The notes under the pieces were generated by a model, which was not told where the DNA came from, did no database searches, and saw only the letters and a program-made list of their open reading frames with translations. Made by a program: the position numbers and the translations under genes. Below are positions 1 through 64,000 of a stretch of DNA of 64,000 nt, one piece after another. Position 1 is the first letter of the stretch. Each line of letters begins with the position of its first letter. Origin of the DNA: Mesobacillus persicus (GTDB taxonomy: Bacteria > Bacillota > Bacilli > Bacillales > Cytobacillaceae); the NCBI RefSeq assembly GCF_900109925.1, contig NZ_FOBW01000004.1, forward strand, positions 1 to 64,000. Reading direction: 5' to 3'.

Positions 1-77
1 ATGATAAATATTGTTTGTTGACGCTTGTTTGTTTAGTTTTCAAAGAACAATCTTATTTAACTGCCGCTCAAGGCGAC
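1..77 (-). promoter_or_regulatory. rRNA operon leader with boxA-like antitermination site
   Basis: Read on the minus strand, positions 49 to 35 give TGTTCTTTGAAAACT, the boxA-like element found in Bacillus rRNA leaders and spacers. It lies downstream of a near-consensus promoter. The 16S rRNA gene itself would lie to the left of position 1 and is not in the window, so the assignment rests on the leader only. Confidence 0.8.
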
Positions 78-83
78 TTTATT

Positions 84-112
84 ACTATAACGTGTTGGCG
101 TTTTTTTGTCAA
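84..112 (-). promoter_or_regulatory. Strong sigma-A promoter of an rRNA operon
   Basis: On the minus strand TTGACA (112-107) and TATAGT (89-84) are separated by exactly 17 bases. The -35 is a perfect match and the boxA-like leader follows about 35 bases downstream, as expected for an rrn P2-type promoter reading out of the window. Confidence 0.85.
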
Positions 113-223
113 CACCATTCGATCATTTTCTTCAAATTATTTATTTGAAGTGTTGAAATGACCGCCCCGTCGTTAGCAGGAAATTAAATATATCATGGAC
201 TTAAAATGTTTGCAATATAATTT

Positions 224-320
224 TTGAAGTTTTTTTCACTCTATGTAATATCCTTTATGATTTTTTGTAGCATATAGAGAGAATCTCCATCATAGATTAT
301 AGACAAGCTATGATTTTTTT
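224..320 (+). promoter_or_regulatory. Promoter and terminator-like hairpin ahead of the AUU-start small gene
   Basis: TTGAAG (224-229) and TAATAT (246-251) are 16 bases apart. Further down, ATCATAG (289-295) and CTATGAT (308-314) form a 7-bp stem with a 12-base loop followed by a run of T (315-320). This is terminator-shaped and sits directly before the ribosome binding site of the small gene at 338, so it may act as an attenuator. Both are inferred from sequence only. Confidence 0.4.
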
Positions 321-337
321 ATAAGGGGGCGTGACCA

Positions 338-514
338 ATTATCGAAACAATAGCACTTTATCTTTCCTTTCTAATGGCTGTATTTTTGTTTGTTTATTCC
401 TATATAGAGGGAATCAAAATCGTTAATAGCGAAGGGAAAGTGTCTGGCGGTACTTTTATTTTCACGGTTACCTCTGCCTTTCTTTTTTCTGGACTAACTT
501 ATTCTTTTATGTGA
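338..514 (+). CDS. Small two-helix membrane protein with an apparent AUU start
   Basis: An open frame of 58 codons has no ATG, GTG or TTG start at its 5' end, but an ATT at 338 lies 8 bases after a strong GGGGG Shine-Dalgarno (325-329). The product would have hydrophobic segments at about residues 4-23 and 40-57 joined by a short polar loop (EGIKIVNSEGKVSG), which looks like a genuine membrane protein. The stop codon abuts a strong terminator. AUU starts are rare but known (infC). A later in-frame ATG at codon 13 lacks a ribosome site and would cut off the first helix. No family was recognised. Confidence 0.55.
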   Translation: MIETIALYLSFLMAVFLFVYSYIEGIKIVNSEGKVSGGTFIFTVTSAFLFSGLTYSFM

Positions 515-544
515 AAACACCCCCTAGCACATAGGGGGTGTTTT
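514..544. terminator. Strong bidirectional terminator
   Basis: A 13-bp stem (AAAACACCCCCTA paired with TAGGGGGTGTTTT) with a 5-base loop ends the small + strand gene and the convergent EamA gene. Confidence 0.9.
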
Positions 545-551
545 CCATTCT

Positions 552-1475
552 TTAGTGGACCTTGGCCTTAAGACTTGTTTTTGCTTTAACCTCAGAAATT
601 CTCAATCTACGTTCATCAATTATAAAAAGACTTATCCCCGCAAGTACAATTAAGCCGCCGGTTAACTGGGACCAGCCAACAGTCTCACCTATTATGTAAT
701 AAGCTAATACAGTTGCTCCGATTGGTTCAAATAAGATTGCCACTGATATTGTTGAAGTGCTGACCCATTTAACTGCCCAGTTTAATAATGTGTGACCAAA
801 AAGCGTTGGGACCAATGCAAGGAGGACAAAGTATAACCAGTCGATCTTCTGGATTGGCAAAAAGGGATCTCCTGTGAACAGGAGATAAATAAACAGAGTG
901 ATTGTACTAATAGAATAGACAATAAATGTATAGGTAATCAAAGAAACTCTCTTTCGGACAGATTGACCAAACATTAAATAAAACGTAATTAAGGCACACG
1001 CAACGATAGCAAGAATATCTCCCCAAAGCGCAGAACCACTTATTTTAAAATCACCCCAACTAATAATAACACTACCTATAATTGCTATGACCGCTGACAA
1101 AATTGCTTTAAAAGATACTCTCTCTTTAAAGAAAAAATACGCTCCTACAAAAGCAAATAATGGCTGAAGGGTAACCAAAACCGTTGAACTGGCAACTGAA
1201 GTGTAGTTTAAAGATTCGAACCACAGGATAAAGTGAAAAGCTAAAAAGACTCCAGAAGCCAATGAAAAGAACCAATCACGTCTTGTAATTACTTTAAGTT
1301 CAGTAACATATTTGAATAGAAATAACGGTAGCATGAATAAGACAGAAAATAAGAGCCGATAAAAGGCGACAACTCCTGAAGGTGAAGACGAGACCTTCAC
1401 CAAAATCGCCGAAGTAGACACAGCAATAATACCAATTGTAAGTACAAGGTATGGATTAACCCTTTTTCTCTCCAT
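552..1475 (-). CDS. EamA/DMT-family transporter
   Basis: The 307-residue protein has about ten hydrophobic segments in two similar halves, the two-EamA-domain architecture of the drug/metabolite transporter superfamily (N-terminal ISTSAILVKVSSSPSG; second half starting near residue 150). Members export amino acids, metabolites or drugs; the substrate cannot be read from sequence. The start ATG has an AAAGGGG site a few bases upstream. It is a single gene, convergent with the small gene at 338 and divergent from the MgtC-like gene. Confidence 0.85.
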   Translation of the reverse strand: MERKRVNPYLVLTIGIIAVSTSAILVKVSSSPSGVVAFYRLLFSVLFMLPLFLFKYVTELKVITRRDWFFSLASGVFLAFHFILWFESLNYTSVASSTVLVTLQPLFAFVGAYFFFKERVSFKAILSAVIAIIGSVIISWGDFKISGSALWGDILAIVACALITFYLMFGQSVRKRVSLITYTFIVYSISTITLFIYLLFTGDPFLPIQKIDWLYFVLLALVPTLFGHTLLNWAVKWVSTSTISVAILFEPIGATVLAYYIIGETVGWSQLTGGLIVLAGISLFIIDERRLRISEVKAKTSLKAKVH

Positions 1476-1608
1476 CGTTTTCCCCTTTCAACTTTATAAT
1501 AGAAGTGTATATTATTTGAGAATTCATACAAGCATTTAAAACGTTTTTTATAAATTGTTATATTTTAAAATCAAGTTTTTATTTTAGGAGGAAATTTAGC
1601 AGGAATGC

Positions 1609-1638
1609 TTGAACCTTTTTATTATAAAGATATATAAA
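1609..1638 (+). promoter_or_regulatory. Possible promoter of the MgtC-like gene
   Basis: TTGAAC (1609-1614) and TATAAA (1633-1638) are 18 bases apart and lie just before the GGGGGG ribosome site of the gene at 1665. The region is very AT-rich, so chance matches are likely. Confidence 0.4.
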
Positions 1639-1664
1639 GGAAACTTATCAATAGGGGGGACAAA

Positions 1665-2363
1665 ATGATTGCAAATATGATTGACTCCGAGACACTGATT
1701 AGGTTGGGGATTTCTGCATTTCTTGGACTTGTAATCGGTCTTGAACGGGAGCTAAAGCGGAAACCTGTGGGGTTAAAAACTAGCTTGGTCATCAGTATTG
1801 TAAGCTGTCTCCTAACGATTGTTTCTATTGAGTCAGCTTATATGTTCCCCGGGGATGAAGATGTTAATATCACAATGGACCCTCTCCGTTTAGCAGCTCA
1901 AATTGTTTCTGGTATAGGCTTCCTAGGAGCAGGGGTTATTTTAAGAAGAGGCAATGATACGATTTCAGGTTTGACTACTGCCGCAATGATTTGGGGAGCA
2001 GCTGGAATTGGGATCGCAGTAGGTGCTGGGTTTTATATCGAGGCGATTGCCGGGGTAGCCCTATTGATTTTCAGCGTTGAGTTTATGCCCTTTCTAATGG
2101 GTTGGATAGGTCCTAGACAATTGCGCGAAAAGGAATTAGCACTAGAGTTCCAGGTGAGTAACAAAAAAGGGATATCGAATGTTCTCGAAAAATTAAAAAA
2201 CGGCAAAATGTCGTTGAAGAAAGTACGGATAAAAGACCTTGAGGAAGGCGATCAGCTTGTTCAGCTTGTTATCACAGTAAACTTCCGCCGTCGAACAACA
2301 GATATTTACGAAGACGTTTCCTCTATTACTGAAATTAATAGAGTCAAAATTGAAGAACTATAA
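1665..2363 (+). CDS. MgtC/SapB-family membrane protein
   Basis: The 232-residue protein carries the MgtC/SapB signature: GLVIGLERELKRKP near residue 20, then RLAAQIVSGIGFLGAGVIL and GLTTAAMIWGAAGIGIAVG, spanning four to five membrane helices up to about residue 150. A soluble C-terminal domain follows (about 155-232), as in MgtC proteins with an ACT-like tail. The family is linked to magnesium limitation and to inhibition of F-type ATP synthase in pathogens; its role in bacilli is less clear. Start chosen by the strong GGGGGG site before ATG. No M-box or other magnesium leader was seen in the short upstream region. Confidence 0.9.
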   Translation: MIANMIDSETLIRLGISAFLGLVIGLERELKRKPVGLKTSLVISIVSCLLTIVSIESAYMFPGDEDVNITMDPLRLAAQIVSGIGFLGAGVILRRGNDTISGLTTAAMIWGAAGIGIAVGAGFYIEAIAGVALLIFSVEFMPFLMGWIGPRQLREKELALEFQVSNKKGISNVLEKLKNGKMSLKKVRIKDLEEGDQLVQLVITVNFRRRTTDIYEDVSSITEINRVKIEEL

Positions 2364-2391
2364 TCTTATATTCCTAAATCAAAATTTCTTC

Positions 2392-2420
2392 TTGCATGTT
2401 CGTGCGTAAGCGGCTATAAT
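2392..2420 (+). promoter_or_regulatory. Promoter of the tRNA-Ala gene
   Basis: TTGCAT (2392-2397), 17 bases, then a perfect TATAAT (2415-2420). The tRNA begins 27 bases after the -10 box. Confidence 0.75.
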
Positions 2421-2445
2421 CTTTCTTGTACCTAACTTCAAAGTA

Positions 2446-2519
<74 letters not shown>

Positions 2520-2524
2520 TCAAG

Positions 2525-2553
2525 AAAACCTTGCTAAAACAGCAAGGTTTTTT
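2525..2553 (+). terminator. Terminator of tRNA-Ala
   Basis: AAAACCTTGCT pairs with AGCAAGGTTTT around a short loop and is followed by T residues. Confidence 0.9.
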
Positions 2554-2570
2554 CTTTTCTAGCAAAAGTA

Positions 2571-2600
2571 ACCCCCTAGGATTTCTCCTAGGGGATTTTG
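2571..2600 (-). terminator. Terminator of the redoxin lipoprotein gene
   Basis: CCCCTAGG (2573-2580) and CCTAGGGG (2587-2594) form an 8-bp stem with a 6-base loop just after the minus-strand stop codon. It is also placed to stop + strand transcription from the tRNA. Confidence 0.75.
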
Positions 2601-2603
2601 CAT

Positions 2604-3113
2604 TTATTTTAGTTTTTCAAGTTCTTCTTTAATTTCCTCCACCGTTTTATCGGCTTGTTCTCCCCAGAAATCATTAATTGTATTGAAAACAAGGGCACCG
2701 TTGCCATCAATCAAGGCATAACCCCTATAAGCTGTATCCTCATTTTTCATCTCCATATGTTCAATAAGTTCTAAGTTCTCATCAGAAACAAATGGTAAGC
2801 TTTCGCCGAAATACTCTTCAAGCTGAGTATAGAGTTCTAGCTGATGTTCAGGTTTATCCTTACTTATAATATACTTTTTAGCATCAATTCCATCTAATTG
2901 ATCTAAGTTTGAATGCAACTCAACTAGTTGCTGTTGGCAGATACCTCAAGTATAAGAAGTGATAAAAAAGAAAACAACCGGCTCACCGGTAGGAAACTCG
3001 ACCTCTTCGTTATTCTGATCCACCAAAGTAATCGGCTTTTCTAATCCGGTCTGCCCACATGCGGCAAGGAAAAGAATAGAAATTAAAAATGGGATAAGGA
3101 ATTTATACTTCAT
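2604..3113 (-). CDS. Redoxin-like lipoprotein with in-frame UGA (probable selenocysteine, U-G-I-C)
   Basis: Read from ATG at 3113, which has an AAAAGGGG ribosome site, the frame encodes a lipoprotein signal (lipobox LAAC, Cys19) and continues to a TGA at codon 56 (2948-2946). It then stays open for 113 more codons to a proper stop followed by a terminator, giving 169 residues. The TGA falls exactly at the first position of a thioredoxin-type CxxC: residues 48-66 read FFFITSYT-U-GICQQQLVEL, resembling AhpC/TSA-type FYRGSWCPYCRxQLAEL motifs. A hairpin fitting a bacterial SECIS follows 14 bases after the TGA. The downstream part (starting at TTG 2918) has no ribosome site of its own. Likely role: an extracytoplasmic thiol/peroxide redox protein. 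The alternatives are a nonsense mutation or sequencing error at the catalytic Cys. No sel genes are in the window. Confidence 0.72.
2915..2948 (-). promoter_or_regulatory. Candidate bacterial SECIS element
   Basis: On the minus strand the TGA (2948-2946) is followed after 14 bases by GCAACTAGTTGAGTTGC (2931-2915): a perfect 6-bp stem GCAACT/AGTTGC with a 5-base apical loop AGTTG. The loop starts 20 bases from the UGA and carries G at its second position, matching the known bacterial SECIS rules (loop 16-37 bases away, a G within the first two loop bases). The element is inside the coding region, as in other bacteria. Confidence 0.6.
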
Positions 3114-3261
3114 ACGGACCCCTTTTCTACGCTAAAGTTTTTTGAATCTTTTCTTGTATTAGTGTATTATTACAAGAAAATAGCGTCAAGTAAATCGTTT
3201 CACCTGAAAAACACTCCGATACTAATTTAGCCAGAGATCGTGATATCCTGAATTTCTACAA

Positions 3262-3294
3262 AGAAAAAAACAGACCCAATAACTGAGTCTGTTT
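3262..3294 (-). terminator. Terminator of the cold shock gene
   Basis: On the minus strand AACAGACTC pairs with GGGTCTGTT and is followed by a run of T. Confidence 0.9.
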
Positions 3295-3311
3295 TGTGTG
3301 TGTTTGGCTAA

Positions 3312-3512
3312 TTAGTTTTTGCGAACGTTAGCAGCTTGTGGTCCACGAGCTCCTTGCTCAACGTCGAAAGTTACATCTTGGCCTTCTTCAAGAGTCTTGA
3401 AGCCTTCGCCTTGGATAGCTGAGAAATGAACGAATACGTCATCTCCACCTTCGCGCTCGATGAATCCGAAACCTTTTTCTGCATTAAACCATTTTACTTT
3501 ACCGTTTTCCAT
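3312..3512 (-). CDS. cspC: Cold shock protein (CspC-like)
   Basis: The 66-residue single-domain OB-fold protein has both RNA-binding motifs, KGFGFIE (RNP1) and VFVHFSAI (RNP2), and the length of the family. The pattern [18 protein letters not shown] and [15 protein letters not shown] is closest to B. subtilis CspC among its three paralogues, so the symbol is a best guess. It acts as an RNA chaperone in the cytoplasm. GGAGG precedes the ATG. The promoter lies about 120 bases upstream, giving the long leader typical of csp genes. Confidence 0.93.
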
Positions 3513-3853
3513 ATTTGTTGCCTCCTAGTGTGCAGTCCACACATTTTATTACTATTCTTGCTCATTATGTATCCAGGCGAAAACCAATATTTGTTCTTCC
3601 CTTATATACCGAACAAAAATAATTCTTTTATAATATAACAGATATTGAGAGAATTAGCAAGTCTATCCTAGTGTTCCCTTTATAAGTTACGGAGCAATTT
3701 ACGGTTAAAAACTCAATCTTTAGAGCTTTTATAGAAATTATCCTGCCCCCTATAAAAAGAGCTATTTGTGGCGATATTTAAGATAAAGAATACTGCAATA
3801 GGAGTACTTTTGTTAATTGATCGTACATTTTGTTTAGAAAGGTGTGAGACCCA
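3513..3853. promoter_or_regulatory. Intergenic region with the csp promoter and long csp leader
   Basis: No gene seen. On the minus strand TTGCTA (3660-3655) and TATATT (3637-3632), 17 bases apart, fit a promoter for the cold shock gene with a leader of roughly 115 bases. Long leaders of this kind fold differently in the cold in known csp genes; the fold here was not worked out. The remainder (about 3660-3850) holds no clear signal. Confidence 0.55.
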
Positions 3854-4972
3854 GTGAGATTTTTCTTTGTTATCCTAATCGGATTCTTGTTATACAATTC
3901 TTGGCCAGTTATAGAAGAACGGTTTGGGGATAATCCAATTAGTTCTATCATAACTGAAATTGGTGCTATAAAAGAAAATACCGATCTATCAACTGTAACT
4001 GAAGATTTAAACGTTCTTAAAGACTTTATTAACGAGGGCTTAATAGGTGATAGTGTACCAAAGGAAAACCAAATAGAAATTGAAAGACCTGAGCTTACGC
4101 AACCCTCTAAAGAGATGTTTTCCATTTCTAATATTGAACTAGGGGCAACAAGGTCAGAGGTGGAAAAGCAACTCGGCGCCCCTAACCGATCTTCTATTAA
4201 TGAATACGGTACCCAATGGCATGCATATCACCAAAACTTTCAAAATTTCTTAATGATTGCCTATGATGAAGAAAACCATGTGGCTGGGCTGTATACCAAT
4301 CATGACTTAGTATCATCCACAAATGAGATTCGTCTAGGTAGTCCTAGAGAAGTAGTTCATCAAAAACTTGGAAGTTCCCTCGAACGAATCCAAAAAGGAA
4401 TGGTGTTTTATCAGCTGCCAAAAGAACGGGATTACGACTTATTCCTCATCGACGGTAGTTATGTCTCGATTTTTTATGATAAACACCAGAATAATACCGT
4501 CACGGCGATTCAAATCATTGAGGAGAGCTTAGAACAACAGAGGAGCGATTTTTATACAAAAGCAAATGATGAGTTAAAAGAAGGATTTGAATATCAAATG
4601 TTCGACCTCACCAATGCTGCCAGAGTGAAACATGGACTTCCGGTCCTTGAGTGGGATGATGTGATAAAAGAAACTGCACGAAAGCACAGTATCGATATGG
4701 CTGAAAATAATTTCTTTAGTCACACGAATCTTAATGGACAATCACCTTTCGATCGAATGGAGGCGGACAATATCCTCTTTTCAACAGCAGGTGAAAACCT
4801 TGCCTACGGGCAAACGAGTAGTGTGTACGCACATGAAGGTTCGATGAACTCACTCGGTCACCGAGAAAATATTCTAAAAGAAGAATTTAAAATGCTAGGT
4901 GTTGGTGTGGCCTTTAACACACAATCCCAACCTTACTATACACAAAATTACTATACAAAACGCGGGTATTAA
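3854..4972 (+). CDS. CAP-domain protein with CAP-associated N-terminal domain (YlbC-like)
   Basis: The 372-residue protein starts at GTG after an AAAGGTG site. Residues 1-16 form a signal or anchor segment. About residues 90-225 resemble the CAP-associated domain of bacillus YlbC-type proteins (FSISNIELGATRSEVEKQLG). The last 125 residues are a CAP/SCP domain with HSIDMAENNFFSHTNLNG, GENLAYG and GHRENILKEEFKMLGVG. It is probably exported or membrane-anchored; molecular function in bacilli is unknown. Convergent with the TerC gene. Confidence 0.87.
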   Translation: MRFFFVILIGFLLYNSWPVIEERFGDNPISSIITEIGAIKENTDLSTVTEDLNVLKDFINEGLIGDSVPKENQIEIERPELTQPSKEMFSISNIELGATRSEVEKQLGAPNRSSINEYGTQWHAYHQNFQNFLMIAYDEENHVAGLYTNHDLVSSTNEIRLGSPREVVHQKLGSSLERIQKGMVFYQLPKERDYDLFLIDGSYVSIFYDKHQNNTVTAIQIIEESLEQQRSDFYTKANDELKEGFEYQMFDLTNAARVKHGLPVLEWDDVIKETARKHSIDMAENNFFSHTNLNGQSPFDRMEADNILFSTAGENLAYGQTSSVYAHEGSMNSLGHRENILKEEFKMLGVGVAFNTQSQPYYTQNYYTKRGY

Positions 4973-4975
4973 AAA

Positions 4976-5008
4976 AGGAGCAGACTAAAACCCTAAAAGT
5001 CTGCTCCT
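4976..5008. terminator. Convergent terminator between the CAP-domain and TerC genes
   Basis: An 11-bp stem AGGAGCAGACT/AGTCTGCTCCT. The T run lies on the minus-strand side, so it mainly serves the TerC gene. Confidence 0.88.
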
Positions 5009-5014
5009 CTATCA

Positions 5015-5812
5015 TTACGAAACCTGTGATGCTTTTTCTCTTGCTTCAACGGACTGATCTTTCGATAGGAACCAACCGCCTACGGCAATTCCTACTAACA
5101 CAACATAGAAGGTTGTCTTCCAAATGGTTGAGTGAGCAAAATGTTCGCTGATTATTCCTAAAGCTGGATGGGAAAGTGTTAAGACTGCAAGCTTGACACC
5201 GACCCAACCTACAATGATAAAAGCAGCCATTTCCAAGCCAGGTTTTTGTTCTAACAGCTTAACAAATAAGCCTGCAGCAAAACGCATAATAATGACTCCC
5301 ATCATTCCACCGGCGAAAATGACGAGGAATTTCCCTCCATCCATTCCACCTATATTTGGTAGTGAAGTATTAGGTAGAGTCATTGCCAACGCAACCGCAG
5401 CCAAAATGGAATCAACAGCAAAAGCAATATCTGCTACCTCCACTTTGAACACGGTCATCCAAAAGCCACTTTTCTTCTTTTTGGGTTTACCTAGTTTTTC
5501 CTCTACTTCATCTTCCGCCTTACTTTTCACCCATTTTCGGAAAACATGATTAAGTGACATGAACAAAAGATAAAGTGCACCTATCGCCTGCACTTGCCAT
5601 ATATCGACCAAAAAGGAAATGACGAATAAAGAAGCAAAACGAAAAACAAAAGCCCCAGCTAAACCATAAAACAAAGCCTTTTTCCTCTGCTCTTCCGGCA
5701 AATGTCTTACCATAATTGCAAGTACCAAAGCATTGTCCGCTGCTAAAAGTCCCTCCATAGCGACAAGGACCAAAAGTACCCATCCATATTCTAGTAATAA
5801 AGCAACATCCAT
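5015..5812 (-). CDS. ykoY: TerC-family manganese exporter (YkoY/MeeY-like)
   Basis: The 265-residue membrane protein has the TerC-family features: an acidic motif in the first helix region (MEGLLAADNALVLAIMV), a central charged loop, and the repeated motif DIAFAVDSILAAVALA. In B. subtilis the paralogues YceF and YkoY (MeeF, MeeY) export manganese and supply it to secreted enzymes. The assignment to YkoY is supported by the yybP-ykoY riboswitch directly upstream and a DedA-family gene next to it, the ykoX-ykoY arrangement of B. subtilis. Ribosome site AAAGGGGG lies before the ATG. Expression should rise with manganese. Confidence 0.9.
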   Translation of the reverse strand: MDVALLLEYGWVLLVLVAMEGLLAADNALVLAIMVRHLPEEQRKKALFYGLAGAFVFRFASLFVISFLVDIWQVQAIGALYLLFMSLNHVFRKWVKSKAEDEVEEKLGKPKKKKSGFWMTVFKVEVADIAFAVDSILAAVALAMTLPNTSLPNIGGMDGGKFLVIFAGGMMGVIIMRFAAGLFVKLLEQKPGLEMAAFIIVGWVGVKLAVLTLSHPALGIISEHFAHSTIWKTTFYVVLVGIAVGGWFLSKDQSVEAREKASQVS

Positions 5813-5847
5813 TATGTAATCCCCCTTTATTCGGTTTTCCGGCGTTA

Positions 5848-5876
5848 AAAAGCCCCTACCGTGACGGTAAAGGCCG
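5848..5876 (-). terminator. Terminator hairpin of the manganese riboswitch expression platform
   Basis: On the minus strand GCCTTTACCGT pairs with ACGGTAGGGGC, followed by TTTTT, between the aptamer and the TerC start codon. A competing hairpin (GACCTTTAC with GTAAGGGTC, about 5890-5916) sits just upstream. Confidence 0.75.
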
Positions 5877-5889
5877 TAAAGGAATCAGA

Positions 5890-6004
5890 AAAGACCCTTA
5901 CCATTAAGTAAAGGTCTTGCTAACAACAAAATTGTTGCCAATAAAGCCGGAGAACATAGTTCTCGTCATGACGACTTTTATTGTACAGCTACTCCCCTTT
6001 AAAT
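5890..6004 (-). promoter_or_regulatory. yybP-ykoY manganese riboswitch
   Basis: Minus-strand sequence holds the conserved blocks of this class in order: AAAGGGGAGTAGC, then TCGTCATGACGAGAAC, CCGGCTTTATTGGCAA and GTTAGCAAGACCTTT. The terminal AAAGG/CCTTT pairing closes P1. A terminator follows before the TerC gene. In this class manganese binding stabilises the aptamer and lets transcription continue. Confidence 0.93.
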
Positions 6005-6069
6005 AGGAATATACAATTTATTACTTTTTAAGATTAAAATAGATTAATTGAATTGTCAATTGAGACTAA

Positions 6070-6681
6070 TTAATAGGATTTTCGTTTTCTTTTTAAATAC
6101 CAGATGATAAACACAAGTCCTGCGACAACAAAAAGAACATAGAAAATGTCTTTGTATAGTTCAACATATCCAAGGATATCTTCCCATGACTCGCCAAGAA
6201 ATGCGCCTAAACTGACCAAAATGGTATTCCAGACAACAGTCCCCATTGTTGAATAAAGGATGAACGTTGTAAAGTTCATCTTAGCCATGCCAGCTGGAAT
6301 GGAAATCAGGCTTCGAACAACCGGGATAAGGCGGCAAAAGAAAACCGTCCAATTACCATATCGAATAAACCAACCTTCCGCTGAACGGATATCCTTTCTT
6401 GATACTCTCAAGAGGTGGCCCCACCGGTCCACAAATTTTTCCAATTTGTCGACGTTAACAAGCCTTCCGACCAAATATAAAATAACTGCTCCTAGCACCG
6501 AGCCTATTGTAGAAGCAATAACTACACCTGCCACAGTTAGCTCTGTTCTCGTCGTCATAAACCCACCAAAAGGTAAGACGATTTCTGAAGGTATTGGTGG
6601 GAATAAATTTTCTAACGCAATGACAAGCATAATCCCAATGTAACCAAACTCTTCCATAAATGAAAATATCCAATCCTTCAT
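6070..6681 (-). CDS. ykoX: DedA-family membrane protein (YkoX-like)
   Basis: The protein (203 residues from ATG 6681, which is placed correctly after TTGGAGGG; an upstream in-frame TTG lies inside that site) has the DedA/VTT signature ENLFPPIPSEIVLPFGGF and the C-terminal FFCRLIPVVRSLISIPAGMAKM motif, with about five hydrophobic segments. DedA proteins include flippases for undecaprenyl phosphate or phosphatidylethanolamine. The neighbouring TerC gene supports the YkoX name, but members are hard to tell apart. Confidence 0.85.
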   Translation of the reverse strand: MKDWIFSFMEEFGYIGIMLVIALENLFPPIPSEIVLPFGGFMTTRTELTVAGVVIASTIGSVLGAVILYLVGRLVNVDKLEKFVDRWGHLLRVSRKDIRSAEGWFIRYGNWTVFFCRLIPVVRSLISIPAGMAKMNFTTFILYSTMGTVVWNTILVSLGAFLGESWEDILGYVELYKDIFYVLFVVAGLVFIIWYLKRKRKSY

Positions 6682-6816
6682 TATTCCCTCCAACTGATTG
6701 TTTATTGATAAACTTTAAACATGACTTCAAACTATCATACCAAATTTATTCTGTTAACGAACACTGCTATTTTTACTAGTGGTTAATCAAGCGGTAATCA
6801 TAAGTAACAACAAGAA

Positions 6817-6857
6817 AACCTGTCCACCAGACATTATATGCCTATGAACAGGTTATT
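6817..6857 (-). terminator. Weak hairpin downstream of yisL
   Basis: AACCTGT and ACAGGTT form a 7-bp stem around a long loop, followed on the minus strand by TTCTTG. It is the only terminator-like structure between yisL and the DedA gene. Confidence 0.35.
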
Positions 6858-6929
6858 AGTGATATTCCTTTTATTCAAATGGTTTTTGTAAAGGTACCTT
6901 ATTGGATTCCTATCTGTTGGTAGGAGACA

Positions 6930-7280
6930 TTAAAATAAATAAAAACCTAATGGCAATTTAAAGCCTAAATAGAGCACAATGACAAATACAAGAACAAACA
7001 CGATCCAAAGTGAGTTCAGATTAATTCCTTTCTTCCCTCTAACGAGAATCATCTCAAACAAACCAATTAACACAATTCCTAAAAGTGACTTTAAGATGTA
7101 CATAAAATCGATTTGATATAAACCGAATAGCATTACAATTCCTGTAGCAAGTATTAGTAGATAAAACACTCGCAAAATCATATGTAAGACCTTCGTATTT
7201 TTGCCTTGTTTTTGCATAAACATAATAACAATAAATAATATGATTGATAGTACCCACGCGGTTATATGTGCATGTGTCAT
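6930..7280 (-). CDS. yisL: UPF0344/DUF1516 membrane protein YisL
   Basis: The 116-residue protein has four hydrophobic segments and matches YisL end to end in pattern: an MTHAHITAWVL start, HMILRVFYLLILATGI in the middle, KSLLGIVLIGLFEMILV and a GFKLPLGFYLF end. The function is unknown. It follows the response regulator gene by 12 bases and is probably read with it. An AGGAGG-type site precedes the ATG. Confidence 0.9.
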   Translation of the reverse strand: MTHAHITAWVLSIILFIVIMFMQKQGKNTKVLHMILRVFYLLILATGIVMLFGLYQIDFMYILKSLLGIVLIGLFEMILVRGKKGINLNSLWIVFVLVFVIVLYLGFKLPLGFYLF

Positions 7281-7292
7281 TATTTTTCCTCC

Positions 7293-7988
7293 TTAGTCCC
7301 CTTTAAACCTATAACCAGCTCCCCAGACTGTTTCAATATACACTGGGTTTGAGGGATCCCGTTCTATTTTTTCACGTATTTTTCGAATGTGGACGGTAAC
7401 GGTCGTAATATCGCCCACGCTATCATAGCCCCATATTTTTTCAAAGAGCTGGACTTTGCTTAACACTTGATTCGGGTTCGTCGCTAAAAATACCAATACA
7501 TCGAATTCTTTTGTTGTAAATACCACCCCACGGTTATCAACAAACACCTTTCTCGCAGAGCGGTCAATGTGCAACCCGCGGATAAAAATTTCGTTGGTCG
7601 TAGTTTCAAGGTTTTTAGTTAATAGTCGGTCATATCTGGAGAGATGCGCTCTAATTCTAGCTATTAATTCATTGGGTGAAAAGGGCTTAACAATATAATC
7701 GTCGGCCCCTAAACCGAACCCCCTTATCTTATCTATTTCGTCTTTTTTTGCTGTCACCATAATGATTGGGATATCCTTCACTTGGCGGATTTTTTTACAA
7801 ATTTCAAACCCACTAATATTCGGTAGCATCACATCTAATAAAACCAAATCAAAATCCTTAGCTAACGCAAGGTTCAGCCCTTCGTCCCCAAACAAAGAAA
7901 TCTCAGTTTCAAATCCATTAATCTCTAAATAATCCCGCTCTAACTCAGCAATACTTTGTTCGTCTTCAATAATTAGTACTCTCTTCAT
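7293..7988 (-). CDS. OmpR-family response regulator of a five-gene operon
   Basis: A 231-residue regulator with a receiver domain (acidic EDE near residues 8-10, phospho-acceptor Asp52 in LLDVMLP, Lys in IVKPFSP) and a C-terminal winged helix (GYDSVGDITTVTVHIRKIREKIE). Its start overlaps the stop of the kinase gene by one base (TAATG), with GGGAGGTG as ribosome site, so the two are translationally coupled. It probably controls its own ABC transporter operon. Confidence 0.93.
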   Translation of the reverse strand: MKRVLIIEDEQSIAELERDYLEINGFETEISLFGDEGLNLALAKDFDLVLLDVMLPNISGFEICKKIRQVKDIPIIMVTAKKDEIDKIRGFGLGADDYIVKPFSPNELIARIRAHLSRYDRLLTKNLETTTNEIFIRGLHIDRSARKVFVDNRGVVFTTKEFDVLVFLATNPNQVLSKVQLFEKIWGYDSVGDITTVTVHIRKIREKIERDPSNPVYIETVWGAGYRFKGD

Positions 7989-9448
7989 TAGGACACCTCC
8001 CTTAGCGAGATCATGATTTTCGTACCGATATCTTGACCGCTTTCTACAGCTATCTTCCCTCCATGCTCTTCGACAATCATCCTGGCAATAGCAAGGCCAA
8101 GTCCACTTCCGCCAGTTTGCTTATTTCTCGATTGCTCCGCGCGATAAAATTGATGGAAGATAAAAGGGATAGCCTCACTGGGAATACCTGGTCCATTATC
8201 AGCGATTTCTATCTTAACTTGACCTTTACCTAAAGAGAGCTCTATGTCAATGATTCCCTTCTCTTTATCCATATATTTAAGACTGTTATCAATGATATTA
8301 GAGAAAACCCGCTTGATTTTATCCCGATCCAAATGTACTTGATAACATGCCGTATGATCGTAGTGTAAGTGAATGTCTACCTTCTTCTTTTCAAGCTCGA
8401 AGCCAAGCTCCTCCACATAGTCTAATAGGTATTCTTTTAAATCTACAAGTTCAAATGAAAATGGAACCTTCTTTAAATCTAGCTTCGAATAGAGAAATAA
8501 TTCATCGATTAAATGGTCAAGATCATTTGATTTTTGGTAGATTGTTTGGATGTAGCGATTTAGCATTTCTGGTGAAGTGGTTACACCATCCTGAATCCCC
8601 TCAATATACCCCTTAATAGAGGTAATGGGTGTTTTCAAGTCATGGGAAATATGGGCAATCAATTCTTTTCTGTTTTCCTCGTATTGTGCTTGAACAGTTG
8701 CCGACTCTTTCAACTGTAATCGCATGGCTTCAAAGGTCTGAGCTAACTCGGTTAATTCGTCCTTCCCTTTAACATCAATTGAGTTATTCAGCTTGCCCTC
8801 TTTAATCTTCTGGGCTGCACTTTTAAGGGAATTGATTGGCTTAACAATACTTCTAGATACGTAATAAGTTAAGATCCCATTTGTAACAACTAGAATGAGC
8901 AGTAAAACAGTAAACAACAAGGGGTAGAAAGTTTGTGTAAGACTAACCAATACACTAGCATCCTTAATAAGAAAGATGGACGCTATACCTTTTTCCGGTA
9001 AATAAAAATCATGTTGTTTAATAGAGTATGTCTTATGATTGATTTCTTCAATATTATTATCTGATGAATGGTACCCGAATTCAGGAAGATCCTCTGCAGT
9101 AATGTGATTGACCTCGCGCGCGGAGAAGAGAATCTCTTCCCCTTGTCGTATGATGAGAAAACTCTCTGTCCTATTTAGTTCTTCTTGGATAGCTAAAAGA
9201 AAAGAAGGATCATTAAAACGGACAGGATTCACCAAGGACGTTTCCTTTATATCGCCAAACAGCTCTGCATCCTCACTAACAGTTTGCTTATAATTATGAC
9301 TTTCTGGTAATAAGCTACTTAACTCTCTAATATCCCCGCGAAAAAAAGCCATGATTAATAAACCCGCAATAATAAATAAAATAATTGGTACAACCACCAT
9401 AGCAATATAAGAGAGAATCAATCGACTCCGAATGGACAAGTTAAACAC
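7988..9448 (-). CDS. Sensor histidine kinase of a five-gene operon
   Basis: The 486-residue kinase has a first membrane helix (about 10-34), an extracytoplasmic sensor region of about 140 residues, a second helix (about 176-196), HAMP (about 197-250), a HisKA box with SHDLKTP (His269) and an ATPase domain with DNGPGIP and GGSGLGLAIARMIVEEHGG. This is a type with a sizeable external domain, unlike the short intramembrane kinases of bacitracin-type systems. It lies between the ABC permease and the response regulator, all on the minus strand. Confidence 0.92.
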   Translation of the reverse strand: MFNLSIRSRLILSYIAMVVVPIILFIIAGLLIMAFFRGDIRELSSLLPESHNYKQTVSEDAELFGDIKETSLVNPVRFNDPSFLLAIQEELNRTESFLIIRQGEEILFSAREVNHITAEDLPEFGYHSSDNNIEEINHKTYSIKQHDFYLPEKGIASIFLIKDASVLVSLTQTFYPLLFTVLLLILVVTNGILTYYVSRSIVKPINSLKSAAQKIKEGKLNNSIDVKGKDELTELAQTFEAMRLQLKESATVQAQYEENRKELIAHISHDLKTPITSIKGYIEGIQDGVTTSPEMLNRYIQTIYQKSNDLDHLIDELFLYSKLDLKKVPFSFELVDLKEYLLDYVEELGFELEKKKVDIHLHYDHTACYQVHLDRDKIKRVFSNIIDNSLKYMDKEKGIIDIELSLGKGQVKIEIADNGPGIPSEAIPFIFHQFYRAEQSRNKQTGGSGLGLAIARMIVEEHGGKIAVESGQDIGTKIMISLREVS

Positions 9449-9453
9449 CTTCG

Positions 9454-10194
9454 TTATAGTTCTTTTGTTTTAAAAATATAGTAGCCTGATGTAAAAAACA
9501 ATGAACTAAATGAGAACAAATATAGAAAACTCATACTTATCCATGAAATGTTCACATTTCCATGCCACTGTAGATGCCAATCAAGATAGGCTGTTGGGAA
9601 AAGGTTTGTCGCCTGCGGAAAGAGAAAAGGCAAACCAACCATGATCAAATAGCCAAAGATCATAAAACTTAGAGCAGTTGAACTATGTTTGAAACATTGA
9701 GAAAGAAAAGAAGCAAAACAGATAATGGCCACCAACGGAAAAATAGAAATAAACATCGATAATAGTGTTGAACCTGTTTCCGACCAGATCACTTCTCTTT
9801 CGACCACCGCCAAACTGATAGTTCCTGATAACCAGACGATGACTAATTGAGAAATACATAGTAATCCAATTGCTGTATTTTTAGATAAAAATAACTCCAA
9901 ACGATTGACAGGCCTTGCATGAAAAAGGGAGCCTTTGTCCCATTCCCCTGCAAAAAGGTCGGAAGCCGCCATAAACGAAAAGAGAGGAAGCACAAGCAGA
10001 ATGAACGCATGAAGGATTGAAAAGCTGACATTCAACGCAGGGAGCGTAATCATATCATTTGTTTGTATTTTCTCAGCTAAAAACACCATTAGAACCGGTC
10101 CAAGTGCAGCAAGCCAAAAGTAAAGCTTTACCCCTGGCTTCGCAGTCAACTTCTCTATTTCATTCATCGTATTGATCATTATTGCTTGGCGCAT
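9454..10194 (-). CDS. ABC-2 type permease
   Basis: The 246-residue protein has six hydrophobic segments and the ABC-2 permease pattern (SFMAASDLFAGEWDKGSLFHARPVNRLELFLSK between helices 2 and 3). It pairs with the ATPase gene, which it overlaps by 35 bases; GGAGG lies 8 bases before the ATG. Substrate unknown; relatives export antimicrobial peptides or lipids. Confidence 0.85.
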   Translation of the reverse strand: MRQAIMINTMNEIEKLTAKPGVKLYFWLAALGPVLMVFLAEKIQTNDMITLPALNVSFSILHAFILLVLPLFSFMAASDLFAGEWDKGSLFHARPVNRLELFLSKNTAIGLLCISQLVIVWLSGTISLAVVEREVIWSETGSTLLSMFISIFPLVAIICFASFLSQCFKHSSTALSFMIFGYLIMVGLPFLFPQATNLFPTAYLDWHLQWHGNVNISWISMSFLYLFSFSSLFFTSGYYIFKTKEL

Positions 10195-10906
10195 AGAAAT
10201 TACCTCCTAACCTTTCAACGTAGTGATCCTCAATTGATTTCCCCTTTCCAAGACTTTCAGTCGGACCAGTGAATTTCAGTTCTCCGCCAATTAGGATGCT
10301 AAAATGACTGCAAATACGTTCAAGCTCTCCCGTTAAGTGACTAGAAATTAAAAAGGTAACCCCCTCAGCAGATAACTGTTCAACGATTTTCCTAAAAAGA
10401 AGCATTCCATCGATATCAAGACCATTAGCCGGTTCATCTAGAATCACTAGACTTGGCTTCGATAACAAAGCAGCCGCAAGTCCTAGACGTTGATTCATCC
10501 CCAACGAAAATGAGGAAACGATATCTCGCTTAAACTGGAGAAGTCCAACCTGTTCGAGAACTTCATCAATTCTAGAATCACCGAGTTCTGGGTAAAATCG
10601 TAACGCCATTTTCAAATTTTGATAGGGTGATAAATGTGGGTACATTGTTCCCATACCGATGTAGACGCCAACAGGACGGATCGCCTCTTTATAATCATGA
10701 CCAATTTCTCTTCCAAAGATAATGATTCTACCACCACTTGGTTGAACCAGCCCTGTGATACATTTCATCAACGTTGTTTTGCCGGCTCCATTTGGACCAA
10801 TTAGCCCCATTACATTCCCCTGCTCTAACGATAAATGGAGGTCCTTAATGCCCCTGCCATTTCGATACTGTTTACTTACACCTGTTACCTCCAACACCGT
10901 TCCCAT
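10160..10906 (-). CDS. ABC transporter ATP-binding protein
   Basis: The protein has 248 residues from ATG 10906, which is better spaced from the GGGTGG site than a GTG four codons upstream. It contains Walker A GPNGAGKTT, signature FSLGMNQRLGLAAAL and Walker B LVILDEPANGLD, with the switch His in ISSHL. It is the partner of the ABC-2 permease. The overlap with the permease gene indicates one transcript. Confidence 0.93.
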   Translation of the reverse strand: MGTVLEVTGVSKQYRNGRGIKDLHLSLEQGNVMGLIGPNGAGKTTLMKCITGLVQPSGGRIIIFGREIGHDYKEAIRPVGVYIGMGTMYPHLSPYQNLKMALRFYPELGDSRIDEVLEQVGLLQFKRDIVSSFSLGMNQRLGLAAALLSKPSLVILDEPANGLDIDGMLLFRKIVEQLSAEGVTFLISSHLTGELERICSHFSILIGGELKFTGPTESLGKGKSIEDHYVERLGGNFYAPSNNDQYDE

Positions 10907-10964
10907 TCTATCACCCACCCGTTAGGTACTTACTCCATTCTCGGAGTTAGCCCCCATTTATTTT

Positions 10965-11822
10965 TCACTTGCCGTGACCATGTTGAAATTCAACTAATTC
11001 TAATCCAGTCAGATCCATTGGTGTAATTACCGTTTTATTTGTGTCTGTTAGTTGAAGGTCAAACGCAAGCTGTAGAGTATGGGATTTTCCAGAAGCATCA
11101 TTGCCAGTGATCGTTGCGCTAACAGTCTGTTTCTGTACATAACTCTCCTTACTTATTGTCGCTGATACCTTCACATCTTGAATGAGAATATCCTCTTTTA
11201 AATTTGGCAGTTGAAGGTTAACATCATGGAAGCTAGATTCCTGTGTATTATCCTCTAGCATAACTGCATGTTTAAACATCAAAGATGTAATCGCATTTGC
11301 TCCAACTGGTAACTCTGAACTCGTCAATTCAAGATTGATTTCTTGAGTACCATCTTCATTGGCATTAACAGTGATTTTTTGCTGGTAGTTTTTCGTTAAT
11401 ACATCCACTAGGTTTTCTAGATCCTGTTTTAGCTCCATGCTGTTTTCTGAATCAAAGTTATGGGGACTAGCTTCAGACTTCATGGTATAGACCCTGGCTT
11501 CTTCATCTTTCTGGACATAAAACTGCCCTTCTTGTTTGGTCATCTCATACTTGCTTGTCTGATTGCCATTGGATACCGAACTTGTCCCTTCCATTGAATC
11601 TTTTACCAGGTTCGTCTTTACAACGGCGTCCATCGTATAAATTTCTTCATTATTGTTCTTTAGATTCAAGTTCGCATTCATTGTCGTGCTATCCAATTGA
11701 TGAGTCTTTTTTAAAGCATCCTTATACATCTCGTACCCCGATGTATTAGCGGAAATGGAATAGACACTTCCAATCATCAAGACACCACTAATCCCTATTG
11801 CAGCAAGAAACTTCTTATTCAT
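10965..11822 (-). CDS. Exported protein of unknown function, first gene of the ABC/two-component operon
   Basis: From ATG 11822 (after GGGAGG) the 285-residue product starts with a signal peptide (KKFLAAIGISGVLMIGSVYSISA). The rest is soluble and rich in beta-forming, alternating polar sequence (for example EGQFYVQKDEEARVYTMK), reminiscent of LolA/LppX-like lipid-binding folds, though that is only an impression. No cysteine lipobox. It precedes the ABC ATPase gene by 58 bases and may be a sensor partner or cargo-binding component. Confidence 0.7.
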   Translation of the reverse strand: MNKKFLAAIGISGVLMIGSVYSISANTSGYEMYKDALKKTHQLDSTTMNANLNLKNNNEEIYTMDAVVKTNLVKDSMEGTSSVSNGNQTSKYEMTKQEGQFYVQKDEEARVYTMKSEASPHNFDSENSMELKQDLENLVDVLTKNYQQKITVNANEDGTQEINLELTSSELPVGANAITSLMFKHAVMLEDNTQESSFHDVNLQLPNLKEDILIQDVKVSATISKESYVQKQTVSATITGNDASGKSHTLQLAFDLQLTDTNKTVITPMDLTGLELVEFQHGHGK

Positions 11823-11955
11823 GTTCAAACCTCCCAAACTACAAATTTGTTTACATCCAAAGAATAATCTTTAAATCTAAACTGGGAATAAACAATTTCT
11901 TAAATATTTCTTAAATGTACAGGCCTTTCTATTAAAATTCACAAAACTTTTTTAT

Positions 11956-12255
11956 ATGCCTTTGTTAAAAAGTTTAAGCTATATAAAAAGGTTACCTATT
12001 AATTGCCTAAAGATAGATAAGAACTTTATCCAAGATATTCAACCTGATCTCAGTGAAACAGAAATTGCTGAAACAATTATCAACCTAGCAAAAAGCTTAC
12101 GCCTAGAGGTGGTTGCAGAGGGAGTAGAGTTAGAACATCAAAAAGACTTTTTACTTTCAAGAAACTGTACAAACATGCAAGGGTATCTATTCCGCCGACC
12201 ACTTCCAGCAGAAAAATTTGAGCACTTTCTTAAACAATGTGAAAAAGGAGCCTAG
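11956..12255 (+). pseudogene. C-terminal remnant of an EAL-domain (c-di-GMP phosphodiesterase) gene
   Basis: The 99-codon frame matches only the end of EAL domains: SLSYIKRLPINCLKIDKNFI, then ETIINLAKSLRLEVVAEGVE and MQGYLFRRPLPAEKFE. The catalytic EAL/ELTE half that should precede it is missing, and the ATG has no ribosome site. A terminator follows the stop. Best read as a 5'-deleted fragment of a larger GGDEF-EAL or EAL protein. Confidence 0.8.
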
Positions 12256-12272
12256 TTTGAGGCTCCTTTTTT
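12243..12272 (+). terminator. Terminator of the EAL remnant
   Basis: AAAGGAGCCT pairs with AGGCTCCTTT and overlaps the stop codon; a T run follows. Confidence 0.9.
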
Positions 12273-12334
12273 ATGTTACTATTTAGTTATAAAATTCTGA
12301 AAATATTAATTGTTTTTAAGGGATGGTGCTAGTA

Positions 12335-12760
12335 ATGGTCGAAGGGTTTCACTTTTCACACAAATTAAAGGTAAGATATTCAGAAATTGATGGACAAAAA
12401 ATTGTGTTCAATGCTCACTATCTAACCTATCTTGATATTGCTGTGTCAGAGTACTTTCAAGAAGGATTGAAATTGGAGCTAATGGAACTTGCAGAAGAGG
12501 GAAAGTTTGATTTTGTCGTTGCAAAAACAACCTTGGAGTATAAGAGTTCAGCTCGATTAAACGATTGGTTGAATATCTGGTGTCGTACATCCAAAATCGG
12601 AAACAGTAGTATGACAATGGAGTTTCAAATAACAAGAGAAGGTGAAACTGATCCATTATTGATTGCTGAGATTATTTATGTAAGCTATAATCCACTGACA
12701 CATGTGAAACAACCAGTTCCCACATTTGTACGGGAGAGAATTGAGCAATTTGAAAGATAG
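12335..12760 (+). CDS. Hot-dog fold acyl-CoA thioesterase (4HBT/YbgC type)
   Basis: The 141-residue protein has the 4-hydroxybenzoyl-CoA thioesterase pattern: VRYSEIDGQKIVFNAHYLTYLD near the N-terminus (acidic residue of the active site) followed by the central helix and beta-sheet. In bacilli such proteins (YneP-like) hydrolyse acyl-CoA esters of unknown identity. The start ATG 12335 is preferred because an upstream in-frame ATG (12323) directly abuts the purine-rich site. Stands alone. Confidence 0.8.
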   Translation: MVEGFHFSHKLKVRYSEIDGQKIVFNAHYLTYLDIAVSEYFQEGLKLELMELAEEGKFDFVVAKTTLEYKSSARLNDWLNIWCRTSKIGNSSMTMEFQITREGETDPLLIAEIIYVSYNPLTHVKQPVPTFVRERIEQFER

Positions 12761-12860
12761 TGAGTGTGGAATGCAAAAGGGACTTACCCATGCTTAATTC
12801 TAACGGAGTTCTTTTAATTCTAATGCAGTAACCCCTCCTCTTCCCTCTTTCCAAAGAACA

Positions 12861-12901
12861 AAAAAGGTCGCTACCCATTTAAATGTGTAGCGACCTTTTT
12901 T
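12861..12901. terminator. Bidirectional terminator between thioesterase and glycolate permease genes
   Basis: AAAAAGGTCGCTAC pairs with GTAGCGACCTTTTT with T runs on both strands. Confidence 0.92.
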
Positions 12902-12903
12902 AA

Positions 12904-14688
12904 TTAGAATGACTTTCCTCCTGGAGGAGTGATTGTAAGTTTTTCGGCTCTCTTCTTGTTAGTAGCAATAATATAAATAGCTGCAAAAGCAATTAAGGCG
13001 ACAATAAAGGAACCTAAATTGAAGAGCCCTTTATCTGCATACCAAACGATTGAGTACCCAAGTGAGCCGAGGAGCAGAGCATAATAGACGAATGGGAAGA
13101 TTGTCTTACGAATAACGTCTCCCTCTTTCCCCATTAACCCAACTACCGCTGATGCTGCGACAACATTGTGAACACAGATCATATTTCCTGCCGCCCCACC
13201 AACAGCCTGTAAAGCAACAATCCACGTAGGATCCACTCCAATTTGTGTACCCACATCATACTGGAATAACGAGAACATCATATTACTTACTGTGTTACTT
13301 CCAGCAATAAAAGCCCCAAGGCCACCAATGAAGGTCGCGAAAATTGGCCAGTATTCCCCAGCCAGTGCAACAACACCGTTCGCAAGTTCAATCGGCATCC
13401 GTTCAAAACCAGCTGCTCCTCCACCAGAGTTTAAGAACACCTGAACCATTGGAACAGTAAAAACTAACGCGGTTGATGCTGCAACCGTAGTTTTCGCTGA
13501 TTGGGTAAAAGCAGATTTATAAGCACTTCCATTCATACCATGGATGAAGAAAGTGATTAATGAAACAAGGATAAAGATTGACCCTGGTGAATAGAGAGGC
13601 TGAAAGCTAGCCGTAATTCCTGAACCGAAGATATCTTCTGCTGCTAATGTCCAGGATTGTAGCCAATCTACAAATGGCAGCGATTTCAATCTTGAAATTA
13701 CGAGTAGTACCCCAACCAAAATATATGGAGCCCAAGCTCGAACCATAGTCATACTACCACTTTTGTGAGCAATATCTTTAATTTCAATTCGTCCAGTCCA
13801 TTCAGGATCCCACTTCGACTTATCTTCGAAGTTCCACACTTCTTCTTTTGGAGGCATGAGGAATCCTCTTTTAGCCGCAAAGATAACGATCGCTAAACCT
13901 GTTAAGCCACCAATCATTGACGGAAACTCAGGTCCAAGGAAATTGGCCACTAACACATATGGAATCGTCATTGCGAAAGAAGCAAATAGCGCAAATTTCC
14001 AAATCTTAAGCCCTTCGGAAAATGATTTATTCTTACCGAAGAATCTTGTCATAATCGCTACAACAAAGAGTGGGATAAGTGCTCCAGCCACCATATGAAG
14101 AATGGCAACCTTTCCCGCAATTAGGCCAACAAGCTCATAGAAATTATTGCTAATGCTAGGGTCCGCTGCCAAACCATTGCCCACCCCAACAATCATTGGT
14201 GTACCTACAGCACCAAACGATACAGGTGTACTCTGGATGATCATCCCCGAAACAACGGCTGCCATTGCTGGGAATCCAAGACCAACCATAAGTGGAACAG
14301 CTACAGCTGCCGGTGTTCCAAATCCAGCAGAACCTTCAATAAAGGAGCCGAACAGCCAGGCGATAATAATAACCTGTACTCGTCTGTCTTCCGTAATGTC
14401 GGTAAATCCTTGGCGAATGGTTTTCAAACCACCGCTTTCTTGAAGGGTATTTAATAATAAAATAGCCCCAAAAATAATGTACAACAGTGTTCCAGCGACA
14501 ACTAAGCCATTAATGGATGCAGCTGCAACATTTGCCCCGGGAACCTTCCATATGAATAGCGCGAGACCAATCGCTACCAGGTAGGAAATTGGCATAGCCT
14601 TGCTTGCTGGCATCCTCATTCCGACAAGGAAAATTCCAACAGCTAAAATAGGTAAAAGAGATAAAAATGCTAATACACCAGTGCTCAA
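12904..14688 (-). CDS. glcA: LctP-family permease, probable glycolate/lactate importer
   Basis: A membrane protein of 594 residues with the L-lactate permease family motifs [27 protein letters not shown] and [19 protein letters not shown], and about 13-14 helices. The start is taken as TTG 14688, 9 bases after GGGGG; the open frame extends 20 codons further but lacks a site. GlcA of E. coli belongs to this family, and the position next to glycolate oxidase and malate synthase genes points to glycolate; L-lactate is the alternative. It has its own promoter and a FadR-type operator. Confidence 0.85.
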
Positions 14689-14775
14689 AATACAAAACCC
14701 CCTTTGTTTGCGTTTACATAAAGTAATAAGTGCAAGTGCTTTGTACAAAATTGTTATATAACTAAGATTCTCATG

Positions 14776-14786
14776 TTGTATAACAA
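14776..14786 (-). promoter_or_regulatory. FadR/GntR-type operator in the permease leader
   Basis: TTGTATAACAA fits the FadR-subfamily operator consensus TNGTNNNACNA exactly. It lies about 13 bases downstream of the -10 box, a repressor position. GTTATATAAC (14753-14762) and TTGTACAA (14741-14748) are further small palindromes in the same leader. A FadR-type regulator gene sits at the head of the adjacent operon. Confidence 0.55.
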
Positions 14787-14798
14787 AGCCTCAAAATA

Positions 14799-14826
14799 AT
14801 TATACTAAAAGTTCAATCAATTTCAA
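14799..14826 (-). promoter_or_regulatory. Promoter of the permease gene
   Basis: On the minus strand TTGAAA (14826-14821), 16 bases, then a perfect TATAAT (14804-14799). Confidence 0.7.
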
Positions 14827-14852
14827 CTATTTTAATAACTTTTTATTTTAAA

Positions 14853-14895
14853 TAAAAAAGGTCTACTTCCTACTATACGGAAGTAAACCTTTTTT
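14853..14895 (-). terminator. Terminator after the FAH-family gene
   Basis: AAAAAGGTCTACTTCC pairs, with one mismatch, with GGAAGTAAACCTTTTT; T runs lie on both sides. Confidence 0.88.
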
Positions 14896-14950
14896 AATAA
14901 TAATTTGTAATGCCTGTACTATTCAAAATTTGGTTGCTGTTCAAGCAAAA

Positions 14951-15724
14951 TTATAGAACTTTACTATTAGCTGTAACGAAAGAGTTACGTAGATTTCCTA
15001 TTTGTTTAATGTCACACTCGATGACATCTCCTGCACCAACCATTTCCGCACCAAGTGGGCTTCCAGTTAAGATAACATCTCCAGGCTTAAGCGTCATTAC
15101 ATTGGTAAGGTAGGAAACCATCTTCCTTAGCGTAACAATCATTAACTCCGTTGAACTGTTTTGCTTTTCTTCACCATTCAATCTAGCCTCTACCTTTACT
15201 TCAGAAGGATCTAACTCTGTTTCAATTACTGGCCCAAGCGGAGTGAACGTATCAAACGATTTTCCAATCGTCCAGTGACCATCTTCACGGAAGAATTGTG
15301 GAGCAGTTACATCATTGCCAACGGTGTAACCAAAAACATAATCCAAGACATCTTCCTCAGGAACATTCTTTGCTTCCTTTCCAATAACTACTGCTAATTC
15401 AGATTCAAACTTCACTTGTTCAATCCCTTCTGGAATGACAATCTCATCCCCCGGACCGATTACAGATGATGTTGGTTTAAAGAAAAACACTGGAATAGAT
15501 GGTAATTCGCTTGGCAAATCCTCCTTTTTAGCAACATAGTTGGCTCCAATTCCAATAATTGAATTGGGCTCTAATGGAGCTAAAAGCTTTACATCACTAA
15601 GAGAAAATACATTGCCTGTATAGGTCCAACTAGTAAAAATGTCTCCCTTTACTTCCCTAACGGTTTCTCCTTCGAGAATCCCTGCAGCCGAATCTGATCC
15701 AACCAAGAATCTAACAAATTTCAT
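14951..15724 (-). CDS. Fumarylacetoacetate hydrolase family protein
   Basis: The 257-residue protein has the FAH fold signature: GIGANYVAKKEDLPSE, then FESELAVVIGKEAKNV (metal-binding acidic residues), DVTAPQFFREDGHWTIGKSFDTFTPLGP and LKPGDVILTGSPLGAEM. The family includes 2-hydroxyhepta-2,4-dienedioate isomerases, oxaloacetate decarboxylases and acylpyruvases. Its place between malate synthase and the glycolate permease suggests a role on a C4 2-oxoacid, such as oxaloacetate arising downstream of malate; this is inference. Preceded by GGAGGG. Confidence 0.85.
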   Translation of the reverse strand: MKFVRFLVGSDSAAGILEGETVREVKGDIFTSWTYTGNVFSLSDVKLLAPLEPNSIIGIGANYVAKKEDLPSELPSIPVFFFKPTSSVIGPGDEIVIPEGIEQVKFESELAVVIGKEAKNVPEEDVLDYVFGYTVGNDVTAPQFFREDGHWTIGKSFDTFTPLGPVIETELDPSEVKVEARLNGEEKQNSSTELMIVTLRKMVSYLTNVMTLKPGDVILTGSPLGAEMVGAGDVIECDIKQIGNLRNSFVTANSKVL

Positions 15725-15785
15725 TGTAAACCCTCCATTATTTTTGATTTCGAGGCGTCGAGCTTGCTAATCCTCCCTCAATATG

Positions 15786-15835
15786 TAAAAAAGAAATTCT
15801 ACAGGACAATCCTTTTATGAGAATGTCCTGTAGAA
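15786..15835 (-). terminator. Terminator after malate synthase G
   Basis: A 12-bp perfect stem TTCTACAGGACA/TGTCCTGTAGAA followed on the minus strand by a T-rich stretch. Confidence 0.85.
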
Positions 15836-15848
15836 ATAACGATGATTC

Positions 15849-18023
15849 TTAATGTTGTGTAGCAAATTTAGCTTTTGCTTCCTGACGACGGCTATGAAGG
15901 ATTGGCTCAGTATAGCCATTTGGCTGCTCAAGCCCTTTGAAGACAAGATCGCATGCAGCTTGGAAAGCAACAGAATTATCATAGTCGACTGCCATCGGGC
16001 GATATTCAGAATCTCCTGCGTTCTGCTCATCTACCACTTTTGCCATCCGCTTTAGTGTTTCCATCACTTGCTCTTCCGAACAAATCCCATGGCGTAACCA
16101 GTTTGTCATATGCTGACTAGAAATTCTCAATGTCGCACGGTCTTCCATTAAACCGATATTATTGATGTCCGGAACTTTTGAACATCCGACTCCAAGTTCA
16201 ACCCAGCGGACAACATAGCCAAGAATTCCTTGGGCATTGTTATCAAGCTCCTCTTGGACTTCGGCAGGTGACCAATTTGCATTTTCTGCAACAGGAATTT
16301 GAAGAATATCATCGCGTAAATCTTTCACTTCTTTTTTCAAACCATCTTGGACTTCCTTTACATCAACCTGATGATAATGGAGTGCATGTAATGTTGCCCC
16401 TGTTGGAGAAGGAACCCATGCTGTATTGGCTCCAGCTTTTGGATGACCTACTTTTTGCTGAATCATATCGGCCATCATGTCTGGCATTGCCCACATCCCT
16501 TTACCAATTTGAGCTTTTCCTTGGAATCCTACAGACAAACCAGTATACACGTTTGATTTTTCATAACCTTGTAACCATGTGGAAGATTTCATATCGCCCT
16601 TACGTACCATTGGACCCGCTTCCATCGAAGTATGCATTTCATCTCCGGTACGATCAAGGAATCCAGTGTTAATAAAGACAACCCGGTCTTTAACTTCACT
16701 AATACAATTCTTTAAGTTGAGAGAGGTTCTGCGTTCTTCATCCATAACCCCAATCTTTAATGTATGACGCTCCACGCCAATTAAATCCTCAATACGGTTG
16801 AACAGCTCATTCGCAAATGCGACTTCTGCGGAACCATGCATTTTTGGCTTTACAATATAAATTGAACCTTTTAACGAGTTCTGGTACTTTCCATTTCCTA
16901 AAATCGTATGTTTACCGATTAGACTTGTAAACACACCATCAAGAATGCCTTCTGGAATTTCCTGGCCATTTTCATCCAAAACAACATTCGTTGTCATCAA
17001 ATGACCTACATTTCGGATAAATAGCATAGAACGACCGCGAAGCGTAACCTCTGCTCCTGAACCAGATGTATAGGTACGGTCGGGATTCAATGCTCGAGTT
17101 AATGCTTTCCCATCTTTATGGAAGGTGGACGTTAAGTCACCCTTCATTAAACCAAGCCAGTTTCGATAAATAAGCGTCTTATCTTCTGCATCAACCGCTG
17201 CAACTGAATCTTCACAGTCGATGATCGTTGTAACAGCAGATTCTACTAGAATATCTTTCACGCCTGCCTTGTCTGTCTTTCCAACAGAATGGGTGCGGTC
17301 AACTTGAATCTCAAAATGAAGCCCATTATTTTTTAGTAATACCGCTTTAGGTGCTGCTTCGTCACCTTGGTAACCAACGAACTTATTTGATTCTACTAAA
17401 CTAGTTTTCTCTCCGCTTTCGAGTTCGACGGACAACTGCCCATTATCAACGGTATACTGGACAGCCTCCCCATGTGAAGCTCCTTTTAATGGTGCAGCTT
17501 GGTCAAGGAAACTCTTTCCGAATTGGATTACTTTGTCTCCCCGTACTGGATTATAGCCACGGCCTTTTTCAGCACCGTTTTCTTCACTAATTGCATCCGT
17601 ACCGTATAATGCGTCATATAAGCTTCCCCAACGTGCGTTACCAGCGTTTAAGGCATAGCGAGCATTATCACCTGGTACAACAAGCTGTGGTCCCGCTTGA
17701 ATAGCAATCTCATCATCCACATTTGTTGTTTTAATCTCGTAATCTTCTACTACCTGCTCTAAGTAACCAATCTCTGTTAAAAACGCTTTATACTGATTGA
17801 AATCAAAATCATTTTCGCGGTGCCAACGGTCAATCTTTGCTTGGAGCTCATCACGAATCGTTAGAAGTTCTTTATTTTTCGGAGCAAGATCATGAACTAG
17901 CTGCCCAAAGCCTTGCCAAAACGCACTACCTTCTACCTGACTTCCAGGGAGAACTTCAGAATTAACGAAATTATAAAGTTCTTTTGCTACTTGAAGATTA
18001 CCAACCTTTACATACTCTGCCAT
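15849..18023 (-). CDS. glcB: Malate synthase G
   Basis: The 724-residue length and motifs are those of the G isoform: [75 protein letters not shown] and [33 protein letters not shown]. It condenses glyoxylate with acetyl-CoA to malate, the step after glycolate oxidation. Bacilli usually use isoform A with isocitrate lyase; the G form here goes with the glycolate genes. GGAGG lies before the ATG. Confidence 0.97.
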
Positions 18024-18124
18024 TATCTATTTCCTCCATTCTCTTTACCTCATAGGGACATAATATCACTATTTTTAATACGCTTACAAATTGTTTTCTA
18101 AATATTTTAAAAATAATACCCTTG

Positions 18125-19585
18125 CTAGGATGTTTGAGCAGCTTTCATTTCCTTTTTTATCTCTACACAGCGACCTGGCGACGGGAAGAGCTTCCCAGCA
18201 TTTAATAGATTCTTAGGATTAAAGACTTCTCGGACGTCGGTTTGAGCCGCGATTTCTTCCTCTGTAAAAACAAAACGCATTTCTTCCCGCTTTTCTATCC
18301 CGACACCGTGCTCACCGGTAATTGTCCCGCCAACATCTGCACATACCTTTAAACAAAGGCTACCTGCTTCTAACGCCTTTTCTGTTTCACCAGGTACACG
18401 TGCATCAAAAAGTACGAGTGGATGAAGGTTGCCATCTCCCGCGTGGAAGATATTTGCGATTCTGAGGCCGTATTCATCACTTATTTGATTAATTCTATCC
18501 AGTACGACTGGTAACTTGCTTCGCGGGATGACCCCGTCTTGAACAAGATAATCTGGAGAAATAGCGCCCATTGCTCCGAACCCAGTTTTTCGATTAGCCC
18601 ACCAGCGGCCTCTTTCTGCTTCATCTTGCGCTACCTTTACTTCACGCACATTCCGATTGCGGCAGACCTTTAGAATTTCCTCAATTTGTTCATCAATTCC
18701 AGCAGAAATTCCATCCACTTCAATTAACAAAACAGCGTCAATGTCTTTCGGATGACCGACAGGGAAAGCCGCTGCTTCCACCCCTTCAATTGCGGTTTTA
18801 TCCATCATCTCAAGTGCTGCTGGAACAATCCCTGATGAAATAATATCTGAAACCGCTTGGCTCCCATCTGAAACCTTATCAAAATAAGCTAGTACCGTTT
18901 GCTTCGCTTCCGGATTCTTTAAGATCCGAACAACAATCTTAGTCACTATTCCTAATGTTCCTTCAGAACCAGTGATTAGCCCAAGCAAATCGTATCCAGG
19001 TTCATCTGCAACTCCGTCTTTCCCTATATCAATAATATCACCGTTAGGCATGACAACTTCTAAGCCAAGAATATGATTCGTAGTCACCCCATATTTTAGG
19101 CAGTGAGCACCGCCGGCATTTTCTGCTACATTTCCACCAATTGTACAGCAATATTGGCTTGAGGGATCAGGGGCATAATAATAGCCTTTATCCGAAATAG
19201 AATTCGTTAGTTTTAGATTGACAAACCCTGGCTCGACGACCGCTCTTCGATTTTCCATGTCCACACTTAGAAGGCGTTTCATTCTTACCATCGAGATAAT
19301 GACTTCTTCATTTAACGGAATCGCGCCACCGCTTAATCCAGTCCCTGCTCCTCGCGCGAGAAAGGGCAACTCATTTTCATGGCAGTACTTTACTAGCGCT
19401 GCTACTTCTTGCGTGTCTTTAGGAAAGACCACCGCTTTCGGTAAATGCTTGTGAATTGTAAATCCGTCACAATCATATGCGAGCAAATCCTCTTTGTGAT
19501 AAAGGATTGAACGCCCTCCCCCAACGATAGCAGCAAGGTTGAGGATATGTTTATCCTTTGTCTTAATGGTTTTTACCGCTGCCAT
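18125..19585 (-). CDS. glcD: Glycolate oxidase subunit GlcD (FAD-linked)
   Basis: The 486-residue flavoprotein has a PCMH-type FAD domain (LARGAGTGLSGGAIPLNEEVI, DPSSQYCCTIGGNVAENAGGAHCLKYGVT, GSEGTLGIVTKI) and the GlcD C-terminal domain (NIFHAGDGNLHPLVLFD, GGTITGEHGVGIEK). It oxidises glycolate, or a related 2-hydroxy acid such as lactate, to the 2-oxo acid and passes electrons to GlcF. Its start shares one base with the glcF stop, indicating coupled translation. Confidence 0.95.
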   Translation of the reverse strand: MAAVKTIKTKDKHILNLAAIVGGGRSILYHKEDLLAYDCDGFTIHKHLPKAVVFPKDTQEVAALVKYCHENELPFLARGAGTGLSGGAIPLNEEVIISMVRMKRLLSVDMENRRAVVEPGFVNLKLTNSISDKGYYYAPDPSSQYCCTIGGNVAENAGGAHCLKYGVTTNHILGLEVVMPNGDIIDIGKDGVADEPGYDLLGLITGSEGTLGIVTKIVVRILKNPEAKQTVLAYFDKVSDGSQAVSDIISSGIVPAALEMMDKTAIEGVEAAAFPVGHPKDIDAVLLIEVDGISAGIDEQIEEILKVCRNRNVREVKVAQDEAERGRWWANRKTGFGAMGAISPDYLVQDGVIPRSKLPVVLDRINQISDEYGLRIANIFHAGDGNLHPLVLFDARVPGETEKALEAGSLCLKVCADVGGTITGEHGVGIEKREEMRFVFTEEEIAAQTDVREVFNPKNLLNAGKLFPSPGRCVEIKKEMKAAQTS

Positions 19586-20940
19586 TAAAGATCCCCCTTT
19601 CCGTCCTCTTTTTGATAAGCCCAGTCAAGTAGCTGAACGGTGTGGACAACTTTTTGGTTGCGTCCGTATTTCTGAACCCCAATCGCCATTTGCAACATGC
19701 ATCCTGGATTCCCCATGGAAATCATCTCTACATCTTCTGGAACACTCTGCATTTTATTCTCAAGAACAGCCCCAGCCATTTCTGGATTGGTTATATTGTA
19801 AATCCCAGCACTACCACAGCAGCGATCTGAATTCGGCATGTGAACCATATCCACACCAGGAATATCTAGGAGAATGTCGCGCGGCTCTTGACGGATCCCT
19901 TGACCGTGCGCAAGATGACATGCATCATGGTAAGTAATTCGCTTTTTTAGCTCAGCCTTTGGCTTTTCGTATCCAGTATCATGCAAATGCTTCGAGATAT
20001 CCTCAACCTTTTTGGAAAACTCTTCAGCTTTATCATGCCACTCAGGGTCATCTGGGAATAACTCTGGATATTCCTTCAACATACACCCACAACCAGCAGC
20101 ATTTACAATGACTTTATCTGCGTCTTTGAAAGCCTCAATATTTTTCTTGGCTAGCTCCCTGCCTGTGTCACGGTCACCTGCATGGACATGCAATGCACCA
20201 CAACACCCCTGGTTTTGTGGGATACTCACATCATTTCCGTTACGAGTTAATACATTAATCGTCGCCTGATTAATATCACTGAACATAACATCCATAATGC
20301 ATCCAGTTAAAAAGGCAACTTCCTGCTTTGTTTCTCCCTTTGCTTTAATGACCTTTTCATTTTTGTACTTTTCTTTTACAGGTGGTTTTACTTCAGGCAT
20401 GATTGATTCCATCTCCACCAAATGGTCTGGCATAATCTTTATCAAACCAGTTTTTCTAACAGCCGTTTGCATACCGCTTTTCTGATAAAACTTTAACAGA
20501 CTCCCTAATTTGTTCAAGCGTGTTTGCTTTGGAAAGATTCCTTTTAAGAAAAGCTTACTAACAGTACCTTGCCATCCTGTCAAAGGCATTGCTTGGCGAA
20601 CTTGGCCACGAGCCTCTTCAATCAGTCCACCCACATCGACATCTGCTGGACATGCAGTTGTACAAGCACGGCAATCTAAACAAGCAAAAACGGGGTCGGA
20701 GAAAAATTCATTTAGCTCAATTTTTCCTTCAGCCACTGATTTGATTAAATGAACACGTCCTCTAGGGGAATGTTGTTCCTGTCCTGTTATCTCGTAGGTT
20801 GGACAAGACTCAAGGCACATTCCACAATGGACACAATCTGCCCACTTATTTTCATCCGGGTGATCTTTTGGTAGGTAGTTGCTCAAGGTATTTGTTGCGC
20901 AAGCAGGATTCTGGTTTAAGTCCATCTCTCTTAAACTCAA
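19585..20940 (-). CDS. glcF: Glycolate oxidase iron-sulfur subunit GlcF
   Basis: About 451 residues from TTG 20940, which lies 7 bases after GGAGGG and one base after the upstream stop (ATG 20925 is an alternative). Two 4Fe-4S ligand sets, CVHCGMCLESCP and CLDCRACTTACP, are followed by two CCG domains (NQGCCGALHVHAGD, NAAGCGCMLKEYPELF, DRCCGSAGIYN). It accepts electrons from the flavin subunits, probably at the membrane. Confidence 0.93.
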   Translation of the reverse strand: MSLREMDLNQNPACATNTLSNYLPKDHPDENKWADCVHCGMCLESCPTYEITGQEQHSPRGRVHLIKSVAEGKIELNEFFSDPVFACLDCRACTTACPADVDVGGLIEEARGQVRQAMPLTGWQGTVSKLFLKGIFPKQTRLNKLGSLLKFYQKSGMQTAVRKTGLIKIMPDHLVEMESIMPEVKPPVKEKYKNEKVIKAKGETKQEVAFLTGCIMDVMFSDINQATINVLTRNGNDVSIPQNQGCCGALHVHAGDRDTGRELAKKNIEAFKDADKVIVNAAGCGCMLKEYPELFPDDPEWHDKAEEFSKKVEDISKHLHDTGYEKPKAELKKRITYHDACHLAHGQGIRQEPRDILLDIPGVDMVHMPNSDRCCGSAGIYNITNPEMAGAVLENKMQSVPEDVEMISMGNPGCMLQMAIGVQKYGRNQKVVHTVQLLDWAYQKEDGKGDL

Positions 20941-20941
20941 A

Positions 20942-22246
20942 TTATATCCCTCCAATATATCGTTTTGGATTCATAATTCTATTGGGGTCCATTTTTACTT
21001 TTATCCCTTCGAGAAGAGGGAAATAGGAGGGCTTTTCACCCCAAACATCAACCTTACCATTTAGGGAATCTGGCAAATGCTTAACTATCGCATAACCTCC
21101 CAATTTCACAGCAAACTCACGCAATTGCCTGATTGATTGCTCAACATCATCTCTAGATCCACGAAGTACAATTTGGCAAATTCCAGTACCCAGCCCACCA
21201 TGCGCTTCTGCCTTTACCGAATAGCTGTCGGAGATTAATTGACACTCTCTTGTCACCTCAAGAATGTTCAGATTGACTACACCGATTTTTAACGCGGCAA
21301 TTTTCTCACTAGGAATATCGGAACCTCTTTGCCCTCCTTTTGGTCCTGCTGTATAAACTTGCTTCCAGAAAGAGATAGCCTTATCTTCGTCTAGTATTGT
21401 GAGGTTACTATGTTCTGGGATGAGACGTTTGATAAATTCCTCTTGGTAACGAACAGAACTCTCTACGTCTTCTAAGCTAATTGCTAAAGTATAGGCATTC
21501 TCATTCAAAAGCTTTGCTGCCAATGCTGGGTTAAATAATTCTAGGGCGATAGGCTCCATCATCGAATCAAGTAGTTTCGTTGCAAACACACGTACTTCAT
21601 CAAGATTGCCACTTGGAAAGGATACAAGAAGAAGGCTTTCACACTTTTGCAGTGGTCTAAGCTTCAAAGTGACTTCTGAAATAACTCCTAACGTTCCCAT
21701 TGATCCAATAAATAGTTTATTCATGTCATAACCGGCGACATTCTTAACGACTCTCCCACCGGACCTTATCACTTTTCCATTCGGGTAAATGGTTCTAAGT
21801 CCAATGACACAATCCCTAGCTGTTCCGTATCCCAACCGTTTGGGACCGCTGTCATTTGCGGCAATCACTCCACCAATCGTAGCGAATTCTGGCCACGAAG
21901 GATCAAGTGCGACTTTTTGGTGATGTTTAGCTAGATATTCTTGCAGTTCTGTATATCGGGTACCTGATTTTACGGTAACGGTCATATCCCCGACTGTATG
22001 CTCGACAATCCCCGTATATTCAGCTAAAGATAACCTAATATCCACTGTTTCTACTAAGGTTCCTTCTCCGCTCTTTGTACCACCGCCAATGATAGAAATG
22101 GTTTTTGTATGTTCATTACAGTACTTTACAATCTGAGCGATTTCTTCCTCTGTGTGTGGGTAAACGGTAACATTGCTGTCTTCTGTCAGCACTTTCACAT
22201 CTGGTAAAATCGCTTTCAATTCAGCTAGTAGCTCTGCTGTAACCAA
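20942..22246 (-). CDS. glcE: FAD-binding glycolate oxidase subunit (GlcE-like)
   Basis: The 434-residue protein has a PCMH FAD-binding domain (IIGGGTKSGEG, DPSWPEFATIGGVIAANDSGPKR, SMGTLGVISEVTLKLRP) and the shorter C-terminal part of GlcE subunits. It is the first enzyme gene after the regulator. The B. subtilis glcD-glcF locus lacks this third subunit, so the operon here resembles the three-subunit E. coli oxidase more closely. Confidence 0.88.
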   Translation of the reverse strand: MVTAELLAELKAILPDVKVLTEDSNVTVYPHTEEEIAQIVKYCNEHTKTISIIGGGTKSGEGTLVETVDIRLSLAEYTGIVEHTVGDMTVTVKSGTRYTELQEYLAKHHQKVALDPSWPEFATIGGVIAANDSGPKRLGYGTARDCVIGLRTIYPNGKVIRSGGRVVKNVAGYDMNKLFIGSMGTLGVISEVTLKLRPLQKCESLLLVSFPSGNLDEVRVFATKLLDSMMEPIALELFNPALAAKLLNENAYTLAISLEDVESSVRYQEEFIKRLIPEHSNLTILDEDKAISFWKQVYTAGPKGGQRGSDIPSEKIAALKIGVVNLNILEVTRECQLISDSYSVKAEAHGGLGTGICQIVLRGSRDDVEQSIRQLREFAVKLGGYAIVKHLPDSLNGKVDVWGEKPSYFPLLEGIKVKMDPNRIMNPKRYIGGI

Positions 22247-22264
22247 ATCAACACCCCCTTATAT

Positions 22265-22957
22265 TTATGCCTTCTCCAAAACACTACTTTTCAAAAGCGT
22301 CTCTACAGTTGTTAGATGAAGCATCATCTCTTGCCCAGCCAGCTTTGGGTTTTGCTCTTTTATTGCTTGAAGAATGGTAACATGTTGCTGATCAATTTTT
22401 CTTACGAGACTTATATCCTCTTCAATTTGCTTGTAGAACTCAATCATGACTTTCTTCATCGCTGAAGAAATAAACTCTACTAACTGAAGTAAGATTTCAT
22501 TCCCTGAAGCCTTTGCAATTAACATATGGAAGCTATAGTCAGATCCCCATCCCGTATCAGTTTGGTTTGAAAGGAGGACCTCCATTTCAGAAATCATTTC
22601 TTCAGAGCGATTGATTGACGCCATCTCCGCCATTCCTGTTTCAAGTATTTTCCTCACTTGGAATAGTTCATGAACGTCCTTGATGCTAGGCAGTAGGACT
22701 TGGCTCTTAAATAAGCTTGAAGAGTCAAAACCACAGATATAAGTTCCTTCACCGTGCTTAACCTCAACCGTTCCTTTGCCCTTTAAGGTTGTTATCGCAT
22801 CTCGAACTGCGGAACGCCCAACACCGAACAATTCACAAAGCTCGCGAACAGAAGGGAGTTTTTCGCCAATGGTGAATTCCCCTGATTCAATCATTAATTC
22901 AATTTGTTCTACAACACGATCTGAAACCTTTTTATTTCTAATCTTCTCCACGTTCAA
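22265..22957 (-). CDS. GntR-family (FadR subfamily) regulator of the glycolate operon
   Basis: The 230-residue protein has an N-terminal winged helix (EKLPSVRELCELFGVGRSAVRDAITTLKGKGTVEVKHGEGTY) and an FCD effector domain (about residues 90-220) with conserved His and Asp/Glu positions. It heads the operon, 18 bases before glcE. FadR-type FCD regulators commonly bind organic acids such as glycolate, lactate or pyruvate (E. coli GlcC, LldR). It probably responds to glycolate and acts on its own promoter and on the permease leader. Confidence 0.9.
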   Translation of the reverse strand: MNVEKIRNKKVSDRVVEQIELMIESGEFTIGEKLPSVRELCELFGVGRSAVRDAITTLKGKGTVEVKHGEGTYICGFDSSSLFKSQVLLPSIKDVHELFQVRKILETGMAEMASINRSEEMISEMEVLLSNQTDTGWGSDYSFHMLIAKASGNEILLQLVEFISSAMKKVMIEFYKQIEEDISLVRKIDQQHVTILQAIKEQNPKLAGQEMMLHLTTVETLLKSSVLEKA

Positions 22958-22996
22958 GTAACTCTCACCGCCTTTGGAGATATCACATATCTGATA

Positions 22997-23015
22997 AGTG
23001 TTTTATCTAAACACT
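22997..23015. promoter_or_regulatory. Operator-like inverted repeat at the glycolate operon promoter
   Basis: AGTGTTTTATCTAAACACT has perfect 7-bp arms with a 5-base centre. It directly follows the -10 box of the operon promoter and would overlap the transcription start. It differs from the TNGTNNNACNA site in the permease leader. Confidence 0.6.
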
Positions 23016-23044
23016 ATTAAACCACTATAATTAGGGAATTTCAA
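23016..23044 (-). promoter_or_regulatory. Promoter of the glycolate operon
   Basis: On the minus strand TTGAAA (23044-23039), 17 bases, TTTAAT (23021-23016), about 60 bases before the regulator start codon. Confidence 0.6.
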
Positions 23045-23105
23045 TTAATTTTTTAAATTTATAAAAAAATCTAAATCTTGTAATATCCACCCTTTTTTCT
23101 CATAT

Positions 23106-23139
23106 AAAAAGCGCAGGAGTTTATACTCCTACGCTTTTT
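23106..23139 (-). terminator. Terminator of the cell wall hydrolase gene
   Basis: AAAAAGCGCAGGAGT pairs with ACTCCTACGCTTTTT (one mismatch). Confidence 0.9.
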
Positions 23140-23147
23140 GTTGGCTA

Positions 23148-23750
23148 TTATTTTGCAAAACGATGATTTCCAATCACTACTGTTACCTGGCGTGAGAAGA
23201 TCCATTCACTACTTGCTGTTTTTGGGTTATAGAAGAATAATGATCCGCTTCCTTGCCCGCGGAAGGTAAGGGCTTCATTTACTGCTCTTTTCGCTTCCGC
23301 ATCTGCTGGTTTATTAATTTCGCCATTCTGAACTGGAGTAAAGGCATAATATCCATTCGCCTTTTCATGGACAACACCGCTAACAGTGTTAGGAAATTCC
23401 TTACTAGCAACTCTGTTTAGAACAACCGTCGCAACTGCTACTTTTCCTGCGTATGGTTCCCCTTTTGCTTCAGCATGCACGAGGCGGGCCATTAAGTCCT
23501 TTTCGGCTGCAGTAACGCCAGTAACACTAGGAATAGTTAGCCTTTGACCAGGGTAAATCAAGTTAGAAGTTCTATTATTAGTCTGTTTTAATTGATTTAA
23601 ACTCACACCATATTTAGAGGCAATTTTCCAAAGTGTATCACCTGATTTAACCGTATATTGTGTAGCCGCATCTGCATTTGGAAGGAAAGCTGTTAATGTT
23701 AGTGAGGCAACCATTGCCATTGCTAGTCCAATTTTTTTAAAGTTTTTCAT
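23148..23750 (-). CDS. LysM-containing cell wall hydrolase (SleB/CwlJ-type domain, YkvT-like)
   Basis: The 200-residue protein has a signal peptide ending in ADA (about residue 28), one LysM repeat (YTVKSGDTLWKIASKYGVSLNQLK, about 32-75) and a hydrolase-2 domain (about 85-198) with LVHAEAKGEPYAGKVAVATVVLNRV. It is a secreted peptidoglycan hydrolase of the spore-cortex lytic enzyme family; the short form with LysM resembles YkvT rather than SleB. AGGAGG precedes the ATG. Confidence 0.88.
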   Translation of the reverse strand: MKNFKKIGLAMAMVASLTLTAFLPNADAATQYTVKSGDTLWKIASKYGVSLNQLKQTNNRTSNLIYPGQRLTIPSVTGVTAAEKDLMARLVHAEAKGEPYAGKVAVATVVLNRVASKEFPNTVSGVVHEKANGYYAFTPVQNGEINKPADAEAKRAVNEALTFRGQGSGSLFFYNPKTASSEWIFSRQVTVVIGNHRFAK

Positions 23751-24128
23751 TTGTGTACCTCCTAGTAGTCTCGTATGTCTCTACTAGTAGGCTATCAGGT
23801 GTAACATAGTGAATCATTAACCAAAAAGTGGAAGATGTTGATAGGTTACTAGAGTCCTTTCTGTGGACTGGCTTTGTACTAGGTGCGGAAAAATACCCCA
23901 CTGGTGTTAAACTACCATATTTAAACTTACCTACCGGTTTATGGATGTATTTTTACAGACTGATACATGACTGTAAAAGTTCCTATGACGTTTTTAATAG
24001 CAAAGCTTTTTAAAGGATATTGTTGATTTTCCTCAAAAGATGATTGGAAAGGGACTCGATTTTTGTGGTAGGGAAGAAAAACTTAGATACGTCTATGAGG
24101 ACGAGCTCCTCCTTGTTTTCATCTACAA

Positions 24129-24232
24129 CGGGCTTATGAAGATGAGTTCTTGCTAGATTCCCACGCGTTTTCATCTTCATCGAGCTTATGACGATGGTTT
24201 CTTACTAGACTCCCCTCGTTTATTTTCATCCT
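24129..24232. repeat. Degenerate tandem repeat, period about 52 bases
   Basis: Two units starting at 24129 and 24181 share GCTTATGA-GATG, TTCTT-CTAGA-TCCC and a GTTT-TTTTCATC block, with scattered substitutions; a partial third unit may precede them (GAGCTCCTCCTTGTTTTCATC). Confidence 0.5.
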
Positions 24233-24360
24233 TCAACAAGTCCCGAGACAGCTCGTCGTACCTTTTTGTTCTTCACTAACTGGACTGAGCGGAATTAAGT
24301 CAACAGGCCAGTTAGCAGTGAACATCATCTGTATTAAATTTTGCAATTTTGATTTTGACA

Positions 24361-24391
24361 AAAAAATTACCGAGAAAGATACCCTTCTCGG
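24361..24391 (-). terminator. Terminator of dps
   Basis: CCGAGAA and TTCTCGG form a 7-bp stem followed on the minus strand by TAATTTTTTT. A second hairpin (GACAGCC/GGCTGTC, 24398-24416) lies between it and the gene. Confidence 0.8.
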
Positions 24392-24425
24392 CAATCAGAC
24401 AGCCGTGGTGGCTGTCTTCATTTTA

Positions 24426-24866
24426 TTATCTTCCAAGGAAAGAATTAAGCATCCATACATGTTTTTCTAAGCTCGAATGAATGGATAATAGTAGATCACC
24501 AGTCGTTTCATCATTAGTCCCGGCAGCTAGTTCCATTCCTTTCTTTAATTCTGTAATAAGCACTGAAAAATCCTCTACTACAGTCGCAACCATCTCAGAT
24601 GCTGTTTCGCCACCTTCTGCTTCTTTAATAGAAGAAAGTTCTAAGCATCCGCTCATGGTAGCAACAGGCTTATCCCCTAATGCAAGCAAACGCTCGGCCA
24701 GTTCATCAATATGTAGGGCCGCTTCATTATATAATTCCTCAAATTTTGCATGAAGGGTAAAAAACTCAGGACCCGTTACATACCAATGGTAGTTATGTAG
24801 TTTAATGTAAAGAACGCTCCAGTTCGCAATCTGTTGGTTTACCGCCAAAGTTAATTCTGTTTTCAA
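24426..24866 (-). CDS. dps: Dps-family DNA-protecting ferritin
   Basis: The 146-residue protein has the Dps ferroxidase ligands in the right spacing: His27 and His39 ([21 protein letters not shown]) and Asp54, Glu58 ([13 protein letters not shown]), equivalent to His31/His43/Asp58/Glu62 of Listeria Dps. It forms a dodecamer that oxidises and stores iron and shields DNA from peroxide. B. subtilis has two such proteins (Dps and MrgA); which one this matches was not resolved. No clear PerR box was found upstream. Confidence 0.93.
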
Positions 24867-25010
24867 GTCAATTCCTCCAATTCCTATATTTTCATACTAA
24901 TTATAGACTAATTGCAATCCATTTCGATTGAGAAACCCAAATGTTCACAGTAAGTTCAAGATCTTACAGTTCAACCTTCTATAGTTTTTTCTGAATATAT
25001 TTCAAATTGG

Positions 25011-25040
25011 TTGACAGGACGAATATTCAAACGATATAAT
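25011..25040 (+). promoter_or_regulatory. Promoter of the YceI-family gene
   Basis: A perfect TTGACA (25011-25016), 18 bases, then a perfect TATAAT (25035-25040). Confidence 0.8.
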
Positions 25041-25075
25041 TTATCTCGAATTAAGTTATTTTTAAATCGAGATAA
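25041..25075 (+). promoter_or_regulatory. Inverted repeat in the YceI leader, MarR/MhqR-like half sites
   Basis: TTATCTCGA (25041-25049) and TCGAGATAA (25067-25075) are perfect 9-bp inverted arms 17 bases apart, right after the -10 box. Each arm matches a half of the MhqR-type operator known from B. subtilis (ATCTCGAATTCGAGAT). It may be an operator pair or a leader hairpin. Confidence 0.5.
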
Positions 25076-25093
25076 TATTGGAGGAGAAACCAA

Positions 25094-25627
25094 ATGACAA
25101 ATACAAAATGGGCAGTTGACCCAACACACAGCAGTGTAGAATTTTCTATTAGACATATGATGTTTACAAATGTAAAAGGTGCATTTCATACCTACGATGC
25201 AACTATCAAGGCAGATCCAAGCGACTTGACTACAGCTGACATTGCTTTCTCAGTTGACCTTGCTAGTGTGGATACAAAGAACGAGGATCGTGATAACCAC
25301 CTACGTTCAGCAGATTTCTTCGATGTAGAAAATAAACCAAAGATGACCTTTACAGCTACGAAGGTCGAGAAAAAGGATGAAGGGGAATATGCTGTAACTG
25401 GTGATTTGTCCCTTAACGGAGTTACAAAACCTGAAACCTTCAATGTCACTTTTGAAGGCCAAGGGAAAGATCCTTGGGGCAATGAAAAAGCAGGATTCAG
25501 CGCAGAAGGAACACTAAATCGTTCAGATTATGGCTTAACTTGGAATTCAGCGCTTGAAACAGGTGGAGTACTTGTCGGTGATAAGGTAAAAATCTCCCTA
25601 GAAATTCAAGCAGCAAAGGTTGAGTAG
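25094..25627 (+). CDS. YceI-family lipocalin-like protein
   Basis: The 177-residue protein matches the YceI family: WAVDPTHSSVEFSIRHMMFTNVKGAF at the start, then DLASVDTKNEDRDNHLRSADFFDVENKPKMTFT and the C-terminal NRSDYGLTWNSALETGGVLVGDKVKI. The fold is a beta-barrel that binds isoprenoid or other amphipathic ligands. There is no signal peptide, so it is cytoplasmic, as usual in bacilli. Strong promoter and GGAGGAG site suggest high expression. Confidence 0.94.
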   Translation: MTNTKWAVDPTHSSVEFSIRHMMFTNVKGAFHTYDATIKADPSDLTTADIAFSVDLASVDTKNEDRDNHLRSADFFDVENKPKMTFTATKVEKKDEGEYAVTGDLSLNGVTKPETFNVTFEGQGKDPWGNEKAGFSAEGTLNRSDYGLTWNSALETGGVLVGDKVKISLEIQAAKVE

Positions 25628-25640
25628 CTAACAAAATAAG

Positions 25641-25662
25641 GCGCCCCTCAGCAAAGGGGCAC
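25641..25662 (+). terminator. Hairpin after the YceI gene
   Basis: GCCCCT and AGGGGC around a short loop; the following sequence is not T-rich. Confidence 0.5.
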
Positions 25663-25705
25663 TATTAACACCTCTAACTGAACTGTTCTTAAAACCAAAT
25701 ATATT

Positions 25706-25740
25706 AAAAAGCAGGCGTAGTTTCATTCGCCTGTTTTTTT
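25706..25740 (+). terminator. Terminator of the YceI gene
   Basis: CAGGCG and CGCCTG within an A-rich/T-rich extension, followed by seven T residues. Confidence 0.85.
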
Positions 25741-25999
25741 ATTTTAGCTACATACCTCTTGATGCCACTCTTATTCTCAATTGCATCGACTTTTAATCAA
25801 TTACACTAAAGTACTAACTATCCTTGTTATCAATTTCTTTAAATAAATACCCGTAACTCTATTAGAATTTAAGCTGTTTGTCCGTTCCCTTATAAGTAAA
25901 ATCCATAGAGAAACATTGAATTCGCAGTATTATATCTGGTTTGTTTGCCCCTATCATTATAGGGTAGATTAATAATAGATTTAAATAATAGAAATCTGG

Positions 26000-26037
26000 T
26001 TGACTTATTTGAGATACCTATATTATAATAATTATAA
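26000..26037 (+). promoter_or_regulatory. Catalase promoter with a perfect PerR box
   Basis: TTGACT (26000-26005) and TATAAT (26024-26029) are 18 bases apart. The palindrome TTATAATAATTATAA (26023-26037) is identical to the 7-1-7 PerR consensus and overlaps the -10 box, so PerR binding would block the promoter and peroxide would relieve it. Confidence 0.9.
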
Positions 26038-26115
26038 ATTAAGATTAACTTTTAAATAAATCTTAGTTTATTTTAATTATAACTAGTAACAAGATAGCAT
26101 AAGGGAGGACGAAAG

Positions 26116-27564
26116 ATGAGCAAGAAGCTTACTACAAGCTGGGGAGCCCCAGTAGGTGACAATCAAAATTCAATTACAGCCGGATCAAGAGGACCAACAC
26201 TGATCCAGGATGTTCATTTATTAGAGAAACTAGCTCATTTTAACCGTGAACGTGTTCCTGAGCGTGTTGTACATGCTAAAGGTGCGGGCGCACACGGATA
26301 CTTCGAAGTAACCAATGATGTGAGCAAATATACAAAGGCAGATTTCCTTTCAGAGGTTGGAAAGCGAACTCCAATGTTCATCCGTTTCTCAACTGTTGCC
26401 GGTGAACTTGGATCCGCCGATACGGTACGTGATCCACGTGGGTTTGCCGTTAAATTCTATACTGAAGAAGGCAATTATGATTTAGTTGGAAATAACACGC
26501 CAGTATTCTTTATTCGTGATGCAATTAAATTCCCTGACTTTATTCATACACAAAAGAGACACCCACAAACACATTTGAAAAACCCTAATGCAGTTTGGGA
26601 TTTCTGGTCCCTTTCCCCTGAATCCTTACATCAGGTAACCATCTTAATGTCTGATCGTGGGATTCCCGCTACCCTCCGCCATATGCACGGTTTTGGTAGC
26701 CATACATTCAAATGGGTGAACAAAGAAGGAGAAGCTGTTTGGGTGAAGTATCACTTCAAGACAGATCAAGGAGTTAAAAACCTTGCTCCAGATGTAGCCG
26801 CTAAGATCGCTGGAGAAAACCCTGATTACCATACAGAGGATCTTTTCAACGCAATTGATAAGGGAGATTTCCCATCTTGGACTTTATATGTTCAAATCAT
26901 GCCTGTAGAAGATGCGGATACCTACCGCTGGGATCCGTTCGATGTAACGAAAGTATGGTCTCAAAAGGATTATCCACTTATTGAGGTTGGTAAGATGACC
27001 CTCAACAAAAATCCTGAAAACTACTTTGCTGAAGTCGAGCAGGTAACACTATCTCCAGGAAACTTTGTACCAGGGATTGAAGCATCACCTGATAAAATGC
27101 TTCAAGGACGTCTGTTCGCGTACTCTGACGCACACCGTTACCGTGTAGGTGCCAACCATAATGCCCTACCAATTAACCGTCCAAAAGCAGAAGTGAACAA
27201 CTACCAGCGCGATGGATTCATGCGTCCAGATAGCAACGGTGGTAGCAGCGTCTATTATGAGCCTAATAGCTTAAGCGGACCAAAAGAGTCTCCACAAGAC
27301 CGCACTACTGGTTTCCCAGTTTCTGGTGTAGCCGAAAGTGTTAGCTATGATCATAATGATCACTACACTCAGGCTGGTGATTTATATCGTCTGATGAGCG
27401 AAGAAGAAAGAGCTCGCCTTGTCGAAACGATTGTCGGAGCAATGAAGCCAGTTGAAAGTGATGAAATTAAACTTCGTCAAATCCAACACTTCTACAAAGC
27501 TGACCCAGAATACGGTACTCGTATTGCGAAAGGCCTTGGCCTTCAAGTACCTGTACAAGCATAA
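26116..27564 (+). CDS. katA: Vegetative monofunctional heme catalase
   Basis: The 482-residue clade-3 size catalase has the active-site His in [17 protein letters not shown], the distal Asn region ([24 protein letters not shown]) and the heme-ligand Tyr in [17 protein letters not shown]. It breaks down hydrogen peroxide in the cytoplasm. The PerR box at its promoter matches the control of B. subtilis katA. GGGAGG precedes the ATG. Confidence 0.97.
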
Positions 27565-27579
27565 AACGAGTAGTAAGAA

Positions 27580-27618
27580 TAAAAAAGTCGACTGTACCAG
27601 TGGTACAGTCGACTTTTT
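27580..27618. terminator. Convergent terminator of katA and the siderophore ABC operon
   Basis: AAAAAAGTCGACTGTACCA and its complement form a very long perfect stem with T runs on both strands. Confidence 0.93.
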
Positions 27619-27620
27619 TA

Positions 27621-28379
27621 TTATGAGTAGAAAACACAGATTTTTTCTCTATCAATCTCTTCAATTTTAAAATTCATATCATACACTTGATTTAATACTG
27701 AAGGGGTTATAATTTCGTCTGTTGTTCCCTCTTTAATGACTCTTCCATCTTTCATAGCAACAATATAATCAGAATAGCAAGATGCAAAGTTGATATCATG
27801 AATAACAATAACAACCGTTTTCCCAAGTTCATCCGTGAGCTTTCTTAATGTCTTCATAATCTGAACTGAATGTTTCATATCAAGATTATTTAAGGGCTCA
27901 TCAAGTAGTACGTATTCCGTATCTTGTGCAATAACCATAGCAATATAGGCACGCTGTCTTTGCCCACCACTTAATTGGTCGATATATCTATCCTCGAACT
28001 CTTCTAATTCCATATAACGGATAGCTTCATTTACAAACTGACGATCTTCCTTTGTAAGTCTACCTTGAGAGTAAGGAAAACGACCGAATGAAACAAGCTC
28101 CTTCACTGTTAGCCTAACATTAATATTATTCGATTGCTTTAGAATCGAGATCTTTTTAGCGAGATCATTGTTCTTACAACGGGTAAGGTCCATGCCATCA
28201 ATATAGATTTCTCCCTCGTCTTTAGCAATCAGACGGCTAATCATTGAAAGCAATGTACTTTTCCCTGCCCCATTCGGACCAATAAAAGAGGTAATTTTCC
28301 CTTTGGCGATTTTCACTGACACGTCATTAATTACATTCTTCTTGTTATACCCCTTAGAAACATGTTTAACGTCTACCAT
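27621..28379 (-). CDS. yclP: Iron-siderophore ABC importer ATP-binding protein (YclP-like)
   Basis: A 252-residue ATPase with Walker A GPNGAGKST, signature LSGGQRQRAYIAMV, Walker B YVLLDEPLNNLD and switch VIHDINFA, the FecE/FepC type. It follows the two permease genes within 2 bases. The B. subtilis YclNOPQ system takes up petrobactin. Confidence 0.9.
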   Translation of the reverse strand: MVDVKHVSKGYNKKNVINDVSVKIAKGKITSFIGPNGAGKSTLLSMISRLIAKDEGEIYIDGMDLTRCKNNDLAKKISILKQSNNINVRLTVKELVSFGRFPYSQGRLTKEDRQFVNEAIRYMELEEFEDRYIDQLSGGQRQRAYIAMVIAQDTEYVLLDEPLNNLDMKHSVQIMKTLRKLTDELGKTVVIVIHDINFASCYSDYIVAMKDGRVIKEGTTDEIITPSVLNQVYDMNFKIEEIDREKICVFYS

Positions 28380-28381
28380 GA

Positions 28382-29326
28382 TTATTTACTCTCCTTTAAC
28401 AGCAGATAGATGAAATACACTCCGCCAATGAAATTGACAATGACACTTAACGTGGTATTAAATGTAAAGACTCTCTCAACAATTAGTTGACCACCAATTA
28501 AAGCGATGATTGAAATAAAAACAGATCCGATAATTAAATAACTATGCTTATAAGTATTAAGGAATTGATAAGCGACATTTACCACCAACAGTCCAAGGAA
28601 CGTGATTGGACCAACTAGTGCGGTTGAGATTGAGACAAAAATCGCAATGACAATCAACAACCTTTTGACGACATAATCATAGTCAATCCCAAGATTAACA
28701 GCTTGATCCTTACCTAATGACAAGACGTCTAGATATTTTATAAACCTAAGTGAGTATAGGGTCACAAGTATTACCGCAATTGTAGCAATGACTAGAAGGT
28801 CCGTTTTTACATTATTAAAACTCGCGAACATTCGGTCCTGTACAACCATAAACTCATTAGGATCAATTAATACCTGCATAAACTCTGTAATACTTCTAAA
28901 AAAGGTTCCAAAGATAATTCCGACTAGCAATAGAAAGTATATATTTTGACCATTCCCCCGGAATAGTAACTTATATAACAAGCCTGCAAAAACAACCATC
29001 AATCCAACTGAAATTAGAAAGTTAATATTTTCGTTCGCGATGGTAAAGCTCATTGAGCCAAATACAAAGATTAAAAATGTTTGTATTAATAAGTATAAGG
29101 AATCGAGACCAATGATACTTGGAGTTAAAATTCTATTATTGGTAATTGTTTGGAAAATAATAGTCGCATAAGCGATAACTCCTCCAGTTAAGATGATTGC
29201 ATAAACCTTTTTCAATCTTCTCGGAAGTGCATAATCCCAATTGTTCCCTAAATCAATAAATATGAACGCTCCAGCTAAAAGAAGCGATACTACGGCTAAC
29301 ACGACAAGTTTATTTTTATTACTCAT
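28382..29326 (-). CDS. yclO: Iron-siderophore ABC permease (YclO-like)
   Basis: The 314-residue FecCD-family permease has about nine helices and the ATPase-contact loop LSLGKDQAVNLGIDYDYV plus LVGPITFLGLLVVNVAYQF. It overlaps the yclN-like gene by 8 bases, so the two permeases are coupled and likely form a heterodimer. Confidence 0.9.
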   Translation of the reverse strand: MSNKNKLVVLAVVSLLLAGAFIFIDLGNNWDYALPRRLKKVYAIILTGGVIAYATIIFQTITNNRILTPSIIGLDSLYLLIQTFLIFVFGSMSFTIANENINFLISVGLMVVFAGLLYKLLFRGNGQNIYFLLLVGIIFGTFFRSITEFMQVLIDPNEFMVVQDRMFASFNNVKTDLLVIATIAVILVTLYSLRFIKYLDVLSLGKDQAVNLGIDYDYVVKRLLIVIAIFVSISTALVGPITFLGLLVVNVAYQFLNTYKHSYLIIGSVFISIIALIGGQLIVERVFTFNTTLSVIVNFIGGVYFIYLLLKESK

Positions 29327-30269
29327 ATGCCTTTCTCCTCATAATCATGTAAAGAAAAATCCCGCTTCCAATTACGCCTACAGTTAGACCAATCGGTACC
29401 TCATACGGATAGATAACAATTCGGCCCAGTATATCACAGGCTAATACGAAGACTGCCCCTAACAAAGCTGTATGAGAAAGGCTTTTCTGTAAATGATCAC
29501 CCCGATACATCGTAACAATATTCGGAACAATTAATCCTAAAAACGGAATCATCCCGACGGTAAGAACGACAACTGAAGTAATTAAAGCAACAATAACCAA
29601 ACCAATATTCATAATCTGCTTATGATTCAACCCAAGATTTACTGCAAACTCTTCTCCCATCCCGGCAATCGTGAATTTATTCGCATAGAAGTATGCGATA
29701 AGGATTAGCGGAATGCTTATATACAAGAGTTCATAACGTCCTTGGATCATCAGTGAAAAATTCCCTTGCAACCAGGAGGACATATTCTGAATTAAATCTT
29801 CCTTATAAGCAAAAAAGGTTGTAATTGAACCAACAATACTACCAAACATCATTCCCACAAGCGGGATGAAGATGGCATCTTTATACTTCACTCTATCTAG
29901 TATTTTCATAAAAATGAATGTGCCTAGAAGGGCAAAGAAGAAAGCTACAAGGACTCTGCCTAACTGACCTGCACCAGAGAAAAATAACATGGAAACCATG
30001 ATCCCAAACCTTGCGGAATCCTCTGTTCCTGCGGTTGTTGGTGATACAAACTTGTTTCTAGTGAGCTGCTGCATAATCAGACCACAGATTGCCATCCCCA
30101 CTCCCGCAAGGATAATGGACATTAGCCGTGGGAACCTGCTAACAAAAAGGACGTGAGCTTGGTCTTCAGTTAAACTAAAAATATCCAAAGGTGAAATATT
30201 TTGCACTCCGATAAACAGCGAAGTGATGGATAATACAATGAAGCTAATAACCAAATAAATGAGTTTCAT
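29319..30269 (-). CDS. yclN: Iron-siderophore ABC permease (YclN-like)
   Basis: The 316-residue FecCD-family permease has the motif AGVGMAICGLIMQQLTRNKFVSPTTAGT and the coupling loop GMGEEFAVNLGLNHKQI. It is the first gene of a three-gene operon under a Fur-like box. Unlike B. subtilis yclNOPQ, no solute-binding protein gene follows; the operon ends at the ATPase. Confidence 0.9.
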   Translation of the reverse strand: MKLIYLVISFIVLSITSLFIGVQNISPLDIFSLTEDQAHVLFVSRFPRLMSIILAGVGMAICGLIMQQLTRNKFVSPTTAGTEDSARFGIMVSMLFFSGAGQLGRVLVAFFFALLGTFIFMKILDRVKYKDAIFIPLVGMMFGSIVGSITTFFAYKEDLIQNMSSWLQGNFSLMIQGRYELLYISIPLILIAYFYANKFTIAGMGEEFAVNLGLNHKQIMNIGLVIVALITSVVVLTVGMIPFLGLIVPNIVTMYRGDHLQKSLSHTALLGAVFVLACDILGRIVIYPYEVPIGLTVGVIGSGIFLYMIMRRKAYE

Positions 30270-30367
30270 AATAGATTCCTTACTCTTTCTAAGAATTGCA
30301 TCATTCTTTGTGTAGATTGATTTTAAACAGTTTATAAATTTTACCTAATAATTAACTATAATTAAAT

Positions 30368-30386
30368 GATAATGATTTTCAATGTC
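30368..30386. promoter_or_regulatory. Fur-like box upstream of the siderophore ABC operon
   Basis: GATAATGATTTTCAATGTC matches 15 of 19 positions of the Fur consensus GATAATGATAATCATTATC. It lies about 100 bases upstream of the first permease gene. Confidence 0.75.
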
Positions 30387-30612
30387 GAATGCAATGACTA
30401 TTTTGTGACAGTGTTAAACTTTTTTATATTTCTAAGTATTTTTTAAAGGCTCTTCTCTCAAACTTTGTTCCTTTTTAAGCTGAATACTAAGTGACCAGGT
30501 TATCTTTCTACAGAAAACAGTCATCAATTATGAGAGAAGAAATCTGGGACCGTGAGCGTTCGTTCTTGTCGGATAAGGATTAGGTTAGGTTAGGCACTTC
30601 GATCTGATAATA

Positions 30613-30798
30613 GACGGAATAATTCCCCTTAATTAAGAAATGCCACTGAAAATAGAGAAAATAGAGGGAGATATTCCGCTTAATTGACTCAAGAACGTGA
30701 AAATAGTTAATTTTGAATTGTATAAGCGGAAAAACTCCCCTTATTTCCCCCAAAACGAGCTCTAATCTGCATTTAACGGGAAATTCTCCGCTTATTTC
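30613..30798. repeat. Four periodic copies of a CGGAA-TTCCGCTTA motif
   Basis: Copies at 30613-30635, 30665-30687, 30724-30747 and 30775-30798 share the pattern (C)GG-AA-A-TCC(C/G)CTTA-TT, each partly self-complementary, spaced 52, 59 and 51 bases. Spacers are unlike each other and the copies are degenerate. Confidence 0.6.
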
Positions 30799-30872
30799 TA
30801 TAGCTGGCTACTCAATTAAGGACATGACTTCGTTCAAATTTTCGTACATTAAAAACGGTTAACAACATGTAT

Positions 30873-30913
30873 GTTGATTTCCGCTCTAGCACTTTTATTC
30901 CGCTTCAGTCAGC
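30873..30913. repeat. Degenerate short copy of the GTTGATT-ended repeat
   Basis: Begins GTTGATTTCCGCTCTAG and ends ATTCCGCTTCAGTCAGC, matching both ends of the element at 39312-39503 with the middle missing. Confidence 0.55.
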
Positions 30914-30943
30914 ACCTTTAACAGGACTTAAATTATAAACAAC

Positions 30944-30971
30944 AAAAAGCCGCCTTGTATAGGCAGCTTTT
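30944..30971 (-). terminator. Terminator of ltaS
   Basis: AAAAGC-GCC pairs with GGC-GCTTTT with one bulge each side; T run on the minus strand. Confidence 0.75.
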
Positions 30972-30985
30972 CTGTATATTGTTCC

Positions 30986-32938
30986 TTATTGTTCTTCATT
31001 CATAGATCCATTGGTATAACTATAGTTGGAACGATCAACAGTTGTGAAGCTTTCTGGTGAATAGAATCTTAATAAATCACCATTCACGACTTTATCAGAT
31101 AAATCTAACTGTTGTCTAACGATTTGTTTCATCTGAACAAATTCTTCTGTCTCTTCGAGAAGTTCACCTGTATTTGTATCATAATACTTTTCTTCTACAG
31201 ATGTTACAGTCGGGCTAACAAAGTCACCATTACGGAACGCTACTAGTTCTCTGTGTTCTTCAGAAAGTAAATCTGTTCCTAAATGAACATATTCCTCTGA
31301 ATCAACTCCAAGAAGATGCAACAAAGTTGGTTTCAAATCAATTTGTCCACCATAGGTATGATTCACTCCACCCTTTAGACCTGGAGAGTGAATGATTAAT
31401 GGGACTTCTTGCAATTGGGCACTTACAGCAGGTGTTACTTCTTCTCCTAAAACAACTTCCATTGCTTTGTTATGATTTTGAGATATTCCATAATGGTCTC
31501 CATAAATCACAATAACAGAATTATCGTATAGTCCAGATTCTTTAAGGTCATTAAAGAACTGTTCTAATGCCTCATCAGAATAGCGGGCCGTTTGGAAGAA
31601 GTTATCAACCGTTTTACTACCCGTATCATGCTTTGCCAATGTTGCTTTCTCTTGATCCATTGTAAACGGGTAATGGTGCGTTAACATAATAAACTTTGAA
31701 TAAAATGGTTGCGGCAAAGACTGAAGTAATGGAATAGACTCCTCAAAAAATGGCTTATCCATTAATCCATAATTCGTGACATTTTCTGGACTCATATCGT
31801 AATAACTAGAGTCAAAAAATTGATTCATCCCAAACGACTTATAAATTTCATCCCGGTTCCAGAAGGATCTCGTGTTACCATGGAAAACAGCTGATGTATA
31901 GCCCTTCTGCTGTGACAGAATAGCTGGTGCCGCCTGGTAGGTATTTAAGCCTTTCATTGAAAAGGCAGAACCCTGAGGCAACCCGAACAGGGAGTTTTCT
32001 ATCATAAACTCTGCGTCTGCTGTTTTACCTTGAGCAGTCTGGTGGTAGAAATTATCAAAATAAAGCGTATTGGTATCACGGGTCAAAGAATTAAGGAATG
32101 GCATAACCTCTTCCCCATGTAGTTCATAATCAATTAAGAAATTTTGGATAGACTCCAAATGGATATAAATCACATTGCGACCTTCTAAAGCCCCATAATA
32201 ATCTGGGTTAGGCTCAGCAAACTGAGACTGTGTATAGTTGATAACTTCTACAATATCATTGCTATCGGCCATAACACGCTGTGCAGATGCCCTCGTACTT
32301 TGAACGGCGTCATAAACGGTGTAATTGTACATACCTAAATATTTCACAATATAGTTTCTATCAAAAGTTCTAGTTAAAAGCTGAGGACGATCCGCTTCAG
32401 CCATACCAAGATTTGCACTAAATATACCTAGGCCCAACAATTGGACAGCCGCAATCGTTCTAAGGCTTACTTTAGTTGTATCTAACTTAATGATGTTTAA
32501 ACGCTTTGATGCAAGAACTGCTAGCAAAATAAAATCAACGAAGAACAGCAAGTCATACGGTTTCATTAAAGTAAAGACACTTGAGCTTACGTCACCAAAG
32601 TTTTGCGTTTGAAACAAAGTTGGGAGCGTAATAAAGTCGTTGAAGAAGCGGTAATACATTACATTCGCATATAATAAGAAACTTAAAATTGAGTAATTAA
32701 TAAGAAGCCAGCGGTATTTCTTATTATCCCTTCTCAGCATGGCAAGTCCAAGGAAAATAATTGCTGAAGCAAGCGGGCTTAAGAATAACAGAAAGGACTG
32801 GATGGAGTTTTCAACTCCTAGGCTAAACTGTGTTATCTGAACAGCATATGTTTTTATCCACAGAAGGAGTACGGCTAAAAAGAAAAACCCCATATAATTA
32901 TTAAGGCTTCTTTTACCAAAATTAATGATGCTTTTCAT
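30986..32938 (-). CDS. ltaS: Lipoteichoic acid synthase
   Basis: About 650 residues from ATG 32938 (AGGTG 7 bases upstream; an ATG six codons earlier is less well placed). Five N-terminal membrane helices (to about residue 170) are followed by an extracellular sulfatase-type domain with the catalytic threonine motif YHQTAQGKTADAEF, the metal-binding HYPFTMD region and IYGDHYGIS. It polymerises glycerol phosphate from phosphatidylglycerol on the outer membrane face. Bacilli carry several paralogues (LtaS, YfnI, YqgS); which one this is was not decided. Confidence 0.9.
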   Translation of the reverse strand: MKSIINFGKRSLNNYMGFFFLAVLLLWIKTYAVQITQFSLGVENSIQSFLLFLSPLASAIIFLGLAMLRRDNKKYRWLLINYSILSFLLYANVMYYRFFNDFITLPTLFQTQNFGDVSSSVFTLMKPYDLLFFVDFILLAVLASKRLNIIKLDTTKVSLRTIAAVQLLGLGIFSANLGMAEADRPQLLTRTFDRNYIVKYLGMYNYTVYDAVQSTRASAQRVMADSNDIVEVINYTQSQFAEPNPDYYGALEGRNVIYIHLESIQNFLIDYELHGEEVMPFLNSLTRDTNTLYFDNFYHQTAQGKTADAEFMIENSLFGLPQGSAFSMKGLNTYQAAPAILSQQKGYTSAVFHGNTRSFWNRDEIYKSFGMNQFFDSSYYDMSPENVTNYGLMDKPFFEESIPLLQSLPQPFYSKFIMLTHHYPFTMDQEKATLAKHDTGSKTVDNFFQTARYSDEALEQFFNDLKESGLYDNSVIVIYGDHYGISQNHNKAMEVVLGEEVTPAVSAQLQEVPLIIHSPGLKGGVNHTYGGQIDLKPTLLHLLGVDSEEYVHLGTDLLSEEHRELVAFRNGDFVSPTVTSVEEKYYDTNTGELLEETEEFVQMKQIVRQQLDLSDKVVNGDLLRFYSPESFTTVDRSNYSYTNGSMNEEQ

Positions 32939-33215
32939 TTTTTCACCTGCTTTCATAAATTTAAAATTACTATTCTAGTATATTTATATTAAAATTCCGT
33001 AGGTTTGTAAGCAGAATATCTTACTACAAAGAGATAATATACTCCCTTTTGATAAAAATGTAAAGAGTAATTCGACATAGCTTAAAGGCGTTATATTTAA
33101 ATTTTGTTTGTAACCGTTTTATTGAAAACCCTTTATTTACGGGCCTCTGTCATTAACAATGTATAAATCGTTCACATATAGTAAATATAATAAAGAACGA
33201 TATGAGGTGATAAAA

Positions 33216-33434
33216 ATGGGGCTATTAAATGCATATAATGAATGGAAAGATTCAAGATATCAACAACATGTTTCCTTAATGAAAGAACAAAATAAATGCC
33301 CGGATTGTTTTGGCAGAGGCTACCACATTTTCCCCGCAACAGAGTTCGTCTTTAATGTCGCCCCGTATGACTGTAATGGGTGCAATGGCACCGGCGCTTT
33401 TACTGATTGGACAAACCATAATGAGACAAACTGA
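33216..33434 (+). CDS. Small protein with DnaJ-type CxxCxGxG zinc motifs
   Basis: From ATG 33216 (after GAGGTG; an upstream in-frame ATG at 33159 has no site) the 72-residue product begins MGLLNAYNEWKDSRYQQH and carries CPDCFGRG and CNGCNGTG, the paired cysteine motifs of DnaJ-like zinc ribbons. It may bind zinc and a protein or RNA partner. Similar small proteins occur in other bacilli; no function is known to me. Confidence 0.8.
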   Translation: MGLLNAYNEWKDSRYQQHVSLMKEQNKCPDCFGRGYHIFPATEFVFNVAPYDCNGCNGTGAFTDWTNHNETN

Positions 33435-33477
33435 TTCTATGATTGTTCTTTCTGTTTTATGTTAAAGGCCTGTACAA

Positions 33478-33511
33478 TTTCTGTACCGGTCTTATTTCTG
33501 TACCGGTCTTA
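33478..33511. repeat. 17-base perfect tandem duplication
   Basis: TTTCTGTACCGGTCTTA occurs twice in direct tandem about 50 bases upstream of the lactonase gene. It also contains the small palindrome ACCGGT. Confidence 0.9.
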
Positions 33512-33561
33512 TTTGGTGTAAAATAGATTTTAGACAAAGTAAGCAAGGAGGATCACCCGCA

Positions 33562-34611
33562 ATGATTACGAACAAACAATTTCTAGGCTTTATCGGTACA
33601 TATACTAAAGGAGACAGCAAAGGGATATATTCCTTACATTTAGATACAGAGACAGGGACTCTAAATAACATCAAGGTGGCGGCTGAACTAGAAAACCCTA
33701 CATATTTGACGATTAGTGAAGACCAAAAGTTTCTATATTCTGTTATAAAAGATGGAGAAAACGGCGGCATAGCATCTTTTGTAATTATAAAAGGTGAAGA
33801 ATTACAATTTAATAATAGTACCTTATCCGAAGGTGCACCACCTTGCCATGTTAGCGCCAACGAAAACGGTACAGTTCTGTCGGCTAATTACCATAAGGGA
33901 ACTGTGGATTACTATAAATTAACTAGTGATGGAGGCATTCTGCCAGCTGCTTCAATTGTGAAGCATGAGGGAACAGGCCCTGATCCACGTCAGGAAAAAG
34001 CTCATAGTCACTATGCTGACTATACGCCGGATGGAAAATTTATCGTGGCTGTTGAACTAGGAATTGACAAGATTTTTACCTACCGACTAGAGAATGACAA
34101 GTTAATAGAAGCTAATAGATTTGCAACGAAGCCCGGAAGTGGTCCAAGACATCTAGTCTTCCACCCAAGTGTACCGTATGCCTATGTGATGACTGAATTC
34201 AGCTCAGAAGTAATCGTTTTGAAATACAATACGGAAGATGGGCGTTTTGAACAACGTCAAAGCATCTCTACCCTTCCTGAAAGCTTTACGGAAAACAACC
34301 AAGGAAGTGCGATTCATATTTCAACTGATGGTAGATTTGTCTATGCTGCAAATCGCGGGCATGATAGCATTGCTGCTTTCAAGGTCCACCCTGAAACCTT
34401 TGAATTAAGATTTATTGAGCATACGTCTACAGAAGGACACTGGCCTCGTGATTTTATATTAGACCCTACTGAAAAATTTCTTATCGTAGCAAATCAAAAT
34501 TCAAGTAATCTCGTGTTGTTTTCTAGAGACCTTGAGACTGGAAAACTAAGCCTGCTGCAAAAAGATGTGAGAGTACCTGATCCAGTTTGTGTTAAGTTTT
34601 TAAACCATTAA
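33562..34611 (+). CDS. pgl: 6-phosphogluconolactonase (YkgB-type beta-propeller)
   Basis: The 349-residue protein matches the lactonase family: FIGTYTKGDSKGIYS at the start, NPTYLTISEDQKFLYSV, GPRHLVFHPSVPYAYVMTEFSSEV and GHWPRDFILDPTEKFLIVANQNSSNL, repeats of a seven-bladed propeller. It hydrolyses 6-phosphogluconolactone in the oxidative pentose phosphate pathway. AAGGAGG precedes the ATG; the gene stands alone. Confidence 0.9.
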   Translation: MITNKQFLGFIGTYTKGDSKGIYSLHLDTETGTLNNIKVAAELENPTYLTISEDQKFLYSVIKDGENGGIASFVIIKGEELQFNNSTLSEGAPPCHVSANENGTVLSANYHKGTVDYYKLTSDGGILPAASIVKHEGTGPDPRQEKAHSHYADYTPDGKFIVAVELGIDKIFTYRLENDKLIEANRFATKPGSGPRHLVFHPSVPYAYVMTEFSSEVIVLKYNTEDGRFEQRQSISTLPESFTENNQGSAIHISTDGRFVYAANRGHDSIAAFKVHPETFELRFIEHTSTEGHWPRDFILDPTEKFLIVANQNSSNLVLFSRDLETGKLSLLQKDVRVPDPVCVKFLNH

Positions 34612-34694
34612 TGCATACGCCGTAATTCTAGTAAAGTCCATTTGTTGAATTAGCATTCTTTTTAAATAACTGACCAATTTAACCGACCAAAGAA

Positions 34695-34730
34695 AAAAGG
34701 TGGCGCTGATTTAATATCGCGCCACCTTTT
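34695..34730 (+). terminator. Terminator of pgl
   Basis: AAAAGGTGGCGC pairs perfectly with GCGCCACCTTTT. Confidence 0.92.
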
Positions 34731-34884
34731 AATATGAAGAAAGTGACTAGATGAGTAGTATGTCATATTATGTTCATAACTTTTTTACAGAAATTTGAAT
34801 TCACTAAAGATTCCCACTCTTTTTAGTAGTAATTTGATATCTTAAGAGTGAGATAATAATTCATTACTTTTAGGAGTGATTAAA

Positions 34885-35394
34885 ATGATTGTAAAAGCGT
34901 TAAGACAAAACAATATTGTTGCTGGTATTCTCGCGGTCGTTCGTATTTACTTAGGTTATGCTTGGTTTATAGCTGGTTATCACAAAATCGTTGATGGGTT
35001 TGACGCCAACGGTTACCTACAAAATGCTGCAGCAAATCCCGTAATGGGTCCTGATGGCGTAGCCGTTTATCCATGGTACACGACATTTCTTGAAGCCTTT
35101 GCGATTCCAAATGTTGAGCTCTTTAATTTCTTGATTCCTTGGGGAGAAGCAGCTGTTGGTCTTGGGCTTATGCTTGGGTGCTTAACTACCGCCGCTGCAT
35201 TCTTTGGTCTTGTCATGAATTTTGCCTTCTTCTTTGCCGGAACTGTTTCCCATAACCCAACAGACATTATTATGGGCGTCTTCATTGCCTTTGCAGGATA
35301 TAATGCCGGACGTTATGGTCTAGACAGATGGGTCATTCCATTCATTCGTAAAAATGTTCTAAAGTTAGATACACCCGTTTCAAATGAAGCATAG
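34885..35394 (+). CDS. DoxX-family membrane protein
   Basis: The 169-residue protein (ATG 34885, 8 bases after AGGAG) has four helices and the DoxX pattern RIYLGYAWFIAGYHKIVDGF and LIPWGEAAVGLGLMLG. DoxX-like proteins are linked to redox or quinone functions of the membrane; the specific role is unknown. Convergent with htrA across a shared terminator. Confidence 0.85.
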   Translation: MIVKALRQNNIVAGILAVVRIYLGYAWFIAGYHKIVDGFDANGYLQNAAANPVMGPDGVAVYPWYTTFLEAFAIPNVELFNFLIPWGEAAVGLGLMLGCLTTAAAFFGLVMNFAFFFAGTVSHNPTDIIMGVFIAFAGYNAGRYGLDRWVIPFIRKNVLKLDTPVSNEA

Positions 35395-35403
35395 AACGTT
35401 AGA

Positions 35404-35437
35404 AGATCCCTTCAGAAAACCAGAAGGGATCTTTTTT
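35404..35437. terminator. Terminator between doxX and htrA
   Basis: AGATCCCTTC pairs with GAAGGGATCT, followed by T residues on the + strand. Confidence 0.9.
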
Positions 35438-36660
35438 CATTCCGGACTATTAGAAAACTCTACTTCAACGTCAATCGCTTTCCCATCACGATAAACTTTT
35501 ACGGTGGTCCTGTCGCCAGATTTTAGATGCTCATACAGATACTTACGTAAATCACTCGCATTTTCGACCGACTGATTGTCAATTTGAACAATAACATCTT
35601 GTGCCTTTAAGCCCGCTCTTCCTGCAGCCGAATTTGTATCTACTTGGGTAATCATTGTTCCTGCTGTTACACCTTCTGGAAGATTCGGAAGGTACATTCC
35701 GGGTACCTCAGCTAAATCAGCTAAATTAACACCAAGATACGGACGATTAATTTTTCCATACTCAATTAACTGATTAATGATTGGCACGACATCATTACTT
35801 GGAATGGCAAATCCAAGTCCTTCAACACCATCATCAGAAATTTTCAAACTATTGATACCGATAACTTGTCCACTCGTATTAATTAACGCACCGCCACTAT
35901 TACCCGGATTAATCGCTGCATCTGTTTGGATAACATTTAGTTCCCATTGACCTGCTGAGGTGGAAACAGCAATATCACGATCAATTGCACTTATGATTCC
36001 TTGTGTAACGGTGCGGGATAAATCGAGACCCAGTGGATTTCCAATTGCCATTACTTGCTCACCAGGTCTTAACTGCGAGGAGTCACCAAACTCTAGAATG
36101 TCTGTTACATAACTACTGTCAATTTTTATTACCGCAAGGTCAGTTAAGGCATCTGCCCCTACTACTTCAGCTGTCGTCTTTTCCCCGTTATATAGGGACA
36201 CCTCTACCTTGTTCGCCTTTTCTATCACATGGTTATTAGTAACAATATAAGCGCTGCCTTCCACTGTCTTAAAGACCACACCCGAACCCGTGCCACTTTC
36301 TACATCATCCTGACTACCGAAGTAGGGGTCATTCTGATTCTGGAGATTGGTAATTCCGACAATGGCCTTAGACGAACTTTCTACTATATCCGCAATCGAA
36401 GAAGTAGAGCCAGCTGTCGATGTAGGAACGATACTAGCCAGTCCCTCTTCTACTGTTTTATCTTCTGTTAGAGCAAGTTGATTGCTCGTTTGTTTTAGAG
36501 AATCAAAATAATCTGTATAGGTGACAGCGCCAAGTGTAAGAGCTGATCCAATGACTCCTGCTGTTATTGTCGATAAAAACCTTTTGAATCCACTTTTAGT
36601 CTTTTTCGCGTATACCGCACGCTCTACCGGCACTTCTGGTTGCTTATATAAATCGCTCAT
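35437..36660 (-). CDS. htrA: HtrA-type membrane-anchored serine protease
   Basis: The 407-residue protein has a cytoplasmic head, one membrane helix (about residues 30-48), a trypsin-like domain with the triad His144 (TNNHVI), Asp174 (ALTDLAVI) and Ser255 (GNSGGALI), and a C-terminal PDZ domain (about 310-400). It degrades misfolded exported proteins. B. subtilis has three paralogues (HtrA, HtrB, YyxA); which one this matches is open. GGAGG lies before the ATG. Confidence 0.92.
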   Translation of the reverse strand: MSDLYKQPEVPVERAVYAKKTKSGFKRFLSTITAGVIGSALTLGAVTYTDYFDSLKQTSNQLALTEDKTVEEGLASIVPTSTAGSTSSIADIVESSSKAIVGITNLQNQNDPYFGSQDDVESGTGSGVVFKTVEGSAYIVTNNHVIEKANKVEVSLYNGEKTTAEVVGADALTDLAVIKIDSSYVTDILEFGDSSQLRPGEQVMAIGNPLGLDLSRTVTQGIISAIDRDIAVSTSAGQWELNVIQTDAAINPGNSGGALINTSGQVIGINSLKISDDGVEGLGFAIPSNDVVPIINQLIEYGKINRPYLGVNLADLAEVPGMYLPNLPEGVTAGTMITQVDTNSAAGRAGLKAQDVIVQIDNQSVENASDLRKYLYEHLKSGDRTTVKVYRDGKAIDVEVEFSNSPE

Positions 36661-36848
36661 GCTCTTTCCTCCTATACAATTAGTAATTTCTTACCTGTAT
36701 TTATCTTACCTAGGAGTTATGAACAATTTATTAACAAAATGCGACGTACTTTTTAAATATAATCGAAAACTAATAAATGGATTGCCTTTGAAAGGTCTTA
36801 CCTACTAATTGACAATGGAGCCTAATGCTCAGGATAATCACAAAATGA

Positions 36849-36872
36849 GGTCCGACAACTAATTGTCAGACC
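36849..36872 (-). terminator. Terminator of the YclJK-like operon
   Basis: GGTCCGACAA pairs with TTGTCAGACC with one mismatch; a short T stretch follows on the minus strand. Confidence 0.7.
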
Positions 36873-36888
36873 CATCTGAATTTAACCG

Positions 36889-38298
36889 TTATCGTTGTTC
36901 TAATGGTATTTTAATGAAGAACTTTGTTCCTTTGTCTTTTTGGCTGGTTACAGTAATTTTACCCTCATGGAGCTCAACAAGTTGCTTGACGATGGATAAA
37001 CCTAAACCAAAAGCACCGTAAGGATTACTGGTCCTTGATATATCTGCCTTATAAAACCGACGCCAAATTTTCTCGATTTCTTCAGGATCCATTCCTATTC
37101 CCGTATCTTCAATTTCAATGACCGTATAATTCCCGTCAACTTTCCCTCTCAAAGTAACCTGACCATTGTTGGTAAATTGAATACTATTTTTAGTAATATT
37201 TATTAGAATTTGCAGCATTCGATCATAATCAGCGAATAGCGTTGCCCCTTCTTCTATTTCTAAGTGAATTCTATTTCCCTTTTCATCTGCCTGTAAAAAA
37301 AGTTGTTCTTTAATAATTTCTAAAAGTTCCTCTACCTCAATTAACTCTTTGTTGAGTTTCACTTGGTTCGATCTAATTTTTTCAAAATCAAGGTTTTCAT
37401 TCACAAGTCGAATTAAACGTTTTGTTTCCTTACTGACCAGATTCATTCCTTTTTCCTTTTCAGCTTCCGGAATCATATCATTCCTTAATCCTTCAATCAC
37501 ACCACTAATTGTTGTAAGTGGTGTACGCATTTCGTGAGAAACATCGGCCATGAACTGTCGCCTGCGATTCTCCAAACTCTCAATTTCCTCCATTGAGGTA
37601 TTGATTTTATGCACCATTTTGTTAAAGTCTTGCGCTAATTCACCAATTTCATCAAAGCTTGAGGAAGGAACGTTCACATTGTAATTTCCTGATGACACCA
37701 TTGAGGTCGCTTCCTGAATTTTTTTAATACGATTCACATGAACTTTAGAAAGCAGCCAACTCAGTAATACGGAAACTCCAAGAGCAATCAAGGCGGCATA
37801 AAGTAAATACTGATTAATTTTGCTAATCATTTCTTGTGTTCCTTCAATAGGTGACGTTAACAAAATTCCACCGACAAAATTCCCTTGAACAATATATGGT
37901 AAAGCAACAAAGGTAACATGCTGATCAAATCTTTTTAAATCATATTTGCTTACAATGGGTGCTCCTGCTTGCAATTGTCTCCATTCTTTCTCTGTCAAAA
38001 CAAGAGGCGGACCTTGCCAGCGAATTGGATTCAACAGTTTAATCTTCTCATCAAAGACACTAAATTGAATATCTCTTCCAAATAACACGTTTGCATATTG
38101 ATTGATCACCTGTTCTGACCAATTGCCCCGTTCTAAATCTAACAGAATGTTTTCTCCGTAACTGATTAACTCATCTGTTTTATTTTGATAAACAAGATCT
38201 TCAATGTACTGCGAGAATAGTAAGCTTAAAACAATAAAAGCGACAAGTAATACTCCCAGATGACTAACTATTTGTTGGTAAAGGTACTTAACTTTCAT
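36889..38298 (-). CDS. yclK: Sensor histidine kinase (YclK-like)
   Basis: The 469-residue kinase has a membrane helix at about 12-30, an external domain to about 160, a second helix (about 165-185), HAMP (about 186-240), HisKA with SHEMRTP (His255) and an ATPase domain with DTGIGMDPEEIEKIWRRFYK and GAFGLGLSIVKQLVELHEG. It overlaps the response regulator gene by 11 bases. The signal is unknown. Confidence 0.9.
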   Translation of the reverse strand: MKVKYLYQQIVSHLGVLLVAFIVLSLLFSQYIEDLVYQNKTDELISYGENILLDLERGNWSEQVINQYANVLFGRDIQFSVFDEKIKLLNPIRWQGPPLVLTEKEWRQLQAGAPIVSKYDLKRFDQHVTFVALPYIVQGNFVGGILLTSPIEGTQEMISKINQYLLYAALIALGVSVLLSWLLSKVHVNRIKKIQEATSMVSSGNYNVNVPSSSFDEIGELAQDFNKMVHKINTSMEEIESLENRRRQFMADVSHEMRTPLTTISGVIEGLRNDMIPEAEKEKGMNLVSKETKRLIRLVNENLDFEKIRSNQVKLNKELIEVEELLEIIKEQLFLQADEKGNRIHLEIEEGATLFADYDRMLQILINITKNSIQFTNNGQVTLRGKVDGNYTVIEIEDTGIGMDPEEIEKIWRRFYKADISRTSNPYGAFGLGLSIVKQLVELHEGKITVTSQKDKGTKFFIKIPLEQR

Positions 38299-38992
38299 TC
38301 ATTTCCACCGATTCATCAAATTTATAGCCGACTCCCCAGACCGTGTGGACAAACGGCTGTCTATCAGTACCAATCTTTTTCCTCAACCGTTTGACATGAA
38401 CATCAACCGTCCGCTCATCTCCATAAAACTGATAACCCCAGACCCTCTCTAGCAGCTGGTCCCTCGTGAACACCTGTCGTGGATGCTGGGCAAAATAGGA
38501 TAAAAGATCAAATTCCTTAGGCGTCAAATTTTGAATCAATGTACCTCCAAGAAAAACTTCCCTTGAGTCTTTATTTATACTCAAATACTTCGTCTGTAGG
38601 ATATTCCCCTTATCCGCATCCCCGTTATTCTTTTGGTAACGACGGGCAACCGCTTTAATTCTAGCCATTAAAGCTAATGGGCTAAATGGTTTAGTGACAT
38701 AATCATCCGCTCCCATTTCTAGCCCTAATACTTGATCCGATTCACTATCTTTGGCCGTTAACATGATAATTGGGACCTCACTATTTTCCCTTCTAATTTT
38801 ACGACAAAGGGTGACCCCATCCATCCCCGGTAACATCCAATCAACGATTAATAGATCCCATTCACTGGTCTTAAATTCGTTATAGCCCTCCAAACCATCA
38901 TGGATAAATTTTCCATCTATCCCTTCCTTAAGAAAAAACATCTCTATCATTTCACAAACACTCTCATTATCCTCTATAACAAGAATCTTCAT
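38288..38992 (-). CDS. yclJ: OmpR-family response regulator (YclJ-like)
   Basis: The 234-residue regulator has a receiver domain with Asp51 (LIVDWMLPGMDGV) and Lys in VTKPFSP, and a winged-helix output domain (RVWGYQFYGDERTVDVHVKRLRKKIG). The N-terminus (MKILVIEDNESVCEMIEMFFLKEG) and HDGLEGY are those of B. subtilis YclJ. There yclJK sits next to yclNOPQ; here yclNOP lies 8 kb away on the same strand. In B. subtilis YclJ responds to oxygen limitation. Confidence 0.9.
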   Translation of the reverse strand: MKILVIEDNESVCEMIEMFFLKEGIDGKFIHDGLEGYNEFKTSEWDLLIVDWMLPGMDGVTLCRKIRRENSEVPIIMLTAKDSESDQVLGLEMGADDYVTKPFSPLALMARIKAVARRYQKNNGDADKGNILQTKYLSINKDSREVFLGGTLIQNLTPKEFDLLSYFAQHPRQVFTRDQLLERVWGYQFYGDERTVDVHVKRLRKKIGTDRQPFVHTVWGVGYKFDESVEMNES

Positions 38993-39116
38993 TATATCCC
39001 CTCACCTAAAATTGATTCCTTATCCTTAAGTTAGCTTGTCAACGGTCAAGAATCAACTCTGCACCATAATATTTACAGATTCTTTCTTGGTTTATTAATA
39101 GTTTGTTCATATATAA

Positions 39117-39160
39117 AAAAAGCAGAAACGTTATCAATAGTATACGTTTCTGCTTTTTTC
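39117..39160. terminator. Terminator hairpin, first of two near-identical copies
   Basis: GCAGAAACGT pairs with ACGTTTCTGC around a 12-base loop, with A and T runs. No gene on either strand ends directly here. Confidence 0.8.
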
Positions 39161-39185
39161 TTTTTAGACTGTCTTAACCCGGGTT

Positions 39186-39246
39186 GTTGATTTCCGCTCC
39201 AGCCGCTCAGCGAACAGCGGGGCGGGCGCCTTCCGCTTCAATCAAC
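39186..39246. repeat. Short (61-base) copy of the GTTGATT-ended intergenic repeat
   Basis: Starts GTTGATTTCCGCTCCAG and ends CCTTCCGCTTCAATCAAC; the GTTGATT and AATCAAC ends are inverted repeats. The middle of the longer copy is replaced by a short GC-rich stretch. Confidence 0.75.
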
Positions 39247-39311
39247 AGGGTGCAAACACATAGGGCACTGAAAAAGTCCTTTGAAATTAGTAATTATGCT
39301 AAAACATAGTT

Positions 39312-39503
39312 GTTGATTTCCGTTCCAGGCGGCTTCGCTTTCCGCGGGCGTGCCGGGGAGCCTCCTCGGTGCCTTAGGCACCTGTGGGGTCTCCCCTGCC
39401 CCGTACTCCCGCAGGACATTGAAAAACTTCCTTGAATAAGCCCACGCACGAGAAAATGTGCAGTTCATTTTCGAGGAGTCGAGTACCTTCCGCTCCAATC
39501 AAC
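39312..39503. repeat. Full (192-base) copy of the GTTGATT-ended intergenic repeat
   Basis: Runs from GTTGATTTCCGTTCCAGGCG to CCTTCCGCTCCAATCAAC, with inverted 7-base ends and internal hairpins such as GGTGCC/GGCACC. It is markedly GC-richer than its surroundings. It has no coding capacity and looks like a non-autonomous repeat of the kind scattered in Bacillus intergenic DNA. Confidence 0.8.
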
Positions 39504-39540
39504 GGTAAGCAACATCACAATGTCCAATAACATAACGTAC

Positions 39541-39583
39541 AAAAAAAAGGCAGAAACGTTATCAATAGTAAACGTTTCTGCCC
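39541..39583 (-). terminator. Terminator of the MFS gene, second hairpin copy
   Basis: GGCAGAAACGT pairs with ACGTTTCTGCC, differing from the copy at 39117 by only a few bases, followed on the minus strand by a T run. Confidence 0.88.
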
Positions 39584-39610
39584 TCCAAAAAATATATTGC
39601 CATTCGATGT

Positions 39611-40804
39611 CTATAAGGACTCGGCTTGTTTATTTTTAAATAGTAAATAGATGTACAAAAGGATGGAAATTAAAACGGATAGGGCGGAGGTGAGATAAAT
39701 GCTTGAATAGCCCCAAATATGGCCGATTTGGCCAAAGGCAATTGCCCCGATTCCTACACCGAGGTCAAATGATGAAAAGAATGTCGCATTGGCCATGCCT
39801 TTTCTATTAGGTAGGGCCTTTTCGACAGCCCATGCTTGTAATGCCGGTTGAATGGACCCAAAGCCCAGACCATAAAGGGCAGCTGCAACATATAAAATAA
39901 AGCTATTAGGTAGCCACGCTAAAAGAACCATCGCAATTAGAATCATTCCAGCCCCAGGGATAAACACTGCTTGATGCCCTTTCCGGTCATAAAGCTGTCC
40001 TGAAAAGGTTCTCGAAATCATTAGAAACATGGCATAGATTAAAAAATACCATTCAATCCCGGGAATCGCTTTTTGGGCTGAATATAACGGAAGAAATGTG
40101 GCAATTCCTCCAAATGTAACGGTAATAAAGAACAATAACATCGAAGGCTGAAGGGCACTCTTCTCGTAAATATCCCATTTAGGGTTTGTTACAGGAACAC
40201 TGCTTTTTTCGACTTCTTTATAATGAATTTTTGATGCCATCAAAAAAGCCATGAGCCCTAGTGCTGCACAGACGAAAAACAGCATCTTAAAGGACATGAC
40301 CCCAGTTAAAGCAAGTCCAAGGGAAGGACCTAGCGCGAGGGCTAGATTTCCTGAAAGACCATAATACCCTAGTCCTTCACCCCTTCGACTAGCTGGGACA
40401 ACATCGGTGGCGATTGTACCAGATGCTGTAGTGGAAAATCCCCAGCCGACCCCCTGAATAATCCTGAGGAAAAATAGGAAAAACATCCCCGTTGCAAAGC
40501 CAAAGGAGCCTACTGAAATCACAAAAATCAGCAGCCCGATTAGATAAACAAACTTTCTACCCTTTGTTTCAAGGGCATGACCTGCATATGGTCGGAGTAA
40601 TAATGATGAAAATGTAAAAATTCCAACGACAATCCCAATTAACTGATCGTTCCCACCTAGATGTTCTACAAATAAAGGAATCGTTGGTAAAGTCATTTGA
40701 AATCCGAGGAAAATAAAAAAATTAGCAAAACAAATTAAGATAAAGTCCTTTGTCCAAATTTTCTCTTTCCCACCTAGTTTTTTTCTGGCAAGCTGTCTTT
40801 CCAT
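39611..40804 (-). CDS. MFS transporter
   Basis: The 397-residue protein (second of two adjacent ATG codons preferred by spacing from AAGGA) has about 12 helices with the MFS loop motif RPYAGHALETKGRKFVYL between helices 2 and 3 and a repeat-like SGQLYDRKGHQAVFI in the second half. It resembles drug or sugar efflux members of bacilli; substrate unknown. The upstream region carries a minimal GTTGATT-repeat relic. Confidence 0.87.
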   Translation of the reverse strand: MERQLARKKLGGKEKIWTKDFILICFANFFIFLGFQMTLPTIPLFVEHLGGNDQLIGIVVGIFTFSSLLLRPYAGHALETKGRKFVYLIGLLIFVISVGSFGFATGMFFLFFLRIIQGVGWGFSTTASGTIATDVVPASRRGEGLGYYGLSGNLALALGPSLGLALTGVMSFKMLFFVCAALGLMAFLMASKIHYKEVEKSSVPVTNPKWDIYEKSALQPSMLLFFITVTFGGIATFLPLYSAQKAIPGIEWYFLIYAMFLMISRTFSGQLYDRKGHQAVFIPGAGMILIAMVLLAWLPNSFILYVAAALYGLGFGSIQPALQAWAVEKALPNRKGMANATFFSSFDLGVGIGAIAFGQIGHIWGYSSIYLTSALSVLISILLYIYLLFKNKQAESL

Positions 40805-40882
40805 CATAATCCTTCTCTCTCTATTTGGTGACTCAGTTTGCTCGCCACCTTTTTATCAAGTTAACTGTATTAAAACGTGGCT

Positions 40883-40903
40883 GTTGATTTCCGTCCAATC
40901 AAC
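40883..40903. repeat. Minimal (21-base) relic of the GTTGATT-ended repeat
   Basis: GTTGATTTCCG is joined directly to TCCAATCAAC, that is, both ends of the 192-base element without the interior. Confidence 0.6.
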
Positions 40904-41000
40904 AATGTATTAAACACAGCCAATAGTGACTCATAATGGAATTCCCTTGCCTTTCTTAGTTCAGAGACCTTCGAACTCAGCATAATTTACCGAGTTTTTC

Positions 41001-42257
41001 TTAGATAACAAGCTTAAAGACAGTCAAGAAAACCCCTATAAAAAAGCCACAGACAGCCCCGTTCACACGTATCCACTGAATATCCTTGCCGATATTGTTC
41101 TCCATCATGTCTATGAGTGTTTCTGTATCGAGTTTATCCAGGTTTTCCTTAACAAGGACCCCTATTTTAGAATGATTGCTTTCTATTGCTCCAGCAACCT
41201 TGACGTGTAACCAGCTTTCAATAGACGACATTTTTTCTTCGTCTTCCTTTAGATCATTAATGTACTGGAGAATAATAGGGTTCACATAACTGTCGACAAA
41301 GTCCTCTTGATTAACAAACTCCCTAAGTCTATCCTTTGCCGTCTCTAAAAGGGAATCGAGCTGAGGCTGCATATCAAAATCATCCACTAGCTTTATCTTC
41401 CAATCGTTCACTTCATCCATTAGTTTCTCACGCTTGTCTATTTCTACCAGCTCTTTTTTAATCCAATCTAAAATTAATTTACGATACCGGTTATCTGGGC
41501 GACTTACATTCACAATTCTGTTTAAAATGAAGGTTTGCATCATTTGCCCAATCTTTTCTTCGTTGACCAAGTTGCTAAAGGATTGGATGGCAAATTTTAA
41601 CAACCCATCCGCCTCCGTCGTTTCAATGAGCTGCTTTCCAACCTTGCCCATTGTCTGTTTTGCTTCTTCGGTGGCCGCCCACTTTCCTGTCTCCCCTAAA
41701 ATATAATCAAAAGCGGCTTCGTCGTATTTCCTTATGACAACACCATCTGCTACTGATTTAAGCATTTTTGAAGAATCGATCGAATAAAGATATCCCTTTA
41801 ATTCCTTTTCCAACAAAGGAGTAAGCTTAGTAAAATCAACTTTTTCAATTGAATCCTTAATAAGCGTATGAAATACCTTTTTTACATGATCAGATTGAAG
41901 CTCCCGAATGATGGTGGTTAAGATGATTTCCGAAAGATTCACTTTTTTTATTTTCTCCATAATACTTGCTACTGTCAGCCACTCTTTCTCTAACATTTTA
42001 ACCAATGCTTCCGTTAACCTTTTGCGATTTTTCGGAAGCAAAGCTGTATGAGGAATGGGAAGTCCAAGTGGATGACGGAATAAGGCTGTAACCGCAAACC
42101 AGTCAGCTAATCCCCCTACAAGGCCCGCTTCAAAACCGCCCTGCAGTAGTTTCCCCCAAAGTGTGTCCTGAACAGGAATCGTCAGTAAAAAGCCAGCTCC
42201 CATCACGATGAGTGAAATGGCTGCTAAATGTCTTGATTTGTTTGCTTTTTTTTCCAT
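41001..42257 (-). CDS. DUF445-family membrane-associated protein (YjiN-like)
   Basis: The 418-residue protein has a membrane hairpin near the N-terminus (about 10-50) with GGFEAGLVGGLADWFAVTALFRHPLGLPIPHTALLPKNR, the family signature, a long helical middle and a C-terminal helix (GAVCGFFIGVFLTVFKLVI). The middle is predicted coiled-coil-like. Function unknown. Confidence 0.88.
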   Translation of the reverse strand: MEKKANKSRHLAAISLIVMGAGFLLTIPVQDTLWGKLLQGGFEAGLVGGLADWFAVTALFRHPLGLPIPHTALLPKNRKRLTEALVKMLEKEWLTVASIMEKIKKVNLSEIILTTIIRELQSDHVKKVFHTLIKDSIEKVDFTKLTPLLEKELKGYLYSIDSSKMLKSVADGVVIRKYDEAAFDYILGETGKWAATEEAKQTMGKVGKQLIETTEADGLLKFAIQSFSNLVNEEKIGQMMQTFILNRIVNVSRPDNRYRKLILDWIKKELVEIDKREKLMDEVNDWKIKLVDDFDMQPQLDSLLETAKDRLREFVNQEDFVDSYVNPIILQYINDLKEDEEKMSSIESWLHVKVAGAIESNHSKIGVLVKENLDKLDTETLIDMMENNIGKDIQWIRVNGAVCGFFIGVFLTVFKLVI

Positions 42258-42370
42258 AATACTCCCTCAGAAAGTTTTATTTAATATCTACCCTTTATTA
42301 TTGTACAGATTTCCTTGATTTTCAAACTACTGATTACTTTTCCTCTCAATTTTCTTATGTAAGGCATAAG

Positions 42371-42432
42371 AAAAACGCTCAGATTAGTAAACTGTGCACA
42401 TCTTCCACAGTTCGGCTTCTAAGCGTTTTTTC
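42371..42432 (-). terminator. Terminator of the ZIP transporter gene
   Basis: AAAAACGCT pairs with AGCGTTTTT, enclosing an inner ACTGTG/CACAGT stem. Confidence 0.8.
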
Positions 42433-42436
42433 CACA

Positions 42437-43243
42437 TTAAATAAATAGTAAAAGACTTACGGCCATTACCGCCATTCCGGCAATTAAACCGTAGATGGAA
42501 ATATGGGCCTCATCATATTTTTTGGCCGCAGGTAGTAATTCATCCAATGAAATAAACACCATAATTCCAGCAACGGCAGCAAATATAACCCCAAACATCA
42601 CATCATTTAGGTAAGGCATTAAGAAAAGAAAAGCAACAATCGCACCAATTGGTTCTGACAAACCTGATAAAAATGACAGTTTAAATGCTTTTTTCTTATC
42701 ACCCGTTGCAAAATATACTGGTACAGATACTGCGATTCCTTCTGGAATATTGTGAATGGCGATTGCAACCGCAATCGCGACACCAAGGGCCGGATCCTGC
42801 AAGGCGGATGTAAATGTTGCTATCCCTTCAGGAAAGTTATGAATTCCAATCGCTAGCGCCGTAAAGGCCCCCATTTTAAGTAAGGCTGCATCTTGACTAG
42901 GATCCTTATTCGTCATATCTTCTACCTTCTTAATTTCATGAGGATTCCCCTGTTTAGGAATCAGTTTATCAATTAAAGCAATTAACAGCATACCACCAAA
43001 GAAGCCTGCCACGGTAATCCAGTTACCCAGTCCATCCCCTAAGGAACCAGTTAGAGCATCTTGTGCCTTTACAAATATCTCGATCATTGAAACATAGATC
43101 ATAACACCTGCTGAAAATCCTAGAGCCAATGATAAAAACCTCGTATTTGTTCTAGAAGTAAAAAAAGCTAAAATACTTCCAATCCCTGTAGCAAGACCCG
43201 CCATTAACGTCAAACCAAACGCAAATAATACATTCTCTGGCAT
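42437..43243 (-). CDS. zupT: ZIP-family divalent metal importer (ZupT type)
   Basis: The 268-residue protein (ATG 43243 after GGAGG; a GTG seven codons upstream is inside the site) has eight helices and the two metal-site motifs of the GufA/ZupT branch, AIGIHNFPEGIATF and AIAIHNIPEGIAVSVPVYF. It imports zinc, iron or manganese. A promoter with an MntR-like palindrome suggests that manganese controls it here. Confidence 0.92.
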   Translation of the reverse strand: MPENVLFAFGLTLMAGLATGIGSILAFFTSRTNTRFLSLALGFSAGVMIYVSMIEIFVKAQDALTGSLGDGLGNWITVAGFFGGMLLIALIDKLIPKQGNPHEIKKVEDMTNKDPSQDAALLKMGAFTALAIGIHNFPEGIATFTSALQDPALGVAIAVAIAIHNIPEGIAVSVPVYFATGDKKKAFKLSFLSGLSEPIGAIVAFLFLMPYLNDVMFGVIFAAVAGIMVFISLDELLPAAKKYDEAHISIYGLIAGMAVMAVSLLLFI

Positions 43244-43306
43244 TCTATATCCTCCAATCACCAAAAATCATCTATCTATTTTCAGTCTATGCTCAATTCT
43301 AAAAAA

Positions 43307-43322
43307 GTTTCCTTTAGGAAAC
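43307..43322. promoter_or_regulatory. MntR-like palindrome at the ZIP transporter promoter
   Basis: On the minus strand GTTTCCTAAAGGAAAC with flanking T residues resembles the MntR box of bacilli (TTTGCCTTAAGGAAAC in B. subtilis mntH). It lies directly downstream of the -10 box, overlapping the start site. Confidence 0.6.
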
Positions 43323-43351
43323 ATTTTAACCACAGGTAAACTAACGGTCAA
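43323..43351 (-). promoter_or_regulatory. Promoter of the ZIP transporter gene
   Basis: On the minus strand TTGACC (43351-43346), 17 bases, TAAAAT (43328-43323). Confidence 0.75.
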
Positions 43352-43446
43352 GATTTAAGCGTATTCGCTTCCTTCCGATACCTTCACTAAACTCTTAATA
43401 ACCATTGTTAAACATAAAAAATACCCTCATCTAATTTAGCTTAAAG

Positions 43447-43479
43447 AAAAAAGCTGACGATTGGATTCGGCAGCTTTTT
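43447..43479 (-). terminator. Terminator of the Ktr regulator gene
   Basis: AAAAAGCTG pairs with CAGCTTTTT with an inner CGA/TCG pairing; overlaps the end of the gene. Confidence 0.85.
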
Positions 43480-44140
43480 AGGTTAAGTTTGTGAATTTTT
43501 CTAGGTCTCGATTTTCACCAATAACGAGCAATATATCGTCCATATCGAGATTTTCATCCGGGTCGGGAGCAATATTTATTTTATTGCTCTCTTTTTCTTT
43601 GATTGCTACCACCATAACATTGTATCTCGATCGCAAGCTAAGCTCCCTTAGGTTTTTCCCCTCCATACTTCGTGGAATTTGGATTTCTTCTATACTATAT
43701 TTATCAGATAACTCAATAAAATTAAGGACATTCGGAGCAGCCATTAGATTGTGAGCAACTCTTTCCCCCATATCCTTTTCCGGAAAGATGACTTTATCGG
43801 CTCCAATTTTATATAAAACCTGTGCATGGTTTTTGGTTAACGCTTTGGCTACTACATGTCTGACCCCTAGTTCTTTCAATAATAATACGGCAAGGATACT
43901 GGCCTGAATATCGTCTCCGATGGCAACGATGACTGTATCAAAATTACGGATACCTACTTCTTTCATCGTTTCTTCTTCTGTTGCATCACCAATAACGGCA
44001 TAAGAAACCAATTCTTTATGATCGTTAATTTGATCCTCATTCTTATCTATCGCCAACACTTCATTGCCTTCTCTATATAAAGTGCTTGCTACACTGGAAC
44101 CAAACCTGCCCATGCCAATAACAGCATACTGCTTTTTCAT
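43478..44140 (-). CDS. ktrC: RCK-domain regulator of a Ktr potassium channel (KtrC/KtrA)
   Basis: The 220-residue cytoplasmic protein has a Rossmann RCK_N domain (VIGMGRFGSSVASTL, VIGDATEEETM) and an RCK_C domain (about 135-218). Such proteins form the gating ring of Ktr channels and bind ATP/ADP and cyclic di-AMP. No membrane subunit (KtrB/KtrD) is adjacent, which fits the unlinked ktrC of B. subtilis. No cyclic di-AMP riboswitch was recognised upstream. Confidence 0.9.
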   Translation of the reverse strand: MKKQYAVIGMGRFGSSVASTLYREGNEVLAIDKNEDQINDHKELVSYAVIGDATEEETMKEVGIRNFDTVIVAIGDDIQASILAVLLLKELGVRHVVAKALTKNHAQVLYKIGADKVIFPEKDMGERVAHNLMAAPNVLNFIELSDKYSIEEIQIPRSMEGKNLRELSLRSRYNVMVVAIKEKESNKINIAPDPDENLDMDDILLVIGENRDLEKFTNLT

Positions 44141-44483
44141 AGTCGTATACCCTCCCTAACTAAACATAAATTTCCTGGTTCGTATGATCCCTTCGTAGGC
44201 CGTCGTTATCTTAATAAGAATCGCTTTCCCTAAATATTATTTTTTTCACTTAAATGAGTGCAACTAGATTGTAAATTGTCATAACTCCTATCGTACCAAG
44301 CTTAACCGGGAAAGGATAATAAGGTAAGTATATCGGAAACAGCACCTAGTAATGTTAGTATGTATCATGTTTTTTACACTTATGAGAACCTCGTTATCTT
44401 ACTCCCGAATTAATTCATTGTAAAGAGGAATTTCTTCACAAAAACAGCCCCTCTGTTAAGAGAAGCCGTTAGTCAGTACACCA
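44141..44483. other. Intergenic region between the Ktr regulator and the germination operon
   Basis: About 340 bases with the terminator of the germination operon (44441-44469) and, presumably, the promoter of the Ktr regulator gene, which could not be assigned. Nothing else seen. Confidence 0.5.
44441..44469 (-). terminator. Terminator of the germination operon
   Basis: On the minus strand CGGCTTCTC pairs with GAGGGGCTG (with G-T pairs) and is followed by TTTTT. Confidence 0.75.
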
Positions 44484-44645
44484 CTATATTTGAAAATAGG
44501 AAAAGTATGGGAGAACTAGGGCACTAAAGGCAAGAAATGTCACAGCGATTGCGCCAACCTTATTCTTTTTCTTCCAAAGAGAAAAGGCAAAACCCATTGT
44601 ATATAGGAAAATGACAAAAACGGAAATCCAAATAAGAACACTCAT
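44484..44645 (-). CDS. Small two-helix membrane protein, candidate germination receptor D subunit
   Basis: Directly after the stop of the C-subunit gene (TAAATG) an ATG starts a 53-codon frame, with AAGGGA 6 bases upstream. The product starts MSVLIWISVFVIFLYTMGFA, continues with LWKKKNK as a positive loop, and has a second helix to the end (AIAVTFLAFSALVLPYFSYF). Some gerA-type operons of bacilli and clostridia encode such two-helix D proteins that modulate receptor activity. The operon terminator follows, so it belongs to the same transcript. Confidence 0.7.
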   Translation of the reverse strand: MSVLIWISVFVIFLYTMGFAFSLWKKKNKVGAIAVTFLAFSALVLPYFSYFQI

Positions 44646-45905
44646 TTAATCCCTTATCCCTTCATAACTTGGAGTCTTTGGCTGTTTTCCAAATTTACCA
44701 AACCGCAGATTGATATCCACATCTATTTTCATATCGGGGTAGGTTTTCATCCAGTCGAAGTCCATATACTCCCTTAACGTCTTAAATTCTTTTCTGGCAT
44801 AAAGCGACCAACCAAATGGCTCTACCTTAAATTCTTCTTGAGTTTTGGTTACAACTTTCATTGCCTTTTCCTCCAAGAACCTCTCAAATGATTTTTTAAC
44901 CTCTTCGATTTTCTCCTTATCTTCAACTGGATTAGACATACTTGGATCGGTCAAAACGTCAATCGTTAGAGGAAGGGTTGCATGAATCCGAGGCGGCTTA
45001 CTATTTACATCCATTACAACTTCTGTATTTTGCCTTTTCGTTATTCTAACTGTTAACTGATAGTCTTCATCAAAGGGATCCGGGACAACAGTAAGAATAT
45101 CCGACACATCTGAAGTATCATTTAATAACATAACAATTCTATTTTCTACTCCAGTCATTTTTCCTATCATTTTACCCTCAAGAAAAACTGCGGCCCCAAG
45201 GAATTGTGAATTATTCGTTTCTCCTTTAATTTTTACGTTACCAGCAACGGCATCATTTTCACTTATCCGATACTTATTTTTTTCCTTCTCAATATCTGAG
45301 GTTGCATAAATCGCCAAGAACGCGTTTGCATCTTCCTCCGTTATTCTAAAAAATTGGTGAAGCTCGGAATTCGGGACTATCCCTACTTGAATCGCACGGC
45401 CAATCATATTTTCATAAAATTTATGAGGGCGGGATAAGAATTTCGGTGAATTTTTTTTGAAAAACTCCTCCGCTTTTTCCTTTGTTACGACCAGATGGAC
45501 ATTTCGTTTTATTTCCCTATCCTTTTCCGAAGTATAGAGATACCTGATGAATTCCTCCTCTTTGGCTAACTCCTCAGAAACTAAGATAACTCTTAATAAA
45601 TCATAGGAAATCTCCCTTGCAATCACAGAGTTTGCGTTATTTCTCATCGAAATAAAATCTGATGCTTGAATTGTAACGGTCATCATCGCTTCTTCATTGT
45701 TTGCAGATGCTTGTGTACTACTTCCGACCTCAGGATTCGCAATTAGATAGGTGATGTTGATTTTCCCCTTTTCTTCTGCTTTATCCATGCCAATACCGAT
45801 AACAAACACTTGATCATCTAGTCCAGTTTGATCCCAACAGCCTGTTAATATAATTAAAAAGGGTAAAGCCAATAGAAGCTTAATTTTTTTGAGCTGATGT
45901 TTCAT
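44646..45905 (-). CDS. Spore germination receptor C subunit (lipoprotein)
   Basis: The 419-residue Ger(x)C-family protein has a lipoprotein signal with lipobox LTGC (Cys23), the family start CWDQTGLDDQVFVIGIGMDK, and the conserved C-terminal domain. It is anchored on the outer face of the spore inner membrane and forms a receptor with the A and B subunits. It overlaps the B gene by 26 bases. Confidence 0.93.
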   Translation of the reverse strand: MKHQLKKIKLLLALPFLIILTGCWDQTGLDDQVFVIGIGMDKAEEKGKINITYLIANPEVGSSTQASANNEEAMMTVTIQASDFISMRNNANSVIAREISYDLLRVILVSEELAKEEEFIRYLYTSEKDREIKRNVHLVVTKEKAEEFFKKNSPKFLSRPHKFYENMIGRAIQVGIVPNSELHQFFRITEEDANAFLAIYATSDIEKEKNKYRISENDAVAGNVKIKGETNNSQFLGAAVFLEGKMIGKMTGVENRIVMLLNDTSDVSDILTVVPDPFDEDYQLTVRITKRQNTEVVMDVNSKPPRIHATLPLTIDVLTDPSMSNPVEDKEKIEEVKKSFERFLEEKAMKVVTKTQEEFKVEPFGWSLYARKEFKTLREYMDFDWMKTYPDMKIDVDINLRFGKFGKQPKTPSYEGIRD

Positions 45906-46989
45906 TTTTGAAGTCCCCCCTCACTTTAGCAATAAGCCACATGAAGCAAGGCAAAAGAAAAAACATTGGACTAAGAATGGTTAGCATCCACTCCCTCAAT
46001 CCAGGAATAGTGAATGCAGCACTTTTTGGGAAAACCCCTAAAAAAATGACTAGTATTGAGATTACAGGCACTAGATACTCATATTCTTTAATTTTAAATA
46101 TTGCCCCGAACAAGATTAACACCAAGTAAAAATAAAACGCAAAGCGGACAAATGCGGCAACAAGCCAAAAGGGTAAGAAGAAAGTCTCCACATTGGTTAA
46201 AAAACCAATTGAAATATAAAGAATCATTTCATGAAAGGGGTAACTGATTACTTCAATAGATGTGAAGTCAAATAGCATTACATATATCATTAGTGCTAGA
46301 AGAATCTCGGGTACTACAACCGCGAATGCTACAAAGGCACCTTTTTTAAACGACTTGAATGAATCTATCATAGGTGCAATGATTCCAAGGTAATAGAAAT
46401 CGGCAAATATAGACATTTTGCTCCCAGCTGTTTTAACAATCTCCCAATAACCTGGCCCCCATAGGGGGAAAATCAGTTTAGTATTGCCCTTATAAAAAGC
46501 AAATGCCAATGCAAAAAGCAGTGTTATCTTCAAATAGAAGAGCGTTAACCAAGCCGTTGAGCCAATATGTTGAAGTCCTCGTTTTGCCCCATATCCACAA
46601 ACAATGACCAAAACAACATAGATTGCAATCGAAGGTGTTTTGGTAAAGTACATGCTGCTGATGATATCTACATAAATTGCTGAATCTAGGACAAGGGCTG
46701 AAAACCCAAAAGCCAGCATCCCCACGGAAATGATATGCCCTAGTACCTTCCCAAATAAATATACATTTAAGTCATGTAGGTTTTTGTCTTGATGAACAGA
46801 GAATACCTTAACAAGGAACCAAATCGGTACGATTGATAAGAGCGCAATGAGGATTAAAGAAATCCAGGCAGAATTTTTCGCCGAATTAAAAAGAACTGTA
46901 GGTGTATCATCCGTTAGTTTTGTACCAACGGATAACATAATGATTGCCGTATACTCTCTAATCCCGATTTTTCCTTCTGTTTGTTTCAT
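45880..46989 (-). CDS. Spore germination receptor B subunit
   Basis: The 369-residue protein has ten helices and belongs to the GerB (APC-superfamily-like) family; it begins KIGIREYTAIIMLSVGTKLTDDTP, the usual N-terminal pattern. It is the likely nutrient-binding subunit. It overlaps the A gene by 4 bases (ATGA) and the C gene by 26. Confidence 0.92.
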   Translation of the reverse strand: MKQTEGKIGIREYTAIIMLSVGTKLTDDTPTVLFNSAKNSAWISLILIALLSIVPIWFLVKVFSVHQDKNLHDLNVYLFGKVLGHIISVGMLAFGFSALVLDSAIYVDIISSMYFTKTPSIAIYVVLVIVCGYGAKRGLQHIGSTAWLTLFYLKITLLFALAFAFYKGNTKLIFPLWGPGYWEIVKTAGSKMSIFADFYYLGIIAPMIDSFKSFKKGAFVAFAVVVPEILLALMIYVMLFDFTSIEVISYPFHEMILYISIGFLTNVETFFLPFWLVAAFVRFAFYFYLVLILFGAIFKIKEYEYLVPVISILVIFLGVFPKSAAFTIPGLREWMLTILSPMFFLLPCFMWLIAKVRGDFKNETSAQKN

Positions 46990-48536
46990 TTTGTCGCCCC
47001 ATCACCTTTTTTCTTCAAATCATCTGGCTTTAAATATCCTGGCCGAAAATTTTCATTCGTTATTACCCGTCTAAAAATGGTGTCACCAGACGATACATAG
47101 TGTGGTGACATGGGAGCTAGAAAGGGAACTCCAAATGATTTGAGAGAAACTAAGTAGAATATTCCCATAACAAACAAGGCGGTCATCCCAAATATCCCAA
47201 AAATTCCAGCTGCAGCTATAAAAAGAAATCGGATAATTCGTAAGGCAAACTGTAAACTAATGTCACTAATTGTAAAAGAAGTTAACCCACTGAGTGCCAC
47301 AACAATGATCACAATCGGGCTAATGATATTTGCCTCTACCGCAGCTTGTCCTAAAACTAAAGCACCCACAATCCCAATCGTCGGTCCCATTGGATTAGGT
47401 ACGCGTAGCCCGGCCTCTCTAATGAGCTCGAAAGCGGCCTCCATAAGAATAATTTCAAAAAACACAGGAAAAGGGACCTTCTCCCTCGAGCCTGCAATTG
47501 CTAACAACAAATCAGCTGGGATCATTTCTGAATGAAAGGAAGTGACCGCTACATATATAGCAGATATAAAGATTGTGATAAACATGGCCACAATCCGAAT
47601 AATTCTTGCAAAATTTCCAAACACAAATCTTAGATAATGATCTTCTGGCGTGTGAAAAAAAGACCAAAACGTAGCTGGGAGAATAAGAGCATCCGGTGAA
47701 TTGTCCATTAATAGGACAACATGCCCATCCTCGAGAAACGCGGCAGCACGGTCCGGTCTTTCAGAATAAAGCAAACTCGGAAACAAAGACATGCGCCTTT
47801 CTTCGATATACTGTTCTAGCAAAGCTAAATTTTGGATGGAATCGACATCGAGATTCTTGAGTCTATTTTTTATATTATCAACCAGCTGATCATCAGCTAA
47901 ATTACGTACATATAAAATATATATTTCGTTTTGTGACCTCTCTGAGATGGTTACAGATTCTGCCATTAAGGCCTCATTTTTGATTCGCTTTCGGATTAAC
48001 GATAGATTTACAACTACTTTTTCAGTAAGAGCTTCTTTAGAACCCTTTATGATTACCTCATTTTCCGCTTTTTCAACAGCGCGCCCTTGAAAATTAGCAC
48101 ATTCGAAAACATAGGCATTTGAGTCATCTTCTAAAAAAATTACGGCATTACCCGTATTAATGTTGCTCACCACATCTTTCATATTTGGAAAAATGGTTAC
48201 ATTTTGTGTCGAAATAATCCCTTTTATATCTAGATTAGGCTCCTTATTCTCTAAGAGCGGCCGAATGGAACTATCCTCAATGGTCCGTACATCTGTAATC
48301 GAACTAATAAAAATGATTGCAACACGTTTATTAGACCCACCAACTTTAAATTCCCTGAACTTTACATCCCGGTTATCTGGGAATTGATAAATGCTTTTTA
48401 TAAAATCAATATTATCGTCAATATTTTGGGAGATAGACTGATCTCTTTTGTTCTTTTGTTCGTCAAGCGTATTATTCGATTGAATCGATTTGCCTTTTTT
48501 CTTACGCCCACTTATTTTTTTTAGTAGCTTGAACAA
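46986..48536 (-). CDS. Spore germination receptor A subunit
   Basis: The 516-residue GerA-family protein has a long hydrophilic N-terminal domain (to about residue 290) and 4-5 helices in the C-terminal half with LRVPNPMGPTIGIVGALVLGQAAVEANIISPIVIIVVALSGLTSF. These proteins assemble into ion channels that open on nutrient binding. It is the first gene of an A-B-C-D operon. Which nutrient it senses cannot be told. Confidence 0.94.
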   Translation of the reverse strand: MFKLLKKISGRKKKGKSIQSNNTLDEQKNKRDQSISQNIDDNIDFIKSIYQFPDNRDVKFREFKVGGSNKRVAIIFISSITDVRTIEDSSIRPLLENKEPNLDIKGIISTQNVTIFPNMKDVVSNINTGNAVIFLEDDSNAYVFECANFQGRAVEKAENEVIIKGSKEALTEKVVVNLSLIRKRIKNEALMAESVTISERSQNEIYILYVRNLADDQLVDNIKNRLKNLDVDSIQNLALLEQYIEERRMSLFPSLLYSERPDRAAAFLEDGHVVLLMDNSPDALILPATFWSFFHTPEDHYLRFVFGNFARIIRIVAMFITIFISAIYVAVTSFHSEMIPADLLLAIAGSREKVPFPVFFEIILMEAAFELIREAGLRVPNPMGPTIGIVGALVLGQAAVEANIISPIVIIVVALSGLTSFTISDISLQFALRIIRFLFIAAAGIFGIFGMTALFVMGIFYLVSLKSFGVPFLAPMSPHYVSSGDTIFRRVITNENFRPGYLKPDDLKKKGDGATK

Positions 48537-48585
48537 GTCAATCCCCCTTTTCTGCTCAGTAGAACTAAAATATGGTACTGTATTT

Positions 48586-48603
48586 AGATATTTACCAATA
48601 TCT
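48586..48603. promoter_or_regulatory. Small inverted repeat upstream of the germination operon
   Basis: AGATATT-TACC-AATATCT, 50 bases before the first gene. A forespore sigma-G promoter is expected nearby but could not be assigned. Confidence 0.3.
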
Positions 48604-48720
48604 CCTTTTTTATGAATATGATTTAGGAAAATATGAACTCCAACTAATCCATCGCCCTAAGAACAACTTACTCATCATATATTAAAGGCTCTGTTAAATA
48701 ATTGAGTTGATAACCGAACA

Positions 48721-48751
48721 AAAAAAGAAGGCCATTTTAAGCCTTCTTTTC
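48721..48751 (-). terminator. Terminator of the small membrane protein gene
   Basis: AAAGAAGGC pairs with GCCTTCTTT around a short loop. Confidence 0.88.
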
Positions 48752-48762
48752 ATTAAATATAA

Positions 48763-48954
48763 TTACCTCCATGTGCGGCTAAATAGCGTTTTGAAGCCAA
48801 TATAGAGAAGTGCAAAAGCAAAGACCAATATAACAAGTACCCCAACAATTTCAAGGAATCCTGCTAGACCAGCTATCACTCCATAAACAGGTACTTTTAA
48901 TAGTGCAAAACCAGCGAGAATACACGCGAAGAAAAGTAATGCTGTGTAATACAT
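48763..48954 (-). CDS. Small membrane protein of unknown function
   Basis: The 63-residue protein has a strong AGGAGGGG site and two hydrophobic segments (about 3-30 and 35-58) linked by a Gly-rich turn, ending in a basic FSRTWR tail. It faintly resembles DUF1328-type small proteins. Its own terminator and site support a real gene. Confidence 0.7.
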   Translation of the reverse strand: MYYTALLFFACILAGFALLKVPVYGVIAGLAGFLEIVGVLVILVFAFALLYIGFKTLFSRTWR

Positions 48955-49115
48955 AATTTTATCCCCTCCTTACTTTAAGGTATGTACTAAAGGTGGAGAG
49001 GATTGGATAGATGCACATTAATTTTCTAAATATTTTTGTCAGCACCGTTCCGGTTTTAATGCTCCAATTCTGGCAACAATGGAGATAGATTCAATCATCC
49101 GAAGGAGTGGTTTTG

Positions 49116-50111
49116 ATGCCGCATCATTTTTACATACGTTTTGTACGATTGCCTCTTCTCCTAAGGATTTTACTTATTACTTCTACCTTGATATGTTTTT
49201 TCGGTCTATTTATTCACTTGATTGAGCCTGAGAATTTCCCTACGGTTATTGATGGTATATGGTGGGCAGTCATCACTGCCTCGACGGTAGGCTATGGAGA
49301 TTTTGTTCCACTGACACCTCTGGGTCGAATGACTGGAATTCTTTTGTTATTAGTTGGGGCGGGGTTTTTATCCACTTATTTCGCGACGTTATCGAGCATC
49401 GCGGTGACGAAACAAGACGAGTACCAAAAAGGAGAATCTCATTACAAAGGACAAGAACACTTAATTATCATTGGGTGGAATGAACGCTCAAAAGAAATCA
49501 TCCATTCGTTTTCAAAAACTAAACAGCCACTCATCTTAATTGATGAAACACTCAATAGCAACCCCATTCCTTTTCATCATCTCCACTTTATTAAAGGAAA
49601 AGCATTGCGGGATGATGTTTTATTAAGAGCTAATATTCAAGATGCTAAGAAAGTCATTATTACCGCAGATCAAAACTTAGATGAACTTCAGGCGGATATG
49701 AACACGATTTTAACACTTTTGGCCATTAAGGGAATTAATCCTAATGTGCTTTGCATTGTCGAAATTCTTACGAAAGAACAGTTTAATAACGCCAAACGTG
49801 CCGGCGCTGACGAAATAATTGAAACAAATAAACTAACAAGTGCGATTATGCTTGATAGTATTCATACCCCTGGCATGGTAAATCCGCTATCCGATTTATT
49901 ATCGGAGTTGAATGGTAAAAAACTAGAATACCGTACCACAGATGGAGATACTGTCGGCAAAAGCTTTAAACAAATTACCCTCTATTTTCTAAGCAAAAAG
50001 ACCATTCTGTTAGGTATAAAAAAGGGGGATGACATCTATGTCAACCCCCAACAGGACTTGGTTATCGAAAAGGAAGATCAACTGCTTGTGATTACTCAAG
50101 GAGGAAGTTAA
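49116..50111 (+). CDS. yugO: Potassium channel with TrkA-N domain (YugO-like)
   Basis: The 331-residue protein (ATG 49116, 8 bases after AAGGAG) has two helices flanking a pore loop with the potassium selectivity filter TVGYGD, then RCK/TrkA-N (HLIIIGWNERSKEII) and TrkA-C domains, the MthK architecture. B. subtilis YugO mediates potassium release, including electrical signalling in biofilms. The gene order with yugN and pgi supports the name. Confidence 0.92.
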   Translation: MPHHFYIRFVRLPLLLRILLITSTLICFFGLFIHLIEPENFPTVIDGIWWAVITASTVGYGDFVPLTPLGRMTGILLLLVGAGFLSTYFATLSSIAVTKQDEYQKGESHYKGQEHLIIIGWNERSKEIIHSFSKTKQPLILIDETLNSNPIPFHHLHFIKGKALRDDVLLRANIQDAKKVIITADQNLDELQADMNTILTLLAIKGINPNVLCIVEILTKEQFNNAKRAGADEIIETNKLTSAIMLDSIHTPGMVNPLSDLLSELNGKKLEYRTTDGDTVGKSFKQITLYFLSKKTILLGIKKGDDIYVNPQQDLVIEKEDQLLVITQGGS

Positions 50112-50114
50112 AAG

Positions 50115-50516
50115 CTAGAGGATGACTGCTTCTACTTCCTCTAACAGCGATTTGCCGACAACGATATATTGCTCCGGTACCTCACCATCTTCATCTACTG
50201 GTTCAGAAAATTGGTTAAAGGTTGCCATGGTATTGCTACTGTGAGCATGATCATCAAGACCTTTTTGATAGATGTGCGCCAGCAAGAATGGCCGCTGCAT
50301 CTCAACGATACATCCATCCGCATCTAGCTGCCCTTCAACAGCATTGAAAGGTAATCTTAAAAAAAGATACCCATCTTTATCAGATACTTTATAATCAAAC
50401 GAACCATGGTCATAATCCCAATTTCCACCGATTGAGTAGCCTAGTGGCTTCAATTTGATTTCAAGGTCAGCTAAGGTTGCACTTTTCCCCTCAATTTTGG
50501 AAGGTAACTCAATCAT
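50115..50516 (-). CDS. yugN: YugN-like protein
   Basis: The 133-residue cytoplasmic protein starts MIELPSKIEGK and has the YugN family pattern GGNWDYDHGSFDYKVSDKDGYLFLRLPF and PYILAHIYQKGLD-like middle (PFLLAHIYQKGLDDHA). Function unknown. It is convergent with yugO, 3 bases apart, and sits next to pgi as in B. subtilis. Confidence 0.9.
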   Translation of the reverse strand: MIELPSKIEGKSATLADLEIKLKPLGYSIGGNWDYDHGSFDYKVSDKDGYLFLRLPFNAVEGQLDADGCIVEMQRPFLLAHIYQKGLDDHAHSSNTMATFNQFSEPVDEDGEVPEQYIVVGKSLLEEVEAVIL

Positions 50517-50572
50517 GTGTTTCCCCCTTTTCTTTTTTCTTAGTCTCTGTCACCTGAGAGTATTTAATCAAC

Positions 50573-50606
50573 AAAAAAGAGTGCCAGTTTTTCTCTGGCA
50601 CTCCTT
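50573..50606 (-). terminator. Terminator of pgi
   Basis: GAGTGCCAG pairs with CTGGCACTC; T run on the minus strand. Confidence 0.9.
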
Positions 50607-50626
50607 TAATTAACATGGATAGAATA

Positions 50627-51976
50627 TTATTTTAAGCGTTTTTCAAGCTCGGCTTTCTTCTCCTCAAAACCAGGTTTCCCAAGTAACGCGAACATATTGA
50701 CTTTATAAGCTTCCACACCTGGTTGATCAAATGGATTCACACCAAGTAAATATCCACTCATTGCGCAAGCTTTCTCGAAGAAATAAACTAAATAGCCAAA
50801 AGTAAACTCGTCAAGTTCTGGAATTGAAACAATTAAGTTTGGCACTCCACCATCGGTATGCGCCAGCAAGGTTCCCTCAAATGCTTTGTTGTTTACAAAG
50901 TCTACGGATTCTCCTGCAAGATAATTTAAACCATCAAGATCACTTGCTTCTTTTTCAATCGTTAACTCGTGGCGAGACTTTTCCACTTTTATAATTGTCT
51001 CAAACAAATCCCTACGCCCTTCTTGAACATATTGACCCAGAGAGTGTAAGTCCGTTGAGAAGTTTGCGGATGAAGGATAAATTCCCTTTTGGTCCTTCCC
51101 TTCGCTTTCCCCGAATAATTGTTTCCACCACTCAGAGAAATACATCAAGGATGGTTCATAATTGATGAGCATCTCGATTGTTTTCCCTTTGTTATAGAGG
51201 GCGTTACGAACAGCTGCATACTGATAAGCAGGATTTTCATCTAGCTCCGACTTGCTGAAATCTTCTCTTGCTTGTGCCGCCCCGTTCATCATGGTTTGAA
51301 TATCTGCTCCACTAACAGCAATCGGTAGAAGTCCAACTGCCGTCAATACGGAATAACGTCCTCCTACATCATCAGGGATAACAAATGTTTCATATCCTTG
51401 TTCATTAGCCAGTGTCTTAAGGGCGCCTCTTTCTTTATCAGTCGTAGCATAGATCCGCTTTTTCGCCTCATCTGCTCCGTATTTTTCTTCAAGAAGCTTG
51501 CGGAAAATCCGGAAAGCTAGTGCAGGCTCAGTAGTTGTACCAGATTTTGAAATGACATTGATAGAGAAATCTTTTCCTTCTAGAACATCCATCAAGTCTT
51601 TCATGTATGTAGAACTAATATTGTTTCCGGCAAAAATGACTTGAGGAGTACGTCTCTTCTCCTTTGGAAGGGCATTGTAGAAGCTATGCTTCAAAAATTC
51701 AAGCGCAGCACGTGCTCCTAGATAAGATCCTCCTATTCCAATGACAACAAGGACATCTGAATCACTCTTAATCTTTTCTGCCGCCTTCTGAATGCGTGAG
51801 AACTCTTCCTTATCATAATCGACCGGCAAATCAATCCATCCTAAATAATCACTACCCGCACCTGTTTTTTCATGTAAAGAATGATGAGCCACTTTAACAA
51901 AATCCCTTAAATAAGTAACCTCGTGCTCACCAAAAAAGCTTAGTGCCTTTGTATAATCAAACCGAATATGTGTCAT
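50627..51976 (-). CDS. pgi: Glucose-6-phosphate isomerase
   Basis: From ATG 51976 (TTGGAGG upstream) the 449-residue product begins [20 protein letters not shown], as in bacillus Pgi, so the 20 extra upstream codons of the open frame are not coding. Motifs include [36 protein letters not shown] and the C-terminal region with [18 protein letters not shown]. It interconverts glucose-6-phosphate and fructose-6-phosphate. Confidence 0.97.
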
Positions 51977-52159
51977 GAATGATCCTCCAACTAGTTTTTT
52001 CTCTATCACTTTAACCAAACCTGAAACAAGAATCAAGCGACCGAGAAAATGTAAGCGAGTGCAAATTTGTAATTTTGTCTAGATTAGAACAAAAGTATAA
52101 AAATACGTCTACTTACTAACCAACACGGGGATTTTATGCACCAAATTTTCTAGGGATTC

Positions 52160-52191
52160 AAAAAAGCCCCAGTTAACGGCACTGGAGCTTT
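52160..52191 (-). terminator. Terminator of yugJ
   Basis: AAGCCCCAGT pairs with ACTGGAGCTT (one G-T pair). Confidence 0.88.
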
Positions 52192-52196
52192 CTCTT

Positions 52197-53360
52197 TTAT
52201 AAAGACATCTGGTAAATTTTCAAGACATCTTCTTTATTAAGTTTTGTAAAGTTGCCAAACTCACCGTATACCATTGCTTTATCTGCCATCACCTCTATAT
52301 TGCTGTCATCAATGTCATAATCGGCAAGTCGAGATGGTGCACCTATACTGTTCCAGAATTCACGTAGCTTTTCAATTCCCTCAAGTCCAACTTCTTCATC
52401 TGTCTTGCCATCAGGATTAACATCAAACACTCGCACCGCAAGCTTCTTAAAACGTTCAGGGTTAACTTTTAAATTATGTTTCATCCAGTTCGGGAACAAA
52501 ATTGCCAGTCCGCCCCCATGCGGAATATCGTAAACAGCAGAAACGGCATGTTCAATATTATGAGTTGCCCAATCCCCACGGAATCCCATTGAGAGCATCC
52601 CGTTTAACGCCATTGTTCCGCAATATAAGACGGTAGCACGGTGGTCGTAATTTTCCAAATCTGCCAAGAGCTTTGGTGCTGTTTCCATAACTGTTAGAAG
52701 TAGACCTTCACACATTCTATCCTGAAACTCGGTCTTTTCTTCTTGATGAAAATAATGTTCAAGCACGTGGGACATCATGTCAACAATCCCATAAATCGTC
52801 TGATCCTTTGGTACGGAATATGTATTAACAGGATCCAAAATTGAGAATTTCGGGAAAGTAACCGGACTACCCCAGCCATACTTCTCCTTGGTTTCCCAGT
52901 TCGTAATGACTGAACCCGCGTTCATTTCTGAGCCCGTTGCAGCTAACGTTAACACCGTACCAAACGGAAGTGCTTCTTTAGGAAATGCCTTTTTAGTGAC
53001 AATATCCCATGCATCTCCATCGTACTTCGCTCCAGCAGCAATCAACTTTGTACAGTCAATGACACTACCACCGCCAACAGCAAGTAAGAATTCTATGCCT
53101 TCTTCTTTACAAATCTTAACACCTTTATGAACTGTCGAGAGGCGTGGATTAGGTTCGACCCCCGCTAACTCAGAAACTTGTGCCCCTATTTCTTTTAACG
53201 TATTTACTACTTCATCATAAAGACCGTTACGCTTTATGCTTCCACCACCGTAAACAAGGAGTATCTTTTTTCCGTACTTTGGTACTTCCTTTTTCAATTG
53301 TTCTAATTGCCCTTTGCCAAATATAAGTTTGGTTGGATTTATAAATGTAAAGTTATCCAT
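52197..53360 (-). CDS. yugJ: Iron-containing alcohol dehydrogenase (YugJ-like)
   Basis: The 387-residue type III dehydrogenase has the NAD(P) site [10 protein letters not shown] and the metal-binding His motif [26 protein letters not shown] with the family's glutamate/aspartate residues. It resembles NADH-dependent butanol dehydrogenases such as B. subtilis YugJ/YugK. Aldehyde substrate not determined. Preceded by GGGAG. Confidence 0.92.
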
Positions 53361-53601
53361 CTTATCACTCCCTTATAAACTATTATGTAAAAAAAGAAGA
53401 TCGTTTGCAAAAAATACGATTAATTCACCTCATAAACATTTGAGAAAACTAAACGATATTTTTCATTTTTATTTAAGCTATTCTGGCAAATAACTTCTAA
53501 TAAAGCTTGAGCATTAAATGCCGAAAAAAAACTAAATTCAAATGAATAATTACATTTAATGTAAAGCATCCTATCCATAACACACTAAAAGGAGGTAAAC
53601 C

Positions 53602-53835
53602 ATGAGCACGATTCAGCGTATTGCATTAATTTTAACCATCATTGGTGCGATTAATTGGGGACTAATTGGCTTTTTTCAATTTGATTTAGTTGCATCCATC
53701 TTTGGTGGCCAAGATGCTGGCCTATCAAGAATTGTTTATGGCCTTGTTGGTCTTGCAGGTCTAATTAATCTTGGACTGTTATTTGCTCCTAGTGAACAAG
53801 CAGAAACACAACAAGGTACCCAACCCACTAAATAA
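53602..53835 (+). CDS. yuzA: DUF378 membrane protein YuzA
   Basis: The 77-residue protein has two helices and the DUF378 pattern IQRIALILTIIGAINWGLIGFFQFDLVASIFG and SRIVYGLVGLAGL. Strong AGGAGG site. Function unknown. Confidence 0.9.
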   Translation: MSTIQRIALILTIIGAINWGLIGFFQFDLVASIFGGQDAGLSRIVYGLVGLAGLINLGLLFAPSEQAETQQGTQPTK

Positions 53836-53925
53836 TCAATAAGTACGGTTGGTAATCAGTTTTTCATAACTAAACCATGTATGGTAATGGTGTTCTTTAA
53901 ATAACAAGTAGGAAAGTCCAATACC

Positions 53926-53957
53926 AAAAAAATCCGCTCAATAAGCGGATTTTTTTA
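53926..53957 (+). terminator. Terminator after yuzA
   Basis: AAAAAATCCGCT pairs with AGCGGATTTTTT around a 5-base loop, about 90 bases past the stop. Confidence 0.9.
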
Positions 53958-53980
53958 CGTTGTCACCTTGGACTCATCAA

Positions 53981-54010
53981 AAAAAAGAAAGCTGTAAACA
54001 GCTTTCTTTT
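53981..54010 (-). terminator. Terminator of the S1-domain gene
   Basis: AAAGAAAGCTG pairs with CAGCTTTCTTT with a 4-base loop; T run on the minus strand. Confidence 0.9.
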
Positions 54011-54015
54011 GAATC

Positions 54016-54393
54016 TTACATCTTCGATTGTGTAATCCACTCTTGTAACTTATCTTTTAGTGTATTAAAACCTTGTGAGTCATCATCTTGATTAATGATA
54101 GCTGCAGCGCGCTTTCTTGCTTTTTTAGCTTTTACAGGTTGCTCAGGTGCTTCTTGTGTTGCCCGGATAGACAAACCAATTTTACCAGCCTCTTCATCTA
54201 TCGAAAGAACCTTCACCTGTACTTCATCGCCAACTGTTAAATGCTCGTTGATATCTTTAACAAAGCCATGTGTAATTTCGGAAATATGAACTAAACCTTG
54301 GGTATTATCGTCAATTGCTACAAAAGCACCGTATGGTTGAATTCCAGTTACCTTTCCTTTTAAAATACTACCTGTTTCGATTTTCTCAGACAT
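54016..54393 (-). CDS. yugI: S1 RNA-binding domain protein YugI
   Basis: The 125-residue protein has one S1 domain (residues 7-76: GSILKGKVTGIQPYGAFVAIDD, GLVHISEI, VKVLSIDEEAGKIGLSIR) and a basic tail (KAKKARKRAAA). This is the B. subtilis YugI (general stress protein 13) layout, a ribosome- or RNA-associated protein. Confidence 0.93.
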   Translation of the reverse strand: MSEKIETGSILKGKVTGIQPYGAFVAIDDNTQGLVHISEITHGFVKDINEHLTVGDEVQVKVLSIDEEAGKIGLSIRATQEAPEQPVKAKKARKRAAAIINQDDDSQGFNTLKDKLQEWITQSKM

Positions 54394-54596
54394 GAAAACA
54401 CTCCTATTTTTTATATTTATTTATCCTATTTATACGCAATATAAAATTATATCACATAAGTTAAGAAAGCTCAAAGTTTATTCCTTAACAGCTTGTAACC
54501 ACAATTAACAAAATGTTCATTAAACTGTACATCCAAAGTGTAAATTCATGGTAAAATAGACTTGATAATCCTGCAATTAAAAGAGGTGAAGGAACA

Positions 54597-54797
54597 ATGG
54601 CCACTATAGGAGAAAACATTCGATCTATACGTGAAGAACGGGGACTATCTTTAGAAGAGCTAGCTACGAAAACGAGAGTAGGTAAAGATACGATAGAGAA
54701 ATATGAAGTTGGTGAGAAAGTACCTAACAACCAAACCATCTTGAAATTATCGACCGTACTCGATGTTCCTGCTTCCGTCCTTTTAAATGAAGATTAA
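54597..54797 (+). CDS. Small XRE-family regulator
   Basis: The 66-residue protein is a single helix-turn-helix domain (IRSIREERGLSLEELATKTRVGKDTIEKYEVGEKVPNNQTIL) with no effector region. GAGGTGAAGG lies before the ATG. It stands alone between yugI and alaT; its target is unknown. Confidence 0.88.
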   Translation: MATIGENIRSIREERGLSLEELATKTRVGKDTIEKYEVGEKVPNNQTILKLSTVLDVPASVLLNED

Positions 54798-54806
54798 TTC
54801 CTAATG

Positions 54807-54841
54807 AAAAAACGGGTAGATTCAAAACCCGTTATTTTTTT
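54807..54841 (+). terminator. Terminator of the XRE gene
   Basis: AACGGGT pairs with ACCCGTT, followed by a T run. Confidence 0.85.
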
Positions 54842-54907
54842 ATGTATAAAAAAAAGGAAAGTGGGAATCCTTTGATTATAAGGCTTTCTAGTATTCCCCC
54901 CTTTTTT

Positions 54908-54941
54908 GAAAGGGCAGTCACCAGGACTGCCCTTCTTTTTT
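54908..54941. terminator. Terminator upstream of the alaT stop
   Basis: AAGGGCAGTC pairs with GACTGCCCTT; the T run lies on the + strand, but position suits the end of alaT too. Confidence 0.8.
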
Positions 54942-54963
54942 GTGCTTTTTTAAAAATTTGTGA

Positions 54964-56136
54964 CTAACCATTATGGTTATCAATAAATCGCCGTATTCTC
55001 TTTATCGCCTCTTGAAGCTGCTCTAGAGAAGTCGCATACGAACAACGGACGAAGCCTTCGCCACTCTCACCAAAAACATTTCCTGGTACAACAGCTACCT
55101 TTTCTTGAACCAGCAGCTGCTCGGCAAATTCTTCCGAAGATAAGCCTGTTGATTCAATGGATGGAAATACATAAAAAGCTCCACCAGGATTATGACATTT
55201 AAGCCCTAGTTCATTGAAGGAACTTACCATATAATTTCTTCTCCGACGATAACTCTTTTTCATTTCCTCAACATCATCTCTACCATTCAGCAACGCTTCT
55301 AGTCCCGCATGCTGTGCCATTGTTGGTGCACACATCATTGCATACTGATGAACTTTTAGCATGGCCGCAGTAATTTCCTCTGGAGCACAGACAAAACCAA
55401 GTCTCCATCCTGTCATGGCAAAGCCTTTTGAAAAGCCAGAAATTAGAATGGTTCTTTCTCGCATTCCTTTAATTGCCGCCATACTAGTATAAGACTCATC
55501 ATATACAAGTTCAGCATAAATTTCGTCTGAGATAATCAATAAGTCGTGTTTTTCTGCAAGAGCAGCTATCTTCTCTAATTCTTCCTTATTAAGCATCGTA
55601 CCCGTAGGATTATTGGGGGAACAAATCATGATTGCTTTCGTTTTAGACGTTACAGCCGATGCAAGCTTCTCAGGAGAAACTTTAAACTCTTGATCTTTAT
55701 CTGCCTGCACATGTACCGGTGTACCTCCAACCAAAGAAACCAATGGACTATAGGAGACAAAGCATGGTTCAACAATAATAACTTCGTCCCCAGGGTCAAT
55801 AATTGACCGTAAGGCTATGTCAATGGCCTGACTTGCCCCAACCGTCACGATAATTTCCTTATCCGGCTGATATTGGACTCCAAAGATTCGAGCTAAGTAA
55901 GAAGCAATTTCTTGCCTTAATTCTAATAGTCCTGCATTTGCCGTATACGAGGTGTAGCCTTGTTCTAGGGAAAGAATCGCTGCCTCTCTTACTGTCCATG
56001 GGGTAACGAAATCTGGCTCACCGACACCTAGCGAGATAACCCCCTCCATACCGGATGCTAAATCAAAAAAACGACGGATGCCAGATGGTTTGATGTCGCT
56101 TACTGTACGGGACAAGTATGAATTAGTCGTTTTCAT
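54964..56136 (-). CDS. alaT: Class I/II aminotransferase AlaT (YugH-like)
   Basis: The 390-residue PLP enzyme has the cofactor Lys237 in GFSKGFAMTGWRLGF, NNPTGT, and SDEIYAELVYD. In B. subtilis the alaRT pair makes the main alanine transaminase and its regulator; adjacency to an Lrp-type gene here supports this. It shares one base with the alaR stop (TAATG). Confidence 0.9.
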   Translation of the reverse strand: MKTTNSYLSRTVSDIKPSGIRRFFDLASGMEGVISLGVGEPDFVTPWTVREAAILSLEQGYTSYTANAGLLELRQEIASYLARIFGVQYQPDKEIIVTVGASQAIDIALRSIIDPGDEVIIVEPCFVSYSPLVSLVGGTPVHVQADKDQEFKVSPEKLASAVTSKTKAIMICSPNNPTGTMLNKEELEKIAALAEKHDLLIISDEIYAELVYDESYTSMAAIKGMRERTILISGFSKGFAMTGWRLGFVCAPEEITAAMLKVHQYAMMCAPTMAQHAGLEALLNGRDDVEEMKKSYRRRRNYMVSSFNELGLKCHNPGGAFYVFPSIESTGLSSEEFAEQLLVQEKVAVVPGNVFGESGEGFVRCSYATSLEQLQEAIKRIRRFIDNHNG

Positions 56137-56636
56137 TACGGAGACACCACTATCCTTTTATCTTCTTCTTCTGGATCAAATATTGTACCGTCGTGTTTGT
56201 ATTTCTTCAAAATGAAGTGGGTTGTCGTTGAAATGACCGAATCCAGCGTAGAAAGCTTCTCGGAAACGAAACGGGCTACCTCGTTCATTGAACGCCCTTC
56301 AATGATGACAGATAAATCATATGCCCCGGACATTAGATAAACAGACTTAACCTCTTTAAAGCGGTAAATCCGTTTGGCTATCTCATCAAAGCCAACTCCA
56401 CGCTTTGGAGTTACTTTTACATCAATCATCGCTGTAACTCCCTCATGTCCATCAATCCTTGACCAGTCGACAATCGAAGTATATCGAACGATAATTTTCA
56501 ATTCTTCAAGTTTCTGAAGTGTCTCTTGCGTTTCTTTTACGGCAAGGCCAGTCATTGCAGCAAGGTCTTCCGTTGATATGCGTGAGTTTTTCTCTAAAAT
56601 CTCAACCAGTTCTAATTCCTTTTCTGTTAGCTGCAT
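56136..56636 (-). CDS. alaR: Lrp/AsnC-family regulator AlaR (YugG-like)
   Basis: The 166-residue protein has an N-terminal winged helix (ELVEILEKNSRISTEDLAAMTGLAVKETQETLQKLEE) and a RAM/ACT ligand domain (VTAMIDVKVTPKRGVGFDEIAKRIYRFKEVKSVYLMSGAYDLSVIIEG). It probably activates alaRT in response to alanine. GGAGGA precedes the ATG. Confidence 0.9.
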   Translation of the reverse strand: MQLTEKELELVEILEKNSRISTEDLAAMTGLAVKETQETLQKLEELKIIVRYTSIVDWSRIDGHEGVTAMIDVKVTPKRGVGFDEIAKRIYRFKEVKSVYLMSGAYDLSVIIEGRSMNEVARFVSEKLSTLDSVISTTTHFILKKYKHDGTIFDPEEEDKRIVVSP

Positions 56637-56954
56637 AATATCCTCCTCGGTTTTTAAATAGGCTGTTTTCGTAATGAGTGTTGCTAAAATCGATTTTAAC
56701 GCTTGAATAGCTATTTGTTGCGATTAAATGAGTTTGCACAAAAAACTTAAGCTCTTTTAAATGAACGTAGAAATAAATTTCAAAGGTAGACTCGAAAGCA
56801 ACAAAGTTTGAGAATGAGGCTTAAAATAAACCAATTATATCAAAATTGTCTGAAATATCATATCTTATTTTCCCCTTCTTTTGTGATTGTGAGTGAAATT
56901 TTTCATTAAAAGGGTAAAATAATAAAATGATCTATTTTAGGAGTGAAGTTTAAA
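56637..56954. other. Divergent intergenic region between alaR and yugF
   Basis: About 318 AT-rich bases that must hold promoters for both genes. A TATAAT on the minus strand near 56840 has no convincing -35 partner. Nothing else seen. Confidence 0.4.
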
Positions 56955-57782
56955 ATGGAAACAACGGATTTTTACGGAAGTAAAACAATAAACGGGGTTG
57001 AAATATATTATGAACACTACGATCACCCCTCTTCAACGGAAACTGTCGTTCTAATACACGGTTTTTTATCGTCCCTTTTTAGCTTCCGCCATCTAGTCCC
57101 GCTTTTAAAAGAAAGATTTTCAATCGTTTCGGTTGACCTTCCCCCATTTGGGAGAAGTGGGCATTCTCCAATGTTTAAATACTCTTATAAAAATATTGCC
57201 TATACGGTTGTGAAGTTGCTAGAAGAACTCAATATTCCAAAGTATCATTTAATTGGCCATTCAATGGGTGGACAAATAGCCTTAAACATTCTATATCACT
57301 ATCCGAACTATGCTGAAAAGGCGATATTGCTATGCAGTTCAGGCTACTCCAAGCAAGCAAAACGCCCTTTAATCCTAGCGAGCTACCTGCCTTTTTTTCA
57401 CTTATTTATAAAACAGTATTTAGCCCGGTCTGGTTTGGAAAAGAATTTAAAAAACGTGGTTTATAACCAATCTCTAATTGATGACAAAATGCGTAATGGA
57501 TATTTAAGTCCATTTCTTGAGAACAGAATTTTCAAAGGGCTCACTGGCCTCCTTCGCCACCGTGAAGGGGACTTACCTTCGAGTTCACTTCGTGAAATTA
57601 GGACTCCCTGTCTACTCATTTGGGGTGACCACGATAAAGTCGTCCCTTTAGAGGTGGGCAAAAGGCTCGCAACAGACTTAGCTCATTCCGAATTGGTTGT
57701 CCTCAAAGAAACAGGACACCTAGTCCCTGAAGAACGGCCGAATGAGGTATATCAACAAATTAAAACATTTATTTTTGGTTAA
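56955..57782 (+). CDS. yugF: Alpha/beta hydrolase (YugF-like)
   Basis: The 275-residue protein has the alpha/beta-hydrolase elements: oxyanion HGFLSSLFSFRHL, nucleophile elbow GHSMGGQ (Ser), acid in LLIWGDHDKVVP and C-terminal His in KETGHLVPEE. The start ATG 56955 is favoured over GTG 56943, which abuts the AGGAG site. Substrate unknown; position matches B. subtilis yugF. Confidence 0.9.
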   Translation: METTDFYGSKTINGVEIYYEHYDHPSSTETVVLIHGFLSSLFSFRHLVPLLKERFSIVSVDLPPFGRSGHSPMFKYSYKNIAYTVVKLLEELNIPKYHLIGHSMGGQIALNILYHYPNYAEKAILLCSSGYSKQAKRPLILASYLPFFHLFIKQYLARSGLEKNLKNVVYNQSLIDDKMRNGYLSPFLENRIFKGLTGLLRHREGDLPSSSLREIRTPCLLIWGDHDKVVPLEVGKRLATDLAHSELVVLKETGHLVPEERPNEVYQQIKTFIFG

Positions 57783-57937
57783 ACAAGTATGTTGAAACCC
57801 CTCTAGATCTTGGAGCTAAGTGAAAAGGCGGATTAAATTCCGATGAAGATGATTTAGTGGCGAAATCCATTGTGAAACCATTTTCATTAAGCCGAATTTA
57901 ATGAAATCAACAATGTCCTTAGAAAGAGCGAATCATA

Positions 57938-57978
57938 AAAAAACGGCTAGCGTGGAAAAATACGCTGCCGTCTTTTTA
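57938..57978 (-). terminator. Terminator of yugE
   Basis: AAAAACGGC-AGCGT pairs with ACGCT-GCCGTCTTTTT with one mismatch. Confidence 0.88.
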
Positions 57979-58236
57979 TAAATTACAAGAAGCTTGCCCC
58001 TTTAGTGCTAGCAACGTCTTTGCAAGCAATAAGCAACCTTCAAATGAAAGAAGCTCTTCAAACGAATGCTCGTAAATGGACTGGATCTTAATCGCAAGAT
58101 TATGCGCATCCTCTATTTCATGTACAGCAAATATAACGTCGGCAATTTCCGGGTCATACTCGCCATAGCCACAACCGAACGGATCCCATTCATTCAAGAT
58201 TCGAACAAGCTGCTGATTCAGTTCTTTTGTCTCCAT
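57976..58236 (-). CDS. yugE: DUF1871 protein YugE
   Basis: The 86-residue acidic cytoplasmic protein has the DUF1871 pattern LNEWDPFGCGYGEYDPEIADVI and is the same length as B. subtilis YugE. Function unknown. Confidence 0.9.
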   Translation of the reverse strand: METKELNQQLVRILNEWDPFGCGYGEYDPEIADVIFAVHEIEDAHNLAIKIQSIYEHSFEELLSFEGCLLLAKTLLALKGQASCNL

Positions 58237-58422
58237 CCTATCACCATCACCTTTAATGAAATACCTTTCTCTCCTAATTGGTGGCGATCTCTTTAAAAAC
58301 CGCCAAGCACCTTGGATTCAGCCTGAAGAGCTAAAACGATAGAGAAAGAGTCTTATAAAAACAATCTTATCATGAACAAACAGGTTTTCGAAATTCCACA
58401 TTCGAGATAATTTTTAGTTGCC

Positions 58423-58453
58423 AAAAAGGCCGCGAGGGAACCTCGGACCTTTC
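58423..58453 (-). terminator. Terminator of the small membrane protein gene
   Basis: AAAAAGGCCGCGAGG pairs, with mismatches, with CCTCGGACCTTT. Confidence 0.8.
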
Positions 58454-58467
58454 TCAATTGGGCAAGA

Positions 58468-58662
58468 CTAGTTTTCGTCTTTTTTCCCAATTTCCTGTTC
58501 AGTTTCTGCCGCCTTTTGTGCTTCCTTTTGTGAAATTTTAATAAAAAGTCTCATTACGAAGATGGCCGCAACAAAGGCTGCGATAATCCAAAGAGCAGCC
58601 GGAAGATACTCAGATTTATCTTCTGGAAAATATAAAAATAGAGAAAGAACCAACCAATTCAT
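58468..58662 (-). CDS. Small membrane protein of unknown function
   Basis: The 64-residue product has one clear helix (about residues 20-41) after a short hydrophobic start and an acidic/basic tail (SQKEAQKAAETEQEIGKKDEN). AAGGAAG lies before the ATG and a terminator follows. No family recognised. Confidence 0.65.
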   Translation of the reverse strand: MNWLVLSLFLYFPEDKSEYLPAALWIIAAFVAAIFVMRLFIKISQKEAQKAAETEQEIGKKDEN

Positions 58663-58979
58663 TGTAGACTTCCTTTCTGCCTGGGGCAGTCGTTCATGGA
58701 CTTAGTATAGCACGTTAGGACATCATTTCACCGCAAAAGTGAATCAGCAAATCAAGTTGGTTAATTAATCACCCTTGGTTGTAAATTGAATCGTTTTGTT
58801 TTTTTCGCTTAAATGCCCCATAATGGATTAAGTAGTCTTTTTTTTATGAGGCTTGAACGTATTTTACATAGCCAAGCCTAACTGGCAGTTGCCCGTGGGT
58901 GGGGTTTCTTAGTACATAGAACCATACGGCTAGTTCCTAAAGAACAGGTGTATTCACACAACGAATGGGGGAGATTAAA
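58663..58979. other. Intergenic region upstream of kapB
   Basis: About 317 bases with no gene. A G-rich stretch around 58895-58912 and several T runs stand out, but no structure or RNA family could be supported. Confidence 0.4.
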
Positions 58980-59363
58980 GTGAGCGAATTCAAAATTGGT
59001 GAAAAAGTTACGGGGATTTATAAAACAGGGAAGTATGCTGGGGAAGTAACAGATATACGGCCAGAGCATTATCTTATCAGGGTGATGTCTGTCTTAAAGC
59101 ATCCCACGCAAGGAGACCTTCACAGCCCTAAGGATGTAAATGTAGGCATCTTTCATGAAAGAAGAGCATTAGCCTTCCGTGAACAAGCAAACATCCCTAA
59201 GAAAATGGTAAAACCATATGAGGGGGAACTTCCTGATTACATAGAATCCCTAAAAGAAGCGGTCAATAACTTGAAGGAAACTCTCAAGGGTGATGATTCG
59301 GCTTGGGCTTCTCAAAGTTTAAAGAATATCGAAACCCTCGAGAAGGATTATTTTAAATCTTAA
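58980..59363 (+). CDS. kapB: Kinase-associated protein KapB
   Basis: The 127-residue protein matches B. subtilis KapB: FKIGEKVTGIYKTGKYAGE, LKHPTQGDLH, FHERRALAFREQ and EGELPDYIESL. Start GTG 58980, 6 bases after GGGGGAG; the upstream in-frame ATG overlaps that site. It is needed for KinB input to the sporulation phosphorelay. No lipobox is visible, despite the historical name as a lipoprotein. Confidence 0.93.
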   Translation: MSEFKIGEKVTGIYKTGKYAGEVTDIRPEHYLIRVMSVLKHPTQGDLHSPKDVNVGIFHERRALAFREQANIPKKMVKPYEGELPDYIESLKEAVNNLKETLKGDDSAWASQSLKNIETLEKDYFKS

Positions 59364-59382
59364 AAGAGCATAACTGTGACAC

Positions 59383-59420
59383 AAAAAAGCCAGTTCAACT
59401 AAAATAGTGATCTGGCTTTT
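59383..59420. terminator. Convergent terminator of kapB and kapD
   Basis: AAAAGCCAG pairs with CTGGCTTTT around an 18-base loop. Confidence 0.8.
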
Positions 59421-60039
59421 AAGCAAATTTATTAAAAAGCTTGGATAAATCGATTCGTTCGCCAATAGTCGTTGGCTTTGGTTTTTTTAAGTACTGTTTG
59501 TCTTTCTCTACAAGTTTGTAAATATGATAGGTCGTCATTGCATCATCTAGGGCCCGATGGTGCTTCCCTGTCCCTTCTCTCCCATACTCTTGGACTGCTT
59601 TCCAAAGACCGGTTTGATTTTGATCACCGAAGAACCGTTTGTACTCCATTGACAAATCCACTTCTTTTCCTTGAAGCGGAAAGGTAATCCCGGACTTCTG
59701 ACAATTCTGCCTTAACACCTTCATATCCATATTTCCCCAAGTAACTATCAGGCTTGGATAATTCGTTTCCATCGATTTCAATTTATTGATAAGTTCTTGG
59801 AACGAAATCCCTCCATCTACCTGTTCTTGAGTAATGTTTAAAAATGACCGACAGCGTTCAGATAGAATCGGAAACCGGATTGGTACAACGTAAGATGAAA
59901 ACTGGTCAAGAATCTCCCCATTCTCCACAAGGACAATCCCCACTTCAATAATCTCCTGATAAAAGCCCTTTTTTCTTCCATGCCGGTCAGGCATAGTAAA
60001 CTCAAAGTCAATAAAAATAGCCCGATCCTTTTTCTCCAT
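59419..60039 (-). CDS. kapD: Exonuclease-like inhibitor of the KinA pathway, KapD
   Basis: The 206-residue DEDDh exonuclease-fold protein has Asp11/Glu13 (IFIDFEFTM), a central Asp (GNMDMKVLRQNC) and the last motif HHRALDDAMTTYHIY. It matches KapD, which inhibits sporulation via KinA in B. subtilis. Convergent with kapB as in that species. Confidence 0.92.
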   Translation of the reverse strand: MEKKDRAIFIDFEFTMPDRHGRKKGFYQEIIEVGIVLVENGEILDQFSSYVVPIRFPILSERCRSFLNITQEQVDGGISFQELINKLKSMETNYPSLIVTWGNMDMKVLRQNCQKSGITFPLQGKEVDLSMEYKRFFGDQNQTGLWKAVQEYGREGTGKHHRALDDAMTTYHIYKLVEKDKQYLKKPKPTTIGERIDLSKLFNKFA

Positions 60040-60420
60040 TCTCCCCCAACTTTCTTTGAAAAACTAATCAAAGTATTGTTTTTTGTATAGTAATATTTTT
60101 ACTATTATAGCATGTTTTTTAGCCCATTTTTTCAATTTTTCAGTAATTTTCTCTTTTTTCAATTAAAAAACTTACGCTGTTTTCGCAGTCTTTGTACTAC
60201 GTGAACAAAGTTAGGTTAATAACCGCTCGGATCAACGGGTTAACATCCCAAATTGAAAGGGGGTTTCTAACTGAAAACACATGGCAATAAGTTCCAAAGT
60301 CTGAGAAAAAAGCCCTTTGAAAACAACTTAAAAAAACTTTTTAATCTTTTTTTAAGAAATGAAAAACTTTTTCTGTTCTTTTACGTATAAAAAAAAGGAT
60401 GAACCTTGTTCACCCTTTTA
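60040..60420. promoter_or_regulatory. Intergenic region with the kapD promoter
   Basis: On the minus strand an extended -10 box TGCTATAAT (60112-60104) lies about 65 bases before kapD; the -35 is weak. Beyond it an AT-rich stretch (60120-60385) shows nothing assignable. Confidence 0.5.
60389..60419 (-). terminator. Terminator of the small exported protein gene
   Basis: On the minus strand AAAGGGTGAAC pairs with GTTCATCCTTT (one mismatch), then a T run. Confidence 0.85.
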
Positions 60421-60648
60421 CTATCTTCCGTCAGATGAAATAATTCTGACGTACTCCCTTGGCGCAAATATTTCATACCTTTTGATATCAAGGTATGACC
60501 CATCACCTATTTGCTGAATCTTAGCCATTCCTGGCGTATCTTCACCCGAAGGATCGTAAAACTCCCGGCTTAGCTGTCGGTCGAGGGTGATTGCACCTAC
60601 AAACAGAAGTATGAATAAGGACAGGCATACAATGACTTTCCTCGCCAT
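60421..60648 (-). CDS. Small protein with N-terminal membrane segment, unknown function
   Basis: From ATG 60648 (6 bases after GGAGGGG) the 75-residue product begins MARKVIVCLSLFILLFVGAI, an anchor or signal segment, followed by a soluble domain with YEIFAPREYVRIIS. No lipobox is evident. It is divergent from mrpA. No family recognised. Confidence 0.65.
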   Translation of the reverse strand: MARKVIVCLSLFILLFVGAITLDRQLSREFYDPSGEDTPGMAKIQQIGDGSYLDIKRYEIFAPREYVRIISSDGR

Positions 60649-60711
60649 AAACATCCCCTCCAATATTCCTAGGATGCCCAAATCGGTGAGGTATTTATAC
60701 TTTTGGTATCA

Positions 60712-60756
60712 TTGACAAAGGTCTCAAATGCATACCATATGCATTTACGATATAAT
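60712..60756 (+). promoter_or_regulatory. mrp operon promoter region with a perfect 9-3-9 palindrome
   Basis: AAATGCATA (60726-60734), CCA, TATGCATTT (60738-60746) is a perfect inverted repeat directly before a TATAAT (60751-60756). A TTGACA at 60712-60717 is 33 bases from that -10, too far for a normal promoter, so either the promoter is activator-dependent or a weaker -10 is used. Confidence 0.5.
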
Positions 60757-60890
60757 GTTTTTTATGGTGTCGGAAGGATTTACGTTATTTTGTTTGCTAT
60801 TGGCGGCTTTGGTTAAAATAAACAATGAGGTAAAAATGCGCCCGAAGATATGTAAACAGAAATTAAATTCATTTAAAGGAGGTTATGCAT

Positions 60891-63278
60891 TTGTCTTTGC
60901 TTCATCTCGCCATTATCTCACCTTTGATATTGGCCATCTTTATTCCATTTGTACATAAGACGTTTCCAAAAATTCATACTGGCTGGTTTCTACTGCCACT
61001 TCCAGTTCTGCTGTTCGCCTACTTTTTATCTTTTCTATCCACTACAATTAACGGGCAAACAACAATGGAAACGTTGGCTTGGATTCCAACCCTTGGAATT
61101 AATTTTACTGTAAGACTAGATGGGTTAGGGCTTCTATTTGCCATGCTCATTACAGGAATCGGCGCACTTGTTGTTCTCTATTCCATCTATTATTTATCAA
61201 AGGAAAAAGAGAAACTAAATCAATTTTATGTTTATTTACTCTTGTTCATGGGAGCCATGCTCGGAGTCGTTCTTTCTGATAACTTAATTGTCCTTTATGC
61301 TTTTTGGGAGTTGACTAGCTTCTCCTCCTTCTTATTAATTGGATACTGGAATCATCGGGAACGCTCAAGGTACGGGGCCCAAAAGTCGATGCTCATTACT
61401 GTTTTTGGTGGTTTGTCCATGCTCGGAGGTATCATTCTCCTCTATCTAATGACAGGAACCTTCAGCATTTCAGAAGCCATCGTTTTAGCAGATGTCATCG
61501 TTAACCATGAATTATTTACAGCAGCATTACTATGTTTCTTACTTGGTGCATTTACAAAATCAGCACAGTTTCCTTTCCATATTTGGTTACCTGATGCGAT
61601 GGAGGCACCTACTCCTGTTAGTGCGTATCTGCATTCAGCGACAATGGTTAAGGCAGGAATTTATTTAGTCGCACGTTTGACGCCTATCTTTGCTCTTTCT
61701 GGGCTTTGGATTTGGCTTGTGGCCGGGATTGGAATTCTAACTTTATTTTGGGGATCTTTCAATGCTGTCAAGCATACCGACTTAAAAGGAATTTTAGCCT
61801 ATTCTACAATCAGCCAATTAGGATTGATTATGTCACTCCTTGGTCTCGGGGCAGCATCTTTACATTATTCAACGATTGATGCTGGCTTCTATACGGTGGC
61901 TGTATCTGCAGCAGTTTTCCATTTACTTAACCATGCTACCTTTAAAGGAAGCTTGTTCATGATGGTCGGAATTGTTGACCACGAAACAGGTACTCGCGAT
62001 ATCAGGAACCTGGGCGGATTAATGACGATTATGCCAATCACCTTTACAATTGCAATTATTGGAGCCTTTTCAATGGCTGGGTTGCCACCGTTTAATGGAT
62101 TCTTAAGTAAAGAAATGTTCTTTACCGGAATGCTTCGTGCCCAGGAAATTGGATTTTTTAATATGGGCACCTTAGGCATTTTATTCCCAATAATTGCATG
62201 GGTAGCAAGTGTGTTCACTTTTATTTACAGCATGATTATTGTATTCAAGACATTTACAGGTAAATTTCAGCCTGAAAAGTTAAAAGTGAAGCCACATGAG
62301 GCACCGCTTGGACTGTTGATTTCACCAGTTATTCTTGTTTCACTGGTAGTCATTATCGGGCTTTTCCCTAACTTAGTTGCACCACTCATTAATACGGTCA
62401 TGGCTTCAATTCTTCCAGGGATGGAATTTGATGTACACATTTACCATTGGCACGGGTTTAATACGGAGCTATTCATGACTATAGGCGTGATTCTCGCAGG
62501 TATTCTCCTATATAAGTTCATGCCAAAATGGACGGGTGTTTACACTCGGATGCCTGAAAGATTCTCTTTTAATTCTGCCTACGATAATGGATTAGCAGCA
62601 ATTCAAAAGGGTGCTAATCGTTTTACAAATGCTTATATGACGAATTCAATTCGAACGTATCTCATCTATATTTTTGCGTTTTTCATTTTCACACTTGGAA
62701 CTACCTTGATTGTGAAAAATGCATTTACACTGGATACTTCGAATGTCGCAAGTATTCATGCTTTTGAAGTTGTCCTAGTGGTAATTATTGCTGTGGGGTC
62801 GATTTCGATACTCTTTGCTAAGTCAAGGATGACAACCATCATTTTATTAGGAGCTGTTGGTTACTCAGTTTCCCTGTTCTATGCTATTTTTAGAGCTCCA
62901 GATCTAGCCTTAACTCAACTAGTTATTGAGACCGTATCGGTTGCCTTATTCCTTCTGGTTTTTTACCACTTACCTAAAGTTAGCAGGCACGAAGAAACTA
63001 GGCAGTTTAAGATGGGTAATGCCATTATATCCGTGGGAGTTGGGGTTGTCGTGACAATGATTGCCCTCTCAGCTCATAGTGGTAAGGCATTTGATTCAAT
63101 TTCTCAGTACTATATTGAAAATACCTATAAAAAAGCTGCCGGGGAAAACATGGTCAACGTCATTCTTGTTGACTTCCGTGGCTTTGATACATTGTTTGAA
63201 ATTGCTGTACTCGCCATTGCTGCCCTTGGAATCTTTAGCTTAATTAAATTACGGCTAACAAGGGGGAAAGAACAATGA
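60891..63278 (+). CDS. mrpA: Na+/H+ antiporter subunit A
   Basis: The 795-residue membrane protein is the MrpA subunit: proton-channel domain like complex I NuoL (DNLIVLYAFWELTSFSSFLLIGYW, QFPFHIWLPDAMEAPTPVSAYLHSATMVKAG) and a C-terminal MrpA-specific part with DLALTQLVIETVSVALFLLVFYHLP. Start TTG 60891, 8 bases after AGGAGG and aligned with the B. subtilis start MxLLHLA; an ATG two codons upstream is too close to the site. First gene of mrpABC(DEFG), needed for sodium and alkali tolerance and sporulation. Confidence 0.97.
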   Translation: MSLLHLAIISPLILAIFIPFVHKTFPKIHTGWFLLPLPVLLFAYFLSFLSTTINGQTTMETLAWIPTLGINFTVRLDGLGLLFAMLITGIGALVVLYSIYYLSKEKEKLNQFYVYLLLFMGAMLGVVLSDNLIVLYAFWELTSFSSFLLIGYWNHRERSRYGAQKSMLITVFGGLSMLGGIILLYLMTGTFSISEAIVLADVIVNHELFTAALLCFLLGAFTKSAQFPFHIWLPDAMEAPTPVSAYLHSATMVKAGIYLVARLTPIFALSGLWIWLVAGIGILTLFWGSFNAVKHTDLKGILAYSTISQLGLIMSLLGLGAASLHYSTIDAGFYTVAVSAAVFHLLNHATFKGSLFMMVGIVDHETGTRDIRNLGGLMTIMPITFTIAIIGAFSMAGLPPFNGFLSKEMFFTGMLRAQEIGFFNMGTLGILFPIIAWVASVFTFIYSMIIVFKTFTGKFQPEKLKVKPHEAPLGLLISPVILVSLVVIIGLFPNLVAPLINTVMASILPGMEFDVHIYHWHGFNTELFMTIGVILAGILLYKFMPKWTGVYTRMPERFSFNSAYDNGLAAIQKGANRFTNAYMTNSIRTYLIYIFAFFIFTLGTTLIVKNAFTLDTSNVASIHAFEVVLVVIIAVGSISILFAKSRMTTIILLGAVGYSVSLFYAIFRAPDLALTQLVIETVSVALFLLVFYHLPKVSRHEETRQFKMGNAIISVGVGVVVTMIALSAHSGKAFDSISQYYIENTYKKAAGENMVNVILVDFRGFDTLFEIAVLAIAALGIFSLIKLRLTRGKEQ

Positions 63279-63700
63279 TGAAGACAAATAACGTCATATT
63301 AGAAACAGCCACAAAGGTCATCGTATTCATCATCCTTCTATTTTCAGTCTATATGTTTTTTGCTGGACACTATGAGCCTGGTGGAGGATTTATCGGTGGT
63401 CTGATGGCATCTGGAGCAATTGTGTTGCTCCTCATTGCTTACGATATCAAAACGGTCACAACCATCCTTCCGTTTGATTTCAAGAAGGTAACAGCAGTTG
63501 GACTGTTGTTTGCAGCGGGGACTGCTGCAGGGGGGCTCTTGTTTGACAAACCAATGTTAACCCACTGGTTTACGTACGTTAACCCTCCCCTTTTAGGGAA
63601 AATGTCGCTTCATACAGCTGTGCTGTTTGATATCGGTGTATTTTTAGTCGTCGTTGGCGTGACGATGACCATTATTCAAACGATTGGAGAGAGTGAATAA
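63275..63700 (+). CDS. mrpB: Na+/H+ antiporter subunit B
   Basis: The 141-residue protein has four helices and the MnhB motif HYEPGGGFIGGLMASGAIVLLLIAYD. Its ATG overlaps the mrpA stop (ATGA). GGGGG lies 9 bases upstream, within mrpA. Confidence 0.96.
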   Translation: MMKTNNVILETATKVIVFIILLFSVYMFFAGHYEPGGGFIGGLMASGAIVLLLIAYDIKTVTTILPFDFKKVTAVGLLFAAGTAAGGLLFDKPMLTHWFTYVNPPLLGKMSLHTAVLFDIGVFLVVVGVTMTIIQTIGESE

Positions 63701-64000
63701 TGGAGATTTTAATGTCGTTTTTAATAGGGATTATCTTTATGTCAGCAACATATCTTATGCTTTCCAAAAGCTTACTCAGAATTATTGTTGGGACAGGTTT
63801 GCTAAGTCACGGGGTACACTTACTTCTATTAACTATGGGTGGCTTGAAAAAAGGGGCAGCTCCGCTTCTCGGGCAGCATGCTGAGGCATATACAGATCCG
63901 CTTCCGCAGGCGTTAATTTTAACAGCAATCGTTATTGCCTTTGGAATCACGGCGTTATTTCTTGTTGTTGCCTATCGAACCTACCAAGAGCTTGGTTCTG
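63700..64000 (+). CDS. mrpC: Na+/H+ antiporter subunit C (partial, cut by window end)
   Basis: Starts at ATG 63700, sharing one base with the mrpB stop (TAATG). The 100 codons present read MEILMSFLIGIIFMSATYLM and continue with LLRIIVGTGLLSHGVHLLLL and DPLPQALILTAIVIAFGITA, the NuoK-like MnhC family. Nearly complete compared with the usual 113 residues. Confidence 0.96.
   Translation, partial: MEILMSFLIGIIFMSATYLMLSKSLLRIIVGTGLLSHGVHLLLLTMGGLKKGAAPLLGQHAEAYTDPLPQALILTAIVIAFGITALFLVVAYRTYQELGS

Follow-up and report, generated by a model that had tools for sequence, protein, structure and literature searches.

The gene at positions 2604-3113 (minus strand) of the window, i.e., the whole 64,000-nucleotide stretch of Mesobacillus persicus DNA analysed here, very probably encodes a selenoprotein: a redoxin lipoprotein whose codon 56, a TGA, would be decoded as selenocysteine (Sec, U). 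Such a reading had been put forward in an earlier note made from the letters of the window alone, and it is now strongly supported by the sel genes of the genome, the conservation of the TGA, the hairpin that follows it and the selection acting on the part of the gene behind it. From these observations we infer that Sec is inserted at the UGA.

The redoxin lipoprotein gene and its signals

When the minus strand is translated with TGA left open, a frame of 169 codons is obtained that carries a single in-frame TGA, at codon 56, and ends at a final stop. This confirms the earlier description of a lipoprotein gene in which TGA codon 56 is the only in-frame stop. The features of the gene and its surroundings are the following:

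2604..3113, minus strand, complete gene for the putatively Sec-containing redoxin lipoprotein, 169 codons plus stop (2604-2606), from the translation with TGA left open
3119..3126, minus strand, ribosome-site-like sequence AAAAGGGG, 5 nt before the ATG, found by eye
3057..3068, minus strand, lipobox L-A-A-C, with Cys19 as the presumed lipidated N terminus, from the sequence
2946..2948, minus strand, TGA codon 56, the presumed Sec (U of U-G-I-C), TGA in 117/117 family homologues
2937..2939, minus strand, Cys59, second residue of the UxxC redox motif, invariant in an alignment of 27 sequences (A1)
2915..2931, minus strand, bSECIS-type hairpin with a 6-bp stem GCAACU/AGUUGC and loop AGUUG, nt 18-34 counted from the T of the TGA
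2724..2726, minus strand, Arg130, on the conserved Arg of AhpC/Prx, invariant in A1 (27/27)
2570..2597, minus strand, terminator-like stem-loop downstream of the gene, from a consensus scan

With table 11 the gene is split into a frame of 55 amino acids (2946-3113) and one of 104 amino acids. The first start codon of the latter is TTG; the earlier note had described the C-terminal part as lacking an independent start site. This part reaches a proper stop, as had been noted, and stem-loops resembling terminators are found just downstream on both strands at 2570-2597, by consensus scan only. The lipobox was likewise correctly recognized, the lipoprotein signal of the window protein reading LAAC-GQ. 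The ribosome site had been called good; by eye, AAAAGGGG is a plausible site and is not outstanding.

Conservation of the TGA codon

Comparison with homologues shows that the TGA is conserved and behaves as a sense codon. The 193 genomes of the GTDB family were searched at E <= 1e-10 with a query in which Cys was written in place of the TGA, so that Cys forms could be found as well. The search yielded 117 matches in 102 of the genomes, and in all 117 copies, every one of which was inspected, TGA occupies the same codon of the UxxC motif; the count includes a split copy (L097) and a short one (L136), and one match (in G055) contains an extra TAA beside the TGA. It is therefore unlikely, as the earlier note had argued, that a chance nonsense mutation landed on this codon. 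The copies fall into two clades. Clade 1 (74 of 117) groups with the window gene and has the motif x-Y-T/K/N-U-G/T/S-x-C, while clade 2 (43 of 117) has FTGxx-U-D-Y/F-C and includes a second redoxin lipoprotein gene of the same genome (L052:1477-1977, corresponding to C38:19765-20259 on the plus strand of the genome). This second copy reads U-D-Y-C, has a hairpin of the same kind and matches AhpC-TSA with 56.7 bits.

The search was extended to an order sample of 397 genomes (E <= 1e-12, at most nine candidates scored per genome). Matches were present in 97 genomes, with at least one TGA match in 77 and none with TGA in 20. In 19 of these 20 the matches had E values of 2.2e-15 or weaker, a range that the weakest TGA matches overlap, reaching down to 6.7e-14. 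Among eight non-TGA matches inspected, seven were WCPVC redoxins and one an AhpC. The twentieth genome, G331, has only a C-terminal remnant (L148). Other families of the order contain a third TGA clade, of which nine copies (L149-L157) were inspected, with the motif FTGxx-U-x-x-C..QLVEL. Eight of the order-sample TGA matches carry TAA or TAG besides; in the three inspected (G053, L155, L156) these lie where the match ends. For an alignment of 128 rows, the 117 family copies were supplemented with eleven from other families within the order. Note that these eleven were chosen for having TGA and thus provide no further test of its conservation.

No Cys orthologue was found in the searches of the 193 family genomes and the 397 order-sample genomes. 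Among more distant homologues of the same order, all six WCPVC redoxins that were aligned have their first Cys opposite U56, and one AhpC has Thr there. The earlier statement that the TGA stands at the first Cys position of the CxxC of redoxins, and its proposal to look for Cys in homologues, are both borne out by these six sequences, all of them distant.

Two copies in selA-positive genomes look decayed: L148 in G331, of which only the C-terminal part is left, and L097 in G063, which is divided between two frames near the TGA. Another observation concerns the Thr codon directly before the TGA, which is ACC in 65 of the 67 clade-1 copies with Thr at this place, while nearby Thr codons vary. 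The window gene is one of the two exceptions, with ACT at 2949-2951. Such a bias towards ACC may reflect an influence of codon context on how the UGA is decoded.

The sequence behind the TGA evolves slowly at the protein level. Downstream of the hairpin, pairwise dN/dS has a median of 0.13 for 269 pairs of clade 1 and 0.07 for 66 pairs of clade 2, computed over pairs whose dS lies between 0.1 and 1.2. Most of the 15 pairs within the genus of the window are saturated, and the two ratios that could be obtained are 0.14 and 0.06. These low values indicate that the downstream part evolves as a translated, functional protein.

The hairpin after the TGA

Alignment of the copies shows that a conserved hairpin follows the TGA at the spacing of the bSECIS model. 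Over 100 distinct sequences, 99.2% of the cells are paired and 48 cells are changed on both sides, while pairing falls to 10-35% when the partner is slid by one to three columns. Pair 21-31 is GC in 54, AU in 39 and GU in seven of these sequences, without a single mismatch; pair 18-34 is GC in 86, UA in seven, AU in one, CG in one and unpaired in five. Since pair 21-31 joins the third base of a Gln codon to the first base of a Leu codon, its changes are silent. Parsimony on trees built without the hairpin region gives 15 changes at this pair, of which 11 affect both bases.

Of five shuffle controls, two were not clearly exceeded: 237 of 500 shuffles reached the observed value for pairs altered on both sides, and 26 of 500 did so for further pair types. 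These shuffles take no account of relatedness. Against mononucleotide shuffles, a weak control, the 17-nt hairpin has a median z of -3.5. Stem codons show less synonymous variation (Mann-Whitney p 0.0045 and 0.0015), and in clade 2 Leu+7 is CTG and Val+8 is GTC, each in 43/43 copies. Equally constrained codons also occur outside the stem, at -1 in clade 1 and at -25, +1 and +4 in clade 2. Within the stem region, one or two codons vary freely.

All six pairs are formed in 122 of the 128 copies and five pairs in the rest. In the third clade, pair 18-34 is UA in seven copies and CG in one, and L157 has a C-C mismatch. According to PMC13188914, the bSECIS model calls for a loop of 3-9 nt, a stem of 4-16 bp, a G at loop position 1 or 2, a distance of 16-37 nt between UGA and loop and an MFE <= -7.5. 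All of this holds for 127 of the 128 copies, with energies computed on 54 nt from the TGA onward; L156 deviates in energy alone (-7.4). The SECIS check proposed in the earlier note has thus turned out in favour of its reading, with a conserved hairpin and compensatory changes. When a model of the TGA and hairpin was searched in the window's own genome, only the two redoxin genes were matched (next match E 0.39). The model thus missed the genes for SelD and formate dehydrogenase alpha (FdhA), whose hairpins differ. The loop of the FdhA hairpin (L170), GGUCU, lies at a similar place and is close to the redoxin loops GGUCG and GGUUC; the SelD hairpin is different.

Selenocysteine machinery, distribution and alternatives to selenocysteine

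The genome (4.64 Mb, 40 contigs) has the complete set of components that the earlier note had suggested looking for, namely selA (576 bits), selD (395 bits, itself with an in-frame TGA), SelB (655 amino acids, 367 bits, cut-off 242) and a tRNA-Sec with UCA anticodon (63.5 bits, gathering score 47), which was also found by ARAGORN. SelB would bind the hairpin and deliver Sec-tRNA(Sec) to the UGA. At least one of four matches to formate dehydrogenase alpha contains TGA; this gene is located at C24:54196-56217 of the genome (L170). The Sec clients of the organism would then be FdhA, SelD and the two redoxins, and there may be others besides. About 2.3 kb upstream of the tRNA-Sec gene lies a gene for a DsbD_TM-type (CcdA-like) membrane protein (L016:7700-8407, 48.6 bits), a closeness that may be due to chance.

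selA was detected in 172 of the 193 family genomes and in 181 of the 397 order-sample genomes, which contradicts the earlier remark that selenoproteins are uncommon in Bacillaceae. In the family, all 102 genomes with the redoxin gene are selA-positive and none of the 21 selA-less genomes has it (Fisher 3.5e-8); G192, counted among the latter, was assigned by elimination and is without a redoxin match. In the order sample the corresponding numbers are 77/77 genomes with the TGA gene and 0/216 (Fisher 7.4e-32). Both p-values ignore shared ancestry. At the limits of the searches, 70 of the 172 selA-positive family genomes have no redoxin match and 104 of the 181 selA-positive order-sample genomes no TGA copy, and the redoxin is therefore not required wherever Sec is used. 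In a phylum sample of 398 genomes, order members included, three genomes matched at E <= 1e-11. All three belong to the order, one match being without TGA, and no TGA copy was found outside the order in this sample. A mobile origin was rejected, as tblastn at E <= 1e-5 gave no match in 72,556 plasmid or 50,697 phage records.

Comparison of the flanks of the 117 family loci revealed no neighbour cluster in more than 19 of them, and no partner is indicated. In the window, a cold-shock-type gene (by eye) is located upstream of the redoxin gene at 3312-3512, and a tRNA-Ala (GGC) lies downstream on the opposite strand at 2447-2519. The cluster with a cold-shock-type neighbour recurs in seven of the 117 loci, all of clade 1, and a gene for a cytochrome-c-type lipoprotein (by eye) is found upstream in 12 clade-1 loci.

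In principle, a frame interrupted by TGA could also be a pseudogene, i.e., a redoxin gene of the Cys type hit by a nonsense mutation or a sequencing error. The splitting of the frame under table 11 fits this explanation, and a few relatives are truly degraded (L148, L097). On the other hand, the same TGA is present in 117/117 family copies from 102 genomes, purifying selection acts downstream of it and the gene is found only alongside selA. Pseudogene and sequencing error were rejected on account of the identical TGA in every family copy, and we consider the chance that they apply negligible. It is also conceivable that the UGA is decoded as an amino acid other than Sec (Trp or Cys), or that it is a regulated stop giving a short lipopeptide; indeed, the first 55 residues alone amount to a lipoprotein signal with a short tail. 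Both variants are at odds with the exact co-occurrence with selA and with a hairpin of the bSECIS type that shows compensatory changes. For decoding as another residue it must be added that the seven aligned relatives without TGA have Cys (six) or Thr (one) at this position and not Trp, and a different genetic code was rejected because tRNA-Sec, SelB and the hairpin are present. This second explanation is therefore very improbable, too, and decoding of the UGA as Sec is by far the preferred reading.

Redoxin type, known relatives and proposed role

Domain and motif comparisons assign the predicted product to the AhpC/TSA-type redoxins; it has a UxxC centre and carries a lipoprotein signal. With C substituted for U, Pfam AhpC-TSA (PF00578) matches residues 37-141 (4.5e-12, 46.4 bits, cut-off 26), and this match consequently crosses the TGA; PF08534 matches as well (33 bits, cut-off 26.6). 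A profile search of the PDB returned 21 sequences, with AhpC, Bcp and Prx chains leading (best 2.4e-9). In three PDB alignments U56 coincides with the Ser/Thr of TxxC in Prx, Cys59 with the peroxidatic Cys and Arg130 with an Arg, and one aligned AhpC gives the same picture, with U56 on Thr. The Arg aligned with Arg130 has a catalytic role in Prx. The redoxin does not have the classical Sec-peroxiredoxin motif TxxU, with Sec in the peroxidatic place. Together, the PDB and WCPVC alignments identify the protein as a UxxC redoxin of the AhpC/TSA type.

Selenoproteins of this kind are already known. PMC13188914 and PMC9312934 list Prx-like thiol:disulfide oxidoreductases of PF00578 with UxxC or UxxU, and also a UxxC redoxin family selenoprotein of PF08534. 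The former, with WP_010940744.1 as reference, share with the window redoxin the Pfam domain, UxxC and the replacement of the first CxxC Cys by Sec. They are likened to it by domain and motif, and the window subfamily differs in having a lipoprotein signal, in being found in one order only and in scoring below every NCBIfam cut-off. The PF08534 selenoprotein is likened by domain match and UxxC alone. Sec-peroxiredoxin (TxxU) has in common with the window redoxin the AhpC/TSA fold, as judged by sequence, and the place of the Arg, whereas the Sec of the window redoxin lies three residues earlier, on the Thr, and a Cys occupies the peroxidatic position. ResA, TlpA and StoA of Bacillus are membrane-anchored thiol-disulfide proteins on the outer face of the membrane with a CxxC-type centre. 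Their topology and redox role would be common to the window redoxin, which differs by Sec for the first Cys, the Prx-type Arg and the lipid anchor; the ResA model matches the second redoxin copy of the genome weakly (17.6 bits, cut-off 170). Neither copy reaches the cut-off of any NCBIfam model, and the subfamily is not described among the literature matches listed, as judged by titles and abstract openings, supplements and most subscription papers being outside this search. Three selenoproteins of three families were counted for Bacillales in the accessible text of PMC1794560, and the subfamily may have been sighted earlier among them. Of the earlier phrase 'new selenoprotein', then, the subfamily without an NCBIfam model stands, while the class (PF00578, UxxC) is not new. 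Judged by comparison, the window redoxin appears to represent a genuine, unmodelled subfamily of Bacillales selenoproteins.

Gene finders that read TGA as a stop break the gene into a lipopeptide of 55 residues and a second piece lacking a good start, and owing to this splitting the copies, present in 102/193 family genomes, may be missing or truncated in annotation. We take the genera carrying the redoxin to be aerobic or facultative, and a conserved exported Sec redoxin in such genera would be a testable exception to the rarity of selenoproteins in aerobes. Aerobic bacteria rarely retain selenoproteins according to the 2026 review PMC13188914. The absence of Cys orthologues from the searches performed here raises the question of what Sec does that Cys cannot.

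With respect to function, the role of a thiol:disulfide oxidoreductase is favoured over that of a classical peroxidase because Sec would stand in the first Cys place of CxxC and not in the peroxidatic place of TxxC. The product would be exported, lipidated on Cys19 and exposed at the outer face of the membrane. Its Sec56 and Cys59 would cycle between selenol/thiol and selenenylsulfide, the redoxin would reduce an extracytoplasmic disulfide or peroxide, and its recharging would take place across the membrane, possibly through a CcdA-type protein. Alternatively, the selenoprotein may chiefly be a peroxidase that has kept the Prx-type site, with Cys59 as peroxidatic residue and Arg130, and in which Sec on the Thr place is resolving or co-catalytic. 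Such a function agrees with the placing of Cys59, U56 and Arg130 in the three PDB alignments and the AhpC, with the invariance of Arg130 in 27 sequences and with the lead of AhpC, Bcp and Prx chains among the 21 PDB matches. It is harder to reconcile with UxxC, which is a thiol:disulfide motif, with lipid-anchored export, which fits a role like that of TlpA/ResA, and with Sec-Prx having TxxU in the review table of PMC13188914, and we regard it as possible and rather unlikely. Equally tentative is a wider proposal combining features of both functions: a Bacillales-wide, obligately Sec-dependent subfamily of redoxin lipoproteins comprising three or more clades. The active site would be of the peroxiredoxin type, with the peroxidatic Cys and the Arg retained and the catalytic Thr exchanged for Sec. 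Its members would be surface-exposed Sec-Cys hybrids of peroxidase and disulfide reductase in bacteria usually regarded as aerobic, and as there would be no living Cys orthologue, selection for the subfamily would help to keep the Sec machinery.

Anchoring at the outer face of the membrane and surface exposure of the presumed oxidoreductase are suggested by the lipobox as their sole basis. Within the stretch examined, a Cys lipobox is present in 67 of 74 clade-1 and 42 of 43 clade-2 copies. Of the clade-1 copies without it, six (e.g., L087, L093-L095) show LSAFG at this place and one is truncated. Those LSAFG copies whose motif was inspected also have TYK-U-T-L-C; the LSAFG proteins are perhaps secreted, or anchored by an uncleaved signal.
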